From Labrenzia sp. OB1 (GTDB taxonomy: Bacteria; Pseudomonadota; Alphaproteobacteria; Rhizobiales; Stappiaceae): a DNA stretch of 64,000 nt. Position numbers and translations under genes: made by a program. Within the stretch, counting starts at the first letter, position 1. Each line of letters begins with the position of its first letter. The stretch is from the NCBI RefSeq assembly GCF_001624695.1, contig NZ_JSEP01000003.1, positions 1 to 64,000 of the forward strand. The letters are read 5' to 3'. Under the pieces are notes generated by a model that did not search any database, was not told where the DNA came from, and saw only the letters and a list, made by a program, of their open reading frames with translations. This document shows, piece by piece, positions 1 through 64,000 of this stretch.

Positions 1-212
1 TCGGGGCCTTTTGCATTGAAACGCAAGACCCAGTCGCGGATCACCTGGACCGTCACGCCGCCGACCGCACCCGCATCGCTGCGCAAGCCGCCGTCATAGA
101 TCACTGCAAGCGCCAAAAGGCGCCGTGTTTGATCGGCATTCACCGAGCCACGGGCTAGATGACGAAGGGTTGGAGCATCAAAGTCATCTCGAAGACGGAT
201 AGGGGCGGACAT
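1..212 (-). CDS. IS630-family transposase, N-terminal part (runs off the left edge)
   Basis: This is the first 70 codons of a leftward gene beginning with ATG at 212, behind a good Shine-Dalgarno (GAGGAG). The translation begins MSAPIRLRDDFDAP and continues through QTRRLLALAVIYDGG to VIRDWVLRFNAKGP. That matches, from memory, the N-terminal helix-turn-helix part of IS630-family transposases, which bind the element ends; the DDE catalytic domain would lie outside the window. Many elements of this group express the transposase through a programmed frameshift, which cannot be judged here. The upstream end of the element should lie between 213 and about 316, but I could not recognise the terminal inverted repeat. 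The neighbouring phytase-like gene appears intact. Confidence 0.8.
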   Translation of the reverse strand, partial: MSAPIRLRDDFDAPTLRHLARGSVNADQTRRLLALAVIYDGGLRSDAGAVGGVTVQVIRDWVLRFNAKGP

Positions 213-316
213 GGCAAACTCCTCATGTTCCCCATCAGGAATCATATTCGCGAAACTTTGGGAATCCAAAAGAGTCGTCAAATTCGTCGCTTGGTATTAC
301 AAAGCTGCCCTGTCGC

Positions 317-1354
317 CTAATCTTCCAGACGGAACCTCAACAGGATCGTCCGTTGAAGAAACGACCTGTTGTCGTCGGACAGCAGGGTCAGGATTGTTTC
401 GCCGGCCTCGTTCCGGTGCACGGCCAGCGCTTCCATATTGTCGATCTGATAGCCGAAATCCGCTTCAAGCAGCAATTCACCCTCCAGGAGGGCATCCGGA
501 CGAATGGATTCGCCCGGGAAGCGGCGCAGCCGCAGACCGATCAGGTCGAGCAGCGTGAACCGGCGCTCCACAAGCAACAGATCGCCGTCGGGCAGATAGG
601 CCGCGTCCGTGGCATCGAACCCGTCATGCCGGCGGATGCTGAACCTGTCCGTCCCCTTCTGCCCGATGATGTAACCGTCAAGAACGTTCCCGTCATTGGT
701 TGAGGTTTCAGCAACCGCAATCAGGCTGCCCGCAACGGAGCTGCCGTGTGGGGCGATCGCCAGCGCTTCCAGCCCGGTGTTTCGAGGAAGCATGCGAATA
801 TCCTCCACAAGCTTCACTTCGCCGAGCATGCGCTCCTTGCCGGTTGCCAGAGGCCAGGGGTAACGGTAGATCGCGTTCTTGGTTTCGGCGGTTACGTAAA
901 GATCGGAGCCGTCCAGTGCCAGGGCTTCCGTGTCGTGCCCCCAGCGGGCCTTGAGGGTCTTGCCGTCAGCACCGAGCAGCGGCGCCATGCGGACGCCGGA
1001 AACATCCAGCGGTGTCCCTTCCGCTGTCTGTGCAATCCGGCCACTCACCCAATGACCGTGGTCGGTCACCGCGAGGAAGGCGCTCCCGCCATCGAGACTG
1101 ATAAGTCCGGAAAGTCCCCCGATCTCCCGATCGGACGCCAGCAGCTCCAACCCGCCGAGAAATGTCAGCTTGCCGAAAGTCCGCTCTTCACGGCCGATCT
1201 GGAAGATGTCGATTGCCTTGGTCCGGACATTGACGGGCTTTCCCTGGCTCAACGGTTCGTCGGCAAACCCGGCGGCCGGCGCGGCAAGCACCGTGGCGAA
1301 CACGGCCAGGGCAGTGGCGGGTTTCAGAAAATGCCGGAACCGTCTTCCCGTCAT
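317..1354 (-). CDS. Secreted esterase-like phytase-family (PF13449-type) protein
   Basis: A 345-residue protein with an N-terminal signal peptide (basic MTGRRFRHF, hydrophobic stretch, likely cleavage near AAPAAGFA at about residue 31), so periplasmic. The remainder reads as a beta-propeller-like repeat protein with GLSGLISLDGG, VTDHGHWVSG, DTEALALDG, NTGLEALAIAPHG and QIDNMEALAVH, typical of the esterase-like activity of phytase family. The real substrate of alphaproteobacterial members is not established. It follows cobT by only 17 bp on the same strand and is probably co-transcribed, although no link to cobalamin is evident. The C-terminus looks natural, so the neighbouring insertion sequence has not truncated it. 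Confidence 0.8.
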   Translation of the reverse strand: MTGRRFRHFLKPATALAVFATVLAAPAAGFADEPLSQGKPVNVRTKAIDIFQIGREERTFGKLTFLGGLELLASDREIGGLSGLISLDGGSAFLAVTDHGHWVSGRIAQTAEGTPLDVSGVRMAPLLGADGKTLKARWGHDTEALALDGSDLYVTAETKNAIYRYPWPLATGKERMLGEVKLVEDIRMLPRNTGLEALAIAPHGSSVAGSLIAVAETSTNDGNVLDGYIIGQKGTDRFSIRRHDGFDATDAAYLPDGDLLLVERRFTLLDLIGLRLRRFPGESIRPDALLEGELLLEADFGYQIDNMEALAVHRNEAGETILTLLSDDNRSFLQRTILLRFRLED

Positions 1355-1371
1355 GCGTTGCGCCGTGCCGA

Positions 1372-3288
1372 TTACCGGCGGCCGGCGCGGCGGCGCCCGC
1401 GTGACTGGGGGTCCTGCTGGACGTTGTCGTCAAAGAGATTGGCCAGCTGGTCGGTCATCGCTCCGGCCAGTTCCTCCGCATCGACGATGGTCACCGCCCG
1501 CTGGTAGTAGCGCGTGACGTCGTGGCCGATGCCGATGGCAATCAGTTCGACCGGGGATCTGGTCTCGATTTCCTCGATCATATAGCGCAGGTGGCGCTCC
1601 AGATAATTACCCGGGTTCACCGACAGCGTCGTGTCGTCCACCGGCGCCCCGTCGGAGATCATCATCAGGATGCGGCGCTGTTCGGGACGCGCCATCAGCC
1701 GGTCGTGTGCCCACATCAGCGCCTCGCCGTCGATATTCTCCTTCAGCAGTCCTTCGCGCATCATCAGGCCGAGATTGCGCCGGGCCCGCCGCCACGGCGC
1801 GTCCGCGGATTTGTAGATAATATGCCGCAGATCGTTCAACCGTCCGGGTGTCGGCGGTTTGCCGGCGCCTATCCAGCTTTCCCGCGACTGTCCGCCTTTC
1901 CACGCCTTGGTGGTGAAACCGAGGATCTCCACCTTCACGCCGCAGCGTTCCAGCGTCCGTGCCAGGATATCTGCGCAGGTCGCGGCGACGGTGATCGGCC
2001 GGCCGCGCATGGAACCGGAATTGTCGAGAAGCAGCGTCACGACCGTATCGCGGAAATTCGTGTCCCGCTCCTGTTTGAACGCCAGGGGAGCCATCGGGTC
2101 GGTCACCGCGCGCGTCAGCCGCGCCGTGTCCAACAGGCCTTCCTCCAGATCGAAATCCCAGGCCCGGTTCTGCTGCGCCATCAGCTTGCGCTGAAGGCGG
2201 TTGGCAAGCCGGGCGACGGCGCCCTGAAGCGGCGTCAGCTGTTTGTCCAGAAAACCGCGAAGACGGTCGAGCTCCGCCATATCGCACAGCTCTTCGGCGG
2301 TGACGGTCTCGTCGAACTGATGGGTGAAGACCCGGTAATCAGTTTCCGGCCGATTGCTGAAGGGCGAATTGGGCCGATCACTTTCGCCCGGCTCCTCCGC
2401 GTCCTCGGCCATGTCCTGGTCGGCGAAGTCATCCATATCGGCTTCGGCGGCTTCCGTGTCGCCGCTGTCCTGCTCCTCGCCGGAAAGCTCCATTTCCTGG
2501 GGAGCGGCTTCCTGGTCGCCACTGTCCTCTTCGCCGTCTTCGCCGCTTTCGGCTTCGTCGTTGTCGCCCTGATCCTCGTTCTGATCGGGATCCGTGTCCT
2601 CGTCCCGGTCACCGATCTCGTCGGCCATGTCGAGAGATCTGAGCACATCGCGCAGACGATCTGCAAAGAGGTTCTGGTCTTCCACTTCCGCTTCGAGCTT
2701 GTCGAGATCGTCGCCGGCCTTTTCCTCGATCCAGCCGCGCCACATATCGACGAGCTTTCGTGCGCTTGCCGGCGGCTCGGCGCCGGTAAGCCGCTCGCGC
2801 ACCATCAGCGACAGCGCATCCTGAAGCGGCGCGTCCTCGCGGCTGGCAATATCGGGCGCACCGGATTTGCGGAACCGGTCGTCCAGCATCACCGCCAGAT
2901 TGTCGGCAACGCCCTGCATCCGCCGTGCGCCGACGGCCTCGCAGCGCGCCTGCTCGAGGGCCTCGAAGATCGCCCGCCCTTCCGCGCCCTGCGGCATGTT
3001 CTTGGCATGCAGTGCCTTGTCGTGGCAGGCGATGCGCAGTGCCATGGAATCGGAAAGACCCCGCGTCACGGCAATTTCATGCGCATTCACCTTGCGCGAC
3101 GGCTCGGGCAAACGGGCGGACAGGCCACTGAGGCCGGGACGGTCTCCGGAGAAAATCACCTCCAGTTCCGCTTCGCCTGAAATCGCGCGCATGGTGCCGC
3201 TCACCGACTGCTTGAACGGCTCGGTGGTCGGTGCGGGCTTGTTGCCCGGAAGGGAATTGTTGCCCGGCCTGGCCCGTGTTTCACGCAC
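1372..3288 (-). CDS. cobT: Aerobic cobaltochelatase subunit CobT
   Basis: A 638-residue protein with a GTG start. CobT forms the large chelatase complex with CobS and CobN that inserts cobalt into hydrogenobyrinic acid a,c-diamide in the aerobic cobalamin pathway. The order is the family's: an N-terminal helical domain (about 30-215), a very acidic Asp/Glu-rich linker (about 222-305), then a C-terminal von Willebrand A domain with a complete MIDAS signature DNSGSMRG (422-429). Length agrees with known CobT (about 630). It lies 38 bp downstream of cobS on the same strand, the usual cobS-cobT order. Known family members act in the cytoplasm with ATP hydrolysis supplied by CobS. Confidence 0.96.
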
Positions 3289-3326
3289 TTGCTAAGCCCT
3301 CACTTGCACTGGGTGCCATGGGACCC

Positions 3327-4313
3327 TCAGCTCATCACCACGTTGACGGACGATTCCGGCAGCTCCTCACCGAAGCAGCGCTGATAGAACTCGGCCACCA
3401 GGGACTGCTCCATGTCATCGCATTTGTTGAGGAAGGTCAGGCGGAAGGAAAAGCCGATATCGCCAAAGATCTCGGCGTTTTCAGCCCAGGTGATCACCGT
3501 CCGCGGGCTCATGACCGTGGAAAGGTCGCCGTTGACAAAGGCGTTCCGGGTCATATCCGCGAGACGCACCATCTTGGAGACGGTCTGGCGGCCTTCATCC
3601 GTGCGGAAATGTTTGGCCTTGGCCAGAACAATGTCGACCTCATTGTCATGCGGCAGATAATTCAGTGTGGTGACGATCGACCAGCGGTCCATCTGCGCCT
3701 GGTTGATCTGCTGCGTGCCGTGATAAAGGCCGGAGGTATCGCCCAGACCCACCGTGTTGGCCGTGGCGAACAGGCGGAACGCGGGATGCGGGCGAATGAC
3801 GCGGCTCTGGTCGAGCAGCGTCAGGCGGCCGGAAGATTCCAGAATGCGCTGGATCACGAACATCACGTCCGGCCGGCCGGCGTCATATTCGTCGAAGACC
3901 AGCGCGACGTTGTGCTGGTAGGCCCAGGGCAGGATGCCGTCCTTGAATTCCGTCACCTGCTGGCCGTCCTTCAAGACAATCGCATCCTTGCCGACAAGGT
4001 CGATTCGCGAGATATGGCTGTCCAGGTTGACGCGGATACAAGGCCAGTTGAGACGGGCGGCGACCTGCTCGATGTGCGTCGATTTGCCCGTGCCGTGATA
4101 GCCGGTCACCATAACGCGGCGGTTGTGCGCAAAGCCGGCGAGAATCGCCAATGTTGTCGCCCGGTCGAACAGGTAATCTTCGTCTCGCTCAGGTACATGC
4201 TCGGACGGCGCGGAAAATGCCGGTACCTTGAGGCCGGAGTTGAAACCGAAAACCTCTTCCACGGAAACTTCAGTATCCGGCATGGCGATGGCCGCAGTCG
4301 TCGTCTCTGTCAT
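3327..4313 (-). CDS. cobS: Aerobic cobaltochelatase subunit CobS (AAA+ ATPase)
   Basis: A 328-residue AAA+ protein of the MoxR-like/AAA_5 type. Walker A is visible as GYHGTGKST and Walker B as [11 protein letters not shown], followed by the sensor segment [19 protein letters not shown] that is characteristic of CobS. CobS hexamers stack with CobT and drive ATP-dependent cobalt insertion into the corrin ring. Length is normal for the family. It is upstream of cobT, and a J-domain gene lies 67 bp further upstream on the same strand. The other cobalamin synthesis genes are not in this window, as is common for cobST in Hyphomicrobiales. Confidence 0.96.
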
Positions 4314-4380
4314 CAGTCCTCCGCAGTCCCGTAATTCTCGGGAAGGGTCAATTGGGGGAAGCCGGCAGGACCCTGCAGGC

Positions 4381-4971
4381 TCAAAGGAAACCGGCTTTTT
4401 TCAGGACATTATAGGCCTGAATGATCTCCCGCAGGCGGTCTTCGGAAGACCTGTCACCGCCATTGGCGTCCGGATGGTTCAATTTCACAAGCTCCTTATA
4501 GCGCGCTTTTATCTCGGTGCCACGGGCTGTGTAAGCCAGATTGAGCACATCCAGTGAGCGTTTTTCAAGCGCGAGCAGCTTTCTTTGGCGCGGACGATGG
4601 GCTTGCGCGGCTCTGCGCTGCGCATTTGTCCGCGTGTCGGCGCGGGTATCATGCCCGTCAGGGCCTTCGGCCGCCTCCCGGTTCACGCCCATCTTCCAAG
4701 TCGGACGATGGCCGGTCAGGCTGTCCTTGTGATAGGAGCGCACATCGTCGTCGCCCATTCCGTTGAAATAATTGTAGGACTTGTTGTACTCGCGAACGTG
4801 ATCGACACAGAAATTAAAATACTGGCCTTCCCGGTCGCGCCCTTTCGGGGCCTTATGGGTTCCGGGCCTCTTGCATCCCGGATGTTCGCAGACCGGATGT
4901 CCGTCCTGCTTTGCCCGTTCCTTGTCCGGTTTGACCCGAATGCTGTCGAAGAGTTTGGATTCCAGTTTCAT
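4381..4971 (-). CDS. J-domain (DnaJ-like) protein with an N-terminal Cys-rich segment
   Basis: A 196-residue protein with the J-domain at its C-terminus (about 139-196), including the HPD motif at 166-168 in [11 protein letters not shown]. It would stimulate an Hsp70 (DnaK-type) ATPase. The N-terminal third carries C28, C33, C55 and H58 (CEHPGC, FCVDH), which could bind zinc; this is inference. There is no Gly/Phe region and no DnaJ zinc finger, so it is a type III J-protein. The neighbourhood J-protein - cobS - cobT with bolA divergent recurs in many Hyphomicrobiales, suggesting a specialised rather than general chaperone role. Start chosen at the first ATG ([10 protein letters not shown]). 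Confidence 0.88.
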
Positions 4972-5149
4972 GCGGTAAGATCTTGAGATCCATCAGGCTG
5001 CGGACACACCGCAGGCGATTGCGTTGAACCGGGGGCCGGAGCCAATGTGGCGCCGCGGCTCCCGGACGTCGGAAAGCCCGCTACATTATCAGTCGCAGTT
5101 GGGCCAGCAAAGACTTGAACTTTGAAAACAGGGACTCCACGTTAAAAAC

Positions 5150-5449
5150 ATGAGCACAAAAGAGATTATTGTCGACAAGCTGACCTCGGCCTTCTCGCCT
5201 TCCTACCTCAACGTGGTTGACGAATCCGAAAAGCACCGAGGCCACGGCGGCTGGAGAGAGGGTGGGGAGACCCATTTTCGCGTACAGATCGCCGCTTCCG
5301 CGTTCGAAGGCCTGAACCGTCTGGCCCGCCATCGGGCGGTCAACGACGTTCTGGCGGAGGAACTGGCGAATGGCGTCCACGCCCTGGCACTGGAGATCCG
5401 CGCCGACAGCGAACCGGACCCGCGCGCGACACGTGTCGCGGACGTCTGA
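5150..5449 (+). CDS. BolA-family protein
   Basis: A 99-residue protein with the BolA-like class II KH fold: VVDESEKHRGHGG (the conserved histidine-containing loop), ETHFRVQIAASAFEGLNRLARHR and a helix ending in LAEELANGVHALALEI. BolA proteins partner with monothiol glutaredoxins in iron-sulfur and redox sensing; members of this size beside the J-domain/cobST locus are common in Hyphomicrobiales. It is transcribed divergently from the J-domain gene across a 178-bp intergenic region. The last 15 residues after the fold are polar and probably unstructured. Confidence 0.92.
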   Translation: MSTKEIIVDKLTSAFSPSYLNVVDESEKHRGHGGWREGGETHFRVQIAASAFEGLNRLARHRAVNDVLAEELANGVHALALEIRADSEPDPRATRVADV

Positions 5450-5630
5450 TTTCAAACGTTCTCCGGTTGTTACCCACCCACAAGATCCCGGATCCGGCTG
5501 GAGAATGAACATGATGCGATGAGACGCGCAAGCAGTCCTGTGAGAACAGCGATCAATATCGCGTAATAGCAGCCCTCGAAACGCTTCTGTTTCCAGTTGC
5601 GCACCAACAAGCTATCCGAAAACGACTTGA

Positions 5631-5759
5631 TCAGGAACGCTGTGCCTCCTCCGCCGCGGCAGAATCATCCCCTCTTTCAAGCACCGGCCGAAACTCCTGG
5701 GACACGACCCGCGACAACAGCGCGCACGGCGGAAACAGGGTGAGCACGCCCCGGCTCAC
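5631..5759 (-). CDS. Possible 42-residue small ORF after the CBS transporter
   Basis: A GTG begins 2 bp after the stop of the CNNM/CBS transporter gene, and the frame stays open for 42 residues (VSRGVLTLFPPCALLSRVV, then a Glu/Ala-rich tail). I do not recognise it. Its stop overlaps, in the arrangement CTGA, the first codon of a second short frame (5470-5634). That frame has a strong GGAGGAGG Shine-Dalgarno at 5645-5652, and its 54 residues include one hydrophobic segment (YYAILIAVLTGLLARLIAS). Both could be chance open frames in GC-rich DNA. The 5450-5761 interval otherwise holds no gene I can support. Confidence 0.2.
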   Translation of the reverse strand: MSRGVLTLFPPCALLSRVVSQEFRPVLERGDDSAAAEEAQRS

Positions 5760-5761
5760 GT

Positions 5762-7114
5762 CTACCCGCCCGGTTTTGCTGTCAGGGCATCTGCCGCCGT
5801 CGCGGGAGAGACCGGCCCGACAATATGGGTCTTCATGGCCGGGGATTGCCCGAGCGGCATGATCCTCAGCCGGGTTATCCGGTTCTTTTCCCGTCTGAGA
5901 ACCGTGAAGCGGAAACCGTGGAAGGTAAAGATCTGCCGTTCTTCCGGTATCATCCGGGCCTCGTGGATGACGAGACCGGCGATTGTCGTCGCCTCGTCGT
6001 CCGGCAGGTTCCAGTCGGCGGCACGATTGAGGTCACGGATCGGGACTGACCCGTCAACGATCACCGAACCGTCCGCCTGCGGGCGCAGACCTTCCAGTTC
6101 GACATCGTGCTCGTCCGCGATCTCCCCGACGATCTCCTCCAGAATATCCTCCAGCGTCACCAGACCCATCACTTCGCCATATTCGTCGACAACGAGCGCG
6201 AAGTGCGACTTGTTGCGCAGGAAGGCATTGAGCTGGTCTTTCAGGCTGGTCGTGTCCGGCACGAACCATGCGGGAGCCGCGATATCCAGAATATCGATCT
6301 TCCCGGCATCTCCGCCAACAGCATGCAGGGCCCGCAAAAGGTCCTTGGCATGCAGGACACCGACAAAATTGTCGCTCTTGCCCTGCCATAACGGAATGCG
6401 TGTGTAAGGTGACGCCAGCGTGGCGTTTACCAGATTGGCGGCATCGTCGTCGGCGTTGAGCGCAACCATGTTTGTCCGGTGCACCATCACGTCGGACACT
6501 TCCAGTTCGGCGAGGTCGAGCAGACCGCCGAGACGGTCGCGCTCCCCCTTCTCGATAGCGCCTTCGATATGTTGCAGATCGACAGCGCCGCGCAACTCGT
6601 CGAGCGCGGAAAGAATGGACCTGTCGTCGTCAACATTGACCCCGAGGAGTTTCAGGAGGTGGCGGACAATCCACTCCACACCGATCACCACCGGCCCGAA
6701 GACCGCCACGACCAGGCGGACAATCGGCGAGACTGCCAGAGCGAACCGCTCCGGGTTGGAAATCGCCCATGTTTTCGGCAGAACCTCGGAAAAAACCAGC
6801 ACCAGCAAGGTCATCACCAGTGTCGCCAGCGCCACCCCCGCTTCGCCGAAGAGACTCAGAAACACACTTGTCGCAAGGGCAGAGGCCAGAATATTGACGA
6901 GATTGTTGCCGAGAAGCAGCGCACCGATCAAACGTTCCCGGGACGCCATCAGACGGTTCGCCACGCCCGCCCGCCAGTCGCCGGTCTTTTCAATCTGATG
7001 CAGCCGGGCACGGGACGCGGCGGTCAGCGCCGTTTCCGAGCCGGAAAAGAAACCGGAAAGACCAAGAAGCACAAAAATGGCGGCAATCGCCAGCCAGAGA
7101 GTCGTTTCCATCAT
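5762..7114 (-). CDS. CNNM/CorC-type (HlyC/CorC) transporter with CBS pair
   Basis: A 450-residue inner-membrane protein. Residues 1-190 form the DUF21/CNNM membrane domain with the hallmark FSGSETA (23-29) and about three to four helices. Residues 205-335 form a CBS pair (MVHRTNMVALNADDD; VDEYGEVMGLVTLEDIL). Residues 345-420 are the CorC_HlyC C-terminal domain. Family members are linked to magnesium/cobalt efflux or sodium-coupled magnesium transport; the hemolysin label often attached to them is historical. Its ATG overlaps the aroB stop codon (ATGA), so it is translationally coupled to aroB and belongs to the aroK-aroB unit, a frequent arrangement in Hyphomicrobiales. Confidence 0.93.
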   Translation of the reverse strand: MMETTLWLAIAAIFVLLGLSGFFSGSETALTAASRARLHQIEKTGDWRAGVANRLMASRERLIGALLLGNNLVNILASALATSVFLSLFGEAGVALATLVMTLLVLVFSEVLPKTWAISNPERFALAVSPIVRLVVAVFGPVVIGVEWIVRHLLKLLGVNVDDDRSILSALDELRGAVDLQHIEGAIEKGERDRLGGLLDLAELEVSDVMVHRTNMVALNADDDAANLVNATLASPYTRIPLWQGKSDNFVGVLHAKDLLRALHAVGGDAGKIDILDIAAPAWFVPDTTSLKDQLNAFLRNKSHFALVVDEYGEVMGLVTLEDILEEIVGEIADEHDVELEGLRPQADGSVIVDGSVPIRDLNRAADWNLPDDEATTIAGLVIHEARMIPEERQIFTFHGFRFTVLRREKNRITRLRIMPLGQSPAMKTHIVGPVSPATAADALTAKPGG

Positions 7115-8265
7115 CCCGCGAGTTTCTCCTTGAGAAATTCCAGAACCTGCGCCGGGTCCACACCCTTTTCGACAAAGGCTTCGCCGATGCCGCGGGTCAG
7201 GACGAAGGTCAGGGCACCGCGACTCACCTTCTTGTCCTGCGCGATGATATCCATGAAGGTTTCCGCCGGCGGCAATTGCCCCGGAATCTGATCTGTCCGC
7301 ACCGGCAGTCCGACATCCGTAAGATGTTTGCGCACCCGCACGGTCGTCTCTTCATCGAGCAGACCGAGCCGCTCGGAAAATTCATGCGCCAGCATCATGC
7401 CGATAGAGACCCCTTCGCCATGAACAAGCCGCACCGTTTCGTAGGAGACCGCCGATTCCAGCGCATGGCCGAAGGTATGCCCCAGATTGAGCAGTGCCCG
7501 GCGACCGGATTCCAGTTCATCCGCGGCAACGACATCGGCCTTGGCCTGACAGGAGCGGGCAATCGCCTCTTCCCGCTCGGCACCTCCGGAAAAGACCGCC
7601 TGCCAGTTGGATTCGAGCCATGCAAAGAAATCCGCGTCGCCAAGCAGACCGTATTTCGCTACTTCCGCATACCCTGCCCGGAACTCGCGGGGGGACAGCG
7701 TGTCGAGAATGGCCGTATCGGCCAGCACCAGCGCCGGCTGGTGGAAAGCGCCGATCAGGTTCTTGCCGTGCCGCGAATTGATGCCGGTCTTGCCGCCAAC
7801 GGAACTGTCCACCTGGGACAGAAGCGTCGTCGGCACCTGAATGAAGGCCATTCCCCGCCGCACAGCGGCTGCGGCGAACCCGGTCAGGTCGCCAACCACA
7901 CCGCCACCCAGCGCGACGACCGCATCACCGCGTTCCAGCTTCGCGGCCAGGATTTCGTCACACAGCCGCTCGAACTCGCGAAAACACTTGGTGCCCTCGC
8001 CGGGCGGAACGGTGATCACCGAATGCTCCAGGCCCGCGGCATTCAGGCTTTTCGTGAAATCCTTGAGATGCAGCCCTGCAACGGTTTCATCCACAACGAC
8101 CGCCAGACGCGCACCGGGTAGAACCGAAGCGATATCCGCTCCGGCCGTTGCCAGAAGGCCGCGGCCGATCTTGATGTCGTAGCTGCGTTCGCCAAGATCG
8201 ACGCGCACGACATTCACATCTTCCCCGGATCCGTTTTCAACGTCTGCTAGTGCCGTATCTGCCAT
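7111..8265 (-). CDS. aroB: 3-dehydroquinate synthase
   Basis: A 384-residue enzyme converting DAHP to 3-dehydroquinate, step two of the shikimate pathway, with NAD+ and a divalent metal. The NAD-binding segment ALGGGVVGD (118-126), the QVPTTLLSQVDSSVGGKTGIN substrate region and the metal ligands (E201 in AEVAKYG, the histidines of NLGHTFGH at 263/267, and H282 in HGEG) are all present. Compared with E. coli AroB the N-terminus is about 18 residues longer, so an internal start is possible. It follows aroK by 18 bp and overlaps the next gene by 4 bp. Confidence 0.96.
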   Translation of the reverse strand: MADTALADVENGSGEDVNVVRVDLGERSYDIKIGRGLLATAGADIASVLPGARLAVVVDETVAGLHLKDFTKSLNAAGLEHSVITVPPGEGTKCFREFERLCDEILAAKLERGDAVVALGGGVVGDLTGFAAAAVRRGMAFIQVPTTLLSQVDSSVGGKTGINSRHGKNLIGAFHQPALVLADTAILDTLSPREFRAGYAEVAKYGLLGDADFFAWLESNWQAVFSGGAEREEAIARSCQAKADVVAADELESGRRALLNLGHTFGHALESAVSYETVRLVHGEGVSIGMMLAHEFSERLGLLDEETTVRVRKHLTDVGLPVRTDQIPGQLPPAETFMDIIAQDKKVSRGALTFVLTRGIGEAFVEKGVDPAQVLEFLKEKLAG

Positions 8266-8283
8266 GGTGTCACACTTTGAAAT

Positions 8284-8931
8284 TCAGGAAATTGAAGTCT
8301 TCGAAAGGCTCCCGCCCTCACCCTGCAACAGGTGGTCAGCGAGTGTTAGGACGATCTGGTCCACCACAGCCTCGTGCGGAACGTCCCTGGACTGCACCGT
8401 CATTGCCGCCATTGCGTAGACAGGCTCCCGCTCGGCCAGCAGCTTGCGCATGGTCCCCTCCGGATCAGGATTGCGCAGCAACGGCCGGGTCGCCCTCCGG
8501 CGCACCCTGGACATTGCGGTGTCCAGATCCACCTTGAGCCAGATGGAAAGGCCCTGTCCCGCGATCTCCGTGCGGGTCGCCTCACTCATGAAAGCGCCGC
8601 CGCCGGTCGCCAGAACCTGAGGGCCTTCGCGCAAAAGCCGGGCGATCACCCGCTCTTCGCCGCTGCGGAAATAGTCTTCGCCATGCTCGGCGAAAATCTC
8701 GGAAATTGTCATGTTGGCAGCACGTTCGATTTCACTGTCCGCATCGACGAATTCCAGCCCGAGCCGGTGTGCGAGGCGCTTACCGACCGTCGACTTCCCG
8801 CACCCCATGATGCCGACGAGAACGATAGATCGGCGCCCAAGGGCCTGAACGAGCCGGGCGAGGTCGACGGATTGTGCTGTCATTCCCGCGTCGCCTTCTT
8901 CGGGGCTCCGTATCGTGTCGTTTTCTTTCAT
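8284..8931 (-). CDS. aroK: Shikimate kinase
   Basis: A 215-residue P-loop kinase that phosphorylates shikimate. Walker A is GIMGCGKST (40-48), followed by FVDADSEIE (shikimate-binding DxD), GEDYFRSGEERV and GGGAFM, the usual order for AroK. An N-terminal extension of about 30 residues precedes the fold; it may be shorter in reality, since an internal ATG gives MTAQSVDLARLVQ. First gene of the leftward aroK-aroB-CNNM transporter unit, divergent from the small membrane ORF and xerD, so the 140-bp region 8932-9073 should carry promoters in both directions. Confidence 0.95.
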   Translation of the reverse strand: MKENDTIRSPEEGDAGMTAQSVDLARLVQALGRRSIVLVGIMGCGKSTVGKRLAHRLGLEFVDADSEIERAANMTISEIFAEHGEDYFRSGEERVIARLLREGPQVLATGGGAFMSEATRTEIAGQGLSIWLKVDLDTAMSRVRRRATRPLLRNPDPEGTMRKLLAEREPVYAMAAMTVQSRDVPHEAVVDQIVLTLADHLLQGEGGSLSKTSIS

Positions 8932-9073
8932 TGCGGCGTTGTAACATATTCCGCGAAAAAGACACGGGGGGAACGCGGGAAGTTGTCGTTATCTGATCCC
9001 TTGCGCCCGCCGCTCGCTTGCTGAAACAATTCGGCATCCGATTCGCCGAATGCTACGATCCGGGAGATCCGAC

Positions 9074-9217
9074 GTGCCGACCCTGACACGATTGCTGTTT
9101 GCACTGCTTCTGCTGGGCGCGCTCGGGTATGGGGCGATTTATTCGCTGGCGAATTTTGTCGACCCGCGCGAGCGGGAAATCACGGTTCGTGTCAAGAAAG
9201 ACGGTTTTGGCCGCTGA
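9074..9217 (+). CDS. 47-residue single-pass membrane peptide upstream of xerD
   Basis: A GTG at 9074 opens a 47-codon frame encoding [19 protein letters not shown], an Ala/Ile-rich continuation, then [19 protein letters not shown]. It has one clear hydrophobic helix (about residues 6-26) and a short soluble tail with the pattern V-[DE]-P-R-x-x-E-[IM]-T-V-R. I recall similar 45-60 residue ORFs at the same place before xerD in other Hyphomicrobiales. Its stop TGA overlaps the xerD ATG by one base, which implies translational coupling. Function unknown. It is easily missed because of its size and GTG start. Confidence 0.7.
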
Positions 9218-10140
9218 TGGCTACTGATTTCGATCTGGAAAATTTTCTGGAAATGCTGGCCGCCGAACGCGGCGCGGCCGAGAACACCCTTGATGGATAC
9301 CGGCGGGATCTGGAGGATTTCTCGGGATTTCTCGGTGGCAGAACGCTGGCCGCCGCCCACTCCGAGGACATCTCCGCCTATCTGGGTGACCTCGTTCGGC
9401 GCGGTTTCGCCGAAACCTCGCAGGCACGCCGGCTTTCGGCGCTGAAACAATTCTACAAGTTTCTGTATGCGGAAGGCAGCCGGGAGGACGATCCGACCCG
9501 CACCCTGTCCGCGCCAAAGAAACGCGGCAGTCTGCCCAAGGTGCTCTCGATGGACGAGGTCGACACCTTGATCGAGACGGCTCGGGCCGAGACAGTAAGG
9601 CCCCAGAAAAGCGCTGCTGCCCGCCTGCGTGTCCAGCGCATGTACACGCTGATCGAAACCCTTTACGCAACCGGCCTCAGGGTCTCCGAACTGGTTGCCC
9701 TGCCGGTGTCGGCCGCCTTGCGCGACGCGCGCCTGATCGAAGTCAGGGGCAAGGGCGGAAAGGAACGATTGGTTCCGCTGTCCCGGGCAGCCCAGGCGGC
9801 CATGAAGGATTATGTCGGGTTGCGCGCCGCCGAGGGCGCTCATGAAAAAAGCCCCTGGCTGTTCCCGTCACACGGCGGCAGCGGACATCTGACCCGGCAA
9901 CATTTTGCCCGCGACCTGAAGCACCTTGCAGCCTCTGCCGGGCTCGACGCCTCAAAGGTTTCCCCACACGTCCTGCGCCACGCCTTCGCCTCGCATCTCC
10001 TGCAGAACGGAGCTGACCTGCGTGTGGTGCAACAACTTCTGGGACATGCGGATATTTCCACCACGCAGATCTACACCCATGTTCTCGATGAACGCTTACG
10101 GGAGCTGGTCGAAAGCGCGCATCCGCTGGCCAAAAAGTGA
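9217..10140 (+). CDS. xerD: Site-specific tyrosine recombinase XerD
   Basis: A 307-residue integrase that, with XerC, resolves chromosome dimers at dif near the division septum. An N-terminal SAM-like core-binding domain (about 1-95) precedes the catalytic domain. Catalytic residues are visible: R155 in [10 protein letters not shown], the lysine in [13 protein letters not shown]251 and R254 in HVLRH, H277 in [11 protein letters not shown] and the nucleophile Y286 in IYTHV. Length equals that of XerD rather than phage integrases, and the shikimate-gene neighbourhood is chromosomal, so this is the host enzyme and not evidence for an integrated element. The start overlaps the stop of the 47-residue ORF. 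Confidence 0.93.
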
Positions 10141-10218
10141 CAGCCGGAGCTCTATTGCGCTGCAGCATTCTCCACACTAAACTCCGCTGCCTAATTTTTT
10201 AGCACTGGAATCCGATCT

Positions 10219-11847
10219 ATGCTGCAGCCCGCCGGCGACTATGACTCGCTGAAAGCCCGTTTCCGTTGGTCCTTGCCGAATACATACAATATGGCCGGCG
10301 CTGTGAACGACCGGTGGGCGGTGAGCGACCCGGACCGTCTTGCCATACGCCACGTGCTGTCGGACGGCTCGCTTCAGGACTGGAGCCATCAGGCTTTGAA
10401 CCGGGCGGCGAACCGCTTTGCCAATGCCCTTCAGGCGCAGGGCATCCGGCGTGGCGACAGGGTGGCGTTGCTCATGCCGCAGATCCCGCAAACGGCGATT
10501 GGCCATCTTGCCGCCTATAAGCTCGGTGCGATTGCAGTGCCGCTGGCGTCCCTCTTCGGACGTGAGGCCTTGCGCTACCGCCTTTTGGACTCCGGTGCCA
10601 GGGCGCTTGTCACCGACAACGCGGGCCTTGCCAAGCTGGCGGAAATCCGCAGCGACCTTCCCGGCCTCGAGTTGGTTGTCTCGGTGGATGGGCCGGAATC
10701 CGGAGTGCATGCCTTCGAAGATCTCCTGTCCGCGGCATCCGACAGCTTCGAGACCCTGCAAACCTCGCCGGACGATCCAGCGCTGATTATCTATACCTCG
10801 GGCACGACAGGCCAGCCCAAGGGCGTCCTGCACGGTCACCGCGTGTTGGCCGGCCATATGCCTGGCATCGAACTGTCGCAGAATTTTCTCGGCCGGAGCG
10901 GAGATATCCTTTGGACGCCGGCCGACTGGGCCTGGGCCGGTGGCCTTTTGAACGCCCTATTTCCCGCACTGGCGCTCGGCGTGCCCGTGGTTTGCCATGC
11001 GTCCAGAAAATTCGATCCGGAATTCGCCTTTCGTCTTCTCGAACAACAGGCCATCCGCAATGTGTTCATTCCACCAACGGCCTTGAAAATGCTGCGCAGT
11101 GTCGACGCCCCAGGCAAGCGCTTCAAGCTTGACTGGCGCAGCGTCGGCTCGGCCGGTGAGACACTCGGCCGGGAAACCTATGACTGGTTCGCCGAAGAAT
11201 TCGGCTTTCCGGTTAATGAGTTTTACGGCCAGACCGAATGCAACGCCGTTCTTGGATCCGCGTCGGAAATCGGTGTCAGCCGGTCCGGAGCTATCGGCAA
11301 GGCGACACCCGGCCACGAGGTGGCGATTGTGGATGACGCCGGAATGCCCCTACCGCCGGAGACACCCGGCCAGATTGCCGTCAGGCGGCCCGATCCGGTG
11401 ATGTTCCTGAAATACTGGAACAAGCCGGAGGCAACCGCTGAAAAGTTCATCGGCGACTGGATGATCACCGGAGATCAGGGGGTGATCGATGAGGATGGTT
11501 ATGTTCATTTCATCGGCCGCGACGACGACATCATCACCTCCGCGAGTTACCGGATCGGGCCGGGTGAAATCGAGGATTGCCTGATCAAACACCCATCCGT
11601 GGCGCTGGCCGCCGCCATCGGCAAACCCGATCCGCTGCGCACGGAAATCGTGAAGGCCTATGTCGTTCTGAACCCCGGGGTATCCGGGGGCAAGACGCTG
11701 GAGGACAGTATCCGCGCATTCGTCCGTGAGCGTCTGTCCGCCCATGAATATCCGCGCGAGATCGCATTCGTGGAGGCCTTGCCGATGACCACTACCGGCA
11801 AGATCATCCGCCGGGAGCTTCGCGAGCAGGCGAGGCGGGAACTGTAG
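10219..11847 (+). CDS. AMP-forming acyl-CoA synthetase (medium-chain/acetyl-CoA synthetase-like)
   Basis: A 542-residue adenylate-forming enzyme (ANL superfamily) activating a carboxylic acid to its CoA thioester through an acyl-AMP. The P-loop-like motif IIYTSGTTGQPKG, NEFYGQTE (A5), the hinge region ITGDQGVIDEDGY...GRDDD and the C-terminal lysine motif TTTGKIIRREL are all intact. The overall pattern (ADWAWAGGL, GQTECN) resembles the acetyl/medium-chain synthetase branch, but acid specificity cannot be read from sequence. It is monocistronic and convergent with the acetyltransferase gene, 13 bp away. Confidence 0.9.
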   Translation: MLQPAGDYDSLKARFRWSLPNTYNMAGAVNDRWAVSDPDRLAIRHVLSDGSLQDWSHQALNRAANRFANALQAQGIRRGDRVALLMPQIPQTAIGHLAAYKLGAIAVPLASLFGREALRYRLLDSGARALVTDNAGLAKLAEIRSDLPGLELVVSVDGPESGVHAFEDLLSAASDSFETLQTSPDDPALIIYTSGTTGQPKGVLHGHRVLAGHMPGIELSQNFLGRSGDILWTPADWAWAGGLLNALFPALALGVPVVCHASRKFDPEFAFRLLEQQAIRNVFIPPTALKMLRSVDAPGKRFKLDWRSVGSAGETLGRETYDWFAEEFGFPVNEFYGQTECNAVLGSASEIGVSRSGAIGKATPGHEVAIVDDAGMPLPPETPGQIAVRRPDPVMFLKYWNKPEATAEKFIGDWMITGDQGVIDEDGYVHFIGRDDDIITSASYRIGPGEIEDCLIKHPSVALAAAIGKPDPLRTEIVKAYVVLNPGVSGGKTLEDSIRAFVRERLSAHEYPREIAFVEALPMTTTGKIIRRELREQARREL

Positions 11848-11860
11848 GGTATTCGGCCGA

Positions 11861-12994
11861 TCAGGCCCTTCCAAGACGTTTCTTGACCGCCCGGAGGCTC
11901 CGGCGCAATGCGCGCTTTGCATTCAGGTCCGCATCGCCGAGGACTGCCTTCAGATGTCCCACGGTCCCCAGCGAGGCCAGCAGCGTCGCGGTTTCAACGC
12001 GACCCCGCCAGAGCGGCTCGATCATGGAATGGCCGGGAACTGCCAGGGAATCTGCGCCCTTGAACCCCGGCATGTCCAGATTTTCCCGCAGCGCATGCAG
12101 CGTGATCTGCGCGCCTGGAGAAAAGCGCGCCCGGTTCTCGTCGAAGGCGATCTTCCAGGAAAAGACACGCCCCCGATCTTGAATGAGCACAAGCGCTGCA
12201 ACCAACGTATCGCCGACCTTGAGCTGATCGATGCGTACGCCGTCCCCGGCAGCAAGGTTGGCGATTGCGGATCTGGAGAAGGCTTCGGTCTGCGGACGGC
12301 TTGACAGCGCTGTTCCCGACCTGCCCTTCCACCCCGAGGCCTCCAGTCGGAGAAAAGCGTCGAAGGCAGCCGGCACGGCCTGACCGGTCAGGCTTTCAAA
12401 ACTTAATTCATGTTCATCCCCGAGACGGCGCAGCAGCCTGCGCATTTCCTTGCGCCTTTTGCCGCTGAAGGCGGCCTGCAACTGCTCTTGGCCTTTGGGA
12501 CCCGCATCATGACCCGATCGCTTTTCCTGCGCTGTGACCGTTATCCGCACCGCGTTGGTTCCACACAGATGCGAAGCTGTTTGCGAGGCGAGCGGCAGAT
12601 AGGGAATGGCAAGCAGCGCTCCGGATCCGGCAGCGCCCTTGAGAAAGGCGGCAACGGCATCCGGCCCGGCCTGCGGGTGCATGAGGGGCGTACCGAGTGG
12701 AGAATAATCCGTCGCCCAGACCGTGGCGGCAGCGAACGTGAGCCCGAGACGGCGCCGGCCCACGGGAGCGGCCATCAGCCAGACACCCGTCCTGCCGTCA
12801 CGGACGACGGCAAGCCGAACCGGCCGATGTTCCATATGCCGCAGATAGGGGCACAGAAACGCCGGACTGAAAAACGGATTCGGATCGAGCGCATCATTGC
12901 ACAACTGCCGCCAGACGCCGGGCGGCAGGTCTTCATTCAAAGGATCGAAGAAACAGAACTCCGGTTCCGGTGGAGCAATCGAATCACGGGTCAA
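11861..12994 (-). CDS. GNAT-like acetyltransferase of the CelD/BioF2 type (PF13480)
   Basis: A 377-residue cytoplasmic protein with the double-GNAT architecture of the Acetyltransf_6 family: KRRKEMRRLLRRLGDEHELSF in the middle, FLRLEASGWKGRSGTAL and the C-terminal FSWKIAFDENRARFSPGAQI, a signature I associate with CelD-like proteins. Members act in exopolysaccharide or cellulose synthesis, adding acyl groups, but few have been tested. Its start overlaps the end of the flippase gene by 11 bp, so the two are co-expressed and may both serve one surface polysaccharide. No glycosyltransferases are adjacent. Confidence 0.82.
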   Translation of the reverse strand: MTRDSIAPPEPEFCFFDPLNEDLPPGVWRQLCNDALDPNPFFSPAFLCPYLRHMEHRPVRLAVVRDGRTGVWLMAAPVGRRRLGLTFAAATVWATDYSPLGTPLMHPQAGPDAVAAFLKGAAGSGALLAIPYLPLASQTASHLCGTNAVRITVTAQEKRSGHDAGPKGQEQLQAAFSGKRRKEMRRLLRRLGDEHELSFESLTGQAVPAAFDAFLRLEASGWKGRSGTALSSRPQTEAFSRSAIANLAAGDGVRIDQLKVGDTLVAALVLIQDRGRVFSWKIAFDENRARFSPGAQITLHALRENLDMPGFKGADSLAVPGHSMIEPLWRGRVETATLLASLGTVGHLKAVLGDADLNAKRALRRSLRAVKKRLGRA

Positions 12995-14402
12995 CCGGCC
13001 GCTCCCTGGTTACGAAGAGGAGGGGTACGACGAATGTCGTGATATGAAGCTTGCGTCTTACCGTCAGCGCAAGAGCCGCAGCCTCGAAGAAGATGGCGCA
13101 ACTCGTGGCGATTGCCGCGCCTGCAAGACCCAGCAACGGGATCAGGGCGAGGTTGAAAACAACGTTCATCAGGAAGGTTGCCGCATAAATCACGGCACAG
13201 GACTTCTGGTGCCCGGTCATGGTCAACAAAGCATCCGCCGGACCGACGGATGCCCGGGCAAGGACACCGATCATCAACAGTGCGATCAGCGGATAACCGC
13301 TTTCAAAGCCACTGCCGAACATGCGCAGCAGCAGCGGCGCGATCAGCAGCAACCCCGCACCGGCGGCAAGAGACGGCCAGAAGGTCCAGTGTGTCGCCTG
13401 GCGGACATAATCGGCAAGGCCGGCCCGATCATCATTGTGCAGATAACCGGAAAACCGGTGCGCTGAAGCCGATCTCACCGCGAAATAGACGAAATGGACG
13501 AGGGCAAGGGTCTTGGAAGCGGCGAAATAGACCGCCACCTTGTCCGGGTCTTCAAAGAAACTGATCATGATGACGTCGGCACTGGTGATCAGTTGCAGGA
13601 ACCCGTCCACCAGAAGCATCGGCGCGGAAACCGCCAGCCAGAACTTCAGGTCGACCTTGCGGGGACCGGCCGGAACCTTCGGCGCCAGCCGTCCCTGCAG
13701 ATGAACATATTGGTAGAGCGCGATCAAAACGGTGGCCGATACGACCGCGACCGTGGCCGTCAGGGCGTCGGTTTGCAGCCCGGCGAGCGCGGCAAGAACA
13801 AGCAGCAGCAGAATGGTCAGGGGTCGCCAGATATAGGTGGGCACCATCGCCAGCGCCGGCCAGTCATAACTGCGTGCGATACCATCCTGCACCTGGGCGA
13901 TTGTGAAGAACGGCAAGGCGAACAAAACGGCAATCAGCGGCAGAACGTAATCGGCATCGATAGCCGAGCGGAACATGAAAACAAGGCCGATCCCGAGCGC
14001 ACCGGTCACTGTTCCGAGAAAGAAGGCGGTTTGCCGGCTGATACGCAGAAAGCCGCGCAGGCCGTCCATATCGCCGGTCTGCAGATATTGCGGGATAAAC
14101 CGGCTGGCGGACGTTGAAAACCCGCCACAGGTCATCGCGCCGATGACAATCAGGAAGGTCCATGCAACGGAGTAAATACCGTAATCATGCGCTCCAAGAA
14201 GCCGCGCCAGAACGATCTGTGAGAGATAGGCAAGCGCCGCGCCGCCAACACGGATCGCGAACGTCGAAACCGCCATGCGGCCCGCGGTACCCTGGTCCGT
14301 CCCACTGCCCCGCAGCAGCGCGGCAGCCTTCGCTGCCTTGCCCAGAGCCTGAGACAAGACGGCGTTTTGAAAAGGTTTTGCCAAGAAAGCCGAAAATCGC
14401 AA
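12984..14402 (-). CDS. Polysaccharide flippase (Wzx/MurJ-like, MOP superfamily)
   Basis: A 472-residue integral membrane protein with about 12-14 predicted helices, beginning after a 45-residue soluble lead (VSTFAIRVGGAALAYLSQIV... is the first helix). The pattern of a Wzx-type oligosaccharide exporter is clear: AHDYGIYSVAWTFLIV, GFSTSASRFIPQYL, ASVGPADALLTMTG. Such proteins flip undecaprenyl-linked glycans across the inner membrane. It is paired with the CelD-type acetyltransferase (11-bp overlap). A start further in (near GRMAVSTFAIRV) is also possible. Confidence 0.88.
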   Translation of the reverse strand: MRFSAFLAKPFQNAVLSQALGKAAKAAALLRGSGTDQGTAGRMAVSTFAIRVGGAALAYLSQIVLARLLGAHDYGIYSVAWTFLIVIGAMTCGGFSTSASRFIPQYLQTGDMDGLRGFLRISRQTAFFLGTVTGALGIGLVFMFRSAIDADYVLPLIAVLFALPFFTIAQVQDGIARSYDWPALAMVPTYIWRPLTILLLLVLAALAGLQTDALTATVAVVSATVLIALYQYVHLQGRLAPKVPAGPRKVDLKFWLAVSAPMLLVDGFLQLITSADVIMISFFEDPDKVAVYFAASKTLALVHFVYFAVRSASAHRFSGYLHNDDRAGLADYVRQATHWTFWPSLAAGAGLLLIAPLLLRMFGSGFESGYPLIALLMIGVLARASVGPADALLTMTGHQKSCAVIYAATFLMNVVFNLALIPLLGLAGAAIATSCAIFFEAAALALTVRRKLHITTFVVPLLFVTRERPVDP

Positions 14403-14578
14403 ACACGGATCCTTTTTGAATTCTTGTCCGTATTTGTGACATGAAGGCCTTAATATTCAATGGCGATTGAAATTCCGGCATCCGTATCGATTCACAGATA
14501 CGTGAACGTGGCGGGCCTGCGAATAGGACCGCCGATGTCCATAACCGCAACACACAGGACGCCTCTGGGAATCCAGGC

Positions 14579-14608
14579 TTGACGTGCCTTGCCGAATATG
14601 GAACAAAT
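14579..14608 (+). promoter_or_regulatory. Putative promoter overlapping the LexA box
   Basis: TTGACG at 14579-14584 is a good -35. With a 17-18 bp spacer the -10 falls within AACAAAT at 14602-14608, inside the LexA box. The -10 resemblance is weak (AAAT half only), so the promoter rests mainly on the -35 and on the fact that a terminated transcript follows. LexA binding here would block RNA polymerase directly. Confidence 0.5.
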
Positions 14609-14615
14609 AGTGAAC
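14601..14615 (+). promoter_or_regulatory. LexA (SOS) box GAAC-N7-GAAC
   Basis: The sequence GAACAAATAGTGAAC is an exact match to the alphaproteobacterial LexA operator (direct repeat GAAC spaced by 7). It lies in non-coding DNA, overlapping a probable -10 element, 200 bp from the start of the leftward flippase gene and immediately upstream of a terminated rightward transcript. An exact match to this 8-base-specified motif is expected about once per 65 kb per strand by chance, so the case rests on position as well. Confidence 0.6.
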
Positions 14616-14617
14616 AT

Positions 14618-14769
14618 TGATTCGAAGGACCTGCCAACCGCGCAGTATCGGTCCCGACCGATCGAAAAAGTGCAACAGCATTGCGGATGTCGAGGGTTGC
14701 CTCCCCTTCTATCCGCAGTTTGGTCCGGCTCCTGCCCCCGCCGCCTTCCGCAGGAGCCGGACATTTTTT
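14618..14769 (+). ncRNA. Candidate SOS-controlled structured small RNA
   Basis: About 150 nt between the LexA-box promoter and a strong intrinsic terminator, with no convincing ORF: the only open frames start inside the operator or run through the terminator. Three hairpins can be drawn. SL1 is ATCGGT/ACCGAT (14647-14662, loop CCCG). SL2 is TGCGGAT/ATCCGCA (14682-14688 with 14711-14717) enclosing GAGG-GTTG-CCTC. SL3 is the terminator. The A-rich linker GAAAAAGTGCAACAGCA between SL1 and SL2 could be single-stranded, as Hfq-binding or target-pairing regions are. Not recognised as any known Rfam family. Transcription start is inferred. Confidence 0.5.
14723..14769 (+). terminator. Rho-independent terminator of the candidate small RNA
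   Basis: A perfect 13-bp stem, GTCCGGCTCCTGC (14723-14735) with GCAGGAGCCGGAC (14750-14762), a 14-nt loop, then A and six T (14764-14769). The T-run exists only for rightward transcription, yet no rightward protein gene precedes it for over 2.5 kb. It therefore marks the end of an independent rightward transcript. Confidence 0.85.
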
Positions 14770-14800
14770 CCGGGAAAACGCTCAACCGCTCGCAGGCCAG

Positions 14801-15199
14801 TTATTCCGGCAGGGCTTCCGCATAGTACCAGCGGCCGGCCTTTTTACGGAAACGGCTAAGTTCCCGGTGCGTGTGCAATGTGCCGCCGGAAAGATATCTT
14901 GCTTCGAAAAGAACCGTGCCTTCGCGGTCGCCTTTCCCGCCTTTTTCAGTTGCCAGGACGCGCAAGCCGGTCCAGTGATTTTGAGCCGCCCATCTGGCGG
15001 TTTCCAACTCATCAAAGCCATCCTGGTGTTTCGGCCAGAGTGTTTCTTTCAGGTAGGCAATATTCTGTCGGACATAGGCGGTGTATCGCGAGCGCATCAG
15101 CGCTTCCGCGGTTTCGGGAAACGCTTCGCCGCCGAGAAAACGCCCGCAGCAGCGATCGATCGGTTCGCCGCCGCCACACGGACAAGGGTCATCGGCCAT
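14801..15199 (-). CDS. YchJ-family (UPF0225) SEC-C motif protein
   Basis: A 132-residue protein with the N-terminal Cys cluster C6-P-C8-G-G-G...RCCGRF (C17, C18), which resembles the zinc-binding SEC-C motif. The NTF2-like YchJ core follows: ALMRSRYTAYV, YLKETLWPKHQ, HWTGLRVLATEKGG, HRELSRF and GRWYYAEA. Length and order fit the family. Its biochemical role is unknown. Monocistronic, pointing left toward the small RNA terminator; divergent from the EEP-family gene. Confidence 0.88.
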   Translation of the reverse strand: MADDPCPCGGGEPIDRCCGRFLGGEAFPETAEALMRSRYTAYVRQNIAYLKETLWPKHQDGFDELETARWAAQNHWTGLRVLATEKGGKGDREGTVLFEARYLSGGTLHTHRELSRFRKKAGRWYYAEALPE

Positions 15200-15302
15200 G
15201 CCGGTCTCCTGACATCAAACTTTTTGTTCTCTACCACTGGTTCACAGAACCGTCCCACCGCTAAGGTGTCGGTCCACGTTCCATACGGTCTGGCCCGGCG
15301 CA

Positions 15303-16274
15303 ATGAAACTTGCAACCTTCAACATCGAATCCTTCGGCGCCGATCGTTTCGACGCAGCGGCTTTGAAACCGCGAGTGAACGCCCTGCGACCGAGAATACG
15401 GGAACTGGATGCCGATATTCTCTGCCTCCAGGAGGTAAACGCACAAAAGGTGACGGGGGCTCCCAGGCGCGGGTTTCCGGCGCTTGACCTGCTGCTCTCG
15501 GATACGCCCTACGAGGTCTATCACCTTGCCGCCAGCGAGCGGGCACCGGGCAAGGGACCGGGTGACAGGCACAATCTGGTGGTTCTGTCGCGCTTCCCGA
15601 TCATATCCGCCGAGAGCCTCTTTCAGGCTCATGCCCATCCGATTCTGTGGCAACCCGGAACGGCCGACCCGGCATATGGTGCACCGCAGGCGATCGAATT
15701 CGACCGGCCCGTCCTGAAAACCGAAATCGATATCGGCGTCGGTAAGCCGCTGCATCTTTTCGCGGTTCACCTGCGCGCGCCGATTGCGGCGAATATCCGG
15801 GGAGGCAAAACGGACAGCCGCACATGGAAAAGTATTCCGGCCTGGGCGGAAGGCTATCAGCTCTCTGTCCTGAAACAGATCGCGCAGGCCCTGGAACTGC
15901 GCCTGGCGGTCGAAGCGCTGCTCGATGCCGATGAGGCAGCGCAGGTGATCCTAGCCGGAGACTTCAATGCCACCGGCGAAACCGGAACCTTGCGTCTCCT
16001 GCGCGCCGACCCGGATGACACCACCTCGCCGGACCTTGCCCCGCGCCGGCTTTTCCAGCTTGACGCCTCGCTACCGCTCGACCGGCGCCGGACGATCCTG
16101 CACAAGGGCAAGGGTCAGGCGCTCGATCATATCCTTGCAAGCGCAGCAATGACTCACAGGACCATTGATGTCCGGGTCTTCAACGACAATCTGCCCGATG
16201 AAATCTTCGACGCCGGCGACCCGGAGATCGCAGGCTCCTTCCATGCCGCGATGCGCGCGGAATTCAATATGTAA
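15303..16274 (+). CDS. Endonuclease/exonuclease/phosphatase (EEP) family protein
   Basis: A 323-residue protein of the DNase I-like EEP fold with the expected metal and catalytic motifs in order: KLATFNIESFG, CLQEVNAQ (catalytic Glu), VVLSRFPI, HLRAPI, GDFNATGE and LDHILAS followed by the C-terminal GSFHAAMRAEF (catalytic His). Substrate could be DNA, a nucleotide, a sphingolipid or an inositol phosphate; sequence alone does not decide. No signal peptide. It ends 9 bp before the convergent cytochrome gene. Confidence 0.85.
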   Translation: MKLATFNIESFGADRFDAAALKPRVNALRPRIRELDADILCLQEVNAQKVTGAPRRGFPALDLLLSDTPYEVYHLAASERAPGKGPGDRHNLVVLSRFPIISAESLFQAHAHPILWQPGTADPAYGAPQAIEFDRPVLKTEIDIGVGKPLHLFAVHLRAPIAANIRGGKTDSRTWKSIPAWAEGYQLSVLKQIAQALELRLAVEALLDADEAAQVILAGDFNATGETGTLRLLRADPDDTTSPDLAPRRLFQLDASLPLDRRRTILHKGKGQALDHILASAAMTHRTIDVRVFNDNLPDEIFDAGDPEIAGSFHAAMRAEFNM

Positions 16275-16283
16275 TGTCCGGGA

Positions 16284-16634
16284 CTACGGCTTGAGCGACG
16301 TGATATAGGCGGCGAGATTGGCGATCTCGACATTTCCCAGGTTCATGTCGGGCATCGCCGGATGCGGATCCACCAGGAAGGTCGCCAGACGGTCTTCGGT
16401 CCACTCCGGGTCCGCGGCGATGTCGTAAAAGCTGGGCAGCGACGTGCTGGAAACGCTCGGCTGATCCTCGGCGACCAGATGACAGGCGGCACACCAGCGC
16501 AGCGCCAGCGCTTTTCCGGCCGTCTCATCGGCTGCCTGTGCGGATGGGGTCAAACCAAACACCGCGGCACCGCTTGCGGCAAACACCGCCCGCAACAGAA
16601 CGGCAGAAGCCTTGCGTAAAATCATGCGTCCCAT
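16284..16634 (-). CDS. Small periplasmic c-type cytochrome
   Basis: A 116-residue class I cytochrome c with signal peptide (cleavage near SAQA, residue 34), a haem-binding CAACH at 48-52 and candidate axial methionines at 93 and 96 (PAMPDM). Single haem; electron donor and acceptor unknown. A shorter start at the second Met (MILRKASAV) is equally possible and keeps the signal peptide. Its haem would be attached by the Ccm system encoded at 58.8-61.8 kb of this window. Confidence 0.9.
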   Translation of the reverse strand: MGRMILRKASAVLLRAVFAASGAAVFGLTPSAQAADETAGKALALRWCAACHLVAEDQPSVSSTSLPSFYDIAADPEWTEDRLATFLVDPHPAMPDMNLGNVEIANLAAYITSLKP

Positions 16635-16860
16635 GAAGCCTCCTTACGGCAAGCCGCATCCGTGAGTTTTCCGGCAGATGTGGCGCCAGAAAAGGCACTC
16701 TACCGGTCCCGGGCGGAGATGCCTTGCGGTGAATCAATCGCACCGTGTGCAGGCAGGCTGCTTCACGTTTGCGTCATGCCAACGCCCCTTGGAATGAACC
16801 TGTTGCCTCCCCCGTCGGCATTCTGCACACTTGCACCTGGTCAAAATACCGGAGGGAACC

Positions 16861-18606
16861 ATGCGCCGCCGCCTTGAATCCGTTGTCTGCTCGCTCGCGC
16901 TGGCCGCCGCACTCACCTTCGGGCAGGCAGGCTCCCTGACCGCGCAGGAAACCCCAATCTACTCGCTCAAGGACCGGTTTCAGCCGGTTGTCGCGCAAAA
17001 CGGCATGGTCGCAAGTCAGGAAGCCGTTGCGACCGGTGTCGGCGTGGAAGTCCTCAAGAAGGGTGGCAACGCCGTGGACGCCGCCATCGCCACCGGGTTC
17101 GCCCTTGCGGTAACCCTGCCTCGGGCTGGCAACCTCGGCGGCGGCGGCTTCATGCTCATACATATGTCCGAAAGCGGGCAAACCGAGGCGCTCGACTACC
17201 GGGAAAAAGCCCCGGCGGCCGCCTTCAAGGACATGTTTCTTGGAGATGACGGCGAACCGGACAACACCAAATCCCGTTTCTCGGGTCTGGCCATCGGTGT
17301 TCCGGGAACCGTCGCCGGTTTCGCGCAAGCCCATCAACGCCACGGCAGCGGAAATCTGTCCTGGGCGGAGCTGATCGCGCCGGCGATCGAACTGGCCGAA
17401 GACGGCATAACAGTAACGCCCGGCCTGTCCGCCGCCCTGACCGCGGCCATGCCGCGCCTGTCCAGGGATCCGGCAACCGCGGCCGTCTTTTACAAGCAGG
17501 GACTGATCGCTCCTCTTCCGGGCGAGGTTCTGAAGCAGCAGGATCTTGCCTCGACCCTGCGCCTGATTGCGGACAAGGGAGCTGAAGGATTTTACGAAGG
17601 CGACGTTGCCGCGAGGGTCGCCGACAAGGTTCAGAAAGCCGGCGGCGGCATGACGACAGCGGATCTGGCATCTTATCGGCCGGTCTGGCGCGAGCCCGTC
17701 AGCGGTATCTATCGCGGCTATGAAATCGCCTCCATGCCACCGCCCTCCTCCGGTGGTGTTCACATCGTCCAGATCCTCAACATGCTGGAAGCTTTCCCGG
17801 TCGCGGAATACGGCCTGAATTCCGCCGACAGCATTCACGCCATGGCCGAAGCCATGCGCCGTGCCTATGCGGACCGGTCGAAATACCTTGGCGACCCCGA
17901 TTATGTCAGCGTGCCCGTCACTGGCCTGACCGCCCCGGGCTATGCGGCGGAACTGGTGAAGACCATTGGTATGGAGGCGGCAACGCTTTCCGAAGAGATC
18001 GGTCCCGACAATCCGCTTCCCTACGAGAGCAACGAAACCACGCATTTTTCCGTCGTCGACAAGGACGGCAACGCGGTTTCGAACACCTATACGCTGAACT
18101 TCTCCTATGGCGTTGGCATGATGGCGGACGGCACAGGGGTTCTGCTCAACAACGAGCTGGATGATTTTTCCGCCAAACCGGGTGTTCCCAATGCATACGG
18201 ACTGATCGGCGGCACGGCCAACGCCATCGAGGCCGGCAAGCGTCCGCTGTCCTCCATGAGCCCGACGCTGGTCTTCCGAGACGGCGAATTCTTTCTGGCC
18301 ACCGGCTCGCCGGGCGGCAGCCGCATCATCACCACCACGCTGCAGATCATCCTCAATGTCATCGATCACAAGATGAACATCGCCGAGGCAACGGCGGCAC
18401 CGCGCATTCACCACCAGTGGCTCCCCGACGAAATCCGCATAGAAGAAGGTATCTCACCGGACACGATCGAGCTTCTGGAGAAACGCGGACACAAGATCGA
18501 GGTCCGCAATGCGATGGGATCGACCCAGTCGGTCATGAAGGCCGACGGCGTCCTTGCCGGATCTTCCGACCCGCGCCGTGTAGGGGCCCTGACCGCGGGC
18601 TATTGA
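16861..18606 (+). CDS. ggt: Gamma-glutamyltransferase
   Basis: A 581-residue periplasmic enzyme cleaving glutathione and other gamma-glutamyl compounds. The start at ATG 16861 is preferred because GGAGGG lies just upstream and a clean signal peptide follows ([10 protein letters not shown]... to SLTAQE). The frame also extends 10 codons further upstream. The autoprocessing threonine T393 lies in ETTHFSVVD, giving large and small subunits; the SSGG substrate motif ([11 protein letters not shown]) and SMSPTLVF are present. Length is normal. Stand-alone gene with a 160-bp downstream gap before the ThuA gene. Confidence 0.95.
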
Positions 18607-18664
18607 ATTTGCCCACGGCCCGAGCCTGCACACCGCCGCGCCTGCCGACTGCCGCTCTCGCCGA

Positions 18665-18712
18665 TTGACAGCCCCGAAGACAGGTGCTAGCGCTATCCAA
18701 AGCGCTTTGGAT
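18665..18712 (+). promoter_or_regulatory. Promoter with a perfect LacI-type operator upstream of the ThuA gene
   Basis: A consensus -35 TTGACA sits at 18665-18670. Where the -10 and start site should be lies ATCCAAAGCGCTTTGGAT (18695-18712), an 18-bp perfect palindrome centred on CG. The AAAGCGCTTT core is typical of LacI/GalR-family operators of sugar catabolic genes. No LacI-family gene is in the window, so the regulator must be encoded elsewhere. A repressor here would overlap the core promoter of the ThuA/Gfo pair. Confidence 0.65.
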
Positions 18713-18766
18713 CTCTTTTGCTGCACAAGATCTCATCAGAGTTTCCGCCAACCGGGAGGTACTTTC

Positions 18767-19552
18767 ATGGACATCAGAACCGTGGTCTGGGGCGAGAACG
18801 TCCATGAACAGCACAACAGGATCGTAGCCGGCCTCTATCCGGACGGCATGCACCAAAGCATCGCCGATGCGTTGAACACCGACCCGGATATCAGCGCAAC
18901 GACGGCGACGCTCCAGGATCCCGAACATGGTTTGACGGAGGAGCGGCTTGCCGAAACGGATGTTCTGATCTGGTGGGGCCATGCCGCCCATGGCGATGTC
19001 GCCGACGACGTCGTGGAACGGGTGTGCGATGCCGTCTGGTCCGGCATGGGCATGGTGTTTCTGCATTCCGCGCATTTTTCCAAACCCTTCAAGCGCCTGA
19101 TGGGCAGCCCCTGCAACCTGACATGGCGCGAGGCCGGTGAGCGTGAGCGGCTCTGGGTCACCAGCCGCAACCATCCCATAACCCGGGGTCTGCCGGACAG
19201 TTTCGAGCTGGAGATGGAGGAAATGTACGGCGAGCCCTTCGGCGTGCCTGAGCCTCTGGAGACGGTCTTCATCAGCTGGTTCCAGGGCGGCGAGGTTTTC
19301 CGCTCGGGGCTGACTTACAAGCGCGGTGCAGGAAACGTCTTCTATTTCCGGCCGGGTCACGAAACCTACCCGACCTATCATGACGCAAACGTGCAAACCG
19401 TTCTGAAGAACGGCGTCAAATGGGCCTTCAGTCAGATGGCGCGCGTGAAAGATCCCAATGAGGCTCCGAACGTGCCTGTGGAGGCTGCGCCGGAAAAAAT
19501 CGAGGAGCGCGGTCCGAAGCTTCATTCGGAAGGCGAGGAAGGGTTTCGCTGA
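18767..19552 (+). CDS. ThuA-domain sugar-utilisation protein
   Basis: A 261-residue cytoplasmic protein of the ThuA-like (trehalose utilisation, class I glutamine amidotransferase-like fold) family: [66 protein letters not shown]. Start set at ATG 18767 with GGGAGGT just upstream; longer upstream frames would cross the operator. In Sinorhizobium, ThuA acts with the dehydrogenase ThuB in catabolism of trehalose and related disaccharides through 3-keto sugars. Here it is followed by a Gfo/Idh/MocA gene, but no sugar ABC transporter is adjacent. Confidence 0.88.
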
Positions 19553-19618
19553 TCTGTCGTCCCTCCACCGGATGGAATCAACGTCCGGCCCATGCTCTTG
19601 TTGCTATGGAGAACACTT

Positions 19619-20692
19619 ATGGCATCTGCTGCCACCCCGCTCCGGATACTGATCCTTGGCACGGGCAACATGGCCGTCAATCATGTTACGGCCCATCAGA
19701 AAATTCCGGGGGTTGAAGTCGTCGCCGGCGTCGACCGGAGGCCGGAGGCCCTGTCGAACTTTTGCGACCGCTTCGCGATCCCGCACAGCTTCGCCACCCT
19801 GGAAGAAGCCATCGCCTGGGGGGAATTTGATGCGGTGTCCAACGTCACGCCCGACGCCGCGCATCACGCCACGACCCTCGCATTCCTCAATGCCGGAAAA
19901 CACGTCCTGTGCGAAAAGCCGCTCGCGACCAATGCGCGGGACGCCCTGGAGATGGCGGATCTTGCGCGGCAGAAGAAGCTGGTCGGCATGGTCAATCTCA
20001 GCTACCGCGATGTCGCCGTGCTGCAGAAGGCTGCGTCTCTTGTGGCGGAAGGCACCATCGGCACGTTGCGCCACTTCGAAGCTTCTTATCTGCAAAGCTG
20101 GCTGACCCAGCCCGCTTGGGGAGACTGGCGCACGCAGGACCAGTGGCTTTGGCGGCTCTCGACACGTCACGGTTCCAAGGGGGTCCTGGGCGATGTCGGC
20201 ATCCATATCCTGGATTTCACCACTTTTGCCGCCGGCAGCCGCGTCGACGCGCTGTCCTGCCGTCTGAAAACATTCGACAAGGCGGAGGGCGGCAGGATAG
20301 GCGACCATGTTCTGGACGCCAATGACAGTTTCACGCTTCAGGCGGAACTGGAAAACGGTGCTCTTGGCACCATCAGCGCGACCCGTTTCGCCTCCGGCCA
20401 CCTGAACGACCTGCGCCTCAGGCTCTACGGCGAGGAGGGTGGTCTGGAGGTCCGGTTCGAAAAGCAGATCGGAAGCCTGTGGGTCTGCCGGGATCCCGAC
20501 CTTGAAACGGCGAACTGGTGTGAGGTGGCCGCAGAGCCGGTTCGCTCAGTCTATGAGCGCTTCGTGTCCGCGATCCGGGAAGATACCGCCGCCGAGCCGG
20601 ACTTCGACCATGGAGCGGAACTTCAGAAAGCTCTGGATGCCGCCGAACAGTCGCACACGGAAGGAAGTCTGTTCCTGAAGATCGCTGATTGA
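19619..20692 (+). CDS. Gfo/Idh/MocA-family oxidoreductase (ThuB-like)
   Basis: A 357-residue NAD(P)-dependent sugar dehydrogenase-type protein: Rossmann motif ILGTGNMAVNHV near the N-terminus, the conserved HVLCEKPLATN (catalytic-region Lys), then a C-terminal beta-sheet domain (GDVGIHILDF). Start set at ATG 19619, 7 bp after GGAG; the open frame extends 9 codons upstream. It lies 66 bp behind the ThuA gene and presumably shares the LacI-type operator. A role in oxidising a sugar or sugar derivative is inferred from the pairing. Confidence 0.86.
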   Translation: MASAATPLRILILGTGNMAVNHVTAHQKIPGVEVVAGVDRRPEALSNFCDRFAIPHSFATLEEAIAWGEFDAVSNVTPDAAHHATTLAFLNAGKHVLCEKPLATNARDALEMADLARQKKLVGMVNLSYRDVAVLQKAASLVAEGTIGTLRHFEASYLQSWLTQPAWGDWRTQDQWLWRLSTRHGSKGVLGDVGIHILDFTTFAAGSRVDALSCRLKTFDKAEGGRIGDHVLDANDSFTLQAELENGALGTISATRFASGHLNDLRLRLYGEEGGLEVRFEKQIGSLWVCRDPDLETANWCEVAAEPVRSVYERFVSAIREDTAAEPDFDHGAELQKALDAAEQSHTEGSLFLKIAD

Positions 20693-21057
20693 CCCCATAC
20701 CGGCCGAAGCGAAGTAGCCGATAGAAGCTGCAGCGGAACCCTGGGACCCCGCTGCAGAAGTGGTACTTGAGGCAATGCACCACGGATAGGGCCGCTCATC
20801 GAGCCCCTTCCGTAACGCCTGTGGAGTCTACCGTGTTCCCCCTGACACTTCGTTCAGCCCGGAGCACAGGTTTGCCTCAATTTTTAGGCTAACCGGATAA
20901 TATTCCGCAAAAGGCAGGAAAACGCGCGGTTTCCCGATGGAAACCGAACCCCCTCGTCATTTCGACGGCTAGCATTTTTCGCACTTACAGGACTGGCCCC
21001 GGGCCGGCTGTCCAGGGAAAGACCGCCTTTATATCCGGCCATCTGAAAACGGCCGCA
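20693..21057. other. Intergenic region with two hairpins, no gene seen
   Basis: Between convergent genes. CTGCAGCGG/CCGCTGCAG near 20730-20760 forms a 9-bp stem without a T-run, possibly a factor-assisted terminator for the Gfo gene. CGGTTTCC/GGAAACCG (about 20928-20947) forms an 8-bp stem. I see no protein or known RNA. Confidence 0.4.
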
Positions 21058-21486
21058 TCAGTGCCGGACGACATAGACGGACTGTTTGGCATGGCGCACA
21101 ACGCGCGCCGCGTTGGGACCAAGCAGATAGTCGCCAAGGCCGGGCCGGTGGGCACCGATCACGATAAGGTCACAGTCCAGTTCGTCCGCGACCCTCATGA
21201 TCTCCGAATAGATCGAGCCGTGGGCGATATGCCCTTTGACTTTCTCCGAAGACGCGGCGTTTTCGGAAAGAAAGCTCTTGAGAGCCGCAAGTGCCCGCTC
21301 AAGAACTTTCTCTTCCTCTCCTGGACCGAAATAAGATCCGACGATCGGCATGGAATAGCTCGGCACGACGGTGACGATATGAAGCTCGTCCTTGCGAAGG
21401 TTCGCAAGCTCCTCCGCCGTCTTCAAAAGCTGCTTTGCGTCTTCAGCTTCGCCGAGATCGAGCGATACGAGAACTTTTCCAGTCAT
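21058..21486 (-). CDS. Universal stress protein (UspA family)
   Basis: A 142-residue single-domain Usp: KVLVSLDLGEAEDA at the N-terminus, DLIVIGAHRPGLGDYLLGPNAARVVRHAKQSVYVVR at the C-terminus with the ATP-binding-type G-2x-G-9x-G(S/N) pattern (GAHRPGLGDYLLGPNA). It sits 18 bp downstream of the TRAP permease on the same strand. Usp proteins encoded next to TRAP transporters (TeaD in Halomonas is the known example) bind ATP and modulate transport, so the same role is inferred. Confidence 0.9.
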   Translation of the reverse strand: MTGKVLVSLDLGEAEDAKQLLKTAEELANLRKDELHIVTVVPSYSMPIVGSYFGPGEEEKVLERALAALKSFLSENAASSEKVKGHIAHGSIYSEIMRVADELDCDLIVIGAHRPGLGDYLLGPNAARVVRHAKQSVYVVRH

Positions 21487-21504
21487 TGAATTTCCCCCAA
21501 TTCT

Positions 21505-24135
21505 CTAGTATGCCGGCACGGTCTGGCGGCGGCGCTGCATCAGGATCACAAGCCCCAGCAGCAGCAACGCAGGAATGTAGAAGACTTCCTTCGCCATCCT
21601 TTCTGCGGGCAATTGCACTTTCGAAACCACCACGCTTTCGTCGGCGTAGTAGTCGTATCCCTGCAATTGGGTGAAATACGGTGTTCCGGGCAGCGGCTCC
21701 TCGAGGATCGTCTTGTCGCCGTCTTCCATGACCGTCAGGCCGATCTTGAAAAGGCGGTCGGTCCCGTCGTCGGCTTTCGGCCCGAGTTCAAGCACCAGCG
21801 TCAGATCCTCGATCTGGTCGGGATCGTCGAAATCCGGTCCCGAAACCACAATTCGAAGCGTACCGCCGTCCTCGACCTCACCGGCAAGCTGAACCAGATC
21901 CGAACCCGGCCGGTCGACATAAGGAGGCTGGACGTAGTCGAGCCAGAACCCCGGACGGAAAAGCGTGAAGGCGACCAGAAGCAGGGCGACAGTCTCCCAT
22001 ATCCGGCTTCTGGCAAGGAAGTATCCCTGCGTCGCCGCCGCGAAGAGCATCATCGCCGTCACCCCGATGACGAAGATGAAGACCGCCTTCACCGGTCCGA
22101 CGTCGATCAACAGCAATTCCGTGTTGAAAATGAAGAGGAACGGCAGAAGCGCTGTGCGGATATCGTAACTGAAGCCCTGGATACCGGTGCGGATCGGGTC
22201 CCCTCCGGATATGGCCGCCGCCGCAAAGGCCGCGAGACCCACAGGAGGCGTGTCATCCGCCAGGATACCGAAATAGAACACGAACAGATGCACCGCGACC
22301 AGAGGCACGATCAGCCCGCTCTGTGCACCGACGGTGACGATCACCGGCGCCATCAGCGACGAGACCACGATGTAGTTCGCTGTTGTCGGCAGACCCATCC
22401 CGAGGATCAGGCTCATGATCGCCACGAGAAAGAGCATGAGCATCAGGTTGCCTCCGGAGAGGAACTCGACGAATTCGCCGACCACCTGGTGCGCGCCGGT
22501 CAGCGATACCGTCCCGACGATGATGCCGGCGGCACCCGTGGCCACACCGATGCCGATCATGCTGCGGGCGCCGGAGATCATGCCGTCGACGAAGTCCCTG
22601 AAGCCCTCTCTCCAGGCCGCGCTCATCTCGCCGCTTGCCCGCAAGGCGGCTTTCAGCGGCCGCTGGGTGAGCACGATGGTGAGCATGGCGATGGTCGCCC
22701 AATAGGCGGATGTGGTCGGCGACAAGCGCTCGATCAGGATGCACCAGATCAGGATGACGATGGGCAGCAGGAAATAGAACCCGGTGACTGCCACGTCCCA
22801 TGCCCTTGGCAGTTCTTCGATAGGAGCATTCGGGTCGTCCATCTCCAGATCCGGATACCGGGAGGCAACCACAGCCAGAATGACATAGGCGGCAAGACAG
22901 ATCAGCGCTGCAGCGGTGAAAGTCAGGTTCGGAAACACCACCTTGATCCAGCCGAGACCGTAATAGACCACGGCGGCAAGCACGCACATGGCGATGAAGC
23001 CGAAAAGAACGCCGGAAAGACGCCGCGCAAGGGTGGCGGTTATCGTCGACCGCTTCATGCCTTCCAGGCCCAGCTTCAGGGCTTCCAGATGCACGATATA
23101 GACGAGCGCTATGTAGGAGATCACCGCCGGCAGGAAGGCGTGCTTGATGAGTTCAGGATAGGAAATTCCGGTAAATTCGGAAATCAGAAACGCCGCCGCG
23201 CCCATGACCGGCGGCGTAAGCTGGCCGTTTGTGGAGGAAGCGACTTCCACGGCGCCCGCCTTTTCGGGCGAAAACCCGGTGCGCTTCATCAGCGGAATGG
23301 TGAAGGTGCCGGTGGTCACCACATTGGCGATGGAAGACCCGGAGTAGAGACCGGACAGGGCCGAAGCAACCACGGCCGCCTTGGCCGGACCGCCGCGCAG
23401 ATGGCCGAGGAGGGCAAACGCCAGCTTGATGAAATAGTTGCCCGCGCCGGCTTTCTCCAGCAGCGAGCCGAAAAGCACGAACAGAAAGATCATCGAGGCG
23501 GAAACGCCGAGGGCCACACCGAAGACGCCCTCCGACTGCATCCAGTAGTGCCACATGGCCTTGCCCAGGGACGCCCCTTTCCACTGGATCGCATCCGGCA
23601 TGAACGAGGCATGGCCAAAGAAGACGTAGAAGACGAAAACGGAGGCGACAATCACCAGCGGCAGACCGAGAGAACGGTAGACCGCGATGCCCAGGCTGAT
23701 CATGCCCATGATCGAAAAGACGAGATCGGCGGTGGTCGGTAGACCGGCGCGGCTGGCTATTTCTTCCTTGAAAACAAAAAGATAGATACAGGACGAGGCG
23801 CCGAGCAAGGCCAGCACCCAGTCGTAAAGAGGGACACGGTCACGCGGTGACGACTTGAAAAGCGGATAGGCCAGCATCGCCAGCGCAAGGGCGAACGCCA
23901 GGTGGAACTGCCGCGCTTCCTGATTGTTGAAAACAACGTTGACCCCTGTCAACTCGGTCAGGACATAAGGAACATTGGAGGCGATATAGATCTGGAAGGT
24001 GGACCAGACGAACGCGAGTGCCAGTATGAATTTACCTGCCGCGCCTGCCGCTGACCGGGCACCGGTCTCGACCTCGGCGACCATCATATCCACATCGACG
24101 TCTTTTTCGCGCCTGGTATCGTCTTCAGCTGACAT
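21505..24135 (-). CDS. TAXI-type TRAP transporter fused 4TM/12TM permease
   Basis: An 876-residue inner-membrane protein fusing the small (DctQ-like) and large (DctM-like) TRAP subunits. Many helices; DctM-type motifs GLYSGSSIANVVTTGTF, STNGQLTPPVMGAAAF, LGMGLPTTANYIVVSSLMAP and ADDTPPVGLAAFAAAAISGGDP are conserved. The C-terminus (about 700-876) carries a DUF3394-like soluble domain followed by one last helix and a basic tail. It imports its substrate using an ion gradient together with the TAXI binding protein encoded upstream. Substrate unknown; dicarboxylates or amino acids such as glutamate are common for this subfamily. Confidence 0.93.
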   Translation of the reverse strand: MSAEDDTRREKDVDVDMMVAEVETGARSAAGAAGKFILALAFVWSTFQIYIASNVPYVLTELTGVNVVFNNQEARQFHLAFALALAMLAYPLFKSSPRDRVPLYDWVLALLGASSCIYLFVFKEEIASRAGLPTTADLVFSIMGMISLGIAVYRSLGLPLVIVASVFVFYVFFGHASFMPDAIQWKGASLGKAMWHYWMQSEGVFGVALGVSASMIFLFVLFGSLLEKAGAGNYFIKLAFALLGHLRGGPAKAAVVASALSGLYSGSSIANVVTTGTFTIPLMKRTGFSPEKAGAVEVASSTNGQLTPPVMGAAAFLISEFTGISYPELIKHAFLPAVISYIALVYIVHLEALKLGLEGMKRSTITATLARRLSGVLFGFIAMCVLAAVVYYGLGWIKVVFPNLTFTAAALICLAAYVILAVVASRYPDLEMDDPNAPIEELPRAWDVAVTGFYFLLPIVILIWCILIERLSPTTSAYWATIAMLTIVLTQRPLKAALRASGEMSAAWREGFRDFVDGMISGARSMIGIGVATGAAGIIVGTVSLTGAHQVVGEFVEFLSGGNLMLMLFLVAIMSLILGMGLPTTANYIVVSSLMAPVIVTVGAQSGLIVPLVAVHLFVFYFGILADDTPPVGLAAFAAAAISGGDPIRTGIQGFSYDIRTALLPFLFIFNTELLLIDVGPVKAVFIFVIGVTAMMLFAAATQGYFLARSRIWETVALLLVAFTLFRPGFWLDYVQPPYVDRPGSDLVQLAGEVEDGGTLRIVVSGPDFDDPDQIEDLTLVLELGPKADDGTDRLFKIGLTVMEDGDKTILEEPLPGTPYFTQLQGYDYYADESVVVSKVQLPAERMAKEVFYIPALLLLGLVILMQRRRQTVPAY

Positions 24136-24262
24136 TCCAAGTCCCTCCGCTTGCGTTCCGGCGACCAGAACGCGCTTCCCCGTTTAGCCAGGTTCCACCA
24201 CCCGGCATCCGGCCCCCGCCGGAAGTGGTCTCGAGAGACCGTAGTCTTATGTTTTAAAAAGC

Positions 24263-24290
24263 AAAAACCGGGCAGGAGGAACCTGCCCGG
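24263..24290 (-). terminator. Terminator between TAXI binding protein and permease genes
   Basis: On the minus strand CCGGGCAGG-TTCCT-CCTGCCCGG (9-bp perfect stem) is followed by TTTTT, 16 bp after the binding-protein stop codon. Being inside the transport cluster, it should let most transcripts end after the binding protein and give the permease a lower level. Confidence 0.8.
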
Positions 24291-24305
24291 CGTATTGGCG
24301 GAAGA

Positions 24306-25268
24306 TCACATCCAGCCGCGTTCCGTGTAGTATTTCACGGCACCCGGATGAAGAGGAGCGGACAGGCCGTCCTTGATCATTTCTTCTTCCTTGAGGTTGG
24401 CGAAAGCCGGATGCAGCTTCTTGAAGGCGTCGAAATTGTCAAAGACCGCCTTGACGACGGTGTAGACGACTTCGTCGGACACATCGGAGGAGGAGATGAA
24501 GGTGGCGCCGACGCCGAAGGTGTTCACGTCATTGTCGGTGCCCCTGTACATGCCACCCGGAATGGTCGCCACGCGGTAGTAGGGATTGTCCGAGACGAGT
24601 TTATCGATCGGCTCGCCCGACACCGATACGATTTCGACATCGCAGGTGGTTGCCGCTTCCGTGATGGCCGCTGCCGGATGACCGACGGTGTAGATCATCG
24701 CGTCGATCTTGCCGTCGCAGATCGCCTGGGCCATTTCCGAGCCTTTCAGCTCCGCCGCCAGGGCAAGGTCATCCATGGTCATGCCAAAAGCATCCATGAC
24801 GACTTCCATCGTGGCGCGCTGGCCCGAACCGGCGTTGCCGACATTCACCTTCTTGCCCTTGATGTCCGCGAAACCGGTGATACCGGAGCCTTTGCGGGCG
24901 ATCAGGGTGAACGGTTCGGGATGGACGGAGAACACCGAGCGTTCTTTCTCGAACGGCCCCTGATCCTCGAACTTGGACGTGCCGTGATAGGCGTGATACT
25001 GCCAGTCCGACTGGGCAACGCCGAATTCAAGTTCACCGGCGCGGACGGTGTTGATGTTATAGACAGATCCGCCTGTGGATTCCGCCGAGCAACGGATGCC
25101 ATGTTGCTTGCGGTCCTTGTTCACCAGGCGGCAGATCGCCCCGCCGGTCGGATAATACACGCCGGTGACACCACCGGTTCCGATGGAGATATATTCTTCC
25201 GCGGTCGCTGCCGACGCGCTCATACCGAGAGCGAATGCCCCGGCGATTACGGAGTACATGAGTTTCAT
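24306..25268 (-). CDS. TAXI-family TRAP transporter solute-binding protein
   Basis: A 320-residue periplasmic protein with signal peptide (MKLMYSVIAGAFALGMSASAATAEE, cleavage near residue 23). The TAXI hallmark is the start of the mature chain (SIGTGGVTGVYYPTGGAICRLV). DIKGKKVNVGNAGSGQRATMEVVMDAFG and CDGKIDAMIYTVGHPAAAITEA follow, typical for the family. It delivers substrate to the fused permease encoded downstream. A dyad that may bind the linked RpiR regulator lies about 100 bp upstream. Confidence 0.93.
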   Translation of the reverse strand: MKLMYSVIAGAFALGMSASAATAEEYISIGTGGVTGVYYPTGGAICRLVNKDRKQHGIRCSAESTGGSVYNINTVRAGELEFGVAQSDWQYHAYHGTSKFEDQGPFEKERSVFSVHPEPFTLIARKGSGITGFADIKGKKVNVGNAGSGQRATMEVVMDAFGMTMDDLALAAELKGSEMAQAICDGKIDAMIYTVGHPAAAITEAATTCDVEIVSVSGEPIDKLVSDNPYYRVATIPGGMYRGTDNDVNTFGVGATFISSSDVSDEVVYTVVKAVFDNFDAFKKLHPAFANLKEEEMIKDGLSAPLHPGAVKYYTERGWM

Positions 25269-25364
25269 TAGTTTCCCCTGTTCTTATGGTATCGGGCGCG
25301 GTTCCTCCTCGCCCCCTGAGCACAGCCCGGGCAGGCTGTGAAAGACTTTGCTGCAACCATACTA

Positions 25365-25380
25365 TGCGAAATTTTACGCA
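25365..25380 (-). promoter_or_regulatory. Dyad upstream of the TAXI gene, candidate RpiR operator
   Basis: TGCGTAAAATTTCGCA on the minus strand has perfect TGCG/CGCA arms and an AT-rich centre, about 97 bp from the binding-protein start and 11 bp after the aminotransferase stop. The linked MurR/RpiR-type regulator is a natural candidate to bind it. A second copy of the same dyad upstream of the regulator gene was not seen, so this is tentative. Confidence 0.3.
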
Positions 25381-25390
25381 AGGACACCCT

Positions 25391-26719
25391 CTACATCGGC
25401 TGCAGCGCCGCATCGACTGCAGCGCCGAGGCGGTCAACAATTGTCTCTATATCAGACCTGGTTGAGATGAAAGGCGGCGCGATCAGCACGTGATCCCCGT
25501 TCCGTCCGTCGATCGTTCCTCCCATCGGATAAACCATCAAACCCCGCTGCATGGCCTCGCGCTTGATGTGTGCGTGAATCTTGAGCGCCGGATCGAACGG
25601 CGCCTTTGTTTCCTTGTTTTCGACAAGCTCGATCGCCTGGAACAGCCCCCGGCCGCGAATGTCTCCGACGCGAGGATTCTGCCCGAAACGTTGCCCAAGG
25701 CAATCCGTCAGATGGGCTCCCACGGCCATGACATTCGCCAGAAGGTTGTCGCGCCTGATGATGTTCTGCACCGCAAGCCCGGCCGCCGCCGCCATCGGGT
25801 GGCCCATATAGGTGTGTCCGTGCTGGAAGAACCCGCTCCCCTGTTCGAACGCCTCGAAAATCTTTCCGCTGAGCAGCGCTGCCCCGATCGGCTGATAGCC
25901 GCCGCCGAGTCCCTTGGCGATGACCAGGAGGTCCGGACTGACGCCTTCCTGCTCGCAGGCATGCAGCGTTCCCGTGCGGCCCATGCCGCACATGACCTCG
26001 TCGAGAACAAGCAGGACGCCGTAGCGGTCGCAGATCTCGCGGATCTTGCGGAAATACCCCGGCGCCGGAGGCACCGCACCGCTGGTCGCACCGACAACCG
26101 GCTCGGCCACGAACGCCATGACCTGATCTGTGCCCAGCGCCAGGATCTGGTCCTCCAGCTCTCCGGCGGCGCGTGCGCCATAGTTCTCCGGGGTCTCACC
26201 CTCATGCTGATGCCGGTAGGCGTAGCAGGGGGCAATGTGATGGGTTTCGATGAGCAGCGGGCTGAACTGCGTCCGCCGCAAGGCGTTGCCGCCGGCCGCG
26301 AGCGCCCCCAGCGTGTTGCCGTGATAGCTCTGACGGCGGGCAATCACATGCCTGCGTCCTGGCTGGCCGGTTTCCACGAAATACTGGCGCGCCATCTTCA
26401 GAGCCGCCTCCACGGCCTCCGAGCCGCCGCTGACCAGATAGGCCTTTTCCAGACCCTCCGGGGCGGTCTCGACCAACCGGTCCGCCAGCTCTTCGGCCAC
26501 CTCTGTGGTGAAGAAGCCCGTATGGGCAAAGGCCATAGTGTCCAGTTGCGCGTGAAGCGCCTTGAGGACATCCGGATGACCATGACCGAGACTGGAGACC
26601 GCGGCGCCGCCCGAGGCGTCGAGATAGGCCTTCCCGTCCCGGTCAAATATGAAAACCCCTTCACCGCGGGCGGCGACCGGAAGGTCGGACTGAATAGATC
26701 GGTGAAGAAGATGCGTCAT
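25391..26719 (-). CDS. Class III (omega-type) PLP aminotransferase
   Basis: A 442-residue aspartate-aminotransferase-family enzyme. PLP-binding residues are visible: D240 in LLVLDEVMCGMGRTG and the Schiff-base lysine K269 in VIAKGLGGGYQPIG; the glycine/serine phosphate-binding segment is VSGGSEAVEAALKMARQY. Substrate unknown (omega-amino acids, GABA, diamines or taurine are typical). Its ATG overlaps the stop of the RpiR regulator gene by 4 bp, and the TAXI transporter follows, so it probably transaminates the imported compound. Confidence 0.92.
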   Translation of the reverse strand: MTHLLHRSIQSDLPVAARGEGVFIFDRDGKAYLDASGGAAVSSLGHGHPDVLKALHAQLDTMAFAHTGFFTTEVAEELADRLVETAPEGLEKAYLVSGGSEAVEAALKMARQYFVETGQPGRRHVIARRQSYHGNTLGALAAGGNALRRTQFSPLLIETHHIAPCYAYRHQHEGETPENYGARAAGELEDQILALGTDQVMAFVAEPVVGATSGAVPPAPGYFRKIREICDRYGVLLVLDEVMCGMGRTGTLHACEQEGVSPDLLVIAKGLGGGYQPIGAALLSGKIFEAFEQGSGFFQHGHTYMGHPMAAAAGLAVQNIIRRDNLLANVMAVGAHLTDCLGQRFGQNPRVGDIRGRGLFQAIELVENKETKAPFDPALKIHAHIKREAMQRGLMVYPMGGTIDGRNGDHVLIAPPFISTRSDIETIVDRLGAAVDAALQPM

Positions 26720-27624
26720 CGAACGTCTTTTGTTTGGGTCGCGATGGGATGGGGCCGTTTAGTTGCATGCGTGCCGAGGCTCGCATGATAGGAATCCACC
26801 TGCCTGAGTGCTTCCAGTGTTTCTTTTTCTCCCTGACCGGCGACCAGAACGGCCAGGATTTCTGCAAGCAAAAAGGCGGGTGTCATCGAATGGTAGAAAG
26901 AGGGGCTCTCCGTTGTTGTTGCGATCGTTATGGTGGCGCGCTTTGCCAGAGGCGAGACGGGACTGTCCGTCAGGGCGACGACAGGTACACCCTGCTTGTG
27001 CGCGTAATCGACGATATCCAGCGTCAGCTGGGTATAAGGCGCGACGGTGACGGCGAAAAGCACGTCCTCCTTGCCAGCGAACCGGATCCGGTCCGATCCG
27101 GTGTTGGCGATGTCGTCCAGCAGGACCGATTTGTCGCCGACGAGCGACAGGATGTAATTGAGCTGCCACGCGATCGGGTGGCTGGCGCGCAGCCCGAGGC
27201 AATAGACACGCCGGGACCCGGCCAGAAGCGTCGCCGCATCGCTCAGGGTGACAAGCTGTTCCGCCGCCGACAGCGCTTGCAGCTGCCGGGTGACAGAAGC
27301 GACAATCTTCGCCGCGAGCGCCTGATCGCCGCCGAGATCCTGCAGACGCTGCTGATCGCGCGCCTTGTCCTCGAAACCGGTTGCCGGATTTCGCATGGCG
27401 TCCGCATAGGCATCGCGCACGGGGTCGAAGCCTTCAAACCCGAGCTGCTTCGCCAGCCGCATCATGGTCGAGGGCTGCACCCCCGCCCGGCGGGCCTGCT
27501 CCCGCATGGACAGAAGCGCCACATCGCGCGGATTGTCGAGCACGAACCGCGCGGCTTTCCTGACTTCGGCGGAATAACCGTCAAAGGAATTGATGATCAC
27601 ATCTGCAAGCGGCGGCGTCTCCAT
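26716..27624 (-). CDS. MurR/RpiR-family transcriptional regulator
   Basis: A 302-residue regulator: N-terminal HTH_6 domain (about 1-80; RRAGVQPSTMMRLAKQLGFEGF is the recognition helix region) and C-terminal SIS domain (about 125-265; VYCLGLRASHPIAWQLNYIL, VAVTVAPYTQLTLDIVDYA-like core, VPVVALTDSPVSPLAKRA). SIS domains usually sense phosphosugars, though this subgroup frequently neighbours amino-acid transport and aminotransferase genes. First gene of the minus-strand cluster; likely regulates the downstream aminotransferase and TRAP genes. Confidence 0.9.
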   Translation of the reverse strand: METPPLADVIINSFDGYSAEVRKAARFVLDNPRDVALLSMREQARRAGVQPSTMMRLAKQLGFEGFDPVRDAYADAMRNPATGFEDKARDQQRLQDLGGDQALAAKIVASVTRQLQALSAAEQLVTLSDAATLLAGSRRVYCLGLRASHPIAWQLNYILSLVGDKSVLLDDIANTGSDRIRFAGKEDVLFAVTVAPYTQLTLDIVDYAHKQGVPVVALTDSPVSPLAKRATITIATTTESPSFYHSMTPAFLLAEILAVLVAGQGEKETLEALRQVDSYHASLGTHATKRPHPIATQTKDVR

Positions 27625-27873
27625 GGATCAAATCCTAACGCCTTTTCCATCGCTTGCAACATTTGTTTCATAATTGCCATCAAAAATACAAGTGATGCAT
27701 AGCAGAAGCTGTCCGGACTGTTTTCACACCAGTGCATTTTAAAGCGGGAGGCGAGTGACATCGACCCGCTTACTACCAAGCAGCAAATCAGTCAGGCCGG
27801 GCAAAGCCTTGAAAGCGCTGACCGATCTGACAACATGACCATCTATGTAAAAAGGAGAGGTTTCGTGAAAACG
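27625..27873. other. Intergenic region between RpiR gene and tRNA terminator
   Basis: About 250 bp, locally AT-rich near 27650-27690, where the leftward promoter of the RpiR-aminotransferase unit should lie. No ORF, RNA or clear operator that I can support. Confidence 0.4.
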
Positions 27874-27906
27874 AAAAAGGACCCGGGATCTCTCCCAGGT
27901 CCTTTT
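27874..27906 (-). terminator. Terminator of tRNA-Gly
   Basis: On the minus strand AAAAGGACCTGGGA pairs with TCCCGGGTCCTTTT (14 bp including one G-U pair) around a GAGA tetraloop, running into TTTTTCGTTTT. It begins 6 bp after the encoded CCA of the tRNA gene. Confidence 0.9.
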
Positions 27907-27912
27907 GAAATC

Positions 27913-27987
27913 TGGAGCGGGCGATGGGATTCGAACCCACGACCCCAACCTTGGCAAGGTTGTGCTCTACCCCTGAGCTACGCCCGC
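27913..27987 (-). tRNA. tRNA-Gly (anticodon GCC)
   Basis: 75 nt including an encoded CCA. The acceptor stem GCGGGCG pairs with CGCCCGC; the D-arm is GCTCAGGGGTAGAGC; the anticodon arm AACCTTGCCAAGGTT displays GCC in the loop; and the T-arm GTGGGTTCGAATCCCAT has the standard GTTCGAATC loop. The discriminator base is T. It reads GGC/GGT glycine codons. No integrase gene or direct repeat is next to it. Confidence 0.97.
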
Positions 27988-28034
27988 ACAGCGACCTGAC
28001 CGCCTGGGAAGTAAGGCCCCGGCGTCGGTGGCGC

Positions 28035-28065
28035 TGTATATGAACCAAGCCGGGACGGATTGCAA
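28035..28065 (-). promoter_or_regulatory. Possible promoter of tRNA-Gly
   Basis: On the minus strand TTGCAA (28065-28060) and TATACA (28040-28035) are separated by 19 bp and lie about 50 bp before the tRNA 5' end. The spacer is longer than ideal, so confidence is low. Confidence 0.35.
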
Positions 28066-28324
28066 CACCGAATCTGCAGAATTTTTCTGCCCTCTCTTTT
28101 TGTGGATTTCCTGTGCCGCACTCCGCTGAAAAACCACGGAATTCAGCACTATAGTCTGCCAATTCGCCCTTGTGGCCTAATGCGGAAACGCGCTAGATCA
28201 GGCTGTTTTCATGCAACGCCATGAAAAACGCAAAACCTGTTCGATTTTCAGGGATTGAAGTTTGCCCGGAGCCGGGAGCTCGAGGAGGCAAGCTTCCGCC
28301 CTTACCAGGACCTGGGAAAACAGC

Positions 28325-28846
28325 ATGCCGGCAAGCCGCGAAGACCTGATGAACTTTTTCGGGGAACTCGATATCGATGTGACCACGGTCGATCACGACC
28401 CTGTCTTCACCGTGGCGGAATCCGGCGATCTGCATGAACGCATTCCCGGCGGGCACACCAAGAACCTGTTCGTAAAGGACAAGAAGGGCCGCCTGTTCCT
28501 GATCGTGGCGCTGCACGATGCGCAGATCGACCTCAAGAAGATCCACCAGATCATTGACGCCCGGGGGCGCGTGTCTTTCGGCAATGCGGATCTTCTCATG
28601 GAGGTGCTGGGCGTGGAACCGGGATCGGTGACACCTTTCTCGCTGATCAACGACCGGGATGCACAGCGGGTCACACCGGTATTCGACGCGGCAATGATGC
28701 AGCACAATGTTCTCAACTTTCATCCGCTCAGGAATAATGCGACCACATCCCTTCAGGCGGACGACCTGATGAAATTCGCCGATGCCTGCGGCCACTCCGT
28801 CCGCGTCCTCGCGGTCAGCGAAGAGGCGGCAGAGGCCGGGTTTTGA
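28325..28846 (+). CDS. YbaK/ProX-type prolyl-tRNA editing domain protein
   Basis: A 173-residue free-standing trans-editing protein (PrdX/ProX type) that removes alanine mischarged on tRNA-Pro. The family sequence is clear: VDHDPVFTVAES, GGHTKNLFVKDKKGRLFLIVAL, FGNADLLMEVLGVEPGSVTPF, NFHPLRNNATTS. The lysine and GxxxP-loop residues expected for the YbaK fold are present. Start at ATG 28325 after an AG-rich stretch; the frame is open further upstream but without good homology. Monocistronic. Confidence 0.92.
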   Translation: MPASREDLMNFFGELDIDVTTVDHDPVFTVAESGDLHERIPGGHTKNLFVKDKKGRLFLIVALHDAQIDLKKIHQIIDARGRVSFGNADLLMEVLGVEPGSVTPFSLINDRDAQRVTPVFDAAMMQHNVLNFHPLRNNATTSLQADDLMKFADACGHSVRVLAVSEEAAEAGF

Positions 28847-28973
28847 GGCCCGCACAGCGGGCGTTTGTAATTCGGGTGCATCGGCTCCATGTTATGAGCC
28901 AAATCGACCCTTTGGCGGTTACCACTTTCGGTCCGGGCGCGGCAGACACGGACCACAGAAACGAGGCGGACAG

Positions 28974-29975
28974 ATGAGCAACGGCAATTACACCATGGGC
29001 GGCCAGATAGGCGGCGGTTTCGGTGGCAGCATGGGTGGCGGCTACGGGGGACAGACGGGTGGACAGGGCGCGTCCGGAGGCGGCGGCGGCGGCGCTCCAG
29101 CGGGCGGCGATCTGGTTTTCGACGTCACCACCGAGACCTTCATGGCGGACGTCATGGAAGCCTCCCGCCATCAGGTCGTGCTGGTCGACTTCTGGGCGCC
29201 CTGGTGCGGCCCCTGCAAGCAGTTGACACCGATCATCGAGGCCGAGGTGAAGGCCGCCGGCGGCAGGGTCAAGCTCGCCAAGATGAATATCGACGAGCAT
29301 CCCGAGATTCCCGGTCAGATGGGCATCCAGTCGATTCCGGCGGTCGTCGCCTTCAAGGACGGCCAGCCGGTCGACGGTTTCATGGGTGCGCAGCAGGAAA
29401 GCCAGGTCAAGGCCTTCATCGAAAAGGTCGCCGGCCCGGCCCCCGTGAACGAGGCGGAGGTGCACCTGGAACAGGCGGAAGAACTGCTCGCCACCGGAGA
29501 CTTCGCCCAGGCCGCCCAGCACTTCGGGGCCGTCATGCAGATGGAGCCGGACAACACCAGGGCCATCGCGGGCCTCGCCCAGTGTTATCTGGCCGCCGGC
29601 GAGCCGGAGCGCGCCAAACAGGCCCTCGAGCTCGTGCCTGAGGAAAAACGTTCCGAGGAGGCCTATATCGCGGCAAAGACGGCGCTCGATCTGGCGGAAC
29701 AGGCGGCTTCTCTCGGCGATCTGGCCGACCTTCAGGACCGGATCGAAAAAGATCCGCTCGATCTTCAGGCCCGGTTCGACCTGGCGCTCGGGCTGAACGG
29801 CAAGGGCGACAAGAACGGCGCTGTCGATCAGCTTATCGAGATTGTCCGCCGCGACCGGGAATGGAAAGAGGACGGTGCCCGCACGCAGTTGCTGCAGTTC
29901 TTCGAAGCCTGGGGCTTCAAGGACCCGGCCAGCGCCTATGGCCGCCGCAAGCTTTCGGCGGTGCTGTTTTCTTGA
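28974..29975 (+). CDS. Thioredoxin-TPR protein (YbbN/CnoX-like) with Gly-rich N-terminus
   Basis: A 333-residue cytoplasmic protein. Residues 1-45 are an unusual glycine-rich segment (MGGQIGGGFGGSMGGGYGG...). A thioredoxin domain follows (about 46-155) with an intact WCGPC active site at 77-81, then helical TPR-like repeats (about 160-330; LEQAEELLATGDFAQAAQHF, ARFDLALGLNGKGD). In E. coli the relative CnoX lacks the second active-site Cys; alphaproteobacterial forms often keep it. It acts as a redox-active holdase transferring clients to DnaK/GroEL. The start at ATG 28974 has an AGGCGGA upstream. Followed by the Lon-domain and Trm112-like genes. Confidence 0.9.
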   Translation: MSNGNYTMGGQIGGGFGGSMGGGYGGQTGGQGASGGGGGGAPAGGDLVFDVTTETFMADVMEASRHQVVLVDFWAPWCGPCKQLTPIIEAEVKAAGGRVKLAKMNIDEHPEIPGQMGIQSIPAVVAFKDGQPVDGFMGAQQESQVKAFIEKVAGPAPVNEAEVHLEQAEELLATGDFAQAAQHFGAVMQMEPDNTRAIAGLAQCYLAAGEPERAKQALELVPEEKRSEEAYIAAKTALDLAEQAASLGDLADLQDRIEKDPLDLQARFDLALGLNGKGDKNGAVDQLIEIVRRDREWKEDGARTQLLQFFEAWGFKDPASAYGRRKLSAVLFS

Positions 29976-30075
29976 CGATTGCCGATCGAGCCACACATTA
30001 GGTCATGGACAGCCTGACACATCCAGGGATGCGCAGGCGCCGGATCCTCATGAAGACAACAGGAAAGGCGGGGAA

Positions 30076-30753
30076 ATGCAGGCGGGAAATGCCATTTACG
30101 AAACGATCGCGGATCTGCCGCCGATCCTGCCCGTATTTCCCCTGCCCGGTGCCCTGCTGCTCCCCAGAACCCAGTTGCCGCTGAACATCTTCGAACAGCG
30201 CTATATCGACATGGTCGATGCGGCCCTGGGAGGCAACAGGCTGATCGGTGTGGTCCAGCCGTCTCCGGACAGCAATGCCGACGACCAGGACAACCCGGTG
30301 CTGGCAAGCGTCGGCTGCGTCGGCCGCCTGACCAGCTTTCAGGAGACCGGCGACGGGCGATATCTGATCACCCTTCAGGGCGTCACCCGCTTCGCCCTCG
30401 GCAGAGAGAAGAGTTCCTATTCCGGGTTCCGTCAGGTGGAATGCGACTTCGCGCCCTTCGCTCATGATCTCAAATGCGGCGAAGGCGAGGAAGACGTCGA
30501 CCGGCATGGCCTTTTGAAGACCCTGCGCGACTATCTCGACGCCAACAATCTGGAAGCCGACTGGCGCAGCGTTTCGGAAGCCGAAACGGAAGTCCTGGTG
30601 AACGCGCTTTGTATGATGTGCCCTTATGGCCCGCAGGAAAAGCAGGCGCTGCTGGAAGCCCGCGACCTGAAGACCCGCGCCGAAACTCTTATCGCCATCA
30701 CCGAGATGGACCTCGCCAAGTCCCAGAACGACGGCGGATCCACATTGCAGTAG
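30076..30753 (+). CDS. Lon N-terminal (substrate-binding) domain protein
   Basis: A 225-residue stand-alone LON_substr_bdg protein lacking ATPase and protease domains. Recognisable segments: [64 protein letters not shown]. Start at ATG 30076 with a GGCGGGG upstream; the frame is open further 5' but overlaps the previous gene. It lies 100 bp after the thioredoxin gene and 77 bp before the Trm112-like gene; this trio is common in alphaproteobacteria, suggesting a shared proteostasis role, but the function of the isolated domain is unknown. Confidence 0.92.
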
Positions 30754-30830
30754 ACCTCCCGACTTTGCCGGGATGCGATACTGCGGGCGGGCAGGGCGAA
30801 GCAAGCACGTACGACAGAAAGACCAATCTC

Positions 30831-31022
30831 ATGACAGAACCCGCGGAACGCCCCGTCGACCGGAAGCTTCTTGAACTCCTCGTCTGCCCCCTCACCAAGT
30901 CGACGCTGGAATATGACGCGCAGAAGCAGGAACTGGTTTCCCGCTCGGCCAGGCTTGCCTATCCGATCCGCAACGGCATCCCCATCATGCTGCCGGACGA
31001 AGCCCGCAAACTGGAAGATTAG
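30831..31022 (+). CDS. Trm112-like (UPF0434) small protein
   Basis: A 63-residue protein beginning [20 protein letters not shown]. It has the YcaR/Trm112 pattern [14 protein letters not shown]...[25 protein letters not shown]. Bacterial homologues often have CP-x-C pairs for zinc; here only one Cys (CP) remains, so zinc binding is doubtful. Yeast Trm112 activates methyltransferases; bacterial partners are mostly unknown. Last gene of the thioredoxin - Lon-domain - Trm112 unit. Confidence 0.9.
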
Positions 31023-31272
31023 GCCGCGGACGAGAAGTGCTTGGGTTTCAGCTTTCTGATCAAGGCCTGCCATGCCCGCGTCATCGGCTCTGTTGAACGC
31101 GGTACAGACTTGAAAGCCTCAAATTCCTCGAAATCATTGCGGACCGGAAAAGAAACGTTCTTCGAATGCGCGAGGCGGGCCGGGCGGTTCTTGCCGTGTC
31201 ATACAAGACGATCCGCAACGATAGCTGCATCGCCCCTGAGCTGGAATGACCGATAAATGGTTGTAAACAAAC
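31023..31272. other. Region after the Trm112-like gene, no gene seen
   Basis: About 250 bp between the Trm112-like stop and a bidirectional terminator. Short open frames exist on both strands, but none has a convincing start or recognisable sequence. Confidence 0.4.
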
Positions 31273-31304
31273 ACAAAGCCCGGACCAGATAGCCCGGGCT
31301 TTGT
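31273..31304. terminator. Bidirectional terminator between Trm112-like and YggT genes
   Basis: ACAAAGCCCGG and CCGGGCTTTGT form an 11-bp perfect stem around a 10-nt loop. Because the stem begins with A/T-rich ends (ACAAA/TTTGT), it yields a U-rich 3' side in both directions and can serve the convergent genes. Confidence 0.8.
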
Positions 31305-31326
31305 TCATGCGATTACTGTCAGGCGA

Positions 31327-31623
31327 TCAATATCCGGCGAACATCGGCATCAGATTGATGATGATGATCTGGCGGAGGAAAATGATGAGCAACAGCAGGA
31401 TCACCGGGGAGATATCGACTCCGCCCAGATCCGGCAGAAACCGGCGGATGGGACGAAAGGCGGGCTCCGTCAGATTGTAGAGAACACGGCCGATCGCGTT
31501 GATGACCTGATTGTTCGAATTGACGATATTGAAGGCAAAGAGCCACGAGAAGATCGCAGAGGCAATGATCACGTATGTGTAGAGTTCAAGTGCGATAAGA
31601 ATGACGTTGAAAAGGGCTGTCAT
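31327..31623 (-). CDS. YggT-family membrane protein
   Basis: A 98-residue protein with two hydrophobic helices ([22 protein letters not shown] and [15 protein letters not shown]) joined by the hallmark [26 protein letters not shown]. Family members are implicated in osmotic tolerance and, in other bacteria, in division-site or photosystem assembly; no specific function can be read here. Monocistronic. Confidence 0.93.
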
Positions 31624-31853
31624 GGTCTTGTCCGTTGCCGTTCAGGATCTGTCTTGGTCCTCATGTAGCTGCAAGAGGGAAAAGCTGCAAGGCGCGGCAT
31701 CTTCTAACGCGGATTTGTTTGCCCGCCTGCCTCGCTGAAAGGGTGTCCAGATGCCCAAATGCAACAGTTTCGCACAACCTCGATTCCTTAGGCTTTCCAT
31801 AACCTTTACTCGTGCTATTGTCCCACCAACGGATTCCAATGGATGTGATCATA

Positions 31854-32654
31854 ATGATGAAGCTGTTGTCGCGCGCTGCACTGGCCCTTTCCCTGAGCGC
31901 CATGTCTGGCGCAGCTTTGGCCGAAAGCGGCCAGATTTCCGCAAAGGACGCAAACAAGCAGTTTGTGATCGATCTCGGTGTCGGTGCGATGGTTAAACCG
32001 CGTTACGAAGCTTCGGACAGCTATCTGATCTATCCTTTCCCGATTATCTCCATCGGTCGCTTTTACGTTCCCGGTCTTGGCCAGGTAAACGACGGACAGC
32101 GCAGAACCGGACCTTTCGTGTATCCGGCCTTCAACTACATCGGCGAACGCAAAGCCAGCGACAGTGCGGATCTGCGCGGCACCAAAACCGTTGACTGGGC
32201 GCTTGAGCTCGGGCTTGGCGGCGGGTATCGCACCGAGCACTTCCGTGGCTTCGCGGAATTGCGTCAGGGGATCAACGGACACCACGGTCAGGTTGGACAG
32301 CTCGGCCTCGACGGGATCATCTATCCGCATGAAAAATGGGAAGTCAGCTTCGGCCCGCGCGCCGATTTTGCGTCCGAGGACTACATGGACACCTATTTCG
32401 GTGTCAGCGCCTCTGAAGCCGCCAACAGCGGCGGACGCCTGAAGGCCTACAACCCCGGCGCCGGCTTCAAGAGCGTCGGCGTGTCGGCCCGCGCCAGCTA
32501 CGACTGGAACGACGACGTCCGTCTCCACCTTCAAGGTGGCTACGACCGTCTGATCGGCGATGCCGCCGACAGCCCGATTGCCGAAGGCGGCAGCGAGAAC
32601 CAGTTCAGTGTCGGCGTCGGTGTGAGCTACCGCTTCGCGTTCGACCTGTTCTAA
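31854..32654 (+). CDS. MipA/OmpV-family outer membrane protein
   Basis: A 266-residue outer-membrane beta-barrel with a signal peptide (MMKLLSRAALALSLSAMSGAALAES). Several Met codons near the 5' end (31839, 31854, 31857) are in frame; 31854 gives the cleanest signal peptide. Barrel strands with the family's features: VGAMVKPRYEASDSYLIYPFPIISI, GPFVYPAFNYIGER, ELGLGGGYRTEHFRGFAELRQGI and the C-terminal FSVGVGVSYRFAFDLF ending in Phe, the usual outer-membrane assembly signal. MipA-type proteins scaffold murein enzymes or take part in osmoadaptation; role here not known. Confidence 0.9.
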   Translation: MMKLLSRAALALSLSAMSGAALAESGQISAKDANKQFVIDLGVGAMVKPRYEASDSYLIYPFPIISIGRFYVPGLGQVNDGQRRTGPFVYPAFNYIGERKASDSADLRGTKTVDWALELGLGGGYRTEHFRGFAELRQGINGHHGQVGQLGLDGIIYPHEKWEVSFGPRADFASEDYMDTYFGVSASEAANSGGRLKAYNPGAGFKSVGVSARASYDWNDDVRLHLQGGYDRLIGDAADSPIAEGGSENQFSVGVGVSYRFAFDLF

Positions 32655-32966
32655 AGCGTGTCGCGTTTAGACGGATTCAACTATTCCGGAGAACACCCGA
32701 GGCAGCGTTTGCATTGCAAATGCGTTCGGGTTGTTCCCTGAATTCAATTCAGCGCGACAGGCACTTAGAAACACAGCGCTGTTCTGACAACCTCCGGGCC
32801 AAGGTCAATTGGATCCGGCCGGCGAAAGCGTGTGACACCCTCTCAAACGTAAATACGCCTTGCACGCCCATCCTCTAGCGGAGGGGATCGGGAAGGTTTT
32901 GTCAGCACCCTCCGACCGCAGCTATGGCGGCTGTAAGACACCTGGAATCAAGCTGGCCCGCGGGTG
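32655..32966. other. Intergenic region with an imperfect palindromic repeat
   Basis: It begins with GCGTGTCGCGTTTAGACG-GATTCAA and about 70 bp later has GAATTCAATTCAGCGCGACAGGC, which pair imperfectly (TGTCGCG with CGCGACA). Similar GTGTCGCGTTT...GATTCA elements are, as I recall, dispersed intergenic palindromes in Hyphomicrobiales. TTTGCATTGCAAA (32708-32720) inside it is a near-perfect small dyad. No gene is visible. Confidence 0.4.
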
Positions 32967-33812
32967 TCAGTAAGCGCAATCAATCAGCGTTATGCCGCTT
33001 GGAAGCTTGGTGGCGGCATCTCCGCAGGCACCCAGAATCCGGCTTGGGTTCAGGTTTCTGGCGCCAGTCAGATCGGCACCCGGCAGACGCGTCCGGCGCA
33101 ACAGCGCCCCTTCAAAATCGACACCGGTCAGATTGGCGCCGCTCAGATCGGAACTGACCAGCCGGACATTGGTTAAATCCGCACCGGAAAAATCCGCGCC
33201 CCGCGCGTTGATACGGTCGAGCTTTGCATGGCGGAGACGCGCATTCTGGAAATTGGCGCCTGTGAGTTCCACCCGTTCCAGATTGACCCCGTCCAGTTTC
33301 GCTTCCTTGAAGGTCGCCCCATTCGCGACGGAGCGGATGAGCGTGACGTTCCTGAGGTCCGCCCCGTCAAAATTTGCGCCGCTGAGAATGCTGGAGTTCA
33401 TGTCCGCATCTCTCAGATCCACGTCCTGAAGATTGGCGTTTGTCAGATTGGCCTTTTCCAGATCGACTGATCTCATGCTGGCACCAGAGAAATTGGCGCC
33501 GGAAAAATCCGCCCGTTCGGCTTCCGTACGGCGAAGATCCGTTTCGCGGAAGTCTGCACCCGGAAGCACGGCCTCCTTCAGGTCGACCTCGCGCAAATTC
33601 GCCCTGTAGAAGTTTGCGTTCGTCACCGTCAGCGCCCGGAGCTCCGCCAGTTCCAGGTCGCAACGGGGACAGCCGCCGTTGTCGGTGATCTCCGCGATGC
33701 GTGCCACGTCACTCGCCGCCATGGCCTCCACTGCAACGGCGCCTCCCGAACCGGCCATCACCGTCAGTGCACCAAGGCAACCTGTCAGAAACCGGGTCAT
33801 CCTGTCGCTCAT
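32967..33812 (-). CDS. Secreted pentapeptide-repeat protein
   Basis: A 281-residue protein with a signal peptide (cleavage near AVAVEAMA, residues 25-32), a CPRC pair in NGGCPRCDLELAEL, then about 35 tandem pentapeptides of the A(D/N)LXX type (ANFYRANLREVDLKEAVLPG through GANLTGVDFEGALL), forming a right-handed quadrilateral beta-helix, and a short C-terminal cap with two Cys. The signal peptide places it in the periplasm, so it is unlikely to be a gyrase-protecting Qnr-like protein. Function unknown. Confidence 0.9.
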   Translation of the reverse strand: MSDRMTRFLTGCLGALTVMAGSGGAVAVEAMAASDVARIAEITDNGGCPRCDLELAELRALTVTNANFYRANLREVDLKEAVLPGADFRETDLRRTEAERADFSGANFSGASMRSVDLEKANLTNANLQDVDLRDADMNSSILSGANFDGADLRNVTLIRSVANGATFKEAKLDGVNLERVELTGANFQNARLRHAKLDRINARGADFSGADLTNVRLVSSDLSGANLTGVDFEGALLRRTRLPGADLTGARNLNPSRILGACGDAATKLPSGITLIDCAY

Positions 33813-34362
33813 CGCAAATCCCTTTTCCCGTAAGCCAAAAAAATCGGTCTGCAGTCGTTCGGCCGGGCGCCGAAAGCAGAATATCGACCGGTCGTAAACT
33901 GTCAGAGCGTCCTGTCCGCATTCGAATGAACACAGGCTGCTCTAGAAATAGGTCGCCAAGACGGCAATTTAAGAACAGTTACCACCCCAAAAATCGAATT
34001 TATATGAAAAAGACATAAGGTCTGCGGCAGCAACTATGGAACATGCCCAACGACGATGAGCGGCTCCCGCCGGATCCTTGTGGGAAGGAAGAAGCAGGCG
34101 GGGTCGCATTTGCCCGCTTCTTCCGTCCACTTTTCGCTGACGACGCACTACCTGACAATCAGCGTGCCATTTCCAACGCAAAAGCCTTGCCAAGCTGATT
34201 TCCCGGCCAAACGCCCAGATCTGGCCGCGTCTGAAACACAACACACAAGATGCTGATTCCGTTCAGGAAGTCTTCACCGTCCCTGCATTGCAATTTGCAA
34301 TGCCACTTGCAAACTTGGCTAAGAGAGGGTTAACGCCGCACTGTCCCCCCGCCCCTGTCAAA
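33813..34362. other. 550-bp intergenic region, no gene seen
   Basis: It contains the promoter region of the leftward pentapeptide gene and an AT-rich stretch near 33970-34020. An imperfect hairpin, GAAGAAGC/GCTTCTTC (about 34087-34124), lacks a T-run. GCATTGCAA-T-TTGCAATGC (34285-34303) is a perfect 9-bp dyad. No ORF has a convincing start or family. Confidence 0.4.
34285..34303. repeat. Perfect 9-bp inverted repeat with TTGCAA core
   Basis: GCATTGCAA (34285-34293), one T, TTGCAATGC (34295-34303). It lies 60 bp beyond the stop of the patatin gene. No T-run follows, so it is more like a DNA-binding dyad than a terminator. Related TGCATTGCA/GCAACATTGCAAT sites occur at 32708-32720 and 36270-36283 (upstream of the 3-hydroxybutyrate dehydrogenase gene). 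Confidence 0.45.
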
Positions 34363-35376
34363 TCAGGAAAACTCGCTTCGCAGATCGATCGTCGAGCGTT
34401 TGCCGATATCGTCGTAATGACGGTCAAGCCACTCCCGGGCGGTCTTGCGGCCGATGTCGCGCAACTCGGTCAGAAACGCCCATTCGGCATTCAGTTTCGA
34501 TGAGGCCTGCAGCGGTTTCAGTTCCGTGGCGGTAATCCGGTGCATATGCACCTTCATGTAGTCTTCCCGCGACAGTTTCTCCTCCTCGATCAGCCGGGAG
34601 ACAAAGTCGATGGCCCTGAGTTCCCGCAACAGCGTCGAATTGAAGCTGATCTCGTTGACGCGATTGAGAATTTCCCGCGCGCTCTTCGGCACTTCCCGCC
34701 GCTCCAGGGGATTGATCTGGATGAGCACCACATCCGGCGTTCTGGTCTCGTAGAACAGCGGATAGAGCGGCGGATTGCCCATGTAACCGCCATCCCAATA
34801 TGGTTCCCCGTCAATTTCCACCGCCTGATAAAGATGCGGCAGGCAGGCCGACGCCATCACCGCATCCAGGGTCACTTCCTTGTGGGTGAAGATCCTGATC
34901 TTCCCCGTGAAGACATTGGTTGCTGAAATGAAGAGCTTCACCGCGTCGCAGGATTGCACCTTGTCGAAGTTCACGGCCTTCGCCACCACGTCGCGCAGGG
35001 GATTGACGTTGAATGGGTTGAGTTCATAGGGAGAGGCAAACCGCGACATCACGTCGAAATAAAGGTAGCTCGGAGAAAAATCGAGGCTCCACTGGCCGAG
35101 GAGCACATCCAGGGGGGAGCGCTGGATCGGACTGAAGTGAGCATGGCTGCTGACCTCGCGCCAGAATTTTTCCAGGCTTTCCCGCGCGCCTGCCTCGCCG
35201 CCTTCCTCCATGCCGCTGACCAGAACAACCGCATTCATCGCGCCTGCGGACGTTCCGGTAATCGCATCTATGACAAAGCGGTTATCTTCCAGAAACCAGT
35301 CCAGAACACCCCAGGTAAACGCGCCATGCGCACCACCGCCCTGCAGGGCGAGGTTTATCTTCTTCGGTGCGCTCAC
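34363..35376 (-). CDS. Patatin-like phospholipase family protein
   Basis: A 337-residue serine hydrolase with the patatin dyad: glycine-rich oxyanion loop LQGGGAHGAF (11-20), nucleophile S43 in GTSAG (41-45) and D195 in WDGGYMGNPP. No signal peptide. It is 49 bp downstream of the 3-hydroxybutyrate dehydrogenase gene on the same strand. This pairing, common in alphaproteobacteria, suggests a role in polyhydroxybutyrate granule or membrane lipid turnover; a PHB-depolymerase role is inference. Confidence 0.92.
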   Translation of the reverse strand: MSAPKKINLALQGGGAHGAFTWGVLDWFLEDNRFVIDAITGTSAGAMNAVVLVSGMEEGGEAGARESLEKFWREVSSHAHFSPIQRSPLDVLLGQWSLDFSPSYLYFDVMSRFASPYELNPFNVNPLRDVVAKAVNFDKVQSCDAVKLFISATNVFTGKIRIFTHKEVTLDAVMASACLPHLYQAVEIDGEPYWDGGYMGNPPLYPLFYETRTPDVVLIQINPLERREVPKSAREILNRVNEISFNSTLLRELRAIDFVSRLIEEEKLSREDYMKVHMHRITATELKPLQASSKLNAEWAFLTELRDIGRKTAREWLDRHYDDIGKRSTIDLRSEFS

Positions 35377-35425
35377 GGCGGCCCTCCTTCGGCATTTTCA
35401 CGAGGACCTGGAACCCCAGTGCCCT

Positions 35426-36208
35426 TTACTGTGCCGTCCATCCGCCATCCATCGGCAGCACGGAGCCGGTGATCGAAGAGGCTGTGTCGGAACACAGGAA
35501 CACCGCGTATCCTGCAACCTGTTCGATGGTCACGAACTGCTTGGTCGGCTGGGCGGCCAGCATTACGTCTTTCTTGACCTCTTCCTCGGTCATGTTGCGC
35601 GCCTTCATCGTGTCGGGGATCTGCGCTTCCACCAACGGCGTCCAGACGTAACCGGGGCAGATGGCATTCACTGTAATGCCCTGCTGGGCCACTTCCAGCG
35701 CGACCGTTTTCGTCAGGCCGGCGATGCCGTGTTTGGCGGCGACATAAGCGGATTTGAACGGCGAGGCGACGAGAGCATGCGCAGACGCGGTGTTGATGAC
35801 CCGGCCCCACCCCCTCTTTTTCATACCCGGGAGGGCTGCCCGGATGCCGTGAAAAGCGGACGTCAGGTTGATCGCGATGATCGCGTCCCACTTTTCGACC
35901 GGAAACTCGTCCACCGGCGAGACGAACTGGATGCCCGCATTGTTGACCAGAATATCCACCGACCCGAATTCCTTTTCCGCGTCGGCAATCATGGCGGCGA
36001 TCTCGTCACCCTTCAGCATGTTGGCGGGAGAATACACGCAGCGAACACCGAAATCGGCCTCGATGGCAGCGCGTGTCCGTTCGATTTCCGCCGCATCGCC
36101 AAGACCGTTGATGACGACATTGGCCCCTTTTTCCGCAAAAGCGCGGGCGCAGCCAAGGCCGATCCCCGAAGTGGAACCGGTTACAACGGCGGTTTTATTG
36201 GAAAGCAT
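35426..36208 (-). CDS. bdhA: D-3-hydroxybutyrate dehydrogenase
   Basis: A 260-residue short-chain dehydrogenase oxidising D-3-hydroxybutyrate to acetoacetate with NAD+, the exit step of polyhydroxybutyrate use. Cofactor motif TGSTSGIG (10-17), NNAG (89-92) and catalytic S142, Y155, K159 are present; the sequence ASAHALVASPFKSAYVAAKHG and the C-terminal SSITGSVLPMDGGWTAQ are characteristic of BdhA rather than of generic SDRs. Start at ATG 36208 after GGGAG. Probably co-transcribed with the patatin gene. Confidence 0.94.
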   Translation of the reverse strand: MLSNKTAVVTGSTSGIGLGCARAFAEKGANVVINGLGDAAEIERTRAAIEADFGVRCVYSPANMLKGDEIAAMIADAEKEFGSVDILVNNAGIQFVSPVDEFPVEKWDAIIAINLTSAFHGIRAALPGMKKRGWGRVINTASAHALVASPFKSAYVAAKHGIAGLTKTVALEVAQQGITVNAICPGYVWTPLVEAQIPDTMKARNMTEEEVKKDVMLAAQPTKQFVTIEQVAGYAVFLCSDTASSITGSVLPMDGGWTAQ

Positions 36209-36339
36209 GATGGAACTCCCGAGAACTGAAATTTTTCCAATGCATCATTCCACCAGTTGGTGCCGCACCGCAACATTGCAATGACAAAAATGATCGGCGG
36301 ACAATTCCAGACCGTTCCGCTCCGGTATGGACCGGTTTT

Positions 36340-37227
36340 CTAGCGTCGGCGCAAACGCTGGACGCGATCGAGTGCCTTGCGGGCCCGCGCGCTCGCAACG
36401 GCCTTCTGCTCCCCCGCCCTGACGTAGTCGGCGGGCTTCAGACCAAGCCGCTCGGCGAAACGTTCCCGGATAAGACCGTAGAATGTGGCGTGAAGGCTGG
36501 CGAACGCCCAGACAAGGATCAGCATTGTACCCATTGGAAACACCGCAGAGCGGATCTGCTGCCAAAGCACGCTTGCCGGCAGGAGCCCGTCGCTGATGCC
36601 CAGCAGCAACGCCCAGGCAAACACCAGAAACCCTGCGAGCAGGCTCATGACCAGTGCGGAAAATGCCATGGCCCAGCCGAGACCGGACGTCGCCCGCCAA
36701 CTTTCCTTCAAGGTGAGCGGATCATCAAGCGCCGCCGCCGGCAAGATGACCGAGAGCCGCTGAACCACCATCAATGCGATGAAGGGCGCCAGAAAGAAAA
36801 GCAGCAGGCCCGCACCCGCCGTCACGGCCGCAAGAAGCAGCGCGACAATCGCCAGAGGGATGAGCGACAGGAGGCCGATCAGGGCAAGAATGATCTGGTT
36901 GAGGATCACCCGCAGGGTGCGCCCGCCGAAAGTGACGGGAAAGTCCCTCGCATCAATCAGGATTTTGCGGACATAGGCGATGGCGATCGAAAAACCGACC
37001 AGAAGATTGGCGACCGCCGCCAAGAGACGCAGGGCGCCCTCATCGACGGCGGCAACCGGTTCCGTCATGTAGGACACGGTCTTGAACCCGCTTTCCGGCA
37101 TCAGCGCGCCCCCGACGGCGAAGTTGAGAGCGACAAGCAGCAGGATATAGGCCCAACCTGTCCTGAGCAGCGTGCCGATATTGTGCTGCGCCAGAGAGAG
37201 GGACCGTTCCAGAACCGTGATGAACAT
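36340..37227 (-). CDS. Uncharacterised polytopic membrane protein
   Basis: A 295-residue protein with about six hydrophobic segments (near 22-42, 75-95, 108-150 as a long hydrophobic block, 195-225, 238-258) and a basic C-terminal tail (ASARARKALDRVQRLRRR). The N-terminal MFITVLERSLSLAQHNIGTLLRTG is amphipathic. I cannot assign a family. Overall layout resembles the two tandem membrane paralogs at 56.8-58.6 kb (six helices, long soluble loop, charged C-terminus), but I see no clear sequence match. Divergent from ispG. Confidence 0.75.
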   Translation of the reverse strand: MFITVLERSLSLAQHNIGTLLRTGWAYILLLVALNFAVGGALMPESGFKTVSYMTEPVAAVDEGALRLLAAVANLLVGFSIAIAYVRKILIDARDFPVTFGGRTLRVILNQIILALIGLLSLIPLAIVALLLAAVTAGAGLLLFFLAPFIALMVVQRLSVILPAAALDDPLTLKESWRATSGLGWAMAFSALVMSLLAGFLVFAWALLLGISDGLLPASVLWQQIRSAVFPMGTMLILVWAFASLHATFYGLIRERFAERLGLKPADYVRAGEQKAVASARARKALDRVQRLRRR

Positions 37228-37493
37228 GTGCTGCCTTCAGAAGTTTGACATGGGTTGCCGCAGGATACCCGTTTTGCAGGGCTGCGCCAGCAGGGCGCCG
37301 GACAACGAACGCCAGTGCGCATCTGGCGTGACACTCCGCCGCTCCGGACGAAAAACGACCGCATTCGACCGGCGGAAACCGCCCCCCATTGCCCTTTTTC
37401 GCCTCACCGCCTAATCATGCGCTGGAAAAGCGGACCGAGTTCCCTCATGTATGTGTCCATGAGCTCAAGACCAATGACCCTGTGGTTCCAGTC

Positions 37494-38753
37494 ATGATTG
37501 ATGATTTTGCAAAATCCCTGCCCCGGCGCAAATCGGTTGGCGTGATGGTCGGCAATGTGATGGTCGGCGGCGACGCACCGGTTGTCGTGCAGTCGATGAC
37601 CAACACCGACACAGCCGACGCCGACGCGACCGTTGCCCAGGTTTCGGCGCTCGCCAGGGCCGGCTCTGAAATCGTGCGCATTACGGTCGACCGGCCGGAA
37701 GCGGCGGTTCAGGTGCCGCGCATCCGCGAGCGGCTGGACCGCCTCGGTGTCGATGTGCCGCTGGTCGGCGATTTCCACTATATTGGCCACAAGCTTCTGG
37801 CCGACTATCCGGACTGCGCCAAGGCGCTCGCAAAATACCGGATCAATCCGGGCAATGTCGGCTTCAAGGCCAAGCGCGACACGCAGTTCTCCCAGATCAT
37901 CGAGATTGCCCTGAAACACGACAAGCCGGTGCGCATCGGCGTCAATTGGGGGTCGCTCGACCAGGAGCTGCTAACGAAGCTGATGGACGAAAACGCGGAA
38001 AGCACCAGTCCGGTTTCGGCCGCGTCCGTGATGCGCGAGGCGATCATCCAGTCCGGCATCCTGTCTGCCGAACGCGCCGAGGCTCTTGGCATGGGCCGCG
38101 ACAGGATCATCCTGTCCGCAAAGGTCAGCCAGGTCCAGGACCTGATTGCCGTTTATGCCGACCTCGCCCGCCGGTGCGATTACGCGCTTCACCTTGGCCT
38201 CACGGAAGCTGGCATGGGCAGCAAGGGCATCGTTTCCTCGGCCGCCTCCATGGGCATTCTGCTGCAGCAGGGCATCGGAGACACGATCCGCGTATCATTG
38301 ACGCCGGAACCGGGAGGCGACCGCACCCGCGAGGTGCAGGTGGCGCAGGAACTGCTGCAGGTGATGGGCTTCCGCGCCTTCGTTCCGGTCGTTGCCGCCT
38401 GTCCCGGATGCGGGCGCACCACTTCGACGGTGTTCCAGGAACTGGCGTCAGACATCGAGGACCATATCCGCGTTTCCATGCCGAAATGGCGTGAAGAATA
38501 TCCCGGCGTCGAAAGTCTCAATGTCGCTGTGATGGGCTGTATCGTCAACGGGCCGGGCGAATCCAAACACGCCGACATCGGCATCTCGCTGCCCGGCACC
38601 GGCGAGACCCCGTCGGCACCGGTTTTCGTGGATGGCGAGAAAGTCACCACACTGCGCGGACCGGGCATTGCCGGCGAGTTCAAGAAAATGGTGCTGGACT
38701 ACATCGAAAAGCGGTACGGAACCGGAAGCAAATCGTCTTCCGACGCCGCCTGA
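37494..38753 (+). CDS. ispG: 4-hydroxy-3-methylbut-2-enyl diphosphate synthase (flavodoxin)
   Basis: A 419-residue [4Fe-4S] enzyme of the MEP isoprenoid pathway converting MEcPP to HMBPP. TIM-barrel motifs: [33 protein letters not shown] and [11 protein letters not shown]. Cluster cysteines: ACPGCGRTT and [10 protein letters not shown]. The start at ATG 37494 ([14 protein letters not shown]) is chosen because family proteins begin about here; the frame is open 35 codons further upstream with several alternative starts. It is followed 37 bp later by pyridoxal kinase. Confidence 0.94.
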
Positions 38754-38790
38754 CCCTCCACAAAGAACCTGATCCGGAAAGTAGCCGACG

Positions 38791-39693
38791 ATGACGCAAC
38801 CGCCGGGAGCCCCCGTGCCGCAGAAAAAGCCGATCCTTGTCATCACCTCGCAGGTCGTGCGCGGCGGCATCAGTGGCCGCGGGCTGACATTCGCGCTCGA
38901 GCGTGTTGGGCACGACGTCTGGTTCCTGCCGACCATTCTGCTTCCCTGGCACCCGGGCCAGGGCAGCGGCACACGGATCGTCCCCCCGTCCGATGATTTT
39001 GCCGCGATTGCGCAGGATCTTGCCAACGCGCCCGGACTTGGCGAGATCGGTGCGGTTATCTCCGGGTATCTCGGCAACGCCGCGCAGGCAGAAGCCATTG
39101 AAGGCATCGTGAAGGCGGTCAGGGAGGCCAATCCGCAGGCACCCTATCTCTGCGATCCGGTCATCGGTGATTTTTCTCCTGCCGGAGGCAGCGGGCTTTA
39201 TGTCCCCGAGGCGACCGCCGAGGCCATCCGGGATCGATTGATCCCGCTTGCGGATATCGTCACGCCCAATTGTTTCGAACTCGGCTGGCTGACCGGACGG
39301 GAAATCGAGAGCGAACTGCAGGCGCTGGCGGCCGCGCGCCATCTCGGCAACGAGCGTGTCATGGTCACTTCTTCCCCTGCGCTCCGCCGCAACGCCATTG
39401 CTAACCTGCTTGCGGGGCCGCACGGTGCCGTTGCCGCGGAACATGCCGTCATCGCAGATCCTCCCAAAGGCACCGGCGATCTGATTGCCGGACTGTTTCT
39501 CGCCAATCTGCTCGCCGGACTGGAGGACGAGGAAGCCCTCAAGCGCGCCTCGGCTTCCGTATTCGAACTGGTGGCCAGAAGCGTCCGAAGAGGCGCCGAC
39601 GAGCTGCTGTTCGCGGAGGAACAGCAGTCGGTCGTCCGGGCCATGGCGCTGGTGACCTCGCGCCGGGTTATGGAAACCAGGGCCCGTGCCTGA
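38791..39693 (+). CDS. pdxY: Pyridoxal kinase (PdxY-like)
   Basis: A 300-residue ribokinase-fold enzyme phosphorylating pyridoxal in the PLP salvage pathway. Characteristic segments: ILVITSQVVRGGISGRGLTFALER (substrate site, with the usual V-x-G-x-x-G pattern), PTILLPWHPGQG, PYLCDPVIGDF, ADIVTPNCFELGWLTG and the anion-hole/catalytic GTGDLIAGLFLAN. The first 10 residues are a Pro-rich extension. Start ATG 38791. Its stop overlaps the DUF429 start by 8 bp. Confidence 0.9.
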   Translation: MTQPPGAPVPQKKPILVITSQVVRGGISGRGLTFALERVGHDVWFLPTILLPWHPGQGSGTRIVPPSDDFAAIAQDLANAPGLGEIGAVISGYLGNAAQAEAIEGIVKAVREANPQAPYLCDPVIGDFSPAGGSGLYVPEATAEAIRDRLIPLADIVTPNCFELGWLTGREIESELQALAAARHLGNERVMVTSSPALRRNAIANLLAGPHGAVAAEHAVIADPPKGTGDLIAGLFLANLLAGLEDEEALKRASASVFELVARSVRRGADELLFAEEQQSVVRAMALVTSRRVMETRARA

Positions 39694-40423
39694 CAGCACC
39701 GGCCTGTGGGTGGCGGGGATCGACGGCTGCAAGGCCGGCTGGATCGCCGCTCTGCGCAATCTGAATAACCCGCGAGACCTTGAGCTCCGGTTTTTCCCCG
39801 CATTCGCCGACCTGCTCGCCTGCGAGCCTTTTGTGCGGATCATCGCGGTCGACATGCCCATCGGCCTTCTCGACAACATCGGCCCCGGGGGCCGCGGTCC
39901 GGAGAAGGCGGCGCGAAACCATCTGGGACAGCGGCAGTCCTCCGTCTTCGCCGTGCCATCACGCCCCGCCGTCTACGAGGACGATTATCCGGCGGCCTGT
40001 GAAACGGCACAGAAAACATCGCAACCGCCGAAAAAAGTCTCCAAACAATGCTTTTATCTATTTCCCAAAATCCGGGAGATCGACGTCCAGATGACGCCGC
40101 AGCTTGAGGCTCGTGTTCATGAGGTGCACCCGGAGCTGGCCTTCTGGAGGCTGAACGGCGAGCGGGAAATGAGCCTGCCGAAAAAGATCAAGAGCCGACC
40201 CAATCCGGAAGGTCTCGATCAGAGACGGGATCTTCTGGTTTCCAAAGGTCTTGACCGGACTTTCCTGGATCAGAAGCCGCCGCGCGGATGCGGCCGCGAC
40301 GACATCCTGGACGCGGCCGCCAACAGCCTGATCGCGGAGCGAATTCTCCTCGGGCAGGCGGAACCGTTTCCGAAAGACTATCGGCGGGACGAGCGCGGAC
40401 TGAGGATGGCGATCTGGGCATGA
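39686..40423 (+). CDS. DUF429 protein (predicted RNase H-like)
   Basis: A 245-residue protein with a GTG start inside the end of pdxY. DUF429 features are clear: WVAGIDGCKAGWIAAL at the N-terminus, IAVDMPIGLL, GGRGPEKAARNHLG, SSVFAVPSRPAVYE, EVHPELAFWRLNG and RDDILDAAANSLIAERIL. The conserved acidic residues (in GIDGCK, VDMPIG and the C-terminal DDILDA) fit a predicted RNase H-like nuclease fold; no activity is established. Expressed with pdxY through the overlap. Confidence 0.88.
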   Translation: MPDSTGLWVAGIDGCKAGWIAALRNLNNPRDLELRFFPAFADLLACEPFVRIIAVDMPIGLLDNIGPGGRGPEKAARNHLGQRQSSVFAVPSRPAVYEDDYPAACETAQKTSQPPKKVSKQCFYLFPKIREIDVQMTPQLEARVHEVHPELAFWRLNGEREMSLPKKIKSRPNPEGLDQRRDLLVSKGLDRTFLDQKPPRGCGRDDILDAAANSLIAERILLGQAEPFPKDYRRDERGLRMAIWA

Positions 40424-40780
40424 CACGCTCGGCTTGCGGCAAATTCCTTCGCCGCTTGCCTACGGAAGGCTTGTTGCGGCGACGCGATTGCAAGTGAAGT
40501 AGAACGACGTCCTTTAGACCTCTGTCGCTGAAATCTGCTTACCGATACGGCGGTTTCGCCCGTTGGGAAACAGTCTTCGTGCGGCCGGTCATGACCTCAG
40601 CACAAATTCCACCTTCATTTTTCGCCTCAAAATTGCAACACTGCATTTGAAACTCCGCGAATTTTATAAAACGCGTTCAGCGGTATTGTCCGCGCAAAAG
40701 ATTTTTGAATTGCAGCGGCCGGAAATACCGGCCCTTGAACCGGTAAATCGAGCGCCGGGATTTCAGAAAGTGGGGGAGAC
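40424..40780. other. Intergenic region upstream of the three-helix membrane protein
   Basis: About 350 bp, AT-rich from 40600 to 40720, probably promoter DNA for the following gene. A short GGCCGG/CCGGCC hairpin lies near 40718-40734. The GGGGGAG at 40771-40777 is the ribosome binding site of the next gene. No ORF was supported. Confidence 0.4.
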
Positions 40781-41830
40781 ATGGATCGGAATCTTATTCA
40801 GTCCACCGGGGTCGGCAAAAGAGTCCTGCTGATCCTGACAGCACTGCTTTTGCTGCCGTTGCTGACAGGCGCAAATGCTCTGGCCGAGGTGGTCCTCAAG
40901 GCCCCTCCGAACGGAGCCTTGCAAATCACTCGGTCTACGGAAACGTTCATCGCACGCGAAGCCAAATATGGCACCGTTGACGTGATATCGAACGTGGGTG
41001 GCAACGAAAATGCGCTGATATACTTCCCGCCCAAGCAAGGTGAAGTCTCCACCGACACCGTCACCTACAAGCTCGCCGGCAAACCGGATGAGACCGTGAC
41101 CGTAACAGTCGACCTGAAAGACGGACCAGGCGCTTTCGGCAGCGACGAGATCTACAACGAGTCTTTCAAGGCCGTATTCGTCCTGTTCATTATCGCTGTC
41201 CTGGTGGAAAGCGGTCTTCAGCTCATTTTCCGTTGGCGGCCCTACCTGCGCCAGTTCGATACGTCGTCGGCCAATGCCGTCATCGCCTTTGCCTTTTCCC
41301 TGACCCTCGTGCTGATGTTCAATCTCGACGTCGTGACCAACCTCTTCAACATCTACACCCAGCCGGCGAACCCCGAGCAGAACACTCCGCCCGGCTATAT
41401 CCTGACCGCGATGATCATTGCCGGCGGCAGCGCGGGCGTGAACCGTATCCTCAGGGCACTCGGCTTCAGGCCGATCGAAGCGCCGGCGGAAATCAAGGGA
41501 CCGAAGAAAGAGGATGAGGCCTGGATATCGGTTACGCTGACCCGCGAGAACGCGACAGGGCCCGTGGATGTGCTGTTCGGCAAGGAGGGTGAGGCCGCGG
41601 TCATCGGCACGATACCCGGAGACGGCAAGATGTCTCCTTTGAAGTCGCTGTTTTTCCGGAACAAATCCCGCTTCCCTCAAAGCGGCGGCTATTCCGTGCC
41701 GGTTGACGGCCCCTATGTGATCAAGGTCCAGGCGCGCGACCCCGCCGATCCGGATAAGAAGATCGAAGCCTCCTGGGGCTCGAACCGGATCGGCAAACGG
41801 GCGGTGATCGACCTGAATTTGAAACTGTAG
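40781..41830 (+). CDS. Unknown protein with signal peptide, three membrane helices and two beta domains
   Basis: A 349-residue protein. Residues 1-36 are a signal peptide (LLILTALLLLPLLTGANALAE). Residues 37-115 form a predicted all-beta periplasmic domain. Three helices follow at about 131-150, 164-183 and 205-222; the last contains MIIAGGSAGVNRILRALG. Residues 230-349 form a second beta-rich soluble domain (EAWISVTLTRENATGPVDV, YVIKVQARDP). I do not recognise a named family. It has a very strong ribosome binding site (GGGGGAG) and faces the DUF2235 hydrolase gene across a strong hairpin. Whether the two work together is unknown. Confidence 0.8.
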   Translation: MDRNLIQSTGVGKRVLLILTALLLLPLLTGANALAEVVLKAPPNGALQITRSTETFIAREAKYGTVDVISNVGGNENALIYFPPKQGEVSTDTVTYKLAGKPDETVTVTVDLKDGPGAFGSDEIYNESFKAVFVLFIIAVLVESGLQLIFRWRPYLRQFDTSSANAVIAFAFSLTLVLMFNLDVVTNLFNIYTQPANPEQNTPPGYILTAMIIAGGSAGVNRILRALGFRPIEAPAEIKGPKKEDEAWISVTLTRENATGPVDVLFGKEGEAAVIGTIPGDGKMSPLKSLFFRNKSRFPQSGGYSVPVDGPYVIKVQARDPADPDKKIEASWGSNRIGKRAVIDLNLKL

Positions 41831-41844
41831 GAAAGCCGCGAGAA

Positions 41845-41884
41845 CCTCACGCAGGTGGCCGGGAAACCGGCCGACTGCGTGAGG
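41845..41884. terminator. Long bidirectional hairpin between convergent genes
   Basis: CCTCACGCAG pairs with CTGCGTGAGG (10 bp), enclosing an inner GGCCGG-GAAA-CCGGCC. The structure is nearly continuous over 40 nt. There is no long T-run on either side, but the position (15 bp after one stop, 5 bp before the other) makes shared termination the likely role. Confidence 0.65.
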
Positions 41885-41889
41885 AGAGA

Positions 41890-43437
41890 CTACCTGATCC
41901 GCTCGACCGTCAGTTTTACGCTGCCCCGGTTGTTGCCGTACGCCTGCCAGGCATCGTTTGCGAAAGCATAAAGATATCCGTCCCCCTTCGGAGAGATCTG
42001 CGCGCCTTTGCCGATCAGGAGGCTTTCATGCGGGACCGCGTTTCCCGTTTCATCCGTGCTGATCCCGTTGGCAACAACCCCGACGAGCGAAAACCAGGGC
42101 ATGCCTCCTTCCCGCCGGGTGAGCCAGAAATCGGTTTGCGGGTTACCGGACAAGGCCTTGAACACCTTCTCCACCTGTCCCCAGGCGGAAGCGGCCAGGT
42201 GAATGACTTCGCCCGCCTGAAAGTCTCCGTCCTTCGTGCCTTCCGGACCGCACTTGATGGTGGCATCCACCCACTGGCCCGACGCCGAGAAGCGATAGTC
42301 TTCGCCGGCCTTCAAAAACAGCCCGGTCGCATTCCATTTATCGCGGGCGAAGATATCCATCGTGAGTTTCTGCCCCACGTTCAGCCGCTGCGTCGGCCAG
42401 TAGACGGATTGGGTCAGAGGCGGATTTCCATGCCGTTCCAGAGCGGACGAATGAAACGCCGGACCCGAATCCGGATCGGTGATACAAGGCACGCTTCGCG
42501 GCCGCGACTTCAGCTTCTTGTAGAACCCCATGACGGAATCGTGCAGCACGTCCCGAGGGTCGGGAGCAATCTGGGCCACGGCCTCCGGACGGAAGGCAAG
42601 ACCGCAGGCCGCCGCTTCTTCGATCATCCATTTGAGAGCCCCATCGGGAAGCCCCTTGCGGGCGTAGCCTCCTCCCACATCGGAATGCGCACCGGGAAAC
42701 CAGATCTGCCGGACATCCGTCCGCGCCGCGAACTTCGTCCACAAGGTCGCAGAAAATGTCGAACGGGGCTCGTCCATGGCAATGGCGTGCCGCGCGAAGG
42801 CAACGGTGTCGCTCAGCTCCGCATCGTGAAAGGAATGCTTGGCGGGATCGTCGAAAAGGTTCAGCAGCGCGAGCTCGTCCGGAATGCCGAGAGACCCGAC
42901 CGTATCCCATACGCCGAGGAAGTGGACCGGTGTCTTCCCGGCACCGTCCAGTCCCGGCCCGGTGTTGTGAAACGCCAGATGCCTCAGGCTTCTCCGGTTC
43001 TGCTCCGTTCTGCGGTAGTTGGCAAAGACTTCATCCACCCGAGCCCAGACGATCTCATCCGGCAATCCCTCTTCGCTCAAATCGAGCAGTCCACATGCGG
43101 AAATCATCCCCGCCAGGCTTCTGACGGTGTAGGCGCCCCTGCTGAATCCGAACAGAAAGACGGCGTCTCCCGGCTGATAGACCCCCGCGAGCCATTTGTA
43201 GGCACTCTTGATATTGCGGTCGAGGCCGGCACCGATCCCGCCGCCGAGAAGCCTCTTCCACCAGCCGCCTTCCGTCCCGACGCCCGCGTGATAGTACTTT
43301 TCCTGCTTGCCGCCGGAAGCATCGGCCGCGCTGATCGCGGCGTGGATTTTCACCACATTGGTCGGGGCCGGAATACCCTCGTCCATATTGTCCGGCGTCG
43401 CCCAGGTTCCATCGCAACACACCACAAGATTGACCAT
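41890..43437 (-). CDS. DUF2235 alpha/beta hydrolase with LecA-like C-terminal domain
   Basis: A 515-residue protein. The N-terminal DUF2235 domain (about 1-350) begins VVCCDGTWATPDN, has the nucleophile elbow GFSRG (97-101, S99), FLGVWDTVGSLG and FPGAHSDVGGGY; these are the motifs of the Tle1-like phospholipase group. The C-terminus (about 370-515; AGEDYRFSASGQWVD, SLVGVVANGISTD, GYLYAFANDAWQAYGNNRGS) resembles the PA-IL/LecA galactose-binding lectin fold. No signal peptide. No VgrG, PAAR or immunity protein of a type VI system is adjacent. Lipase plus sugar-binding module is inferred from motifs. Confidence 0.82.
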   Translation of the reverse strand: MVNLVVCCDGTWATPDNMDEGIPAPTNVVKIHAAISAADASGGKQEKYYHAGVGTEGGWWKRLLGGGIGAGLDRNIKSAYKWLAGVYQPGDAVFLFGFSRGAYTVRSLAGMISACGLLDLSEEGLPDEIVWARVDEVFANYRRTEQNRRSLRHLAFHNTGPGLDGAGKTPVHFLGVWDTVGSLGIPDELALLNLFDDPAKHSFHDAELSDTVAFARHAIAMDEPRSTFSATLWTKFAARTDVRQIWFPGAHSDVGGGYARKGLPDGALKWMIEEAAACGLAFRPEAVAQIAPDPRDVLHDSVMGFYKKLKSRPRSVPCITDPDSGPAFHSSALERHGNPPLTQSVYWPTQRLNVGQKLTMDIFARDKWNATGLFLKAGEDYRFSASGQWVDATIKCGPEGTKDGDFQAGEVIHLAASAWGQVEKVFKALSGNPQTDFWLTRREGGMPWFSLVGVVANGISTDETGNAVPHESLLIGKGAQISPKGDGYLYAFANDAWQAYGNNRGSVKLTVERIR

Positions 43438-43681
43438 GCCCCACTCCCGTCTGGATTGCCCGGAACCATGAATTAACCACAGGCTTTACCGCATCGCCAA
43501 GAATCTTCGCGGGGACACACCGGTCCGGGTAAGGTAAGCCCGGGTGCCTTTCCGGTTATCTGCGTCGTCACGATCCCGAACCCTGGAGCCTTGGTGTCCT
43601 GACGTCTGGGGGGCAGAGGTGCACCAACCTGCTCTCGAAACGGGTGGATCTCCGATCTGGCCGAAGATGACACCGGAAAAG

Positions 43682-43711
43682 CCGGAGTCATCTGGACCGG
43701 AGTCATCTGGA
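43682..43711 (+). repeat. Tandem 15-bp repeat (two copies)
   Basis: CCGGAGTCATCTGGA occurs twice head to tail, ending 6 bp before the 3' end of the VOC gene. The second copy plus the following ATGACTC can form a 7-bp hairpin (GAGTCAT/ATGACTC). Likely a small local duplication at a gene end. Confidence 0.6.
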
Positions 43712-43717
43712 AATGAC

Positions 43718-44107
43718 TCAGTCGGTTATCCGGCTCAGATGTTCGCCGAAAAGAAGCACATTGCCGTCGGGATCCCTTGTCTCGAATTCCCGCATTTCCC
43801 AGGGCTGGTCGACTATGTCCTCGGTGATATTGGCTCCGGCGTTTGATGCAAGGGCGTAATACCCGTCGACACCATCGACAAAACAATATGCGGTTCTGGC
43901 GTGCGGATTATCGCCTGCCGTCAGATGCAGTTCGATCTTGTCCCGGCCCAGAATAGCATATCGCACTGGATCGCCGTCCTTGTCCGCCCACTCGAAACGG
44001 ACGTCAAACAGCAGCTTGTCGCGGTAATAGGCGACGGCCCCAGCGACGTTGCTGACCGGAAAGACAGGGGCGATGTGGGCGAGCTCGGGTGGCTTGGCTT
44101 CATGCAT
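43718..44107 (-). CDS. VOC-family (glyoxalase/bleomycin-resistance fold) protein
   Basis: A 129-residue protein of the vicinal oxygen chelate fold, likely a dimer. Start at ATG 44107 with GGAGGT 8 bp upstream; the longer upstream frame crosses the acnA terminator. Segments: HIAPVFPVSNVAGAVAYYRDKL, FEWADKDGDPVRYAILGRDKIELHLT and WEMREFETRDPDGNVLLFGEHL, with the usual metal-site positions occupied by H and E. Substrate (glyoxal adduct, antibiotic or other) unknown. Confidence 0.86.
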   Translation of the reverse strand: MHEAKPPELAHIAPVFPVSNVAGAVAYYRDKLLFDVRFEWADKDGDPVRYAILGRDKIELHLTAGDNPHARTAYCFVDGVDGYYALASNAGANITEDIVDQPWEMREFETRDPDGNVLLFGEHLSRITD

Positions 44108-44169
44108 TTGGAAACCTCCAGTTGAGATGCTGTCTAACTTGCCGGAATCGACAATTGGAGGCAAATAAC

Positions 44170-44191
44170 AAAACGGGCCCCGAGGGCCCGT
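44170..44191 (-). terminator. Terminator of acnA
   Basis: On the minus strand ACGGGCCC-TCG-GGGCCCGT (8-bp stem, 3-nt loop) is followed by TTTGTTATTT, 32 bp after the acnA stop. Confidence 0.85.
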
Positions 44192-44223
44192 TGAAATCAT
44201 CGTCGAAAAGCTGATCGGAATGA

Positions 44224-46899
<2,676 letters not shown>

Positions 46900-47518
46900 T
46901 GCGCGCGATCTCCTTATGTGTCCGCTGGCCCGGGCCGCGTCCGATCCGGTACCTGGCGTAGTCTCTCATCGCCCCCGACGCGGAGCCAAAACGCTCTGCC
47001 GTCCGAAGCAGTTTCGCGGGGTATACGATTGAGAGCCTCTCCCTCATCCGCCGCCGCAAGTCGATGCGCCGTCCCTAATAGCAACCTTTGGCTTCCTTAA
47101 CCAGATATCGCCACACCGCATCCTACCCATAAATTGGATGCCCGCGGCTGTTTTAAAAGGGGTGTTCCGGCCCGCGGGCACCACATCGGCCGCAGATACG
47201 ACAATCGAACCACATCCTCATCCGGAATGTATAAAGATATTGCATACCATTGTATACTGAACTAGAACCGCGCTCAGCCAGCTTGTTTCCGCTCGCCAGA
47301 CAGACAGCGACCCGGCAGACGAGCTTCATCCAGAACGAGTGGATCGAATTTGACGTTTGAAACCCGATTGCGGCTTGTCTCCGGTTCAAGTGTCAATTTT
47401 CAAGGATCCGCTGGAAACATTTAATTTCTAGAGGTTTTAGAGATTCAGAAATTTGCAATCGGAGTCAGGTACAAAGATGCAAATGTCGGATTCAAACCAT
47501 CAGGACGCCGGGATCATC
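46900..47518. other. 620-bp regulatory region between divergent acnA and acnB
   Basis: It holds an inverted repeat TGCCCGCGG/CCGCGGGCA (47139-47180, 24-nt loop). There is an AT-rich patch with GCATAC-CATT-GTATAC (47242-47257), resembling GntR-type dyads. TTTCTAGAGGTTTTAGA (47425-47441) has a partial likeness to the iron-control (Irr/ICE) element. None is certain. A TTGACG hexamer lies near 47348. No ORF supported. Confidence 0.35.
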
Positions 47519-50311
47519 ATGAGCTTGTACACAGACTACCTGAATGAGATCGAAACTCGCAAAGGCCAGGACCTGCATCCCAAGCCCATTGAGGATGGCG
47601 CCCTCGTGCAAGAGATCGTCGCCCAGATCAGGGATCCCCGGCATGAACACAGGGAGCAGTCCCTCAAGTTCTTCATCTACAACACATTGCCCGGAACGAC
47701 GAGCGCCGCCGGCGAAAAGGCGAAATTCCTGAAAGAGATCATTCTCGGCACAGTCGTTGTTGAAGAAATCGGGAAATCCTTTGCCTTTGAGCTTCTGTCT
47801 CACATGAAAGGCGGTCCCTCTGTCGAAGTTCTGCTCGATCTGGCTCTCGGGGACGATAAATCCGTCGCCAGGGACGCCGCCGAAGTTCTCAAGACGCAGG
47901 TCTTTCTCTACGAGGCGGACACGGACCGGCTGAAGGTTGCCTTTGAGGCAGGCAATGAAATCGCCCGGGACATCCTCGAAAGCTATGCGCAGGCCGAGTT
48001 TTTCACCAAGCTTCCCGACCTTGAGGAAGAAATCAAGGTCGTCACCTACGTTGCGGGCGAAGGGGATATCTCCACCGACCTTCTGTCTCCCGGAAACCAG
48101 GCGCATTCGCGCTCCGACAGGGAGCTGCATGGCAAGTGCATGATTTCCGAGGCTGCGCAAAAGGAAATCGAGGCGCTTAAGCTGCAGCATCCGGACAAGC
48201 GCGTGATGCTGATCGCCGAAAAGGGAACGATGGGCGTGGGCTCCTCCCGGATGTCCGGCGTCAACAACGTCGCCCTTTGGACCGGCAAACAGGCAAGCCC
48301 CTATGTTCCTTTTGTGAACATTGCCCCGGTTGTCGCCGGTACCAATGGCATTTCGCCCATTTTCCTGACAACCGTCGGTGTGACCGGCGGCATCGGCATT
48401 GACCTGAAGAACTGGGTCAAGAAACTCGACGACGACGGCAATCCAATTCTGAACAATGACGACAACCCTGTTCTTGAACAGAAATACTCTGTCGAGACGG
48501 GCACCGTTCTCACGATCAACACCAAGACCAGGAAGCTCTACAACGAAGCCGGCGATGAAGAGCTTGTCGATGTCTCCTCCGCCCTGAACCCGCAGAAGGT
48601 AGAGTTCATGAAGGCCGGAGGCTCCTATGCCATCGTCTTCGGAAAGAAACTTCAGACTCTCGCGGCCGAGACCCTCGGTATCGATGTGCCTCCGGTGTTC
48701 GCGCCGTCGAAGGAAGTGTCCCACGAGGGCCAGGGCCTGACAGCCGTCGAGAAGATTTTCAACGCCAACGCCGTCGGAGTGACCGAGGGCAAGGTTCTGC
48801 ATGCGGGATCGGATGTCCGTGTGAAGGTGAATATCGTCGGCTCCCAGGACACCACCGGCCTGATGACGGCCCAGGAGCTGGAATCCATGGCCGCGATGGT
48901 GATTTCCCCCACCGTCGACGGCGCCTACCAGTCCGGCTGCCACACCGCCTCGGTCTGGGACCTGAAGGCGCAGGCCAACATCCCCAAGCTGATGAAATTC
49001 ATGAACCAGTTCGGTCTGATCACGGCGCGGGACCCGAAGGACGTCTACCATCCGATGACGGATGTGATCCACAAGGTCCTGAACGACATCACGGTCGATG
49101 ACTGGGCCATCATCATCGGCGGCGATTCCCATACCAGAATGTCCAAGGGCGTTGCCTTCGGAGCGGATTCGGGAACCGTGGCACTGGCTCTGGCGACGGG
49201 GGAGGCGACAATGCCGATCCCCGAATCGGTGAAAGTCACCTTCAAGGGCAGCATGAAGAACCACATGGACTTCCGTGACGTGGTCCATGCGACACAGGCC
49301 CAGATGCTGAAGCAATTCGGCGACAACGTCTTCCAGGGACGCATTATCGAGGTCCACATCGGTACGCTGCTCGCCGACCAGGCGTTCACCTTCACCGACT
49401 GGACAGCCGAAATGAAGGCCAAGGCATCCATCTGCATTTCCAACGACGACACGTTGATCGGCTCACTCGAGATCGCCAAGAGCCGCATTCAGATCATGAT
49501 CGACAAGGGAATGGACAACAGCAACGGCGTTCTTCAGGGACTGATCGACATTGCCGACAAGCGGATCGGCCAGATCAGGTCCGGTGAGAAGCCCGCACTG
49601 ACGCCGGACGACAACGCCAGCTATTTCGCCGAAGTCGTCGTGGATCTGGATGTCATCGACGAGCCCATGATTGCGGACCCGGATGTGAACAATGCGGATG
49701 TTTCCAAAAGATACACCCATGACACGATCCGGCCCGTGTCCTTCTACAAGGGCGAGAAGAAGGTTGATCTTGGATTTGTCGGCTCCTGCATGGTCCACAA
49801 GGGCGACATGAAGATTGTTGCCCAGATGCTCAAGAACCTCGAGAAGGCCAATGACAAGGTCGAGTTCAAGGCGCCTCTTGTGGTCGCCGCCCCGACCTAC
49901 AACATCATCGACGAACTGAAAGAGGAAGGCGACTGGAGCATTCTCCAGAAGTACTCCGGATTCGAGTTCGACGACGCCGCACCGAAGAGCACCGCCCGGA
50001 CAGACTACGAAAACATCCTCTACCTCGAGCGGCCGGGCTGTAACCTGTGCATGGGGAACCAGGAGAAAGCCGCGAAAGGCGACACGGTGCTCGCAACGTC
50101 CACGCGTCTGTTCAAGGGCCGTGTCGTTGAAGACTCCTCGGAGAAAAAGGGCGAGTCCCTCCTCGCCTCGACTCCCGTTGTCGTGCTGTCCGCTGTCCTT
50201 GGCAGAACACCGAGCATCGAGGAATACAAGGCTGCCGTGGAAGGGATCGATCTCACCAAGTTCGCTCCGCCGCTGCAAAAACCGGCGGCTCCCAGATCGG
50301 TGCATTTTTAG
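47519..50311 (+). CDS. acnB: Aconitase of the AcnB class (aconitate/2-methylisocitrate dehydratase)
   Basis: A 930-residue protein. An N-terminal HEAT-like domain characteristic of AcnB (SLYTDYLNEIETRKGQDLHP onward) precedes the swivel and catalytic domains (GDSHTRMSKGVAFGADSGTV). Cluster cysteines are C757 in GSCM and C841/C844 in CNLCMGNQ. It is about 65 residues longer than E. coli AcnB (865) and, from memory, closely matches Bacteroidota versions in length and wording, for instance EEIKVVTYVAGEGDIS, KGTMGVGSSRMSGVN and GYQSGCHTASVWD-like segments. ATG 47519 is chosen by that likeness; ATG 47477 with a nearby GGAG is an alternative. It may run the citrate or the 2-methylcitrate reaction. 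Confidence 0.9.
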   Translation: MSLYTDYLNEIETRKGQDLHPKPIEDGALVQEIVAQIRDPRHEHREQSLKFFIYNTLPGTTSAAGEKAKFLKEIILGTVVVEEIGKSFAFELLSHMKGGPSVEVLLDLALGDDKSVARDAAEVLKTQVFLYEADTDRLKVAFEAGNEIARDILESYAQAEFFTKLPDLEEEIKVVTYVAGEGDISTDLLSPGNQAHSRSDRELHGKCMISEAAQKEIEALKLQHPDKRVMLIAEKGTMGVGSSRMSGVNNVALWTGKQASPYVPFVNIAPVVAGTNGISPIFLTTVGVTGGIGIDLKNWVKKLDDDGNPILNNDDNPVLEQKYSVETGTVLTINTKTRKLYNEAGDEELVDVSSALNPQKVEFMKAGGSYAIVFGKKLQTLAAETLGIDVPPVFAPSKEVSHEGQGLTAVEKIFNANAVGVTEGKVLHAGSDVRVKVNIVGSQDTTGLMTAQELESMAAMVISPTVDGAYQSGCHTASVWDLKAQANIPKLMKFMNQFGLITARDPKDVYHPMTDVIHKVLNDITVDDWAIIIGGDSHTRMSKGVAFGADSGTVALALATGEATMPIPESVKVTFKGSMKNHMDFRDVVHATQAQMLKQFGDNVFQGRIIEVHIGTLLADQAFTFTDWTAEMKAKASICISNDDTLIGSLEIAKSRIQIMIDKGMDNSNGVLQGLIDIADKRIGQIRSGEKPALTPDDNASYFAEVVVDLDVIDEPMIADPDVNNADVSKRYTHDTIRPVSFYKGEKKVDLGFVGSCMVHKGDMKIVAQMLKNLEKANDKVEFKAPLVVAAPTYNIIDELKEEGDWSILQKYSGFEFDDAAPKSTARTDYENILYLERPGCNLCMGNQEKAAKGDTVLATSTRLFKGRVVEDSSEKKGESLLASTPVVVLSAVLGRTPSIEEYKAAVEGIDLTKFAPPLQKPAAPRSVHF

Positions 50312-50486
50312 GCACCCCAACCGCTTCGAGTGATGACTGCCGCCGACGGACAGATGGCCGTCGGCGGCAAACGATCCGGACGCCATCTTGCGACCCCGAA
50401 AACTCGTTGGCGTGGGCCAGGCCACGCATCCAGATAAGGCGAAACGCTCTATTGCGCCGGGTTGGGCAAGCACGTTAAAAACAGCC

Positions 50487-51209
50487 ATGCGCTGCTTTTT
50501 TGTTTTTTTTGTTCTTTCAATCGTATTTTCCCCCCTGACCCAATCGCTGGCGCAGGAGGCTGTTCGTGAACCGGTCGAGATCGGTGAATCCGGACGCGAT
50601 TACCTCAGGTCGATCCGGCTGCGCCGCATCGACACCGACGTTGCCTATTACGATCCGTCCGCGCCCCCACCGGAACTGAAGACCGGGCTTCAGCCGGAGC
50701 CTCAGAGACAAACGGAGGGTGAGCGGCCGCGCGGTGAAACCAGCGGTGAGACTGACTGGCCTTTCCTGGTGGTAAGCGGTGTCGTACTTGCCGCGATCCT
50801 TTACCTGTTCCTGCGCCTTGGGGGCCGCATGACGGTTTCCCTGAAGCAAGAGGCCCGCAATCCCGGCAGTGGACGCCGCAAGGCCCTGCCGGAAGCTCCG
50901 GCCTGGGCCGAGAAGCTTGGCACGCTGGATGAAATCCTGCGCATCGACGACCGGCGGCGCGCTCTGGTGCTGCTGGCGCAAAAAGCCCTCGCCGCGACCG
51001 TCGCGGCCAATGGCGTCCTCATGCAGCGCAGCTGGACCGCGCGCGACGCACTGCGCCATATCCCCGACAGACAGGCACAGGTCGACGCGCTGCGTGCCCT
51101 GGTCATGGCCAGCGAACGCGTGCAGTTCGGCGGGCGCGATGTAAGCGAGGACGAATTTCACCAGCATGTCGCCGACTGCAGACAATTGCTTGGACAGGGC
51201 ACATCATGA
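50487..51209 (+). CDS. DUF4129-domain membrane protein of a MoxR operon
   Basis: A 240-residue protein with a signal anchor/peptide (MRCFFVFFVLSIVFSPLTQS), a Pro/Glu-rich periplasmic stretch, one helix (about 96-114, FLVVSGVVLAAILYLFLRL), and a cytoplasmic C-terminal DUF4129 domain (RRALVLLAQKALAATVAANG, SWTARDALRHIP, RVQFGGRDVSEDEF). A longer frame exists from TTG 50388, but ATG 50487 gives the natural signal. First gene of an operon whose members overlap by 4-11 bp; such genes accompany MoxR-DUF58 systems of unknown substrate. Confidence 0.85.
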   Translation: MRCFFVFFVLSIVFSPLTQSLAQEAVREPVEIGESGRDYLRSIRLRRIDTDVAYYDPSAPPPELKTGLQPEPQRQTEGERPRGETSGETDWPFLVVSGVVLAAILYLFLRLGGRMTVSLKQEARNPGSGRRKALPEAPAWAEKLGTLDEILRIDDRRRALVLLAQKALAATVAANGVLMQRSWTARDALRHIPDRQAQVDALRALVMASERVQFGGRDVSEDEFHQHVADCRQLLGQGTS

Positions 51210-52528
51210 GCGACACGGAAACCACCCGCCCTCCCGGCACGCTGCGCATCGAGCTGGTGGTCATCGTTCTTGTCTGCGCCATAGGAATTGCCGGACTTTG
51301 GTACCTTCTTTCACAGCAGCAGCAGACACTGCGCAGTTCTCCCGCCGGGTTGGACGGACTGCAGGTCTGGCTGACGTCCGAGGACGTCAGCGCGCAAAAT
51401 TTCACCGGCGGCTGGCCGATCGATCAGACATCGGTCGGCCTTCTGGTGGTACCGGTCTACGACACGGCGCTTGATGCCGACCGCGTGCCCGCCACGACCC
51501 AGCAGGAACTGTTGCGTCAGCAGGATGAATACGATCTCGATGCGGACGTCATCGGGCTCAAGGCGCGAACCGTACCGACGCTTGTCGTCCTGCCGAAATG
51601 GCGCAGCGGGATGCGCCTTACAGGGCTTGCCCATCCTGTGCTGAAGACCGAACGCGACCGTCTGGGGTCAACGCTCGGCAGGATAATCGATGAAAGCGAT
51701 CCCGAACTGATCGACGCGAAGTCCCCCTTCACGGACTTTCCGTACCGCTCGACTGACGGCAAAGACCTGAGCGCCCGGATTTATGCGGCGCAGACGATCA
51801 AGGCGCGCGGCTGCATCCCGGTCATCGGCACAGAAGAAGCAATGCTTCTGGCCGACTGCCCCCTCCGGAAGGACGCCGGAGATCAGGACGGGAGGCTTCT
51901 TGTGCTGACGGACCCGGATCTGCTCAACAATCACGGTCTGCGGCTGGGCGACAATGCGCATATAGCCAGCGACTTCCTTCGCTCTCGGGCGGCCGGCCGC
52001 AATGTCGTGATCGATTACAGCCGCAGTTCCTGGCTTCGCGACCCCTTCAGCGAACCCGAGCGCGAACGGACATGGGCGGATCTCGGCCGCTTTTTCGGCC
52101 CTCCCTTCCTGACACTCTGGATTGGCGCCGCGCTGGCCTTCCTGCTGTTTTTCTGGCGCGGCGCACTGCGCACCGGGCCGATCCGCCCTGAAGCTGCGGC
52201 GCCCGGGGCCGGCAAGCTGCTTGCGGTGCGCGCAAGGGCGCGGTTGATGCGGCTGTCCGGTCACGATGGCGCCCTGATCCGCGAGTACGCCGCAGCGCGG
52301 ATGGCGGCAATGGCGGCCGCGCTTTTCGGGTCCGCCCATGCGCGCCACTATGGCGGCGAAGACGCTTTTCTGAAATCGGCCCAGCGCCGGCATCCGGCCG
52401 AAACGGCCCGCCTGCGCACGGTTCTGGCGAATATCCGGCAGCTTCCGGCCCATCTTCCGGCAAGTGAAGCCATCCGGCTCATCGACGAATTCGAACAGGT
52501 TCTGGAGCAAATAAACCATGACGCTTGA
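51206..52528 (+). CDS. DUF4350-domain membrane protein
   Basis: A 440-residue protein with an N-terminal helix (about 12-34) and a second at about 295-316 ([22 protein letters not shown]). Between them lies a DUF4350-type periplasmic domain ([40 protein letters not shown]). The C-terminal cytoplasmic part (about 325-440) is helical. It overlaps the DUF4129 gene by 4 bp and the MoxR gene by 11 bp. In other alphaproteobacteria the same gene sits directly before moxR. Confidence 0.85.
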
Positions 52529-53474
52529 CGCCCTGCGGCAACACACGGACGCCTTGAGGGCGGAAATCGGACGCACCGTCCTCGGTCAGGAGGACATTGT
52601 CGACCTGCTGCTGGTCGCGCTGTTCGCACGCGGCCATGTGCTGCTCGAGGGTCCTCCCGGCACGGCAAAGACCCTTCTGGCCCGAAGTTTCGCCGCGGTT
52701 CTGGCGCTCGACTTCGGCCGCATTCAATTCACTCCGGACCTGATGCCCGGCGACGTTCTGGGAACCTCGATCTTCGATTTCCGTACCAATGCCTTCGTTC
52801 TCACCAAGGGCCCGATCTTTTCCCAGGTTCTGCTGGCCGATGAAATCAACCGTGCACCTCCCAAGACCCAGGCGGCGCTCTTGCAGGCGATGAGCGAGCG
52901 GACTGTCAGCATCGACGGCAGCGATCATTCGCTCGGCCGGGAGTTCATCGTGATGGCCACGCAGAACCCCATCGAGCAGCAGGGCACCTACCCGCTTCCC
53001 GAGGCGCAACTCGACCGGTTCCTGTTCAAGCTGGTGATCGATTTTCCGCCCGAGGACATAGAAATGGCCATCCTGCGCCAGCATGCCGCCGAACCCCTCG
53101 AGGCGGGCCTGGAAACGGCGGACCTCACCAAGGTGCTGGACGCGGCAGCGCTGGCGGAAACCCGGGACCTGGTCGACGCAATCATTCTCAAGGACGACAT
53201 CCTCGCCTATATCCTCCGCCTCGTGCGCGCGACTCGGGAGAGCTCCGAAATCGCCTATGGCGCCTCGACCCGGGCGGCGGATGCCCTGGCCAGTGCCGCC
53301 AGAGCCACCGCTGCGATCAACGGCCGCGATTACGCCATCCCCGACGACGTCAAACGGCTCTTCATACCCACCCTGCGTCACCGGATCGTCCTCGGTCCCA
53401 CCGCGGAAATAGAGGGCCGCAGCCCCGCGCAGGTTCTGGAAAACATCCTCAGCCAGATCGAGGCTCCCCGCTGA
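52518..53474 (+). CDS. MoxR-family AAA+ ATPase
   Basis: A 318-residue cytoplasmic AAA+ chaperone. Walker A GPPGTAKT (45-52), Walker B LLADE (105-109), sensor [26 protein letters not shown] and the MoxR-specific lid [13 protein letters not shown]. MoxR proteins work with vWA-domain partners such as DUF58 proteins to insert cofactors or mature complexes. The target here is not identifiable. It is the centre of the operon 50.5-56.7 kb. Confidence 0.95.
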
Positions 53475-53527
53475 TCCGTCCCTCCAAAAGACTGCTTGTC
53501 CTGGCCCTGGCAACGCTCATCCTTTCG

Positions 53528-54769
53528 ATGATCGCGGTGCTGGCAGGTGGCGCGGTGCGCGAAGCCGCCGAAGCACCGTGGATTCTGCTGGCGGTGGCGG
53601 TGATCTGCGATCTGGCGCTGTCCCTCCGGCGACCGAAAGCGTTGACCTTCGAAACGCCGGCCGAGATCTTTGTCGGCGAAACTGCCACGTTGCACATGAC
53701 AATCGACAGGGCACCCCGGGATCTCCGGGCCCGGTTCGACTGGCCGGCCGGGCTGGAGGAAAGCGGTGAAGTCACTTTCCTCCCCGCTTCAGACGGCCGC
53801 GCCACCTGTGACATTCGCTGCCGTGCGATACGGCGGGGTGTCTGGCGCCTCGAACATGTCTGGCTGCGTTGGACATCGCGCCTGAAACTGCTCGAGTTCG
53901 TGCCGCGTCTGGACGCGGGCGTGGAAATCCGCGTTGTCCCGAACATCCGGCTTGTCCAATCCGGACAGATAACCACCACGGTCCTGTCCACGCTCTTCGG
54001 CGCGAAGGAAAACCGGGCTATCGGCGAAGGGTCGGAATTTCAGCAGCTGCGTGACTTCGTCCCCGGCATGGACATCAAGACAATCGACTGGAAACGTTCC
54101 GCCCGCCGCAGGTCGCTTGTCGCCAAGGAACTGCGCGCCGAACGCAACCACCATGTCATCGTCGCGCTCGACAACGGCTATCTGATGCGCGAGGAGATCG
54201 GCGGCCTGCCGAAGATCGACCACGCCGTCACGGCGGCGCTGGCAACCGCCTGGGCCGCGGCGATAGGCGGGGACCTCGTCGGGTATTACTCCTACGATGT
54301 GAAACCCCGCACCTTTGCAACCCCGGCTCCGGGCCGTGCGGCTTTTGCGAGGCTGCGTCACTGGACGGCTGAACTGTCCTATGTCAGCCGCGAGACGAAC
54401 CACACGCTGGCCTTGAGCGAGTTGAACGCCCGCACGCCCAAACGCAGCCTGATCGTCGTTTTCACCGATTTCATCGACACCACCTCGGCCGAACTGCTGA
54501 TCGAGAACATCGCCATTCTCGCCAGGCGTCACCTGCTGATCTTTGTGACCATCCGCGACCCGGAGCTGGAGACACTTGTCGATACGCCGCCTGAAGACCT
54601 CAACGGCGCGGCGGCACTCGTGGCGGCCAACCAGTCCATCCAGGAACGCCGCCTGGTCCTTGAACGGCTCACCCGCCTGGGCGTGACCATTGTCGACGCC
54701 AGACCGGAAGCGATTACCGCGCGGTTGATTTCGACCTATCTCGAGATCAAGGCACGGGAGCTCATCTGA
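53528..54769 (+). CDS. DUF58-domain (vWA-like) protein
   Basis: A 413-residue protein with an N-terminal membrane helix pair and a C-terminal DUF58 domain (ENRAIGEGSEFQQLRDFVPG, DIKTIDWKRSARRRSLVAKE, VIVALDNGYLMRE). The ATG at 53528 removes part of the N-terminal helix. An in-frame CTG at 53471, overlapping the MoxR stop as CTGA, would give the full [19 protein letters not shown] start that homologues usually begin with (MIRP-type). So the true start may be CTG 53471. Partner of MoxR. Confidence 0.88.
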   Translation: MIAVLAGGAVREAAEAPWILLAVAVICDLALSLRRPKALTFETPAEIFVGETATLHMTIDRAPRDLRARFDWPAGLEESGEVTFLPASDGRATCDIRCRAIRRGVWRLEHVWLRWTSRLKLLEFVPRLDAGVEIRVVPNIRLVQSGQITTTVLSTLFGAKENRAIGEGSEFQQLRDFVPGMDIKTIDWKRSARRRSLVAKELRAERNHHVIVALDNGYLMREEIGGLPKIDHAVTAALATAWAAAIGGDLVGYYSYDVKPRTFATPAPGRAAFARLRHWTAELSYVSRETNHTLALSELNARTPKRSLIVVFTDFIDTTSAELLIENIAILARRHLLIFVTIRDPELETLVDTPPEDLNGAAALVAANQSIQERRLVLERLTRLGVTIVDARPEAITARLISTYLEIKARELI

Positions 54770-55767
54770 TGGACAGCCAGGACCTCATCCGCTCCGCACG
54801 GTTCCGAAAGGAGCGCGAGGCCGACTGGCAGCGTCTTGAGACGCTGGTGCGGACAGCGGAGAGCAAGGGGCTGCAGCGTATGGCATTCGCCGATGCGCGC
54901 GACCTCGCCGAACTCTACCGGCAGGCCACGACATCGCTCGCCATTGCCCGGGAGATCTCGCTCGACAAGGCCCTGCTCACGTATCTGGAGGCCCTGACAG
55001 CCCGCGCCTATCTGTGCGTTTACGCGCCGCAGGAGCGGCTCGGCGGATTGTTCGGCCGGTTCCTGAAACGCGGCGCACCTGAAGCCATGCGCCGGTCCTG
55101 GAAGTTCATCCTTCTGGGCTTTCTCTTCATGACGCTCGGCGCGCTGGCGGGCTATCTGCTCTATTTCGAGAACAACGACTGGTTCTACGTCTTCATGCCA
55201 TCCGAGATGGCCAGTGGCCGCAGCCCGAATGCCACCACCGAGTCCCTGCGGTCCTCCATCTACGGTCATGACAGCGGAACATCGGGACTTGGCAGCTTTG
55301 CGGCCTATCTGTTTTCTCACAACACCCGGATCGCCATCTTTGTCTTCGGTCTCGGCGTTTTCGCCTGCGCACCGGCAATCCTGCTGACGTTCTACAACGG
55401 TCTCATACTCGGAGCCTTTTTCGCGCTTCATGTCGACCGGGGCCTGGGAGTGGATCTCGCCGGCTGGCTCTCCGTCCACGGGGTCACCGAACTGTCGGCC
55501 GTCTGCATCGCCTGTGGCGGCGGGCTGAAACTCGGTTCGGCGGTTCTGTTTCCCGGCAACAGAACACGCGCCGATGCCCTTCGCCATGCCGGCCGCGATG
55601 CGGTGAAGCTGGCACTCGTTGCCGCGCTCATGCTTGTCGCCGCCGCGCTGCTGGAAAGTTTCGCCCGCCAGCTCGTTCAGGACATGACCTCGCGCTTCGT
55701 GATCGGCTGGGGCGTCGGCGCACTCTGGCTGGCATGGTTTGCGTTCGGCGGAAGGAGGCTGCGATGA
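54769..55767 (+). CDS. Stage II sporulation protein M-like membrane protein
   Basis: A 332-residue protein of the SpoIIM-like family: soluble helical N-terminus (DSQDLIRSARFRKEREADWQRLE...SLAIAREISLDKALLTYLEALTARAYL), then about five to six helices (from 112 on). The organism does not sporulate; in proteobacteria this family belongs to MoxR-DUF58 operons. The start ATG overlaps the DUF58 stop, and its stop overlaps the RDD gene start (ATGA). Confidence 0.88.
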   Translation: MDSQDLIRSARFRKEREADWQRLETLVRTAESKGLQRMAFADARDLAELYRQATTSLAIAREISLDKALLTYLEALTARAYLCVYAPQERLGGLFGRFLKRGAPEAMRRSWKFILLGFLFMTLGALAGYLLYFENNDWFYVFMPSEMASGRSPNATTESLRSSIYGHDSGTSGLGSFAAYLFSHNTRIAIFVFGLGVFACAPAILLTFYNGLILGAFFALHVDRGLGVDLAGWLSVHGVTELSAVCIACGGGLKLGSAVLFPGNRTRADALRHAGRDAVKLALVAALMLVAAALLESFARQLVQDMTSRFVIGWGVGALWLAWFAFGGRRLR

Positions 55768-56687
55768 TCGGCCGCTTTCGCAAAGACAGGAAGGACAAAC
55801 GACCTTCACCCGATACTCTCATGCCACCGGAAGGGGTCCCCCTGACGCTGCCGATTGCAGGTGTCGGTGTACGCACCGCCGCGCAGTTCACCGACATTGT
55901 CCTGACCTCCATCGCGGCGATCAGCCTGCTTGTCCTGCTTGGAACCCTGGGTCTGCTGGGACCGCAATCGATGACGGCCATCGCCGTGCTGGTCTTCTTC
56001 TGTATCGGCGTTCCCTACTATGTGCTGGCCGAGCTAGCCTGGAACGGCCAGACGCTGGGCAAGCGCATCATGAAGATCAAGGTGGTGGCTCATGACGGTG
56101 GATCGCTGAGCGCGCATTCTCTCGTCCTGCGCAACCTTATGAAGGAAGCGGAGGTCTTCCTGCCGGGCACGCTCCTCCTGACGCTGGACACGGCATCTCC
56201 CCTGGAGACGGCCGCGTCGCTGATCTGGATCGCAATCGCATTGCTGGTGCCCCTGTGTAACCGTTACCGCCGCCGTCTCGGCGACATGATGGCCGGAACC
56301 CACGTGATCCATCTGCCGGTGCCGATATTGCTGAAGGACATGGCGGTGGAAAAACCGCAGGTAGAAACCGACCGAAAGTCCTTTGTCTTCCTGTCCCATC
56401 AGCTCGATCACTACGGCGCATTCGAACTGCAGACCCTCGAAACACTGCTTCGGTCCCGCAACACACCCCCGGCCACCGCCGTCAGCCGGCAGACGGAAGC
56501 AGCCATAGCAACGATTGTCGAAAAGATACGCAAGAAGATCGGTTACGCCGAACCGGTGCCGCCGCAAGACCGGATTCGCTTCCTGCAGGCGTTTTACAAT
56601 GCCCAGCGCGAACACCTGGAACAGCGCCGGCTGTTTGGCGACCGGCGCGAGAACAAGCATTATGCCCAGACGAACGGAGACAGCTGA
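55764..56687 (+). CDS. RDD-family membrane protein
   Basis: A 307-residue protein with an RDD domain (about 30-175): GVGVRTAAQFTDIVLTSIAA, then two to four helices and NRYRRRLGDMMAGTHVI (conserved R-D spacing). The C-terminal 120 residues are soluble, charged and probably helical (QTEAAIATIVEKIRKKIGY). The start at ATG 55764 has GGAGG 6 bp upstream and overlaps the previous stop as ATGA. Last gene of the tightly linked MoxR operon; RDD proteins have suggested transport roles but none is proven here. Confidence 0.88.
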   Translation: MIGRFRKDRKDKRPSPDTLMPPEGVPLTLPIAGVGVRTAAQFTDIVLTSIAAISLLVLLGTLGLLGPQSMTAIAVLVFFCIGVPYYVLAELAWNGQTLGKRIMKIKVVAHDGGSLSAHSLVLRNLMKEAEVFLPGTLLLTLDTASPLETAASLIWIAIALLVPLCNRYRRRLGDMMAGTHVIHLPVPILLKDMAVEKPQVETDRKSFVFLSHQLDHYGAFELQTLETLLRSRNTPPATAVSRQTEAAIATIVEKIRKKIGYAEPVPPQDRIRFLQAFYNAQREHLEQRRLFGDRRENKHYAQTNGDS

Positions 56688-56774
56688 TCGCGCCTACTCC
56701 TGCGATAGGCTTGACTGACCGGATCCTCCTCCTATCCTGAAACAGGATTTTTTTGATTTTGGAGAACCATACTA

Positions 56775-57635
56775 TTGACTGACGATCATGCAGCCGCTCA
56801 AGAACACATCGCCAGTCCAGTTTTCGAAAGCCAGCCAAGACTGCCCCTCAGCGTAGGCACACTGATTAGCGACAGCTTTGCGGTTTTCTTCCACCACATC
56901 GTCGTTGTCTGTCTGATCGGACTGGTGCCGATGCTCCTCGGACAGGTGCTTCCCGATTTGGTCCTCGGGTACTACACGGGTTTCGGCGAGATCGGATCTG
57001 ACGCGTTCGACACAATTTTACTGCCTCTGGTCATGACGTTTTTGCTGCTGGCGGTCTACTCAATCACCACGGCCATTCTGGTCCAGCTCGCCTGTGACGA
57101 TCAACTCGGCCGCCAGATCAGGATCCGCCGGTACATCCGGCCCGCCATCAGGGCCTTGCCTGCAATCCTCATTCTGAGCTTCGCGGTCCTGGCGATCCTT
57201 GTTCTGTCCCAGATAGTCGTGATGCTATTTTCGTTCGCCTCGCACTATCTCGCGCTCGTGGCGCTTCCATTCCAATTCGGTTTCGTTCTCTGGATTGTTG
57301 CGGTTTTCTCAGTCTGCGCGCCTGCAGTCATCTTTGAGCAGTCCGGCCTGCGTGGGCTCACCCGCAGCGCTGAACTGACCTGGCACTATCGCTGGCCAAT
57401 TGTCGGCACCCTGGTGCTGATCAGCCTGCTCATCGCTGTGTTCTATCTGGTCGTTGGCGCTATTTTCATGGTCTTGTCGATGGCGACCAACGGTCTGATC
57501 GGCGGCCTTCTCTTCGGCCTGCTATCAACCGCAGGTACCAGTATTCTCGCCATCGCGGTATCGCTGATCTACGCTCGCTTGCGTGAGATCAAGGGAGGTG
57601 TAGGCCTCGAAAGCATCTCCGAGGTCTTCGATTGA
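56775..57635 (+). CDS. Six-helix membrane protein, first of a tandem paralog pair
   Basis: A 286-residue polytopic protein starting with TTG at 56775 (weak GGAG 13 bp upstream). Six to seven hydrophobic segments. Conserved with its neighbour: FHHIVVVCLIGLVPMLLG, YSITTAILVQLA, FSVCAPAVIFEQSGLRGLTRSAELTWHYRWPI and the C-terminal IYARLREIKGGVGLESISEVFD. That C-terminal tail and layout recall proteins annotated as glycerophosphoryl diester phosphodiesterase membrane domain (YciC-like), without any phosphodiesterase domain. Function unknown. Confidence 0.8.
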   Translation: MTDDHAAAQEHIASPVFESQPRLPLSVGTLISDSFAVFFHHIVVVCLIGLVPMLLGQVLPDLVLGYYTGFGEIGSDAFDTILLPLVMTFLLLAVYSITTAILVQLACDDQLGRQIRIRRYIRPAIRALPAILILSFAVLAILVLSQIVVMLFSFASHYLALVALPFQFGFVLWIVAVFSVCAPAVIFEQSGLRGLTRSAELTWHYRWPIVGTLVLISLLIAVFYLVVGAIFMVLSMATNGLIGGLLFGLLSTAGTSILAIAVSLIYARLREIKGGVGLESISEVFD

Positions 57636-57803
57636 CAGGGGTTACGGGGTGTTGAGAGCCCGATTGCCCATCTGGCGTCAACGCCTTGCTTGTTGCCATT
57701 CGCCAATGGTGAGAGGATAAATACGTAGTGTCTTTGTGTACTGCTGAAAAAAGGCATTCAGACATCCTTTTTGAGATTTATTTAAAACGATATGGAGCAT
57801 TTC

Positions 57804-58580
57804 ATGACTGACACCCCCCTCGATCAGCCCAAGGTTCCGCTCGGCGTCGGCGCCCTGATTGGCGAGAGCTTCTCGATCCTTTTCGGAAATTTTCTCAAGG
57901 TGATCCTCGTCGCCTTCGTGCCCGTCCTGGTGGGTCTCGTGTTGTCGGGCGGACTGATTGGCTTCGATGTCGCGCTCGGCGTGGAAGATCCCACATTCAA
58001 TGACGCCGGCGGCACCGCCGCGTTCGGTTTGGCATTCGTTGTGGAAATGGTGATCTACTCCCTGACCACAGCTCTTCTGGTGCAGCTTGCCTATGATGCA
58101 AAGCTGAAGCGGCCGGTGCAGCCCGGACGCTATATCGGACCGGCGCTGAGCGCCTTGCTTCCCGTTGCGATCCTGAGCCTGGTCGCCGGCCTGCTGGCCG
58201 GCTTCGCAACTCTTCTGTTTATCATCCCGGGACTTTGGGTCTATGCGGTGTTCTCGGTAATGGTCCCGGCAATCGTCATCGAACGTGTCGGATTTGGCGG
58301 TCTCGGCCGCAGTGCCCGGCTCACCAAACAATATCGCTGGCCGATCGCCGGCGCGCTTGTCCTCGGCCTGATCCTCATCGTGGTCATTAACTTCGTGGTT
58401 GGCCTGGTCATCGGACTTGTGGCGTACATCGGCGGCACCATCCTTGCCACCATCCTGTTCTCGGCACTTTCCGCCATCGGAGTGGGTTACATCAGTATCC
58501 TGGTGGCACTGATCTACGCCCGGCTGCGCGAGATCAAGGAAGGCATCAGCGTCGACCAGATCGCGTCCGTATTCGACTGA
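57804..58580 (+). CDS. Six-helix membrane protein, second tandem paralog
   Basis: A 258-residue protein, ATG 57804 with TGGAG 8 bp upstream (an in-frame ATG at 57792 is the alternative). It aligns end to end with the preceding gene: same N-terminal soluble segment (PLGVGALIGESFSILFGNFL), YSLTTALLVQLAYDAKL, MVPAIVIERVGFGGLGRSARL and tail IYARLREIKEGISVDQIASVFD. I judge identity at roughly 40% by eye. 168 bp separate the two genes, including an AT-rich stretch near 57720-57790 that may hold a second promoter. A duplicated gene pair diverging in its loop regions. Confidence 0.82.
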   Translation: MTDTPLDQPKVPLGVGALIGESFSILFGNFLKVILVAFVPVLVGLVLSGGLIGFDVALGVEDPTFNDAGGTAAFGLAFVVEMVIYSLTTALLVQLAYDAKLKRPVQPGRYIGPALSALLPVAILSLVAGLLAGFATLLFIIPGLWVYAVFSVMVPAIVIERVGFGGLGRSARLTKQYRWPIAGALVLGLILIVVINFVVGLVIGLVAYIGGTILATILFSALSAIGVGYISILVALIYARLREIKEGISVDQIASVFD

Positions 58581-58772
58581 TACGATCCGGCTGACATGAG
58601 GGGCTGCGGTGGTCACAACCGCGGTCCCGGACGGCACAAAGGCTTCACCGGCGGGATCAGCGGCTGCACCTGGTCGCCTATCCCCCGGGCCCTGGGCGTA
58701 TTTGCCCACTTGCCACTGCCCCATGCGGCCCTCTAACAAGGGAGACTCAATAAATCCGCGCCGGAGTCGACC

Positions 58773-59435
58773 CTGAAACTCATCGCCGAAAACCTGACCA
58801 TCGACCGCGGCGGACGCCGGGTGTTCGAGGATCTGTCGTTCTCGCTGGAAGGCGGGAGCGCCCTGGTGGTGACCGGGGCCAACGGTATCGGCAAGTCGTC
58901 GCTACTGCGCACGCTGGCGGGGCTGGTTCCGCTCGCACAGGGATCGATCCGGCTGGAGGGCGGCGCACCGGACACACCGCCGCAAGAGCACATCCACTAT
59001 TTCGGCCATCAGGACGCTGTCAAGCCGGCCCTTTCGGCACTTGAAAATCTGCAATTCTGGCGGAATTTTTGCGCCGCCGCTCACGGTTCAGGCTTTTCCG
59101 GCGATCCGATGGAGCCTCTCAAAGCGTTTGATATTCTCGGCATCGAACATACCGCACAACTGCCTGCGGCATTCCTGTCAGCCGGTCAAAAACGCAGATT
59201 GTCGCTTTGCCGGCTTCTTGTGACGCCAAGACCGGTCTGGCTGATGGACGAACCGACCGCAGCGCTCGACAGGGTGTCGGAATCGCAGCTCCTGGACCTG
59301 ATGAACGCGCATCTCGCGGCCGGCGGCCTGATCGTGACGGCGACGCATTCGGATCTCGCGCTTGAAAAAACGCTGAACCTGCACTTGCAGACCGGCGATG
59401 CGGCCGATCTGCCGCTTGAGGACGCCCCGCAATGA
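58773..59435 (+). CDS. ccmA: Haem exporter ATPase CcmA (probable CTG start)
   Basis: A 220-residue ABC ATPase of System I cytochrome c maturation. From CTG 58773 the protein begins LKLIAENLTIDRGGRRVFED, as CcmA proteins normally do. No ATG, GTG or TTG exists in frame between the upstream stop and Ile-Asp-Arg; the next allowed codon, GTG 58821, would remove the first beta strand of the ATPase fold. A GGAG lies 7 bp before the CTG. Walker A GANGIGKSS, signature LSAGQKRRLSL and Walker B VWLMDEP are intact. Works with CcmB/C/D to release haem from CcmE. Confidence 0.88.
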   Translation: MKLIAENLTIDRGGRRVFEDLSFSLEGGSALVVTGANGIGKSSLLRTLAGLVPLAQGSIRLEGGAPDTPPQEHIHYFGHQDAVKPALSALENLQFWRNFCAAAHGSGFSGDPMEPLKAFDILGIEHTAQLPAAFLSAGQKRRLSLCRLLVTPRPVWLMDEPTAALDRVSESQLLDLMNAHLAAGGLIVTATHSDLALEKTLNLHLQTGDAADLPLEDAPQ

Positions 59436-60103
59436 GCACCTGGGCCATCGTTCTTTTCCAGCGTGACCTGCGGCTGTCCGTCCGGGTGGGTGGAAGCGCG
59501 CTGGTGGGGGTACTGTTTTTCCTGGCCGTCGTGACCGTCATTCCCTTCGGCGTCGGCCCGGATCTCAACCTGCTGTCGCGCATCGGGCCGGCGATCCTTT
59601 GGATCGGTGCCCTGCTCGCCACGCTGCTGGGGCTTGACCGGCTGTTCCAGGCCGACCGGGACGACGGAACGATCGACCTGATGCTGATGGCCGGCCGGCC
59701 GCTGGAACTGGTGGTCCTGATCAAGTGTCTGGCTCACTGGGTGGCGACCGGCCTGCCCCTCGTCGTCGCCGCACCCCTCCTGGGGGTTTTCCTCAATCTC
59801 GAACCGGCCGCGATGGCCGCCGTCACACTGACTCTGCTGGTCGGAACACCGGCCCTCACGCTGATCGGAGCAATCGGTGCAGCGCTGACCGTGACCCTGC
59901 GCCGGGGTGGACTTCTGTTGGCCGTTCTTGTGGTTCCGCTGGCAATACCGGTGCTGATTTTCGGCGTCAGCTCCGCAGATGCCGCCATTCACGATCCTGT
60001 GCCGTTTCTGACGCCGTTCCTGATCCTGTGCGCCCTCTCGCTGATCGCCGCGGTCATCGGTCCGATCGCCTCGGCCGCCGCCCTGCGCTTCGCAGCCGAC
60101 TAG
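59432..60103 (+). CDS. ccmB: Haem exporter permease CcmB
   Basis: A 223-residue membrane protein with six helices, overlapping ccmA by 4 bp. Family features: FQRDLRLSVRVGGSALVGVLFFLAVVTVIPFGVGP at the N-terminus, DRDDGTIDLMLMAGRPLELVVLIKCLAHWVATGLPLVV-type segment and TLRRGGLLLAVLVVPLAIPVLIFG. With CcmA it forms the ABC part that frees holo-CcmE from CcmC. Confidence 0.94.
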   Translation: MSTWAIVLFQRDLRLSVRVGGSALVGVLFFLAVVTVIPFGVGPDLNLLSRIGPAILWIGALLATLLGLDRLFQADRDDGTIDLMLMAGRPLELVVLIKCLAHWVATGLPLVVAAPLLGVFLNLEPAAMAAVTLTLLVGTPALTLIGAIGAALTVTLRRGGLLLAVLVVPLAIPVLIFGVSSADAAIHDPVPFLTPFLILCALSLIAAVIGPIASAAALRFAAD

Positions 60104-60196
60104 GGGCCGGCCCATGAAATGGTTTGAGCGAACGCAATGCGCCTCTGCGACCGTTCGATACATTGATGGCAACGAAAGACTGCAGTAAAAGCAAGC

Positions 60197-60964
60197 ATGG
60201 CATTTTGGGATTACGCAAATCCGACGCGGTTTTTGAAGCTGGTCCAGGTGGTTCTCCCCTGGCTGACCGGCCTCTGCGTGGTGGCCTTCGCGGCCGGTCT
60301 CTACATGAGTTTCTTCGTCGCCCCGGAAGACTACCAGCAGGGTCAGACGGTCCGCATCATGTATATCCATGTGCCCGCCGCCTGGCTGTCGATGATGTGC
60401 TATTCGATCATGGCCGTCTCGTCGCTCGGCACGCTGGTCTGGAAACATCCGCTCGCAGATGTGTCCGCCAAGACCGCCGCGCCGATCGGCGCGGCCTTTA
60501 CCTTCATGGCGCTGGTTACCGGCTCGCTCTGGGGCAAGCCCATGTGGGGCACTTATTGGGTCTGGGATGCAAGGCTGACGTCCGTACTCGTGCTGCTGAT
60601 CATGTATCTCGGACTGATGACCCTGTGGCGCACGATGGACGATCCGATCAAGGCCGGCAAGGCGGCTGCCGTTCTCACGCTCGCCGGCGCTCTCAATCTG
60701 CCGGTCATCAAATTTTCGGTCGACTGGTGGAACACGCTGCATCAGCCCGCAAGTGTCATGCGCTTGGACGGCCCGACCATTCACCCGGATATCCTCTGGC
60801 CCTTGCTTGTCATGGCGGTTGCCTTCACGCTGCTGTTTTTCGTGCTGCACCTGATGGCGATGCGCAACGAGATCCTGCGCCGCCGCGTCCGCACCCTGCG
60901 CCTGCGGGCCGCCAGTGCCGCCCACCCCCGTTCCGCGGTCGCAACCGCACAGCCTGCGGAGTAA
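60197..60964 (+). CDS. ccmC: Haem-handling protein CcmC
   Basis: A 255-residue polytopic protein presenting haem to CcmE. Six helices; the tryptophan-rich haem-handling motif WGKPMWGTYWVWDARLTS is intact between helices, with flanking histidines (YIHVPAAWLSM and TLHQPASVMR). The start is ATG 60197; a 93-bp gap separates it from ccmB, so a separate promoter or leader is possible. Slightly long C-terminus (Arg/Ala-rich tail). Confidence 0.96.
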   Translation: MAFWDYANPTRFLKLVQVVLPWLTGLCVVAFAAGLYMSFFVAPEDYQQGQTVRIMYIHVPAAWLSMMCYSIMAVSSLGTLVWKHPLADVSAKTAAPIGAAFTFMALVTGSLWGKPMWGTYWVWDARLTSVLVLLIMYLGLMTLWRTMDDPIKAGKAAAVLTLAGALNLPVIKFSVDWWNTLHQPASVMRLDGPTIHPDILWPLLVMAVAFTLLFFVLHLMAMRNEILRRRVRTLRLRAASAAHPRSAVATAQPAE

Positions 60965-60968
60965 GATC

Positions 60969-61142
60969 ATGGACCTTGGGCCCCACGCCGGCTTTATCCT
61001 TGCCTCCTACGGCCTTTGTCTCCTCACCGTGCTCGTTCTGATCGCCTGGATAAGGATCGACAAGGCCGGCCAGGAAAAGGCGCTGAGGGAGCTTGCGGAG
61101 CAGGGCGTCTCCCGCCGGCGGCCTGAAGACGGCGGTCGTTAA
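60969..61142 (+). CDS. ccmD: Haem exporter protein CcmD
   Basis: A 57-residue single-pass protein (MDLGPHAGFILASYGLCLLT...), with the conserved HAGFILASYGL motif and a charged tail. It stabilises the CcmC-CcmE haem complex. It begins 4 bp after the ccmC stop. The open frame extends upstream inside ccmC, but ATG 60969 is the natural start. Confidence 0.93.
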   Translation: MDLGPHAGFILASYGLCLLTVLVLIAWIRIDKAGQEKALRELAEQGVSRRRPEDGGR

Positions 61143-61147
61143 CCCGG

Positions 61148-61771
61148 ATGAATGCCCAGGACACAAATGCGGGTTCCGGCAAGGATCCCGGCTCCAAAAC
61201 ACCTAAACGCGGCTTCCCCGTGCTCGTTCTGCTGCCCCTGGTGGTGTTCGCCGCGCTCGCCGGGTTGTTCCTGTTCCAGCTTACGCTTGGCAACGATCCG
61301 CAGAAGATCCCCTCCGCGCTGCTGAACAAACCGGCGCCCGACTTCACTCTTGCGACCGTACCCGGCTTGCTCAAGGACGCCGCACCCGTACCCGGTTTCT
61401 CCCGGGCCGACCTTCTGGGCAAAGTGTCCGTCGTCAACATCTTTGCCTCCTGGTGTGTGCCCTGCCGTCAGGAACACCCTCTCCTTGAGGAACTGTCAAC
61501 GGTGGAGGGCATCCAGCTTCTGGGCATCAACTACAAGGACAAACCGGAAAACGCGCGCCGTTTTCTCGGAAGTCTCGGCAATCCCTATTCGCGTATCGGG
61601 GCGGATGATGCCGGTCGGGCAGCCATTGAATGGGGCGTCTACGGCGTACCGGAAACTTTCATCGTCGATGCCCGCGGCATGATCCGGTACAAATTCATCG
61701 GTCCGCTCAGCCCTCAGTCCTACCGGGACGTTTTCCTGCCGGAACTTCGCAAAATCCAGCAAGGCGGCTGA
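61148..61771 (+). CDS. ccmG: Thiol:disulfide interchange protein CcmG/DsbE
   Basis: A 207-residue membrane-anchored periplasmic thioredoxin: basic N-terminus, helix (about 24-46), then a thioredoxin domain with active site WCVPC (102-106), GINYKDKPENARRFL and the cis-Pro loop YGVPETFIVDA. It keeps apocytochrome c CXXCH thiols reduced. It starts 5 bp after ccmD. ccmE, F, H and I are not in this window, as is usual where ccmEFH are in a separate cluster. Confidence 0.95.
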   Translation: MNAQDTNAGSGKDPGSKTPKRGFPVLVLLPLVVFAALAGLFLFQLTLGNDPQKIPSALLNKPAPDFTLATVPGLLKDAAPVPGFSRADLLGKVSVVNIFASWCVPCRQEHPLLEELSTVEGIQLLGINYKDKPENARRFLGSLGNPYSRIGADDAGRAAIEWGVYGVPETFIVDARGMIRYKFIGPLSPQSYRDVFLPELRKIQQGG

Positions 61772-61903
61772 CACGCCCGGTTTTGGCAACCGTCGTCACA
61801 TTTGCGCGATATCCGGGAAAACCCGCCATGGTCACCGCCTCGTGACTCGCGCTTGACAGCGCGATTGCCTAATTTAAAGCCATCCAGAAGAGGAATTGAC
61901 CAG

Positions 61904-62671
61904 ATGGTGGGTGCACAGCGCCGGAGAGCCGTGAGAGCTTTCCGGAAGGTTTTTATCGTCCTTGCCGGAATAGTCGCGCTGACGGCTGCCGTGGATCGCG
62001 TCGAGGCTGAGCCTCAAAAGGTCGTTGAACTGTTCACAAGCCAGGGCTGCTCGTCCTGTCCTCCGGCCGACCATCTCGCGGAACGGCTGGTCGAAGAGGA
62101 AAGCGATCTGCTGACACTCGTCATGCCGGTGGATTACTGGGACTATCTTGGCTGGAAGGACACGCTCGCAAGCCCGGTCCATTCCCAGCGCCAGCGTGCT
62201 TATTCGGCCCGTCGTGGTGACCGTTCGGTCTATACTCCGCAGATGGTCATCAATGGCAACGAACACGTTGTCGGCAGCCGCGAAAGGGATGTCCGCGCCG
62301 CCCTTTCCCGCACCGACCCGTTCACCGCGACCGTCGATCTGAAAATCTCCAACATGGTCGTCAAGGCCACGGTGGACGGAACACTGCCCGGGAACGCGTC
62401 GATGGCGACGGTCTATTTCGTTCAGATCGAGGGTGAGGCGGAGGTTGATATCGGCCGCGGCGAAAACGCCGGCCGCAAGATCCGGTATGTCAACGTCGTC
62501 CGCAATCTCCAACCCATCGGCATGTGGTCGGGTGGCGCGGAAACCTTCCGCATGCCGAAGTCCAAGCTTATGCTGAAAGGCGACGCCCGCTGCGCGATCT
62601 TGATCCAGGTGGAAGACCAGGATGGACCGGGAGCCATAATCGGCGCCACGGTTATGGACTGGAAAGGCTGA
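61904..62671 (+). CDS. DUF1223 secreted thioredoxin-like protein
   Basis: A 255-residue protein with N-terminal signal (about 1-36), then a DUF1223 domain: VVELFTSQGCSSCPP (C49 and C52), VDYWDYLGWKDTLASPVHSQRQRAY, YTPQMVINGNEHVVGS. The C-x-x-C at the start of a thioredoxin-like fold suggests redox activity in the periplasm, but the family is uncharacterised. The start is ATG 61904 after AGAGGAA. It follows ccmG in many Hyphomicrobiales, a hint of a link to cytochrome c biogenesis. Confidence 0.9.
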   Translation: MVGAQRRRAVRAFRKVFIVLAGIVALTAAVDRVEAEPQKVVELFTSQGCSSCPPADHLAERLVEEESDLLTLVMPVDYWDYLGWKDTLASPVHSQRQRAYSARRGDRSVYTPQMVINGNEHVVGSRERDVRAALSRTDPFTATVDLKISNMVVKATVDGTLPGNASMATVYFVQIEGEAEVDIGRGENAGRKIRYVNVVRNLQPIGMWSGGAETFRMPKSKLMLKGDARCAILIQVEDQDGPGAIIGATVMDWKG

Positions 62672-63022
62672 TCTTCACGCGTGTTGCACCTGAAGATCGC
62701 CAGCACGCTTTCAAATGCCATTCCCCTGCCCAGCGAATGCCGCGCATTTTCCAGGCATTCAGCTGATTTCGCGGGAATAATGGCGCCATGTGCCTTGTAA
62801 CCCGCCCAAAAACTGCTACCCCTTGCCCCGGTTTGATCGTCTCATCAGATCGTCAGACCCTTGGCCGGAACCGGCTGAAGGTCTGAAAAGTTGATTTGTT
62901 GAAAGTGTTGAGGCTTCTGTCGGCGTTGCATTGAACGCAGGACATGATGGAGCAGCTGGAGTTCGATCGGCATATCCGCTCTCACGCGTGTTGTTCGGAG
63001 CGGATTGACCCGGGGGTATGAC
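62672..63022. other. 350-bp intergenic region, no gene seen
   Basis: Between the DUF1223 and CDF genes. CACGCGTGTTG occurs at 62676-62686 and again at 62983-62993 in direct orientation, near the two ends of the gap. A 42-residue leftward frame (MPIELQLLHHVLRSMQRR..., 62845-62973) has no clear ribosome binding site or family. Possibly the scar of a lost element. Confidence 0.35.
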
Positions 63023-63916
63023 ATGGACCTGAAGCGCAGGCTACGGATTGCCTTTTCAAGCATAGTGATCGGCATCGTCGTGCTCGGCCTCAAATTCGCC
63101 GCCTATTGGCTGACCGGATCTGTCGCCCTGTTTTCCGACGCCCTGGAAACCACCGTCAATATCGCGGCCTCGATCGCAACCCTGGCAGCCGTCTGGTTCG
63201 CGGCCAAACCCGCCGACAGCAATCATCCCTACGGTCATGACAAGGCCGAATACTTCGCGGCCGTTCTGGTCGGGGTGATGATCGTCCTGGCAGCGATTTC
63301 CATTTTCTATGCGTCCTGGATCGGCTTCACCAGAGGCCACAGTCCGCATTATTCCCCGTTGGGGATCGCCATGAACCTGAGCGCCGCGATCATCAATGCG
63401 CTCTGGGCGCGCTATCTGATCCACTACGGCAGCAAGACACGGTCACCGGCGCTGCTGGCGGACGGCAGACATCTGATGGCGGACGTCATAACGTCGGCCG
63501 GTGTGCTGACCGGCGTCGTTCTTGTGCTGATCACGGGCTGGAGGATCCTCGATCCTGCCCTCGCAGCTCTCGTCGGCTTCGCCGTGCTCTGGTCCGGCTG
63601 GGGACTGGTCAAGGAGTCTGTCGGAGGCCTCATGGACGAAGCCGCCTCAGCCGACGTCCTCGACAAGATCCGCCTGCAGATTTCCGAACATGGCGAGGGC
63701 GCCCTGGAAGCCCATGACCTTCGGTCCCGAATTGCCGGCAAGTCGACCTTCGTCGATTTTCACCTGGTCGTTCCCGGAGAAATGTCGGTTGAAGCCGCTC
63801 ACGATATCTGCGACAGGATCGAGGTCGCCATCGCGGAAGACGTTCCGGGCGCCCGTGTCACCATTCATGTGGAGCCCGAACACAAGGCGAAACATTCCGG
63901 TATTGTGGTTCTCTAG
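63023..63916 (+). CDS. Cation diffusion facilitator (CDF) metal transporter
   Basis: A 297-residue inner-membrane divalent-metal/proton antiporter with six helices and a C-terminal cytoplasmic domain (about 208-297). Transport-site motifs: SDALETTVN in helix 2 and HLMADVITSAG in helix 5; HPYGHDKAEY (68-77) follows helix 2. C-terminal dimer domain FVDFHLVVPGEMSVEAAHDICDRIE with histidines near the end. The DxLEx(T/S)xVN pattern occurs in Fe/Zn- and Mn-type CDFs; metal unknown. ATG 63023 was preferred to TTG 63005. Confidence 0.93.
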   Translation: MDLKRRLRIAFSSIVIGIVVLGLKFAAYWLTGSVALFSDALETTVNIAASIATLAAVWFAAKPADSNHPYGHDKAEYFAAVLVGVMIVLAAISIFYASWIGFTRGHSPHYSPLGIAMNLSAAIINALWARYLIHYGSKTRSPALLADGRHLMADVITSAGVLTGVVLVLITGWRILDPALAALVGFAVLWSGWGLVKESVGGLMDEAASADVLDKIRLQISEHGEGALEAHDLRSRIAGKSTFVDFHLVVPGEMSVEAAHDICDRIEVAIAEDVPGARVTIHVEPEHKAKHSGIVVL

Positions 63917-63918
63917 GC

Positions 63919-63952
63919 GTGGTTTCCAATGAGGCTGTTCATTGGAAACCAC
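63919..63952. terminator. Perfect 14-bp hairpin after the CDF gene
   Basis: GTGGTTTCCAATGA (63919-63932) and TCATTGGAAACCAC (63939-63952) pair perfectly around a 6-nt loop, beginning 3 bp after the CDF stop codon. Downstream sequence is ATTTGG, a poor T-run, so it acts as a terminator or an mRNA 3'-end stabiliser. From 63953 to the window end no gene is visible. Confidence 0.65.
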
Positions 63953-64000
63953 ATTTGGCCCGCAAGACCGAATTCTTGAAACAGGACGATCCCAAGATGC

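Follow-up and report, generated by a model that had tools for sequence, protein, structure and literature searches.

The locus lies in the window, by which we mean the whole stretch of 64,000 nucleotides that was analysed, between two leftward-reading genes of the flippase and YchJ types. Its parts and neighbours are:

12984..14402, minus strand: flippase-like gene (Polysacc_synt), flanking the RNA locus
14579..14584, plus strand: -35 element TTGACG, from a motif reading of the window
14601..14615, plus strand: LexA box GAACAAATAGTGAAC (GAAC-N7-GAAC), exact, overlapping the expected -10
14615..14769, plus strand: proposed small RNA of ~155 nt, its start inferred from the promoter position
14616..14679, plus strand: 5′ segment, not conserved, with a local fold in this species only (folding and alignment)
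14680..14772, plus strand: conserved module, equivalent to the imuA codons from IADLEG onward (comparison of loci)
14682..14717, plus strand: hairpin, with stem 14682-14688/14711-14717 and inner stem 14692-14696/14704-14708
14697..14703, plus strand: loop of that hairpin, UUGCCUC
14723..14769, plus strand: terminator hairpin of 13 bp followed by T6, with CGCCGCC in its loop
14801..15199, minus strand: YchJ-like gene, across from the flippase gene where the lost operon would have stood
15303..16274, plus strand: Exo_endo_phos gene

The arms of the terminator stem (14723-14735 and 14750-14762) enclose a 14-nt loop and are followed by an A and then by the T6 (14764-14769). A sequence-only reading of this DNA had reported the -35 TTGACG, the exact GAAC-N7-GAAC box and the 13-bp stem with its T6, all of which are present at these positions, and the rightward terminator ending at 14769 can indeed be assigned to none of the neighbouring genes (flippase, minus; YchJ, minus; Exo_endo_phos, plus). 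The same reading saw no credible ORF, which is right for the stand-alone locus, but an 80-aa ORF (14617-14859) includes the frame ..IADVEGCLPFYPQFGPAPAPAA.., and this is the beginning of ImuA without the remainder.

The RNA from 14612 to 14769 folds at -63.1 kcal/mol (z -4.22), as well as which none of 200 shuffles folds; on the opposite strand z is -2.17 and five of 200 shuffles do as well. A simple terminator scan returned no terminator at the window locus or in two relatives because its loop limit is 8 nt, and a simple promoter scan returned no promoter at the same loci, where a canonical -10 is absent. An Rfam scan of window positions 14000-15300 (E up to 5) gave at best 21 bits where the gathering score is 50, and on six homologous loci this RNA had no gathering-score match, the one match at that level in the scan (the ffh RNA, RF01793) sitting elsewhere in locus L065. 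No known family is thus found at gathering score, an outcome in favour of the small-RNA reading.

Conservation of the module and its LexA box

A 301-base query matched the window's genome (G000) and 20 of 24 other genomes of the same genus, and none of 16 genomes from other families of the order. The DNA conserved among the 21 matching loci is mainly the last ~90 nt, comprising the hairpin and the terminator hairpin, and a covariance model of this module (R1) matched 64 of 87 Stappiaceae genomes. When classed by reading frame and by ImuB, the 64 loci fall into 27 of imuA type (12 in Roseibium and 15 spread over four further genera), 29 stand-alone Roseibium loci (that of the window and 28 further), and eight from genus g22 in which the imuA frame is shortened or missing. 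The R1 search detected no module in four of 45 Roseibium genomes (G009, G014, G015 and G083). Searching 249 genomes sampled from the order with R1 gave nine matches, five of them in Stappiaceae; the other four are weak (29.0-37.2 bits) with no exact box at their loci, and were rejected as instances of the module beyond the family. Two of these four, both of family f6 (G301, L203:1500-1575, and G029, L204), carry a look-alike hairpin, TTGCGGATCGA..GATCCGCA, with a C-rich loop, a terminator and no LexA box; the best Rfam match of this RNA, Atu_C7, scores 14.4 bits where the gathering score is 45.

Exact GAAC-N7-GAAC boxes number two in the window against 2.38 expected by chance, the second lying at 21891-21905, and we therefore rejected a single box as evidence by itself; that of the RNA locus carries weight because it is conserved across loci. 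An exact box lies within 300 nt upstream of the module in 62 of the 64 module-bearing loci, a conservation that speaks for the small-RNA reading; it was found upstream in 21 of 21 loci of the first same-genus search (reverse-strand loci being reoriented), and it is kept in 28 of the 29 stand-alone Roseibium loci. All 28 stand-alone loci with an exact box have TTGAC 21-33 nt upstream of it, mostly at 21-22 or 29-33 nt; G070 has a degenerate box and a weak U-tract. That this motif is the LexA operator, as the earlier reading stated, is supported in G000, where two exact boxes precede lexA itself. Across that genome the pattern GAACAWANNNNGAAC was counted 13 times, against three for the reversed control, including sites near genes with UvrA, ChlI (ComM/ChlI), MmcB-like and IMS (ImuB) domains. 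Protein searches find both LexA and RecA encoded in G000, and no exact box was found near its recA. With GAAC-N7-GAAC in its promoter, as in members of the LexA regulon, we infer that the RNA locus is under LexA control and would be induced by DNA damage.

The module is far better conserved than its surroundings. Among 300 pairs from 25 of the 29 stand-alone genomes (G021, G070, G075 and G084 being left out) it is 82.1% identical, against 50.5% for the spacer, 49.7% downstream and 48.4% for random sequences. For 11 hand-picked close genome pairs the corresponding values are 95.0% for the module, 72.6% for the spacer and 69.5% downstream, with 85.7% at rpoB third positions. The spacer value bears on the three hairpins of the sequence-only reading, of which the second and the terminator hairpin are conserved but the 5′ one is not.

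Covariation among relatives is found in these two 3′ stems. In a model-fitted alignment, whose model drew mainly on stand-alone loci and so favours them, pairing holds in 96.5% of cells, and both-side changes are seen in 15 of 25 pairs, a level reached by none of 500 shuffles; shifting the partner by 1-3 columns lowers pairing to 37-52%. A MAFFT alignment of 21 mixed loci, not fitted to the model, gives 93.6% pairing and both-side changes in seven of 25 pairs (0 of 500 shuffles), with one of five measures (pair types) not above the shuffles (323 of 500). Covariation is seen in the imuA-type loci as well, chiefly in the terminator stem (helix 3: both-side changes in nine of 13 pairs, 93.2% of cells paired, five genera), which would therefore already have served the imuA message as an RNA element while the gene was still present. 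Pairing of the first stem reaches 94.5% of cells in the stand-alone loci, 67.0% in those of imuA type and 63.1% in the imuA-type loci of Roseibium (94.3 for stand-alone and 66.9 for imuA-type loci with identical rows merged).

Thirteen of the 29 stand-alone loci have no in-frame ATG, GTG or TTG between the box (or the last stop) and the module. The remaining 16 do have one upstream, with TTG or GTG only in 12 of them, a part of the set, and they share no common start position. In-frame stops occur at or before module codon 12 in G023, G069, G084 and G087; in many stand-alone loci no stop interrupts the ImuA frame across the hairpins, and lengths vary widely. Judged by these comparisons the module is kept as a structured non-coding RNA and its reading frame is not maintained. 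The locus thus has the features of a small-RNA gene: its own promoter (without a canonical -10), a conserved structure, an intrinsic terminator and no maintained ORF.

Origin from imuA

In eight of the 21 loci of the first search the conserved stretch lies inside an open frame of ~320-380 aa, and in 27 of the 64 module-bearing loci the module sits in an open ImuA frame (at least 270 codons onward) that is followed by an ImuB match. The assignment to ImuA comes from NCBIfam NF033429 at 30.7 bits, under its 150-bit cut-off; a Pfam search of the frame gave no match, and in G008 the identity is backed by the frames for imuB and dnaE2 that follow. In other Stappiaceae the arrangement is a leftward flippase gene, then LexA box, imuA and imuB (and dnaE2 where read), and a stem-loop with a loop of the CGCCGCC type is conserved in five genera near the start of imuA, within its first ~50 codons. 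The window's genome has no full imuA ORF (about 300 aa); at the window locus only the N-terminal ~40 codons of ImuA are recognisable, and both this homologous 5′ end and the genomic position are those of imuA.

A flippase gene adjoins 25 of the 29 stand-alone loci and 19 of the 27 imuA-type loci, and YchJ is found within the limited flank of 16 of the 29. Among the imuA-type genomes, the operon of G017 is bracketed by flippase and YchJ, that of G003 is followed by YchJ with no flippase found, and at the G008 locus neither was found. The native imuA operon has no flippase found beside it in G001, G003, G004, G007 and G008 (L063-L067, with L112 for G008 and L113 for G003), and for this reason it may have moved, or its flanks been rearranged, in these five genomes.

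The remainder of the operon is distributed accordingly. Counting matches to E 1e-20, an ImuB 62-100% identical to that of G008 is present in all 12 imuA-type Roseibium genomes and in none of the 29 stand-alone genomes, whose only ImuB matches are 37-43% identical to it. ImuA itself was searched in 41 genomes only, and in G006, G019, G020 and G022 a weak ImuA match (31-32%) abuts the other ImuB. In G000 the second cassette includes frames for imuB and dnaE2. Within the frame that precedes this second imuB, 41 nt before its start, stands an exact LexA box (L186:2758-2772; G000:C68:185757-185771), which may mark an internal SOS promoter in the replacing cassette. Taken together, these comparisons indicate that the window locus is the retained promoter and 5′ end of imuA, left after the imuA-imuB-dnaE2 body was lost. 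The sequence-only reading was therefore well founded as to a LexA-type promoter with a short, terminated, conserved and structured RNA, but it missed the imuA origin; rather than an unrelated new SOS gene, the locus is the promoter and 5′ coding end of a classical one.

In an rpoB tree of 62 genomes, six of those with imuA-type loci fall within the stand-alone group (supports of 0.992 and 0.958 at two nodes, low at the others), and under loss-only counting several losses would therefore be required. In the flippase protein tree 24 stand-alone Roseibium genomes form a group separate from those of imuA type (support 0.918), which is compatible with one loss there; G021/G075, G084 and genus g22 look separate from that loss. 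Seven of the g22 loci (L090-L092, L094, L097, L105 and L109) have a shortened imuA frame, ~47-54 codons from the module, behind a LexA box and mostly without a U-tract, and these short frames are apparently a parallel loss. With a U-tract defined as at least five T within eight bases after the stem, one is present in 26 of 29 stand-alone loci, seven of 12 Roseibium imuA-type loci, none of 15 imuA-type loci of other genera and two of eight g22 loci. Its presence in Roseibium imuA-type loci suggests that the terminator may have formed inside imuA before the gene body was lost.

A possible role in the SOS response

These findings suggest a regulatory RNA switched on by DNA damage and born from the start of a gene. 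The reading we favour, with a probability of roughly 0.65, is of a LexA-controlled small RNA that derives from the imuA 5′ end, acts in trans and has outlived its gene. DNA damage would inactivate LexA through cleavage and free the promoter, and RNA polymerase would initiate near 14615 and stop near 14769, giving an RNA of ~155 nt. The exposed UUGCCUCCCC (CCUCC) loop could then pair with translation starts of target mRNAs at GGGGAGG-like sites, lowering their translation during the SOS response. Early termination within imuA probably gave rise to the RNA, which would have been retained once another imuAB-dnaE2 cassette took over. For the fuller scenario, in which an SOS small RNA born by imuA attenuation was freed on cassette replacement, gained a fuller hairpin and adds a post-transcriptional arm to the alphaproteobacterial SOS response, we see the odds as about even.

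The loop sequence UUGCCUCCCC is invariant or nearly so among the stand-alone loci and is complementary to the Shine-Dalgarno-like GGGGAGG. When the loop is paired with five G000 translation starts, the duplexes are not clearly beyond shuffles, the best being with imuB′ (-17.5 against a shuffle mean of -13.9, sd 3.2), and searches for AGGGGAGGC-N1-9-ATG in sets of 5 and 11 genomes gave no specific signal; the starts of D-Ala-D-Ala ligase-like genes matched this pattern in four of the five genomes of the first set. The start of an ATP-grasp-like gene, examined in 33 loci and located in 28, is preceded by GGGGAGGC in 14 of 16 stand-alone, four of four module-less and three of eight imuA-type cases. 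This site is the most recurrent Shine-Dalgarno match, but there is no signal specific to RNA-bearing genomes. A strong GGGGAGGC-AATG ribosome site before the ATP-grasp-like gene (L245 and 32 other loci) recurs in most of the Roseibium genomes checked, whether or not they carry the RNA. With these target searches negative, pairing of the loop with ribosome sites is a guess from its composition.

Other accounts of the locus can be set against the favoured one. The module could be essentially a cis-acting imuA attenuator, the stand-alone copies yielding a by-product RNA of at most secondary importance; the covarying terminator stem within the imuA frame of five genera and the U-tract in seven of the 12 Roseibium imuA-type loci speak for it, but we consider it unlikely as the whole explanation since it does not account for the keeping of box and module in 29 genomes without the operon body, where neighbouring DNA drifts, or for the fuller first stem of the stand-alone loci. 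A functionless, decaying remnant of a deleted imuA would agree with a locus that is literally the undeleted end of the operon, with the four Roseibium genomes that have no detectable module and with the decayed look of G070. Such a remnant is nonetheless improbable, given that the module is far more conserved than either its flanks or rpoB third positions, that 15 of 25 pairs have both-side changes and that the box is exact in 28 of 29 loci.

We give very little credence to a short SOS-induced peptide from the ImuA N-terminus as the product, for which one may point to the frame that is open through the hairpins in many loci and the in-frame start of 16 of the 29, since the other 13 have no start, the starts that exist share no position, four genomes have early stops, lengths differ widely and sequence changes follow base pairing. 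Equally hard to credit is an element acting at the DNA level only, either as a LexA-titrating operator or as a terminator insulating neighbouring genes: the box and terminator are its best known parts and the terminator faces the convergent YchJ gene, but the conserved hairpin and loop between them would go unexplained, and the minus strand has no T-run after the terminator stem.

Comparison with known LexA-controlled and early-terminated RNAs

If the favoured reading of a small RNA acting in trans is true, it provides a LexA-controlled regulatory RNA for the alphaproteobacteria and a worked case of small-RNA gene birth, in which an early-terminated mRNA start is retained after operon loss; the relatives, some retaining the operon body and others lacking it, offer a natural set in which this path can be tested. 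Among the papers listed in a partial library on LexA and small RNAs in alphaproteobacteria, on imuA and small RNAs, and on small RNAs of Roseibium or Labrenzia, none reports this RNA.

Control of the imuABC mutagenesis operon by LexA is described in PMC3901139. The window locus resembles imuA-imuB-dnaE2 (imuABC) in its promoter, LexA box and 5′ coding end, and differs in lacking the gene body, while its hairpins and terminator persist as an RNA of their own. In enterobacteria DinR is a LexA-controlled small RNA from an SOS gene (PMC10907235), and by that description it is under LexA by way of its host SOS gene, as is proposed for the Roseibium RNA; it is, however, cut from the 3′ end of the mRNA and depends on Hfq, whereas the Roseibium RNA is a 5′ end with its own terminator whose gene has been lost. 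ChvR and other mitomycin-induced small RNAs of Caulobacter are likewise alphaproteobacterial, and respond to DNA damage. As far as the consulted sections of PMC6237742 go, ChvR is under ChvI-ChvG and no SOS box is reported near the mitomycin-induced small-RNA genes, in contrast to the LexA box of the Roseibium locus. For rnTrpL and other attenuator or riboswitch RNAs of Sinorhizobium, PMC9373788, whose reference list includes Melior (2019), describes early-termination products with a role in trans shown or proposed. These share with the Roseibium RNA an alphaproteobacterial host and its probable origin in early termination, and differ from it in that their parent operons persist and LexA is uninvolved.
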